NCBI GenBank assembly: GCA_020722945.1
Contig: DYJV01000005.1
Location: 34,094 to 53,665 of the forward strand
From: Candidatus Methylomirabilis sp.
GTDB lineage: Bacteria > DYJV01
DNA length: 19,572 nucleotides
Direction of reading: 5' to 3'
Part shown: in pieces, positions 1 to 19,572 of the stretch
How the letters are laid out: each line of letters begins with the position of its first letter
Position numbering within the stretch: the stretch's first letter is position 1
Notes under the pieces: generated by a model
The model's input: the letters and a program-made list of their open reading frames with translations, nothing else
The model's database searches: none
What the model was told of the DNA's origin: nothing
Translations under genes and position numbers: made by a program

Positions 1-324
1 GGGACCTAAGGATTTCTCCTTGATTGCCAGTGAACGCTTGTAGAGTGGCTCTGCCTTGGCGTAGTCTCCCTGTTTGTCGTAGAAAAAGGCTAAGTTGTTC
101 AGGCTTGTGGCCACATCGGGATGGTTGGGGCCGACATTTTGCTCGGCAACCTCCAGAGCTTTCAATGCGATCACAACAGCACGGTCATATCTCCCTGCTT
201 GGTAAAGCTTTATGGCTTCCTGATTGAGAGTATCCCACTCGATACCAGCACCTTGTGCATGTGCAATCAAGGGTATTGCACCAAGAAAGGCAAGAAGAAG
301 GAAGATTAGTCTGATGTGTTTCAT
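1..324 (-). CDS. Secreted TPR-repeat protein (kinesin-light-chain type), 3' end outside window
   Basis: The gene begins with ATG at 324-322 behind a strong GGAGG site and stays open for 108 codons to the window edge, so it is partial. The N-terminus is a typical signal peptide: basic start, a leucine-rich core over about residues 6-20, and a cleavage site near AHA-Q at residue 24. After it come tetratricopeptide repeats of the long, roughly 42-residue type, with the hallmarks NLA.FY..QGDYAKAEPLYKRSLAI and the linker GPNHPDVATSLNN. Such repeats are protein-interaction scaffolds; no enzymatic domain is visible in this part. The protein is probably periplasmic or exported. Base composition is odd: 32 of the first 60 bases are G or C, against about one third in neighbouring genes, which suggests acquisition by transfer or an assembly join. 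The binding partner cannot be guessed. Confidence 0.85.
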   Translation of the reverse strand, partial: MKHIRLIFLLLAFLGAIPLIAHAQGAGIEWDTLNQEAIKLYQAGRYDRAVVIALKALEVAEQNVGPNHPDVATSLNNLAFFYDKQGDYAKAEPLYKRSLAIKEKSLGP

Positions 325-471
325 TTGACCTCCTATTATACGGACAACGAGTCTGTAAAATGACTTATTTTGTAAACTCATTTTCCCCCACCCATAGAGT
401 TCTTTTTATGAAAATATATAGGGAACATCTCCGTATTTACTTGTATTACTCACTGTATCTCACACTATTTA

Positions 472-500
472 AACATATGCAAACATTTGTCTTTTGTCAA
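472..500 (-). promoter_or_regulatory. Putative sigma-70 type promoter for the TPR gene
   Basis: On the minus strand a perfect TTGACA (495-500) is followed, after 17 bases, by TATGTT (472-477), which matches the -10 consensus at four positions. Transcription would start near 465, leaving an untranslated leader of about 140 bases before the TPR gene start. It lies in the AT-rich part of the gap, not in the G+C-richer block. Confidence 0.45.
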
Positions 501-570
501 CGAAAAATTACTGACAAAATTTTATAAACTTTTTTGAGGTTTAAATAAATAATGTAATGGAATAGATTAT

Positions 571-611
571 AAAAAAATACCCCCACCTTGTTTAAATTTG
601 TAAGGTGAGGG
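571..611 (-). terminator. Rho-independent terminator of hsp20
   Basis: Read on the minus strand, CCCTCACCTT (611-602) pairs with AAGGTGGGGG (589-580) over ten base pairs, including one G-U pair. The loop is about 12 bases and the run TATTTTTTT follows at 579-571. It lies about 40 bases past the hsp20 stop codon. On the plus strand the G-U pair becomes an A-C mismatch and no T run follows, so the element is directional. Confidence 0.85.
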
Positions 612-652
612 TAAAATTGGTTTGATATTTGTTGCAGAAAAGTAATCTTTGG

Positions 653-1099
653 TTATTTGATGTCGATATCGATTTTTTTAGGTTTAAGCTCCTCTTTTTT
701 AGGGATAATGAGAGTCAATACACCTTTTTCAAGTGAAGCCTTGATGTTTTCTTGATCAACAGTAGATGGTAGCGTAAAAGCTCTTTCAAAAACTCCATAA
801 TACCTCTCTGCTCTGTGATAATTCTCTTTTTTCTCCTGTTTCTCAATTTTCTTTTCACCTTTGATTGATAATAAGTTGTTTTCAACATTAATCACGATAT
901 CTTTCTTCTCTACGTCAGGAACTTCTGCTTTGATAATATAATTTTCATCATTCTCAATAATATCAACCAAAGGTTCCCACATATTAGCTTTTAGATTTTT
1001 GGTTACAGATAAATTATCAAGTCTTTCATTGAAAAGCTTGTTCATCTCTTCTTGAATATCTATCAAATCTCTGATTGGTGTCCATTTAATTAAGCTCAT
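653..1099 (-). CDS. Small heat-shock protein, Hsp20/alpha-crystallin family
   Basis: A 148-residue ATP-independent holdase chaperone that binds unfolding proteins in the cytoplasm and passes them to DnaK/ClpB. The N-terminal arm (residues 1-40, beginning MSLIKWTPIRDL) precedes an alpha-crystallin domain of about residues 41-132. Visible landmarks are WEPLVDI, EVPDVEKKDI, the loop around YHRAERYYGVFERAF, and the late-strand signature A.LEKGVLTLIIPK. The C-terminal tail KKIDIDIK carries an I-x-I motif, which in this family docks into a neighbouring subunit to build oligomers. The ATG at 1099 follows an AAGGAGGAG ribosome-binding site. The gene is monocistronic by appearance: its own promoter candidate at 1152-1179 and terminator at 571-611. 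No CIRCE element was found upstream. Confidence 0.95.
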   Translation of the reverse strand: MSLIKWTPIRDLIDIQEEMNKLFNERLDNLSVTKNLKANMWEPLVDIIENDENYIIKAEVPDVEKKDIVINVENNLLSIKGEKKIEKQEKKENYHRAERYYGVFERAFTLPSTVDQENIKASLEKGVLTLIIPKKEELKPKKIDIDIK

Positions 1100-1151
1100 T
1101 TTCTCCTCCTTTGATTTATTTTTATTTATTTAATCTCATCTATCTAATATT

Positions 1152-1179
1152 AATGTAATTTAGTTTTTATATTTGTCAA
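1152..1179 (-). promoter_or_regulatory. Putative promoter of hsp20
   Basis: A perfect TTGACA on the minus strand (1174-1179) is followed after 16 bases by TACATT (1152-1157). The expected start point is near 1145, about 45 bases before the hsp20 ATG. The site resembles a housekeeping sigma-70 promoter rather than a sigma-32 heat-shock promoter. Confidence 0.45.
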
Positions 1180-1332
1180 GAATCGAAATATTTTCTAAAG
1201 AAATTTTAATTTATTTTTAACAGCAGCTATCAATTTACTCTGTTAGTTGGCAAGGAGTCTCAAGCTATTTAATGTTGGGAGATGAGGTCATCTACTTTTT
1301 TACTTTTGGAAGATGGGTGGTGGTTAAAAAAT

Positions 1333-2637
1333 CTACTTCTTTTTAAAGAATAATTTTATAGGAACACCCTCAAAACCGAAGTTGCTCCTGAGTTGATTCT
1401 CGATGTAATTTTTGTAGGAATCTTTTATATCGTCAGGGAAATTGCAGAATAGTATGAATTTGGGAGGGTTAACTTCTGCCTGAGTCATAAATTTAATTTT
1501 CAACTGCTTCCCTCTGATAACAGGGTGTGAATGTTTTTTGCTAATATTTTCAAGAAATTTATTTAGAGCTGCTGTGGGGACTCGAGTCTGTTGGTTTCTG
1601 TAGATTCTTTTAGAAAGATCAAGTATTTTATTTACATTTTCACCTGTCATTGCTGAAATTTTGACTACAGGTGCATAATTGATAAATTGGAGATGCTCTT
1701 TTACAAGGGCAGTGTATCGTTTCTCGTCGAGACCCTGTCCTTTAAATTTGTCCCATTTATTAAAAACTATTATTGCACCTTTTCCACGATTATTTATAAG
1801 ATTTGTAATACTTTTATCTTGATGAGTAGCACCCTCCATTGCGTCGTGCATTACCACCAAAACATCGCTTCTCTCTATAGTTGTAATTGAGCGGATTACA
1901 GATATCTTTTCAAGGTCAAAACTTATCCTGCTTTTTCTCCTTATCCCTGCTGTGTCAATAAGAGTAAAATTACTATTTTTGTAGTGCAGCATTGTATCTA
2001 CTGAATCCCTTGTTGTCCCCGGAACATCTGATACAATAACTCTCTCATAACCGAGAAGTTTATTGACAAGTGAAGATTTCCCTACATTGGGTCTTCCGAG
2101 TATACCTATTTTTATTGAGTCAGCTATCTCTGGTGTCTCTCTATTTTCAGGGAGATAGCTTTTAATTAAATTAAAAAGTTTATCGAAGCCTCTTTTTTGT
2201 GTGGCAGATAAGGTTATGATATTACTACCTAATTTGAAAAAGTCAGCCATAAGAGTTTCATCTTTGGGAGTGTCAGCTTTATTGAGAATTACAATAAAAT
2301 TTTTGTTACTCTTCCTTAAAAAATCTATAAGCTCAATATCAGTAGAATTAAGCTCTGTTTTTATATCGAGTATTGCCAAAACCAGCTCTGACTCCTCTAT
2401 TGCAATTAGAGCTTGTTTCTTGACTAATTTTTCGATCTCTTCATTTTCATCCAAAACAAAACCACCGGTATCAACAAGAATGAATTTTTGCCCATCTATT
2501 TTAGCTGTTTCATAAATTCTATCCCTTGTAACACCTGAATAATCGTATATGATTGCTCTGTTCTGTTTTGTAATGGCATTGAATATGGTTGATTTCCCAA
2601 CATTAGGTTTACCAACTATTGATACAACAGGTAACAT
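1333..2637 (-). CDS. der: Ribosome-assembly GTPase Der (EngA)
   Basis: A 434-residue protein with two tandem GTPase domains, the defining feature of Der/EngA, which acts in late assembly of the 50S ribosomal subunit. Domain 1 has its P-loop GKPNVGKS at residues 9-16, then DTGGF (G3) and NKAD (G4). Domain 2 has its P-loop GRPNVGKS at residues 181-188, then DTAGI and NKWD. The last roughly 80 residues form the KH-like domain that contacts rRNA (region around HPVIRGKQLKIKF through NFGFEGVPIKLFF). Length is typical of the family. The ATG at 2637 follows AAGGAG with a 5-base spacer. Upstream is a candidate extended -10 promoter (2733-2741), so the gene is probably transcribed apart from ppdK, which ends in a terminator. 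No clear terminator follows it. Confidence 0.97.
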   Translation of the reverse strand: MLPVVSIVGKPNVGKSTIFNAITKQNRAIIYDYSGVTRDRIYETAKIDGQKFILVDTGGFVLDENEEIEKLVKKQALIAIEESELVLAILDIKTELNSTDIELIDFLRKSNKNFIVILNKADTPKDETLMADFFKLGSNIITLSATQKRGFDKLFNLIKSYLPENRETPEIADSIKIGILGRPNVGKSSLVNKLLGYERVIVSDVPGTTRDSVDTMLHYKNSNFTLIDTAGIRRKSRISFDLEKISVIRSITTIERSDVLVVMHDAMEGATHQDKSITNLINNRGKGAIIVFNKWDKFKGQGLDEKRYTALVKEHLQFINYAPVVKISAMTGENVNKILDLSKRIYRNQQTRVPTAALNKFLENISKKHSHPVIRGKQLKIKFMTQAEVNPPKFILFCNFPDDIKDSYKNYIENQLRSNFGFEGVPIKLFFKKK

Positions 2638-2732
2638 TGTAACTCCTTATTTTTGATAGCAGCTAAAGATTATTTCATAAAAAATAACTATTGTTTATAA
2701 AGTTGATCACTTATGCTGATTTATTTTGTGGC

Positions 2733-2741
2733 ATTATATCA
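2733..2741 (-). promoter_or_regulatory. Candidate extended -10 promoter upstream of der
   Basis: The minus strand reads TGATATAAT here, a perfect TATAAT with the TG dinucleotide one base upstream that defines an extended -10 element. No good -35 hexamer lies 15-19 bases upstream, which is tolerated by extended -10 promoters. Transcription would start near 2726, giving a leader of about 90 bases before der. Confidence 0.45.
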
Positions 2742-2964
2742 GGTTTTAAAAAAATAGATAGTAAAATAAATTGATTATCACAATTATCATTTTTTAAAAT
2801 CTAAACTATTTTTTTAGTAGTAGTTTAACTACTCTTATCGTATTGGCAAATAAAGTGAGTTAAAAAATTAATGTTTTAGTAGAATTAATTTGTAAATATA
2901 AATATTTAAACAGTTATTAAAGTGGTGAAGTGCATAACCCTACAAATTTATAAGCCTTTTATAT

Positions 2965-3001
2965 GATAAAAATAGAAAAGAAGGTTGCCAAAAAGCAACC
3001 T
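2965..3001 (-). terminator. Rho-independent terminator of ppdK
   Basis: On the minus strand AGGTTGC (3001-2995) pairs perfectly with GCAACCT (2988-2982) around a six-base loop, followed by the T-rich run TCTTTTCTATTTTT. It starts about 25 bases after the ppdK stop codon and closes the long minus-strand gene run. Confidence 0.85.
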
Positions 3002-3026
3002 CCTTTGATTTGTAACATTAATTGGA

Positions 3027-5687
3027 CTAACTACTTGAAATTACAGACTGTGCTGCTGCTAATCGTGCAATAGGCACTCTGTATGGGGAGCAGCTTACAT
3101 AATTTAGTTTGATTTTGTGGCAAAATGCAATAGATTCAGGGTCTCCACCATGCTCGCCACAGATCCCAACTTTAAGATCATCTCTTGTTGCTCTCCCCTT
3201 TAAAACTGCCATCTCTATAAGCTTCCCTACACCCTCAACATCGAGTGTTACAAAAGGATCTTTTGGTAGAAGTTTCTTCTCTACATACTCTTTTAAAAAT
3301 TTACCAGCATCATCTCTTGAAAAACCAAATGTTGTCTGGGTAAGATCATTTGTCCCAAAAGAGAAGAACTGAGCTGATTCTGCTATTTTGTCTGCAATGA
3401 TTGCGGCTCTTGGAAGTTCTATCATTGTCCCTATCTTGTATTCAACTTTTCTTCCAGTTTTACTCATAACATCTTCCGCAGTTGCAATAGTCATAGTTTT
3501 TAATACTTCAAGCTCACTTGATATACCTACAAGTGGGATCATTATTTCAGGATATACAAAAAATCCCTCTTTTGCACATTCACAAGCAGCTTCAATTATT
3601 GCTCTAACCTGCATTTCATAAATTTCGGGATAAGTGATGCCAAGCCTGCAGCCACGATGTCCCAACATTGGATTAAACTCGTGGAGCTGTTCAGCAAGCT
3701 CTTTTATCTTCTCAACTGTAGTCCCCATACTTTTTGCAACTTGCTTCATTTCGTTGGGCTCTTTTGGTAAAAATTCATGAAGTGGCGGATCAAGTAATCG
3801 TATTGTAACAGGAAGTCCGTCCATCTCTTTGAAGATGCCTTTAAAATCCTCTTTTTGGTAAGGTTTTATCTTAGCAAGAGCTTTTTCTCTATCCTTTTTG
3901 GTTTCGGAGAGCATCATCTCACGGACAGCAAGTATCCTATCCTCTTGAAAAAACATATGCTCTGTTCTGCAAAGACCTATCCCTTCTGCACCAAATTTTC
4001 TTGCGATTTTAGCATCTATAGGGGTGTCAGCATTTGCCCTAACTCCTAATACTCTGATATCATCAACCCATTTCATAAATTCACCAAATTCACCTGTAAA
4101 TTCAGGCTGAATTGTAGGAACAAGACCATCTATTACAAAGCCTCCTGTTCCGTCAAGGGTGATAAAATCTCCCTTTTTGTAAATTTTGTTATCTATTTTC
4201 ATTGTTCCAATCTTGTAATCTATCAAAAGAGTGCTGCAACCTGATACACAACATTTCCCCATCCCTCGTGCAACAACAGCAGCGTGAGAAGTCATCCCTC
4301 CTCGAGCAGTCAGTATGCCTTCGGCAGCATTCATTCCATGTATATCTTCAGGTGAGGTTTCAATCCTGACTAAAATAACCTTCTCCCCTTTTGCAGCAAG
4401 CTCTTCTGCTTCATCTGCACTAAAAACTATTTTCCCTGAAGCAGCTCCCGGTGAAGCAGGAAGTCCCCTTGCCACAATATTTTTATCTGCTTTTGGATCG
4501 AGCATTGGGTGAAGAAGTTGATCGATCTGTGATGTTTGTATTCTCATTATTGCCTGATTTTTGGTTATAAGCTCCTCTTTTACCATATTGACAGCTATCT
4601 TTATCGCTGCATTAGCGGTTCTTTTTCCATTCCTTGTTTGTAGCATCCACAACTTATCTCTTTCGATAGTAAACTCAATATCTTGCATATCTTTGTAGTG
4701 GTTTTCAAGTTTATTGTAGATATTGACAAGTTCTTTATAACATTTTGGCATAAGTGCTTCCAGAGTAGGTAAATCTTTATTTTCATTGTTTTTGGAGGAT
4801 TCGTTGATAGGGTTGGGTGTCCTTATACCTGCTACAACATCTTCACCTTGAGCATTTATGAGAAATTCACCAAAGAATTTTTTGTCACCTGTTGCAGGGT
4901 CCCTCGTAAAAGCAACACCAGTTGCAGAATCATCTCCAATATTTCCAAAAACCATAGATTGAACATTAACTGCTGTCCCCCATTCATCAGGAATATTGTT
5001 GAGCTTTCTGTAAGTTATGGCCCGCTGATTATTCCACGATCTAAATACTGCTCCGATAGCTTCCCAAAGCTGTTTTTCTGGACTTTGAGGAAAAGTTTCC
5101 CCTGTAACCTCTTTATATTTCTTCTTAAGAGTGTTAACCAAATTTTTTAAATCCTCAGAAGTAAGATCTGTATCAAGCTTTACCCCTCTCTTTTCCTTTA
5201 TCTCTTCAAGAGGGTGCTCAAGTTTATCAGAGTCTATACTTTTTACAACATTTCCATACATCTGAATAAATCTTCTGTAACTATCGTAAGCAAATCTCTC
5301 ATTGCCTGATAATTTTGCAAGACCTTTGACAGCTTCATCATTTAATCCAAGGTTTAGAATTGTATCCATCATCCCCGGCATAGAAGCTCTTGCTCCTGAA
5401 CGGACAGAGAATAAAAGTGGATTGTCGCTACTGCCAAATTTCTTCCCTGTTATCTCTTCAATTTTCCTAATATTTTCGAGAATTTCTGCTTTCAAGGTAT
5501 CAGGGTAATTTTTGTTGTGTTGGTAATAGTATATACAAACTTCTGTTGTGATGGTAAATCCTGGAGGAACCGGGATACCAAGATTGGTCATTTCTGCAAG
5601 ATTTGCACCTTTTCCCCCGAGAAGATCTTTCATTTCACCAAAACCATCTGCTTTGGTGCCCCCAAAAAAATATACAAACTTAGCCAT
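3027..5687 (-). CDS. ppdK: Pyruvate, phosphate dikinase
   Basis: An 886-residue cytoplasmic enzyme that interconverts pyruvate + ATP + Pi with phosphoenolpyruvate + AMP + PPi, feeding gluconeogenesis or acting in PPi-linked glycolysis. Domains in order: the ATP-grasp nucleotide-binding domain (about 1-390; opening FGGTKADGFGEMKDLLGGKGANLAEM), the swivelling phosphohistidine domain with GGMTSHAAVVARGMGK and catalytic His468, and the C-terminal PEP/pyruvate TIM barrel (about 540-880) with GLCRTEHMFF, GHRGCRLG, SFGTNDLTQ and CGEHGGDP, whose Cys843 is the expected acid/base residue. Length matches the family, and no key residue is missing. The ATG at 5687 follows GGGGGA. The gene lies 69 bases after merR and ends in a terminator. 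No PPDK regulatory kinase gene is adjacent. Confidence 0.97.
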   Translation of the reverse strand: MAKFVYFFGGTKADGFGEMKDLLGGKGANLAEMTNLGIPVPPGFTITTEVCIYYYQHNKNYPDTLKAEILENIRKIEEITGKKFGSSDNPLLFSVRSGARASMPGMMDTILNLGLNDEAVKGLAKLSGNERFAYDSYRRFIQMYGNVVKSIDSDKLEHPLEEIKEKRGVKLDTDLTSEDLKNLVNTLKKKYKEVTGETFPQSPEKQLWEAIGAVFRSWNNQRAITYRKLNNIPDEWGTAVNVQSMVFGNIGDDSATGVAFTRDPATGDKKFFGEFLINAQGEDVVAGIRTPNPINESSKNNENKDLPTLEALMPKCYKELVNIYNKLENHYKDMQDIEFTIERDKLWMLQTRNGKRTANAAIKIAVNMVKEELITKNQAIMRIQTSQIDQLLHPMLDPKADKNIVARGLPASPGAASGKIVFSADEAEELAAKGEKVILVRIETSPEDIHGMNAAEGILTARGGMTSHAAVVARGMGKCCVSGCSTLLIDYKIGTMKIDNKIYKKGDFITLDGTGGFVIDGLVPTIQPEFTGEFGEFMKWVDDIRVLGVRANADTPIDAKIARKFGAEGIGLCRTEHMFFQEDRILAVREMMLSETKKDREKALAKIKPYQKEDFKGIFKEMDGLPVTIRLLDPPLHEFLPKEPNEMKQVAKSMGTTVEKIKELAEQLHEFNPMLGHRGCRLGITYPEIYEMQVRAIIEAACECAKEGFFVYPEIMIPLVGISSELEVLKTMTIATAEDVMSKTGRKVEYKIGTMIELPRAAIIADKIAESAQFFSFGTNDLTQTTFGFSRDDAGKFLKEYVEKKLLPKDPFVTLDVEGVGKLIEMAVLKGRATRDDLKVGICGEHGGDPESIAFCHKIKLNYVSCSPYRVPIARLAAAQSVISSS

Positions 5688-5756
5688 ACAATCCCCCTTT
5701 ATCTCAGTTTTTTAAATATATAGAAAAAGCTATAAATAACTTAGATTATTGCTGGT

Positions 5757-6149
5757 TCAATCAGTTTTGCTTTCATTTTCCAATTTTGCTTCTATACGGT
5801 TGTTATAATTAATAATTTCATTTTTTAGTTTGTTAAGAGAGCTAATCCTTTTATCAATATTTATAATTTGTGTTTTTAAAAGCTGAAGAAGTCTTTGGAG
5901 AGCTTCTCTGTTGGATTTGTTAATCAGATATATATTCTCAAGCTCCTGCATCTCTTTAAGAGATAATCCGAGCAGTTTTAATCTTTTGATAAACTTTAAA
6001 CGGGTTACATCTTCATTTGTATAAATTCTTCTCCCACTCTCAACTTTTTTAACAGAGTTTAATAAACCTATCTCCTCATAATATCTGATAGTTCTTGTTG
6101 TCATATTCACAATTTTTGCTATTTCACCTATTTTGTAAGTATTTACCAT
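5757..6149 (-). CDS. MerR-family transcriptional regulator
   Basis: A 130-residue regulator. The N-terminal winged helix-turn-helix is clear: KIGEIAKIVNMTTRTIRYYEEIGLL (about residues 6-30) followed by the wing segment RRIYTNEDVTRLKFIKRLKLLGLSLKEM. The remainder (about residues 75-125) is a predicted coiled coil used for dimerisation in this family. There are no cysteines and no recognisable C-terminal sensor domain, so it is unlikely to be a metal sensor of the MerR/ZntR type; its effector is unknown. The ATG at 6149 is preceded by GGAGG with a 5-base spacer. It sits 49 bases after dctQ and 69 bases before ppdK. It could control either the TRAP genes or ppdK, but no convincing operator supports a choice. 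Confidence 0.9.
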   Translation of the reverse strand: MVNTYKIGEIAKIVNMTTRTIRYYEEIGLLNSVKKVESGRRIYTNEDVTRLKFIKRLKLLGLSLKEMQELENIYLINKSNREALQRLLQLLKTQIINIDKRISSLNKLKNEIINYNNRIEAKLENESKTD

Positions 6150-6198
6150 TTAATCCTCCAAATTATTATCAGAAACAAGTTTATTAATTGTTTGTAAA

Positions 6199-6687
6199 TT
6201 AAGTAATATCTTTATCTGAAGATTTAAAAAATTCTAAAAAATTGACCATATAATGTATAAATATAAACATTCCTCCTACTGCAATTGAGATATAAGGTAT
6301 GCTCATAGGTATAAGTAGTGCAGACGATTGCTGAAATCTTACAAAGAGAGATATTTTTATACCGTAAAAAAACATTATAAATGAAAGTAGTAAACCTGAA
6401 ATAATTATAATGATATCAAAAAATTTCCTCACTCTTGGACTGTATCTTCTATAAAAGAAATCTATCCCGATATGGCTTTTATATTTTACCCCTATCGATG
6501 CTCCAAGAAAAGTTATCCATATAAGAAAGTATCTCCCCAACTCTTCTGCCCAGAAAAGAGAAGCATTTAATACGTATCTTGAGAAAACTTGTATAAAGAG
6601 CAAGATTGAAATAGAGATCATAAGTATAACCATCAATATCTTTGCAAAATTATTTACAGCATCACTCAGTTTTATTAATATTTTCAT
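6199..6687 (-). CDS. TRAP transporter small membrane subunit (DctQ type)
   Basis: A 162-residue inner-membrane protein with four hydrophobic segments at about residues 14-38, 48-68, 84-110 and 122-152, the normal topology of TRAP small permeases. The segment around FSRYVLNASLFWAEELGRYFLIWITFLGASIG is characteristic of the DctQ family. DctQ acts as a scaffold with the large DctM subunit for ion-driven uptake of organic acids captured by DctP. The ATG at 6687 is the only usable start, because an in-frame stop lies upstream, yet no Shine-Dalgarno sequence precedes it. The end of an 11-bp hairpin lies about 14 bases before it, so expression is probably weak or coupled. No DctM gene follows: the next gene is a MerR regulator, and DctM is not fused to this protein. 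Confidence 0.9.
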   Translation of the reverse strand: MKILIKLSDAVNNFAKILMVILMISISILLFIQVFSRYVLNASLFWAEELGRYFLIWITFLGASIGVKYKSHIGIDFFYRRYSPRVRKFFDIIIIISGLLLSFIMFFYGIKISLFVRFQQSSALLIPMSIPYISIAVGGMFIFIHYMVNFLEFFKSSDKDIT

Positions 6688-6690
6688 TTT

Positions 6691-6728
6691 AGTTAAAATA
6701 AAAACATAGGGGTATGCCCCCTATGTTT
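6691..6728 (-). terminator. Hairpin with T-rich tail between dctP and dctQ (attenuator or partial terminator)
   Basis: On the minus strand AAACATAGGGG (6728-6718) pairs perfectly over 11 bp with CCCCTATGTTT (6712-6702), loop of 5 bases, followed by TTATTTT. It starts only three bases after the dctP stop codon and ends about 14 bases before the dctQ start. The shape is that of a terminator with an imperfect U-tract. In operons of binding-protein-dependent transporters, such elements commonly keep the binding protein in excess, either by partial termination or by protecting the upstream mRNA from 3' decay. Confidence 0.75.
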
Positions 6729-6731
6729 GTT

Positions 6732-7706
6732 CTATTTTCCTTTAGTTTCATTTAGTAGTTTTTCAACAAGTTTCTGGTCAGTAGTTTTCTTTGCATCTTC
6801 GTAAATTGAGCCAATCTTTGCTTTAAAAGAGTTTAAATCAAGTTTTTCAACCACTTGCATCCCATGAGCTTTAAGGTTTGCAAGAAATTTAGCATTGTTG
6901 TCCCTATTGTATTTTCGTTCAAAGATAGATGCCTCTTTTGTGGCTTTTAGGAATAGCTCCTGCTCATTTTTTGGTAGTGAATTAAATTTTTTGAGGTTCA
7001 TAATAAAAACAAGTGGAGAGTATACATGTCTTGTAAGTGAGAGATATTTTTGGACTTCGTAAAGTTTATACTGATCAATTACAGAGAGTGGATTCTCCTG
7101 ACCATCTATTGTACCCTGCTGAAGTTCTGTGTTGATTGGCCATCCCATTGGTGTAGGATTTGCACCAAATGCTCTCCACAATTTTACATGGGCAGGTGCA
7201 TCCATTGTCCGTATCTTTAAACCTTTAACATCATTTACATTATTAACCGCTCTTACATTATTTGTGAGGTTTCTAAAACCATTTTCTAAAAAGTGTAACC
7301 CTTTGAAACCTGAGGTTTCAAGAGATTGAAGCACCTCTTTACCTATCTCTCCATCAAGTATCTTATCTGACTGCTCATAATCTTTAAAGATAAAAGGTAG
7401 ATCAAATATCTGAATCTTTTTGTTAAAATTTCCGATAGGACCTGATGTAATTACTCCAAGATCAACTGTCCCAAGCTGTATCTGCTGTAAAATAGAATTT
7501 TCATCGCCGAGTGAGCTGCTGTGAAAGATAGAAACCTTATACTTACCAGCAGATTCTTTCTCTACAATTTCTTTAAATTTTTGACAAGCGAGGTAGTGAT
7601 TAGATTTTTCATGTGTAACAATAGCTATCTTGATCTCCTCTGCAAAGATATTGGCAGTAAAGATAAAGGATAGTGCAATAAAAATTAACAAAATAAATCT
7701 TTTCAT
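6732..7706 (-). CDS. TRAP transporter substrate-binding protein (DctP type)
   Basis: A 324-residue periplasmic solute-binding protein. The signal peptide (MKRFILLIFIALSFIFTANI, probable cleavage after FA at residue 22) is followed by a DctP fold: the opening IAIVTHEKSNHYLACQKF, the run LGDENSILQQIQLGTVDLGV, and the family signature VKGLKIRTMDAPAHVKLWRAFGANPTPM. The Arg of KGLKIR is the residue that usually salt-bridges the carboxylate of the ligand, so an organic acid substrate is likely, though which one cannot be read from sequence. The segment GTIDGQENP is also typical. The ATG at 7706 follows GGAGGAG. It lies 24 bases after glyS and is separated from dctQ by a strong hairpin. Confidence 0.93.
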   Translation of the reverse strand: MKRFILLIFIALSFIFTANIFAEEIKIAIVTHEKSNHYLACQKFKEIVEKESAGKYKVSIFHSSSLGDENSILQQIQLGTVDLGVITSGPIGNFNKKIQIFDLPFIFKDYEQSDKILDGEIGKEVLQSLETSGFKGLHFLENGFRNLTNNVRAVNNVNDVKGLKIRTMDAPAHVKLWRAFGANPTPMGWPINTELQQGTIDGQENPLSVIDQYKLYEVQKYLSLTRHVYSPLVFIMNLKKFNSLPKNEQELFLKATKEASIFERKYNRDNNAKFLANLKAHGMQVVEKLDLNSFKAKIGSIYEDAKKTTDQKLVEKLLNETKGK

Positions 7707-7730
7707 TTTACGAGCTCCTCCTATTTTTGA

Positions 7731-9788
7731 TTAATATATTTTGGTTAGGTCAGAGATGCTATTGAATGTGTTATAAATATTTTTGAGCATACTCAGCCTA
7801 TTCCTCTTTATTTTCTCATCTTTATCCATAACTAAAACTTTATCAAAAAAATTATTTATATCATTTTTGAGATTTGTAAACGATTTTAAGGCATCAAAGT
7901 AGTTTTGGGAATCTTTAAATTTTAAGAAATCGACTTTAACTTTTGTAAAAGAGTGGTAGAGAATCAACTCTTTCTCTTCTACCAGTAAAGATTCTTCTAT
8001 AAATGTATCGTTCCAATCTTTTGTAATATTTGCAACACGCTTAAATGGAACTATTATATCCCTGAACTCCTCATAATTTTTTATCTTCTCAACATCTTGA
8101 ATTTTCCTTAAAGTATCCACTATATCGTCAAAACCTGCACTTAGGACACTCAAGACTGCATCGTGAGAAAATTTCTCAACCATTAGATTTTCAAATCTTT
8201 GAGATATAAATTCTATAATTTTGTCAATTACTTGATCTTCAACTTTAAATTTTGAATTGTAGAGAAGTTTTGCTCTGTTAAAAATATCTTTAAGGGATAG
8301 AGCGTAACCTTTTTCAATTATTATCCTTATGATTGCAATAGCATGTCTTCTAAGGGCATAAGGGTCGGCTGTGCCTGAAGGGATTTTCCCTATTGCAAAA
8401 AAACCTGTAATTGTGTCTACTCTATCTGCAATACTTATAAATGCACCAGCGTCTGAATCGGGGATTGTATCTTCTGCAAATTTAGGTTTGTAATGCTCAT
8501 ATATTGCTTCTGCAACCTCCACTCTCTCACCTTCGTTGATAGCGTAATATTTACCCATTAATCCTTGAAGTTCAGGAAACTCATAGACCATGCTACTTTC
8601 GAGGTCTCCTTTGCAGAGGTAAGCTGCACGTTCAACAATACTCTTTATCTCAGGTTTTAAAAGAGAGGTTATATAGAGGGCGATATCCCTAAAACGTTCC
8701 ATCTTTTCGTAAGATGTCCCGATATCACGCTGAAATACAACCTTTTTCAATCTTTCTGTAAAGTGGTCGAGCGTATGTTTCTTATCTTCGTTATAGAAAA
8801 ATTTGGCATCATTTAATCGAGCTTTCAAAACACGTTCGTTACCCTTTGATACTATTGAAAGATCTTTTGCATCTGTATTTGATACAGTTATAAAATTTGG
8901 GAGTAATTTACCGTTTTTGTAAACAGGAAAATATTTCTGGTGGACTTTCATTGAAGTAATTATAACTTCTTCAGGTAATTTGAGAAACTCCTCCTCTATC
9001 TTCCCCTCTACAGGGAATGGATACTCAACAAGATTGGTAACTGTTTCAAGAAGAGATTGGTCAAGAATACTCTCTCCACCTAATTTCTGAGATAATTTGG
9101 ATACTTTATCTACAATTAACTCTCTCCTTGTCTCAATGTCTGGAATAACAAATTTTTTATTTAATAAATTGAGGTAAGATTCTGAATTTGTAACTTCAAA
9201 ACTCTCTGGAGCCATAAATCTGTGACCATAACTTAAATTACCGGAATTGATACTCCCATAAGTGAAAGGGACAACTTTGCCATCAAATAGTGAGAGCAGC
9301 CAATGAATAGGTCTTACAAATGAGATGTTTTCACACCCCCATCTCATATTTTTTGGGAAAATTAATTTTTTTATAAGGGTAGGTAAGTTCTCTTTGAGAA
9401 TATCAAATGTATATTCACCCTTTACCTCTTTTTTTACGCTTATATATTCCCCTTTATCTGTTGTAACTATCTTGATATCTTCTAATTCAACCCCTTGTGA
9501 TTTTGCAAAGCCCTCTGCAACTTTTGTAGGTTTGCCTTCGGTATCAAATGCAGATTTTTTGGCAGGTCCTAATTTTTCTATTATAACATCTTCTTGTTTT
9601 AGTGCTATATTTTCAATTAAGATTGCCATCCTTCTTGGAGTGCCGAAAGTTTTGATCTGTCCAAATTGTATCTGCTTCTCTTTTAAAAAATCGTTAAAGA
9701 TATTTTTTAACTTTTCCAAACCGGGTAGTAGAAAACCTGTTGGGATCTCCTCTGTCCCTATTTCAAACAAAAACTCTTTAAAATCCAT
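7731..9788 (-). CDS. glyS: Glycyl-tRNA synthetase, beta subunit
   Basis: A 685-residue beta subunit of the bacterial alpha2beta2 glycyl-tRNA synthetase, which charges tRNA-Gly; the beta chain binds tRNA while the alpha chain (GlyQ) holds the main catalytic site. Diagnostic are the N-terminus FLFEIGTEEIPTGFLLP, RRMAILIENI, the segments FPKNMRWG and FVRPIHWLLSLFDG, ITSMKVHQKYFPVY, and DPYALRRHAIAIIRI near the C-terminal tRNA-binding region. I start it at ATG 9788: the frame is open to a TTG at 9800, but that TTG overlaps the GGAGGGG ribosome-binding site (9792-9798), and family members begin near MDFKEFLFEIG. GlyQ, usually encoded directly upstream, is not here; a Nudix gene ends 14 bases before instead. 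Confidence 0.95.
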   Translation of the reverse strand: MDFKEFLFEIGTEEIPTGFLLPGLEKLKNIFNDFLKEKQIQFGQIKTFGTPRRMAILIENIALKQEDVIIEKLGPAKKSAFDTEGKPTKVAEGFAKSQGVELEDIKIVTTDKGEYISVKKEVKGEYTFDILKENLPTLIKKLIFPKNMRWGCENISFVRPIHWLLSLFDGKVVPFTYGSINSGNLSYGHRFMAPESFEVTNSESYLNLLNKKFVIPDIETRRELIVDKVSKLSQKLGGESILDQSLLETVTNLVEYPFPVEGKIEEEFLKLPEEVIITSMKVHQKYFPVYKNGKLLPNFITVSNTDAKDLSIVSKGNERVLKARLNDAKFFYNEDKKHTLDHFTERLKKVVFQRDIGTSYEKMERFRDIALYITSLLKPEIKSIVERAAYLCKGDLESSMVYEFPELQGLMGKYYAINEGERVEVAEAIYEHYKPKFAEDTIPDSDAGAFISIADRVDTITGFFAIGKIPSGTADPYALRRHAIAIIRIIIEKGYALSLKDIFNRAKLLYNSKFKVEDQVIDKIIEFISQRFENLMVEKFSHDAVLSVLSAGFDDIVDTLRKIQDVEKIKNYEEFRDIIVPFKRVANITKDWNDTFIEESLLVEEKELILYHSFTKVKVDFLKFKDSQNYFDALKSFTNLKNDINNFFDKVLVMDKDEKIKRNRLSMLKNIYNTFNSISDLTKIY

Positions 9789-9802
9789 AAACCCCTCCAA
9801 AC

Positions 9803-10240
9803 TTAATAAATTGAGTTAAAAAAATCATTTAATATATCTCTGTGGTCAAAAGCAATATCTTTTGGCAGATCACCCTTTTTAAACACTTTTGCGTTAAGTG
9901 CATCATCTTTACCTTCGAGGTGGCCAAATCCATCAGCAATATAGACAGTAGAGATAGTATGTTGTCTTGGATCTCTGCCCGGTTTTGAATATGTAAAAAA
10001 CTGCCTTATCAATTTGATATCGAGGTTTGTCTCCTCTTTTGCCTCTCTTACTGCTGCATCTTCAAGACTTTCGTCGTAATCTACAAAGCCTCCCGGTATA
10101 GCCCATCCAAATGGGTAATTTTTACGCTCTATAAGAACTATCCCACCACCAAAGTTGATTATGATATCTACTGTTGGCAAAGGGTTTTTGTAAATCTCTA
10201 TTTTGTAGCTGCAGTTAGGACAGATAAGATTACTCTTCAT
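9803..10240 (-). CDS. Nudix hydrolase
   Basis: A 145-residue hydrolase of nucleoside diphosphates linked to another moiety. The Nudix box is complete at residues 51-73: G51, five residues, E57, seven residues, then R65-E66-A-K-E69-E70, the metal-binding glutamates; the usual Gly two residues after the EE pair is Asn72. The N-terminus has one CPNC pair (Cys7, Cys10), resembling half of a zinc ribbon found in some NudC-like and ADP-ribose pyrophosphatase-like members, but a second pair is absent. ADP-ribose, a nucleotide sugar or an oxidised nucleotide is a possible substrate; sequence alone does not decide. The ATG at 10240 overlaps the end of the UDP-glucuronate decarboxylase gene by 11 bases, with only a weak GAGAA ribosome site, which suggests translational coupling. 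Confidence 0.92.
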
Positions 10241-11165
10241 TTAGTAGTTCTCTAAAATATTTTACTGCTCTTGATAAACCATCTTTTACATTAACTTTTG
10301 GCTCCCATTTTAATATATTTTTTGCAAGAGTTATATCAGGCTGTCTCTGCGTTGGGTCATCAGGTGGTAGTGGTTTGTATTGGAGAGTTGAAGAGCTTCC
10401 TGTAATATCTATAATCATCTTTGCAAGGTCAATTATGGTGTATTCTTCAGGATTTCCAAGATTTATAGGACCTATATAATTGTCTTGATTCATCATTGCA
10501 TATAGACCATTTACAAGGTCGTCAACATAGCAGAATGACCTTGTCTGCAAACCTTTTCCATAAATAGTGATAGGTTCACCTTGTAAAGCCTGAACTATAA
10601 AATTACTAACAACTCTTCCATCATTTTTTAGCATATTAGGACCGTATGTATTAAAAATTCGGACAATCCTTATATCAACCTTATTTTGTCTATGGTAATC
10701 CATCATTAATGTTTCAGCAACTCTTTTCCCCTCATCGTAACAACTCCTTACTCCAATAGGATTGACGTTCCCCCAGTAAGATTCTTTCTGAGGATGGATA
10801 GTAGGGTCACCATAAACTTCTGATGTAGAAGCAAGAAGTATCCTCGCTTTTACTCTTTTTGCAAGACCAAGAACGTTGATTGTCCCCATAACGCTTGTTT
10901 TGATTGTTTTGACAGGGTTATACTGATAATGAACAGGAGATGCAGGGCATGCAAGGTGGTATATCTGGTCAACCTCAAGGAGTATTGGCTCGACAATATC
11001 GTGCCTTATAAGCTCAAAATTAAAATTATTAGTTAAATGTTTGATATTTTCTCTTCTTCCAGTAAAAAAATTATCAAGACATATAACTTCATAACCTTTA
11101 TTAAGAAGAAAGCTACATAAATGACTCCCTATAAATCCTGCTCCGCCGGTAACTAATGCTCTCAT
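10230..11165 (-). CDS. UDP-glucuronate decarboxylase (UDP-xylose synthase)
   Basis: A 311-residue extended short-chain dehydrogenase that converts UDP-glucuronate to UDP-xylose with tightly bound NAD+, supplying pentose for surface polysaccharide. The N-terminal NAD-binding motif is [10 protein letters not shown] (residues 6-15). The catalytic Tyr143-xxx-Lys147 sits in SCYDEGKR, with the serine/threonine in [12 protein letters not shown]. The stretches [19 protein letters not shown] and [19 protein letters not shown] are hallmarks of UXS enzymes rather than of GalE or RmlB, and [18 protein letters not shown] and [10 protein letters not shown] complete the pattern. The ATG at 11165 follows AAGGGGAG. 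It lies 87 bases after dut; a TATAAT on the minus strand (11226-11231) in that gap lacks a -35 partner, so an internal promoter is possible but not shown. No glycosyltransferases are adjacent. Confidence 0.93.
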
Positions 11166-11252
11166 TAATTTTACTCCCCTTAAATTTAATCTTAAAATAA
11201 ATTGTGAGAAAATATTTAATCTGGAATTATAAAAATATTTATAACTTTATCT

Positions 11253-11690
11253 CTAATTTGTCCCTGTAGAACCAAAACCACCTTCACCCCTTGAAGTAGA
11301 ATCGAGCAATTCAACCTCTTCAAAATTTACGCTTTCTACCTTTGCAATTACCATCTGTGCTATCCTGTCATGATTGTTTATAGTAAAGTTTTCAGATGAT
11401 AAATTGATAAGTATTATCTTTATCTCCCCTCTATAATCTGAGTCAATTGTCCCGGGTGAGTTAAGGACAGTAATGCCGTGCTTTATTGATAGCCCACTTC
11501 TTGGTCGGATTTGTGCTTCATATCCATTTGGGATGCTTAATGCTATCCCTGTTGGGATGAGTTGTCTCTCTAAAGGTTTTAGTAAAATTGGGCTATCTAT
11601 GCAGGCAAATATATCTGCACCTGCTGAATTTGGTGTCATATATATAGGTATTTTAGCATCTTCTCTTAACTTTGATATTTGTAGTTTCAT
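11253..11690 (-). CDS. dut: dUTP diphosphatase (dUTPase)
   Basis: A 145-residue trimeric enzyme that hydrolyses dUTP to dUMP and PPi, keeping uracil out of DNA and providing the precursor of dTMP. All five family motifs are present in order: AGADIFA (about residues 23-29), RPRSGLS (motif 2), [11 protein letters not shown] with the catalytic Asp (motif 3), HDRIAQMVI (motif 4) and the C-terminal arm [10 protein letters not shown] (motif 5), which closes over the active site. Length is normal. The ATG at 11690 comes one base after the ybeY stop codon, so the two are almost certainly co-transcribed and probably coupled. Confidence 0.97.
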
Positions 11691-11691
11691 C

Positions 11692-12129
11692 TTATAAAGT
11701 AGGTTTCCTCCATATGTTGAGATTTAGATTCTGAACTATTTCGATCTCTTTATTTTCCATTATCTCCTCATCTTTTTCTGATGCAAGGTGATCATAGCCG
11801 AGAAGATGTAAAACAGCATGTATAACAAGATAGCAGATTTCAAAAAATAGTGAAACTTCCCACTCTGAAGCCTCTGCGATGGCTGTCTCCACAGATATAT
11901 AAATTTCCCCAAGATTATCACTATCCTCAAATGGGAATGCTATAACATTTGTAGGTTTATCTTTATTAAAATATTTTTTGTTAAGTGCTGATATATCTAA
12001 ATTATTAAGAAGAATAATAGTAAGATTCTTATCTTCAATTTTAAGATAATTTAATATTTTGGAACAATATCTTCTTAATCTTGAAACCAATGTTGGGTGA
12101 ATTTTATGTTTTTGGATTATACTTATCAT
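11692..12129 (-). CDS. ybeY: Endoribonuclease YbeY (rRNA maturation factor)
   Basis: A 145-residue metal-dependent endoribonuclease involved in 16S rRNA 3' maturation and ribosome quality control. The zinc-binding motif H-x3-H-x5-H is exact: His104, His108 and His114 in [11 protein letters not shown], followed by the typical tail ASEKDEEIM. Upstream, [19 protein letters not shown] is the usual NVLSFP/LGDI region. The start ATG (12129-12127) overlaps the TGA stop of the upstream HD-domain gene as ATGA, an arrangement that indicates translational reinitiation. phoH-HD-ybeY order is widely conserved in bacteria and supports the assignment. Confidence 0.96.
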
Positions 12130-14354
12130 TTCGGATACTCAATTCTCTGGTGGAAGATAGAGTTTAATGTGTTTATCATGCTGTTTCTTATCAATGTTAG
12201 CTCTTTGAGGGTGAGCTTTGATTCGTCAAGCTGGCCATCGTTTAGGATGTTTTCAATCAAGGTTTTGACAAGCCCTTTCAGTCTTGAAGAGGTTGGGTCT
12301 TGTAGAGTCCTTGAAGCAGCTTCAATTATATCTGCAATCATGATAATGCCTGCTTCTTTGGAGGAAGGTTTCTTGCCGGGGTATCTGAAATTTTTCTCAT
12401 CAATTTCGTCTTTCATTCCAGATTCGCTAAGTTCTATTGCTTTTTTGTAAAAATATTTTATCAGCCCTGTGCCGTGGTGCTGCTCGATTACATCTATAAT
12501 TTCGTCTCCAAGCTTATGCTTTCGTCCCAGCTCAACACCATCTTTTACATGTGAGATAATGATAAGTGCACTCATATTGGGGGTAAGATTTTTATGTTTG
12601 TTTAATTTTGCATCCTGATTCTCTATGAAGTATAGGGGTTTGTTAATCTTGCCTATGTCGTGATAGAATGAAGCAACTTTTGCAAGGAGAGAGTTTACCC
12701 CGATCTCTTTTGCAGCAGTCTCTGCAAGCCTGCTGACCAGAATACTATGTTGATAGCTGCCGGGTGCTTTTTCTGAAAATTCTTTGAGAAGAGGATTTTC
12801 AAGATTACCAAGTTCAAGTAATCGTAGATCAGAGGTATATCTGAATGTATATTCAAAAATAGGGATAACTCCAAGCAGCAGAACAGCATTTAAAAAACCG
12901 TTGAATATACCGCTAAAAAATAGGAAGATAATATCGAAAGAGAGGATGGATGTTTTGTCTATAAAGAAGTTTAATCCAAGTATTATTATTGTGTTAAATA
13001 ATCCAAGATCCAAGCCGAGTTTTATAAATGTAAATCTCTCATAGCAACATTTTATCCTTATTATAACAAATAATCCGCCAAGCAGAGTATAAAGAAAGAG
13101 AGTATGTCCTCCAAGCATATAAGATAAGAAAGATATCAGCAAAACAGAGGCAAAAGCGTATTTTTCATTTATAAAAATTTTTAGGAGAATTGATGGGAAT
13201 GCAAAAGGAATCATAAGATAAAAGATATTCTGATACCCTATTTTGAAACTTTCAGATAAGCCGTTGGAAATAATAAACATAATCCTGAATGTTAGGAATG
13301 ATAAAGCAATTACAACCAAAAATAGTAACACATCTCTGCCATTTATATAACCTTCATTTAAGTCGTAGATAAACATTCTGTAGATTATAAAAGCAAATAG
13401 AGCGAAGAGTATTAAGATGCTGAGCGATTTTTTGAGAACTTTATAAAAACTGCTGTCATCTTTTATTGCGTTTATTTTGATAAGTGTTTCTGGTGTTATC
13501 CTGCTCCCTTCACGGACAATTATCTCATTTTTTTTAAGAACATAGTAAATAGGTTCTACCGAATTTACCATTGCAGTAACCCTGTCTTGGCTTTCATCTT
13601 TGTTATATTGGAGGTTTGGTTTGATTACCGAAGCAGCAATATTTATTACTAATTTTTTAAGAGCAGAAGATTGTCTTATCTGTCCTGCAATCTCAAAATA
13701 ATTTTTGGTGAGTAATTTTTTGATCTCGCTTATTTTATAGACAGTGTAATTCTTTACTATTTTATCTTCATTTGTTGAAAGATTCCTTAAAATGATACCC
13801 TTTTTGTTGTATTTAAAAACAGAACAGTTGTCACATACAACTCCTGCATTCATGTAGTTACTTATAAGTTTTATAACAAGCCACTCTAATTCGTCAGAGA
13901 ATTTGTTTTTGACTAATATATTGAAATCTTTGGGATTCATTGGGAAGTTGAGCGTCTGTTCGAACTCTATCTTTAATGATTCAAGCTCATCTTTTTTTAG
14001 AGGGAGGTTTTTCCTACTCTTTTCAAAAAGTATAGAGATCTTCTCTTTTATATTTTCAAGTATTTCAAGGTTCATGTCAAAAACAGGGAGAGCTTGAGCC
14101 TTTACTTTTTCAATGATTTTCTCGGTTGCTTCCTGATTATAGACTGATAGATCTTTAGGGGATTTGATATCTGATGTTGCAATATCTCCAACTTTATAAG
14201 AATATTTATGTCCTACTGATGGGACAAGAGCCAAAAAAGAGATGAACAGGAGCGTTACAAAGAGAAAGCCATTTATCTCGTAAGAATTTTTTAGGTAGTA
14301 AACGTAACTGTCGAATTTTTTAAATAGTGTTAGGTATTTTTTATCTTGACTCAT
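12126..14354 (-). CDS. Membrane 7TM-HD phosphohydrolase, c-di-AMP phosphodiesterase (PgpH/YqfF type)
   Basis: A 742-residue inner-membrane protein matching the PgpH architecture: one N-terminal membrane segment (about 30-50), an extracytoplasmic 7TMR-HDED domain (about 50-305, starting YKVGDIATSDIKSPKDL), a block of seven membrane helices (about 305-510), and a cytoplasmic HD domain. In the HD domain, PGSYQHS carries His536 and FYHDIGK carries the His565-Asp566 pair, with HVKDGVELGRKH and IEQHHGTGLIKYF completing the metal site. Characterised homologues degrade cyclic di-AMP to pApA, so this cell probably uses that second messenger, although no cyclase is in view. The ATG at 14354 overlaps phoH by 14 bases and lacks a strong ribosome site, fitting coupling to phoH; its own stop overlaps the ybeY start. 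Confidence 0.93.
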   Translation of the reverse strand: MSQDKKYLTLFKKFDSYVYYLKNSYEINGFLFVTLLFISFLALVPSVGHKYSYKVGDIATSDIKSPKDLSVYNQEATEKIIEKVKAQALPVFDMNLEILENIKEKISILFEKSRKNLPLKKDELESLKIEFEQTLNFPMNPKDFNILVKNKFSDELEWLVIKLISNYMNAGVVCDNCSVFKYNKKGIILRNLSTNEDKIVKNYTVYKISEIKKLLTKNYFEIAGQIRQSSALKKLVINIAASVIKPNLQYNKDESQDRVTAMVNSVEPIYYVLKKNEIIVREGSRITPETLIKINAIKDDSSFYKVLKKSLSILILFALFAFIIYRMFIYDLNEGYINGRDVLLFLVVIALSFLTFRIMFIISNGLSESFKIGYQNIFYLMIPFAFPSILLKIFINEKYAFASVLLISFLSYMLGGHTLFLYTLLGGLFVIIRIKCCYERFTFIKLGLDLGLFNTIIILGLNFFIDKTSILSFDIIFLFFSGIFNGFLNAVLLLGVIPIFEYTFRYTSDLRLLELGNLENPLLKEFSEKAPGSYQHSILVSRLAETAAKEIGVNSLLAKVASFYHDIGKINKPLYFIENQDAKLNKHKNLTPNMSALIIISHVKDGVELGRKHKLGDEIIDVIEQHHGTGLIKYFYKKAIELSESGMKDEIDEKNFRYPGKKPSSKEAGIIMIADIIEAASRTLQDPTSSRLKGLVKTLIENILNDGQLDESKLTLKELTLIRNSMINTLNSIFHQRIEYPK

Positions 14355-15333
14355 AAGCTTTTATTATATCTCTTACAATTTTATGCCGAACAACATCATC
14401 TTTAGTAAAATTTACAAAAGATATCCCCTTGATATTTTTTAGGATATTAGCAGCTTCAACAAGCCCTGAATTGATATTAGAAGGGAGATCTATCTGAGTT
14501 ACATCACCGGTAACAACAGCTTTTGAATTGAACCCTAATCTTGTCAAGAACATCTTCATTTGCTCTGATGTGGTATTTTGGGCTTCATCAAGTATAACAA
14601 AAGAATCGTTGAGTGTCCGTCCTCTCATAAAAGCAAGTGGTGCAACTTCAAGGAACCCTTTATCCATAAGCTTTGCAACATTATCTACTCCAAGCATATC
14701 GTCAAGAGCATCATATAATGGTCGTAAGTAAGGATTAACTTTCTCGATCATATTGCCCGGTAAAAAACCAAGTTTCTCCCCTGCTTCGACTGCTGGTCTT
14801 GCCAAAACTACTTTGCCTACCTTGCTTGAATTAAAGTAGGATAGTGCAACTGCTATTGCAAGGTATGTTTTACCTGTGCCTGCGGGACCTATACCAAAAG
14901 TGACAACGTTATTCTTGATTGATTCAACATATATTTTTTGGGTTAGATTTTTAGGGTAGATGTTTTTTTTTCTGTTTTTGCCAAGGGTAATAAAATTAGT
15001 AAAAAGCTCTTTAAAGGATAATTCAGGGTTGCTTTTGTGGAAGTAATAAAGCTCGTCTATTTTGTTAAACGAGAAGTCGAAGCTGGGATTGAGAATTTCG
15101 GATAACTTGTCAAAAAAAATCTCAACATTGGCTACATCACTCTCCTCCCCTTCAAGCCTGAGGGATGAGTCTGAAGATGTTATCGATATGTTAAAAAGGG
15201 CTGAGAGATATTTGATATTTTTGTTGAACTCTCCTAAAATATTGACCAGCTTGATATTGCTGTCAATCCTATACTCCCTGCTGACGATAGTCTGAACTCC
15301 TCTAATAATATAATTATCTAAAAGTAGATACAA
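14341..15333 (-). CDS. PhoH-family ATPase (PhoH/YbeZ type); start uncertain
   Basis: A P-loop ATPase of the PhoH/YbeZ family, a cytoplasmic partner of YbeY thought to act in RNA metabolism. Walker A is GPAGTGKTYLA, Walker B is SFVILDEAQN, and KVVLARPAVEAGEKLGFLPG plus GRTLNDSFV are diagnostic. About 100 residues of KH-like N-terminal region precede the ATPase core, as in YbeZ. The coordinate used, TTG at 15333, is only the first conventional start in the open frame. It has no Shine-Dalgarno sequence and lies upstream of the start point expected from the promoter candidate at 15315-15343. AGAGGAG (15297-15303) is instead followed 8 bases later by in-frame ATC (15288), which would give about 315 residues and an N-terminus aligning with E. 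coli YbeZ. The gene overlaps the HD-domain gene downstream. Confidence 0.9.
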   Translation of the reverse strand: MYLLLDNYIIRGVQTIVSREYRIDSNIKLVNILGEFNKNIKYLSALFNISITSSDSSLRLEGEESDVANVEIFFDKLSEILNPSFDFSFNKIDELYYFHKSNPELSFKELFTNFITLGKNRKKNIYPKNLTQKIYVESIKNNVVTFGIGPAGTGKTYLAIAVALSYFNSSKVGKVVLARPAVEAGEKLGFLPGNMIEKVNPYLRPLYDALDDMLGVDNVAKLMDKGFLEVAPLAFMRGRTLNDSFVILDEAQNTTSEQMKMFLTRLGFNSKAVVTGDVTQIDLPSNINSGLVEAANILKNIKGISFVNFTKDDVVRHKIVRDIIKAYESR

Positions 15334-15343
15334 AGAGTGTCAA
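15315..15343 (-). promoter_or_regulatory. Putative promoter of the phoH-led operon
   Basis: Perfect TTGACA on the minus strand (15338-15343), 17-base spacer, then TAGATA (15315-15320), a weak -10; GATAAT at 15313-15318 is a better hexamer but with a 19-base spacer. Transcription would start near 15305-15308, just ahead of the AGAGGAG ribosome-binding site. Confidence 0.4.
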
Positions 15344-15374
15344 TAACATATTTTGTTAAATTAGCAAATATTTA

Positions 15375-15403
15375 TTGAAAATTTTTTCTTTAAATTGTAT
15401 CTA
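15375..15403 (+). promoter_or_regulatory. Weak candidate promoter for the small cysteine protein gene
   Basis: TTGAAA (15375-15380) and TATCTA (15398-15403) are separated by 17 bases in the 135-base divergent gap between phoH and this gene. The -35 is close to consensus and the -10 is poor (three of six). No sigma-54 or sigma-28 flagellar promoter was seen in this gap. Confidence 0.25.
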
Positions 15404-15468
15404 TATCGAACAATTTAATATATTGCCTTAATCTGAAGGTTTACTCTCAAACATCCAAAGGAGGACAA

Positions 15469-15747
15469 ATGGAGCTTAAAGATGGAAGATTTTATAATAT
15501 AGTTTTATCGTGTCAAGGTATTGGTGCTGTTTCAAGAGCTAAAGATGTCAAAATTTCAGAATTAACTCTGAATGAGATAGAAGATTGTCAATATTGCGAC
15601 ACAAAGCCGACTCACAGATTGACCTTTTACGATTGCACCTGCGGAGGTATTAAAGACCTGATAGGGAGTATTGATAAAAATGATGAAAATATAGTTTTTG
15701 CAATATCAGATCAGAAGAAATTTATAATAAAAGAGCTCTCTAAATAA
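15469..15747 (+). CDS. Small cysteine-containing protein of unknown function
   Basis: A 92-residue protein that I do not recognise. The start is secure: ATG at 15469 behind AAAGGAGGACAA, the strongest ribosome-binding site in this part of the window. It has no signal peptide or membrane segment, so it should be cytoplasmic. Five cysteines stand out: Cys15, then Cys40-x2-Cys43 and Cys56-x-Cys58 in the central part (CQYC and CTCGG). Four of these, spaced CxxC...CxC, could form a zinc or iron site. The C-terminal third is lysine- and acid-rich. It is the first plus-strand gene, divergent from phoH and 55 bases before motA, but a sigma-54 type promoter lies in that gap, so it need not belong to the flagellar operon. 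Confidence 0.75.
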   Translation: MELKDGRFYNIVLSCQGIGAVSRAKDVKISELTLNEIEDCQYCDTKPTHRLTFYDCTCGGIKDLIGSIDKNDENIVFAISDQKKFIIKELSK

Positions 15748-15752
15748 ATATC

Positions 15753-15768
15753 TGGCATTTTTATTGCT
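15753..15768 (+). promoter_or_regulatory. Sigma-54 (RpoN) type -24/-12 promoter of the motA operon
   Basis: The sequence TGGCATTTTTATTGCT has the invariant GG (15754-15755) and GC (15766-15767) separated by exactly ten bases, and the flanking TGGCA and TTGCT match the sigma-54 consensus. It lies wholly between the upstream stop codon and motA; transcription would start near 15779, about 24 bases before the motA ATG. Sigma-54 control of flagellar genes is established in several bacterial groups. Confidence 0.7.
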
Positions 15769-15802
15769 CTTATTCTCCTAAAATCTTTTGCAAGGACTAA
15801 CT

Positions 15803-16570
15803 ATGGATTTTGCTTCTTTTATAGGTATATTGGCAGGTTTTGGCTTAATAATAGGAGCTATATTTACAAGTGGGAGTTTAAATGCTTTTATAGATATCCC
15901 CTCCTTTATAATTGTTTTTGGGGGGACGATTGGAGCATCACTTGTAAATTATACCTTTACTGAGTTTATCGATTTATTAAATGGTATCAATAAAATTCTT
16001 TTCAAGAATAAAGATGATTATTTAGAAAAGATACATCTTCTTGTCAATTTAGCGAGTAAATCTAGGAAAAATGGCATATTATCGATAGAGAGGGATGTTG
16101 AAGCTATTGACGATCCATTCATAAAAAAGGGACTTCAGATGCTTTTAGATGGAGCACCTTCAAAAGTTCTTGAAGAAGTTATTGATACTGAGCTCTCATT
16201 TACAAGTGAACGTCATAGGTTTGGGTATGAGATACTACTTTCTATGGGGAGTTATTCACCTGCGATGGGATTGATAGGGACGCTTATAGGTTTGGTCCAA
16301 ATGCTCCAAAACCTCAATGACCCCAAAACAATTGGTCCATCTATGTCAATAGCATTAATAACAACTTTCTATGGTGCAATTTTTGCAAATCTTCTTTTTA
16401 TGCCTCTTGCAGGGAAATTAAAGAGAAAAAGCCAGAAAGAGATACTTTTCAAGCAAATTTTAGGGATTGGTATCTGTTCAATTGCCAATGGTGAAAATCC
16501 CAAAATCCTCGAAAGTAGGCTTCTTGCTCTTTTTACCCAAAATCAGAGGGATAATTGGGACAAAAAATGA
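15803..16570 (+). CDS. motA: Flagellar stator protein MotA/PomA
   Basis: A 255-residue inner-membrane protein forming the pentameric ring of the stator, which couples ion flow to flagellar rotation. Four membrane segments lie near residues 4-22, 29-50, 144-165 and 177-200. Diagnostic stretches are IDIPSFIIVFGGTIGASLV, SPAMGLIGTLIGLVQML with the conserved proline, and DPKTIGPSMSIALITTFYGAIFAN. The cytoplasmic loop has SRKNGILSIERDVE, the charged region that contacts FliG. The pattern is PomA-like, but whether the ion is H+ or Na+ cannot be settled. I start it at ATG 15803, preceded by AAGGA with a 6-base spacer. A frame extension to TTG 15788 has no ribosome site and adds nothing conserved. 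Its stop overlaps the next start as ATGA. Confidence 0.95.
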   Translation: MDFASFIGILAGFGLIIGAIFTSGSLNAFIDIPSFIIVFGGTIGASLVNYTFTEFIDLLNGINKILFKNKDDYLEKIHLLVNLASKSRKNGILSIERDVEAIDDPFIKKGLQMLLDGAPSKVLEEVIDTELSFTSERHRFGYEILLSMGSYSPAMGLIGTLIGLVQMLQNLNDPKTIGPSMSIALITTFYGAIFANLLFMPLAGKLKRKSQKEILFKQILGIGICSIANGENPKILESRLLALFTQNQRDNWDKK

Positions 16571-17250
16571 TAAAATTGAAAGATAAAGGGACCCCACCAA
16601 ACAACTTTATACTCCTCTATACATGTTTTTCACTTCTTCTGCTCTCTTTCTTTATCTTTCTTGTTGCAAACTCAACAATCGATTCAGATAGAACAAAAGA
16701 AGCGATAGGTTCTCTGCTCGGATCATTTGGTCTGTTAAAAGGTGGAATATCTAATATTGGTGATCAGGAGAAGAAAAAATTAGGTATTGCATTAATACCT
16801 TTATCAAAAGAGAGTAATGTTGTTAGAGATCTTTATGAAATGGTAAAGCTATCAAAAAAAGATGACTCTATCGTGATAGAAATTAAAGATGGTGTGATAA
16901 ATCTAAAATTTGTGAGGAATTCTATCTTTAAAAGTAATGAAATAATTATATCCAATGAGTATGTTTCTGTTTTATCAAAATTGGTATACCGCATTAAGGA
17001 GCTTAAAAATCTTGATTTACAGATAGTATCGTTAAATAGTAATGATATATCTCTTGCAACAAGTAGGGGAGTTGCTATTACAAATTTTATGACAAGTAGT
17101 GATATAACATCAGATAGCATAAGCTGTTTCTCAAAATTGTCAGATAGTAATATCGAATTAATTATTGCAGCAAGAGGGCTTGTCTCTGAATCTAATACTT
17201 TGAAAGAAAATAGTATAAAAAAAGGGGATTTTATTTTTGAAGCTAAATAA
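16567..17250 (+). CDS. MotB-like protein lacking the ion-binding Asp
   Basis: A 227-residue protein with MotB layout: a short cytoplasmic tail, one membrane segment (about residues 14-37) and a periplasmic OmpA-like region (about 85-215). Aligned with MotB, the membrane segment FILLYTCFSLLLLSFFIFLV has Cys20 where the essential ion-binding Asp belongs, and no other acidic residue lies inside it. The OmpA-like part is degenerate: DGVINLKFVRNSIFKSNEIII resembles the family's first strand region and SLATSRGVAITNFM retains the LSxxRA arginine, but GHTD is missing. The ATG at 16567 overlaps the motA stop and follows GGGAC; a frame extension to TTG 16555 is less likely. Position directly after motA argues for a stator-related role, possibly paired with the next gene's product. 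Confidence 0.8.
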   Translation: MIKLKDKGTPPNNFILLYTCFSLLLLSFFIFLVANSTIDSDRTKEAIGSLLGSFGLLKGGISNIGDQEKKKLGIALIPLSKESNVVRDLYEMVKLSKKDDSIVIEIKDGVINLKFVRNSIFKSNEIIISNEYVSVLSKLVYRIKELKNLDLQIVSLNSNDISLATSRGVAITNFMTSSDITSDSISCFSKLSDSNIELIIAARGLVSESNTLKENSIKKGDFIFEAK

Positions 17251-17953
17251 ATCAAAATTCAATTATGAAGATAACCAAAATTCATTAGACTGGATGGTAT
17301 CATTTTCAGATGTAGTGACCCTCCTGATAACTTTCTTTGTCCTGATTATTTCTATGTCCTCAATGAACTATAAGTCAATCGGTAAATCTTTTGAATATCT
17401 ATCAGGGACTCCTCAGATAATGCTTAATAATGAAGAGGGCTCTAAATATCTCACTAATCTCCTTAAAGAAAATGATCTAAATCAAAGTGATCTACAACAG
17501 TTACTTGAGATAATGACACAACATAAACTCAAAGAAACTGAAGCTATAAATATCTTAAAACTTGAAAAAATTTTAGGGAAAAATTATAAAATATCTGATA
17601 ATGATATAGTTGTTGAGCTGGACACAAATACTATTTTTGATTATCTCAACTTGCAGCTAACATCTGTGGGAAGCAATCATTTAATTAAAATTAAGGATAT
17701 CCTCCCTTTATACAAAAAGGAGTGCAGAATAGAGACCTTTGCATCAGATTTTCCTATTAATACAAGGAAGATAAAGGATAACTTTGATTATACTTTAAAA
17801 ATAAATAAGAGTATTTACGATTTTCTCTTGAATAACGGTGTAAAAAAAGATAGAATTGAGATTATGGCGTGGGGAAATATGAGGATAAAGAAAAATATTA
17901 CAAAAATTACTTTTAAAGGTTTTTTAGAGATTGAAGAGAGTAGTAAATCTTGA
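17237..17953 (+). CDS. motB: Flagellar stator protein MotB, divergent
   Basis: A 238-residue stator B subunit. The single membrane segment WMVSFSDVVTLLITFFVLIIS (about residues 19-39) contains Asp25, the ion-binding residue of MotB. A plug-like stretch and linker follow, then an OmpA-like domain (about 125-232) meant to grip peptidoglycan. That domain is divergent: the usual GHTD reads FASD with the Asp kept, and the arginine of LSxxRA appears replaced by lysine in LKINKS, while NNGVKKDRIEIMAWGN fits the family. It starts at TTG 17237, overlapping the preceding gene by 14 bases, with GGGGA about 9 bases upstream. The next in-frame ATG would remove the cytoplasmic tail, so TTG is preferred. 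Confidence 0.88.
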   Translation: MKLNKSKFNYEDNQNSLDWMVSFSDVVTLLITFFVLIISMSSMNYKSIGKSFEYLSGTPQIMLNNEEGSKYLTNLLKENDLNQSDLQQLLEIMTQHKLKETEAINILKLEKILGKNYKISDNDIVVELDTNTIFDYLNLQLTSVGSNHLIKIKDILPLYKKECRIETFASDFPINTRKIKDNFDYTLKINKSIYDFLLNNGVKKDRIEIMAWGNMRIKKNITKITFKGFLEIEESSKS

Positions 17954-17979
17954 ATATTCAATAAAAAGGAGGAAAAATA

Positions 17980-18501
17980 ATGGCAGCAAAAGATGAAACA
18001 CAGCAAGCTCCCCAAGAGGAGAAACCGAAGAAGAGTAAGCTCAAATTAATAATTATTATAGTATTGGCACTTCTGATATTAGGGGGTGGAGGATTTGCGG
18101 TATATATGCTATTTCTCAAAAAACCTGCTCCTGCTCCTTTGCCTGACAACCAAACTGCCCAAACCACAAAGGCTGCACCTATTGCAGATAAGAAAGAAGT
18201 TTTACCTCAAATAGAGATTGATCCATTTATTGTAAATCTTGCGGATCAAAATGCAAAGAGATATTTGAAAGTAAAAATAGCTCTTGAATTATCTAACAAA
18301 GATCTTGAAGAGGAGATAAAGAAGAGGACGCCTGAGATTCGTGATATGATAACTATGCTGCTTTCAAGCAAAACATATGCTGATGTAGCGACCTTTGATG
18401 GGAAGTTGGCGTTGAAAACTGCTCTTATTAGCAGGCTAAACTCTATTGTAACAAAGGGTAAAATAACCAACGTATTTTTTGTAGATTTTGTAGTTCAATA
18501 A
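17980..18501 (+). CDS. fliL: Flagellar basal-body protein FliL
   Basis: A 173-residue single-pass inner-membrane protein that forms a ring around the stator and supports its torque. A charged cytoplasmic tail rich in Lys, Glu and Gln (residues 1-22) is followed by one membrane helix (about 21-47, KLKLIIIIVLALLILGGGGF), a Pro/Ala-rich linker (about 50-75), and the periplasmic FliL domain (about 78-173). Typical marks are the opening IEIDPFIVNLAD, RYLKVKIALEL, the helix EEEIKKRTPEIRDMITMLLSSKT, and the C-terminal strand ITNVFFVDFVVQ. The ATG at 17980 follows AAAGGAGG. It lies 26 bases after motB and 22 before fliM, as in many flagellar operons. Confidence 0.96.
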   Translation: MAAKDETQQAPQEEKPKKSKLKLIIIIVLALLILGGGGFAVYMLFLKKPAPAPLPDNQTAQTTKAAPIADKKEVLPQIEIDPFIVNLADQNAKRYLKVKIALELSNKDLEEEIKKRTPEIRDMITMLLSSKTYADVATFDGKLALKTALISRLNSIVTKGKITNVFFVDFVVQ

Positions 18502-18523
18502 ATAGTAAAGATTTGGAGGCATA

Positions 18524-19507
18524 ATGACCCAAGTTTTATCTCAGGACGAGATTGATGCTCTTCTAAAAGGTATGTCTGGCGGAGAAATAGAGACAGAGCA
18601 GGAAGTAGCTGAAAGTCAAGACGGTATTATCACTTATGAGTTGACAAATCAAGAGAAGATCATAAGGGGGAGAATGCCTACTCTTGAAATAATAAATCAG
18701 AGATTCTCAAGGCTTTTTAGAGGGACGATCTCAAATATGTTAAGGAAAGTGGTAGATATATCTGCACTATCTCTTGATACAATAAAATTTGGTGAATTTC
18801 TCAAATCTTTACCTGTTCCTACGAGCCTTCACCTTTTTAGAATGAATCCCTTAAAAGGATTTTCACTAATAGTTATCGAGAGTAAGCTTGTTTTTGCATT
18901 AATAGATATATTTTTTGGTGGAGAGGGGAGCTCATCACTTAAAGTTGAAGGTAGAGACTTTACGGTTATTGAAGATAGAATCATCAAGAGAGTAATACTT
19001 GCTGCTCTTCAAGATTACTCTGAATCTTGGAAGCCAGTTTACCCTGTTGTCTTTGAATACTCACGTTCAGAGATGAATCCCCAATTTGCAACAATAGTTC
19101 CGCCTTCAGATGTTGTAATTGTTACATCATTTGAGATAGAGATTGAACAGGTAAGTGGAAATATCACAATATGTATACCATACGCCAATATTGAGCCTAT
19201 TAGGGATAAGCTTTATGCTGGTTTTCAAACAGAGAGACTTGAAGTTGATGCCAACTGGATAAAAAGATTAAAAAAGATAATAACTACCCTTGAAGTAAAC
19301 TCAATTGTAACATTGGGTGAGGTTGACATTACTATTGGTAAAATTTTACAACTTAAAGAGGGGGATATTATAAATCTTGAAAAGAAATCAACTTCACCTC
19401 TAATTCTTGAAGTTGAAGGCATCCCTAAATTTAAAGGGTTTGCAGGTATACTAAATAGCAATAAAGCTCTTAAAATTGTTGACAAAATATATAAACAGGA
19501 GTTTTAA
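18524..19507 (+). CDS. fliM: Flagellar motor switch protein FliM
   Basis: A 327-residue C-ring protein that sets rotation direction. Residues 4-13 (VLSQDEIDALL) are the N-terminal CheY-phosphate-binding motif, so the motor is probably controlled by chemotaxis. The CheC-like middle domain (about 45-235) includes LEIINQRFSRLFRGTISNML and GSSSLKVEGRDFTVIEDRII, and contacts FliG. The C-terminal SpoA domain (about 255-325, starting near TLEVNSIVTLGEVDITIGKILQL) joins FliN. Length is typical. The ATG at 18524 is preceded by TTGGAGG, and the stop lies two bases before the fliN start. Confidence 0.97.
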   Translation: MTQVLSQDEIDALLKGMSGGEIETEQEVAESQDGIITYELTNQEKIIRGRMPTLEIINQRFSRLFRGTISNMLRKVVDISALSLDTIKFGEFLKSLPVPTSLHLFRMNPLKGFSLIVIESKLVFALIDIFFGGEGSSSLKVEGRDFTVIEDRIIKRVILAALQDYSESWKPVYPVVFEYSRSEMNPQFATIVPPSDVVIVTSFEIEIEQVSGNITICIPYANIEPIRDKLYAGFQTERLEVDANWIKRLKKIITTLEVNSIVTLGEVDITIGKILQLKEGDIINLEKKSTSPLILEVEGIPKFKGFAGILNSNKALKIVDKIYKQEF

Positions 19508-19509
19508 AT

Positions 19510-19572
19510 ATGGCAGAAGACCTATTTGAGCAAATAAGCAAAGAAGTTAAAAATGATAGTGCAGCTGATGAT
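19510..19572 (+). CDS. fliN: Start of the flagellar switch protein FliN (or FliY) gene, truncated by window end
   Basis: An open frame begins with ATG at 19510 and runs 21 codons (MAEDLFEQISKEVKNDSAADD) off the window. The ribosome-binding GGAG sits in the last codons of fliM. The visible part is an acidic, variable N-terminal tail without a diagnostic domain. The assignment to FliN rests on its position directly after fliM, the usual order, and on the general character of FliN N-termini. FliY or another flagellar gene cannot be excluded. Confidence 0.65.
   Translation, partial: MAEDLFEQISKEVKNDSAADD

What the first reader, a model, noticed from the sequence alone, without database searches (positions are those of the whole stretch)
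16567..17953. Tandem MotB-like genes, the first with Cys in place of the ion-binding Asp
Seen: motA is followed by two overlapping genes that both have MotB layout. Aligning the single membrane segments residue by residue puts Cys20 of the first opposite Asp25 of the second, and the first has no acidic residue in its membrane helix. Known: stators are MotA5MotB2, and the MotB Asp carries the ion. Inferred: the first protein cannot conduct ions as a homodimer. It could form a heterodimer with the second MotB (one ion site per stator), act as a dominant modulator, or be an assembly factor. The tight ATGA coupling to motA argues against simple decay.
Basis: partly seen in the sequence, partly recalled or inferred. 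Interest (0 to 1): 0.75.

Follow-up and report, generated by a model that had tools for sequence, protein, structure and literature searches.

The report
Flagellar stator with two unlike MotBs
In this bacterium and many unrelated ones, the flagellar motor's power unit is encoded with two different MotB proteins, one of which has lost the acid residue that carries the driving ion, which suggests a lopsided motor unit with one ion site where textbook units have two.

Summary
Observation confirmed. motA (15803-16570), motB1 (16567-17250) and motB2 (17237-17953) overlap inside the main flagellar operon, followed by fliL, fliM, fliN, fliO-like, fliP, fliQ and fliR. MotB1 Cys20 stands where MotB2 has its ion-binding Asp25.

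This is not a local quirk. The only other genome held of the phylum keeps the pair and the Cys. The same layout (motA, Asp-less MotB*, Asp-bearing MotB, fliL) occurs in Thermodesulfobacteriota, Nitrospirota, Nitrospinota, Tectomicrobia and Zetaproteobacteria, with Ser (commonest), Ala, Cys, Gly, Asn or Thr at the site and Glu in Zetaproteobacteria. In a family-wide sample, 7 of 10 tandem MotB pairs contain an Asp-less member, against 1 of 49 unpaired MotBs. Eleven of 20 bearer genomes have no MotB besides the pair.

MotB* has lost the ion-site residues (Trp, Thr, Asp) but keeps the helix-dimer interface and the plug motif; its partner keeps the ion site and has a weakened plug motif (complementary in 40 of 41 pairs). 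MotB* is under purifying selection and its model has the MotB periplasmic fold.

Best reading: an obligate MotA5-MotB*-MotB heterodimeric stator with one ion site. The split is shown; the heterodimer is inferred. No description was found in the open literature searched.

The parts
15803..16570 (+). motA, stator ring subunit (255 aa); ATGA overlap with motB1
   Evidence: Pfam MotA_ExbB 1.6e-30 and MotA_N 4.7e-9; best solved-structure match Vibrio PomA, E 7e-54
16567..17250 (+). motB1 (MotB*), 227 aa, MotB paralogue without the ion-binding Asp
   Evidence: AF2 mean pLDDT 72 with one membrane helix, a plug helix and an OmpA-like domain
16603..16674 (+). membrane helix of MotB1 (residues 13-36), no charged residue
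16624..16626 (+). Cys20 codon (TGT), the position of the ion-binding Asp
   Evidence: Cys conserved in G001
16702..16731 (+). plug motif AIGSLLGSFG (residues 46-55), kept in MotB1
   Evidence: plug score 19.7 against -9.1 in MotB2
16801..17178 (+). OmpA/MotB-type periplasmic domain of MotB1 (residues 79-204); peptidoglycan-site Asp absent, Arg167 kept
   Evidence: VIA-align Z 14-16 to MotS, PomB and MotB periplasmic domains; site residues
17237..17953 (+). motB2, 238 aa, MotB with the ion-binding Asp; overlaps motB1 by 14 bases; TTG start
   Evidence: Pfam MotB_plug 9e-12, OmpA 2e-4; AF2 mean pLDDT 81
17309..17311 (+). Asp25 codon (GAT) of MotB2, in motif WMVSFSD
17980..18501 (+). fliL, downstream gene conserved with the unit
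   Evidence: Pfam FliL 6e-26; same position in nearly all related loci
18524..19507 (+). fliM; the operon continues with fliN, fliO-like, fliP, fliQ, fliR beyond the window
   Evidence: Pfam FliM 1.8e-69; downstream ORFs of contig C104

Best explanation
MotB1 and MotB2 are the two unlike halves of one MotB dimer: a stator MotA5-MotB1-MotB2. MotB1's helix packs against MotB2's helix inside the MotA ring through the normal dimer interface and supplies the plug helix. It carries no ion, because its site is a neutral Cys. MotB2 supplies the only ion-binding Asp and the conserved half-site around it. The unit would still turn, with one ion used per 72-degree step (five per turn) where the standard model has ten 36-degree steps, so roughly half the ion cost and half the maximal work per turn. 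Shown here: a conserved tandem, loss of the acid in one copy, retained dimer-interface residues, complementary motif retention, purifying selection, and the pair as sole MotBs in many genomes. Inferred: the heterodimer, its position in the MotA ring, and the stepping.
For: Conserved unit: motA, MotB*, MotB, fliL in most of the 36 named loci from at least five lineages and in about 28 of 297 genomes drawn evenly from one phylum. Asp loss is tied to tandems, p = 2.7e-6. The pair are the only MotB_plug proteins in 11 of 20 bearer genomes; in 7 of those 11, and in an eighth genome with three MotBs, exactly one MotA_N match is found, next to the pair. MotB* drops Trp(-6), Thr(-3) and Asp(0), but Leu(+6), Phe(+8), Phe(+9) and Leu(+12) are (nearly) invariant; +6 and +9 are dimer-interface positions in E. 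coli MotB (M38, F41; PMC10659934). Ion-site score is higher in the partner in 41 of 41 pairs and plug score higher in MotB* in 40 of 41; the reversed-order pairs show the same split. MotB* dN/dS is 0.04-0.45, similar to MotB. AF2 breaks MotB1 into a membrane helix and a plug helix but gives MotB2 one continuous helix, at low confidence there.
Against: No complex was modelled or assayed. The plug difference is partly ascertained, since MotB* genes were found with a query containing the plug; against ordinary MotBs of the same genomes the partner's plug loss is weaker (p = 0.016, n = 13). In E. coli, Borrelia and Vibrio, homozygous loss of the Asp abolishes motility (PMC6663468, PMC6677748), and whether one Asp per dimer suffices was not found in the literature. 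The window genome has two other ordinary motAB pairs, so this stator need not be its only one. Zetaproteobacterial MotB* has Glu, which could carry ions.
Confidence: 0.62

Rival explanations
1. MotB1 forms its own non-conducting stator, MotA5 with a MotB1 homodimer, which competes with working MotA5-MotB2 homodimer units for motor slots or for MotA and so acts as a brake or regulator.
For: MotB1 keeps the dimer interface, the plug and a MotB periplasmic fold, so a homodimer is sterically plausible; D24N stators without an acid still dock in Borrelia motors (PMC6663468).
Against: A brake would not need the active partner to weaken its own plug motif. Strict 1:1 tandem linkage with motA across several phyla, and presence as the only second MotB in 11 of 20 genomes, fit a stoichiometric subunit better.
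Confidence: 0.13
2. MotB1 is a structural or assembly factor around the stator (scaffold, FliL-like or MotY-like anchor) whose helix lies outside the MotA ring.
For: The Desulfobacterota relatives carry an extra conserved C-terminal tail (FTYKKFDFKIF) and have lost the peptidoglycan-site Arg; flagellar motors do recruit inactivated paralogues as scaffold, such as PflC (PMC12222027).
Against: The membrane helix keeps Leu(+6), Phe(+8) and Phe(+9), the same core as MotB helices inside MotA, and the plug motif, which acts on MotA. The window protein lacks the Desulfobacterota tail.
Confidence: 0.14
3. Both kinds of dimer form: MotB2 homodimers (two sites) and MotB1-MotB2 heterodimers (one site) interchange with conditions, giving the motor two gears.
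For: Nothing in the sequences forbids MotB2 homodimers: the interface positions are kept in MotB2 too. Some bearers keep further ordinary stators.
Against: The split of plug and ion site would leave a MotB2 homodimer poorly plugged; no regulatory evidence was examined.
Confidence: 0.08
4. MotB1 is a decaying duplicate with no function.
For: The window protein has a long branch and an eroded peptidoglycan-binding site.
Against: dN/dS well below 1 in relatives, the Cys and frame kept at 32% identity, and a pair conserved across phyla.
Confidence: 0.02

Closest known systems
Aquifex aeolicus motA/motB1/motB2 operon (PMC4525482)
   Same: One motA followed by two tandem motB genes in one operon.
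   Different: There the two N-terminal/membrane segments are 97% identical and differ at one residue (Gly20/Ser20), and each drives motility as a chimera with E. coli MotB; here one membrane segment has lost the ion-binding Asp and its surrounding motif.
Myxococcus AglRQS gliding motor (PMC9389320, PMC9120999)
   Same: One MotA homologue with two MotB homologues; heterodimers have been discussed but not shown.
   Different: AglQ and AglS are both described as having the conserved Asp; they belong to a gliding motor, not a flagellar stator.
Canonical MotA5MotB2 / PomA5PomB2 stators
   Same: MotA ring subunit, single membrane helix, plug, OmpA-like periplasmic domain, flagellar operon.
   Different: Standard stators have two identical MotB subunits, each with the Asp; here two unlike subunits and one Asp are encoded.
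Laboratory MotB D32N / D24N / D22N mutants (PMC6663468, PMC9389320)
   Same: A neutral residue replaces the acid in a MotB helix.
   Different: The mutants are homodimeric and non-motile; the natural version sits beside an Asp-bearing partner.

Membership tests
MotB (flagellar stator B subunit), for MotB1 | Single N-terminal membrane helix followed by a plug helix | tested here: met
   AF2 helices 13-36 and 40-54; plug motif score within the canonical range
MotB (flagellar stator B subunit), for MotB1 | Ion-binding Asp in the membrane helix | tested here: not met
   Cys20 at the site
MotB (flagellar stator B subunit), for MotB1 | OmpA/MotB-type periplasmic fold | tested here: met
   Z 15.8 MotS, 15.2 PomB, 14.7 Salmonella MotB, 123-140 residues aligned
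MotB (flagellar stator B subunit), for MotB1 | Peptidoglycan-contact Asp and Arg of OmpA-like domains | tested here: inconclusive
   Arg167 present, Asp not aligned; binding not testable here
MotB (flagellar stator B subunit), for MotB1 | Genetic linkage to motA | tested here: met
   ATGA overlap; same linkage in relatives
MotB, for MotB2 | Ion-binding Asp with WxxTFSD-type motif | tested here: met
   WMVSFSD, Asp25
MotB, for MotB2 | Plug motif | tested here: not met
   plug score -9.1 against a median of 19.6 in single MotBs and 12.9 in controls
Aquifex-type tandem MotB1/MotB2 | Near-identical membrane segments in both MotBs | tested here: not met
   the window pair differ throughout the ion site; Aquifex data from PMC4525482
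AglRQS-type motor | Both MotB homologues with Asp, in a gliding gene set | tested here: not met
   MotB1 lacks the Asp; the genes lie among fliL-fliR
Heterodimeric MotB stator (proposed kind) | Physical 1:1 MotB1-MotB2 dimer inside MotA5 | not testable with these tools
   only single chains can be predicted

The most novel reading that the evidence does not exclude
A widespread class of flagellar stators is obligately heterodimeric: the two MotB jobs (carrying the ion and plugging the unassembled channel) have been divided between two paralogues, so the motor unit has a single ion site, steps 72 degrees and spends about half the ions per turn. Some of the pairs (reversed gene order; Asn type) may have arisen independently.
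Probability: 0.4. Interest if true: 0.9.

Novelty: new variant of a known kind. Interest (0 to 1): 0.76.

Why it matters
Models of 5:2 rotary motors assume two equivalent ion sites that take turns. Natural stators with one functional site would test that assumption directly: whether one site suffices, what the step size and ion cost are, and whether the plug must be present on both chains. The bearers include sulfate reducers, iron oxidisers and Nitrospirota, several of which live on little energy, so a low-ion-cost stator would also make ecological sense (inference). It would also explain a set of genes now annotated simply as MotB or OmpA-family proteins.

Tried and rejected
Single-protein scan of genome contigs: no relatives found. 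One origin for all Asp-less MotBs: the tree separates them, but the AU test does not reject a single origin (p = 0.098; 0.21 for first-position plus Asn type). A tree of the periplasmic part alone does not recover the first-position MotB* as one clade, so the number of origins stays open. In-frame read-through of MotB*-MotB as one chain for folding: dropped, because the aligner stacked the partners on the MotB* half. Lipoprotein idea for Cys20: rejected by eye, Y-T at -2/-1 is not a lipobox and the hydrophobic helix continues after the Cys. L114 seemed to lack its partner, but the partner is there, broken by assembly Ns. Sequencing error at the Cys codon: rejected, since G001 has Cys too; an independent Cys case lies in a record titled as a chromosome (L118, CP070660.1). 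Literature: ten full-text searches found no description of Asp-less tandem MotBs; only open-access papers are held, so absence there is not proof.

Full report
CHECK. motA ends at 16570; motB1 starts at ATG 16567 and ends at 17250; motB2 starts at TTG 17237 and ends at 17953; fliL and fliM follow. Beyond the window the contig continues with fliN, an fliO-like gene, fliP, fliQ and fliR, so this is the stator set of the main flagellar operon. MotB1 Cys20 aligns with MotB2 Asp25, and MotB1's membrane helix has no charged residue. MotA is an ordinary stator ring protein, closest among solved structures to Vibrio PomA. The genome holds two further ordinary motAB pairs with Asp, on contigs C137 and C128.

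CONSERVATION NEAR AND FAR. The only other genome held of the phylum (G001, same order; record JALVYZ010000183.1, 'bacterium isolate T10') has the same motA-motB1-motB2-fliL row, with Cys at the same position although MotB1 is only 32% identical. A profile search then found 36 named loci. Apart from contigs cut short and one partner broken by assembly Ns (L114), they show motA, an Asp-less MotB (here MotB*), an Asp-bearing MotB and usually fliL, in records named Nitrospirae, Desulfobacterales/Deltaproteobacteria, Tectomicrobia, Nitrospinota and Zetaproteobacteria. The residue at the Asp site is Ser most often, also Ala and Cys; the Zetaproteobacteria (Ghiorsea, Mariprofundus) have Glu. In an even draw of 297 genomes from the phylum of G401, 33 passed the threshold; of the 30 loci read, about 28 carry such a non-acidic MotB*, one pair has Asp in both copies (L151), and one locus shows a single Asp MotB (L152).

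A SAMPLE NOT DRAWN WITH OUR OWN QUERY. Pfam MotB_plug was run over 145 genomes, nearly one per family. Ten tandem MotB pairs turned up. Seven contain an Asp-less member (Cys, Cys, Ser, Ala, Ser, Asn, Thr) and three have Asp in both. Of 49 unpaired MotBs that could be scored, 48 have Asp; the one exception, Asn, lies about 780 bases from a contig start in a genome of the Asp/Asn-pair type. Fisher p = 2.7e-6. Losing the acid is therefore a property of paired MotBs.

THE PAIR AS THE ONLY STATOR. In 11 of 20 genomes that carry the unit, the only two MotB_plug matches in the genome are the two members of the pair. Twelve genomes were then searched for MotA_N. Eight gave exactly one match, beside the pair; seven of these are among the 11, the eighth (G404) has three MotB_plug matches. 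The other four gave no match at that threshold. Most are incomplete metagenome bins, so a second stator could be missed in any one of them, less easily in all.

WHAT EACH COPY KEEPS. Columns were counted relative to the Asp. In the partner, Trp(-6) and Asp(0) are invariant and Thr(-3) nearly so (43/43, 43/43, 40/43). In MotB* all three are lost, while Leu(+6), Phe(+8), Phe(+9) and Leu(+12) remain. The published E. coli register (PMC10659934) puts A31, M34, M38, F41 and W45 at the MotB-MotB interface, which are -1, +2, +6, +9 and +13 here. The plug motif AIGSLxGSFG is the reverse: strong in MotB*, weak in the partner. Scored against ordinary MotBs, the ion site is better in the partner in 41 of 41 pairs and the plug better in MotB* in 40 of 41. 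The window pair fits well: ion site -4.1 against 21.2, plug 19.7 against -9.1. The reversed-order pairs (Asp copy first) show the same split. Caution: MotB* genes were found with queries that include the plug. Against 13 ordinary MotBs from the same genomes, the partner's plug is still lower (p = 0.016) and MotB*'s higher (p = 0.026), but the contrast is milder.

OTHER SIGNS OF FUNCTION. Between close relatives dN/dS of MotB* is about 0.04-0.45, much like MotB. AF2 gives MotB1 a membrane helix (13-36), a separate plug helix (40-54) and an OmpA-like domain, which matches the MotS, PomB and MotB periplasmic domains at Z 14-16. MotB2 is modelled with one unbroken helix 16-53, in keeping with a lost plug, though confidence there is low. 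In many Desulfobacterota MotB*s the peptidoglycan-contact Arg has become Met, Ser or Gln while the partner keeps Arg, a second asymmetry. In the window pair both periplasmic sites look eroded.

HISTORY. In a full-length tree the first-position MotB*s, window included, form one group (SH-aLRT 94) and most partners another (86-89). The second-position Asp-less MotBs and the Asn type lie elsewhere, which suggests separate origins, but a single origin is not rejected and the periplasmic part alone does not recover the group. The window sequences are long branches. The number of origins is open.

MECHANISM. In the standard model two MotB Asps take turns as the MotA pentamer turns around the MotB dimer in 36-degree steps, one ion each (PMC9389320; PMC11940233). 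Substitutions of the Asp other than Glu abolish function when both chains carry them (PMC6677748; PMC6663468). A MotB* homodimer with Cys, Ser or Ala should therefore not drive rotation. The simplest reading of a fixed 1:1 gene pair whose members keep complementary motifs is a heterodimer: MotB2 carries the ion, MotB1 brings the plug. A neutral side chain resembles a permanently loaded site, so it need not lock the ring; the unit could take five 72-degree steps per turn. The heterodimer and the stepping are inference. The rivals (dummy stator, scaffold, interchangeable dimers) are listed with tests.

KNOWN OR NEW. Tandem motB genes behind one motA are known from Aquifex, but there the membrane segments are almost identical (PMC4525482). 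[quoted passage not shown] Ten searches of the open literature found no account of Asp-less tandem MotBs. I rate it a new variant of a known kind.

Noticed in passing
L068, L069, L168, L169 (G339, G209, G068, G073): A distinct group of tandem MotBs (motifs WLTIYSDLMTN.. and W..PYGNLMT..) with Asp in the first copy and Asn or Thr in the second; possibly an independent case of the same split.
   Followed up: partly
L151:1489-2226 (minus strand): A tandem pair in a sampled genome whose first copy still has the Asp (GWIVTYSDMVTLL); may show the ancestral state or a reversion.
   Followed up: no
L096, L098-L100, L113, L114, L116-L119 (C-termini of MotB*): A conserved C-terminal tail (GxFTYKKFDFKIF) after the OmpA fold in Desulfobacterota MotB*, absent from partners; a possible docking strand.
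   Followed up: no
L005:78-3061 (G000 contig C65): A type II Zorya anti-phage system (ZorA, ZorB, ZorE by PADLOC) on a 3.2-kb contig of the same bin; could be a contaminant contig, as the bin has 5.8% contamination.
   Followed up: partly
L001 and L002 (G000 contigs C128, C137): Two further ordinary motAB pairs in the window's genome, each just downstream of a gene that looks like a polymer-forming/DUF342-type protein (name from memory, not tested).
   Followed up: no
L111:1713-2414 and 2416-3387 (Nitrospinota): The MotB partner is unusually long (323 aa) and its MotB* has an atypical plug (LQRGLKGSF).
   Followed up: no
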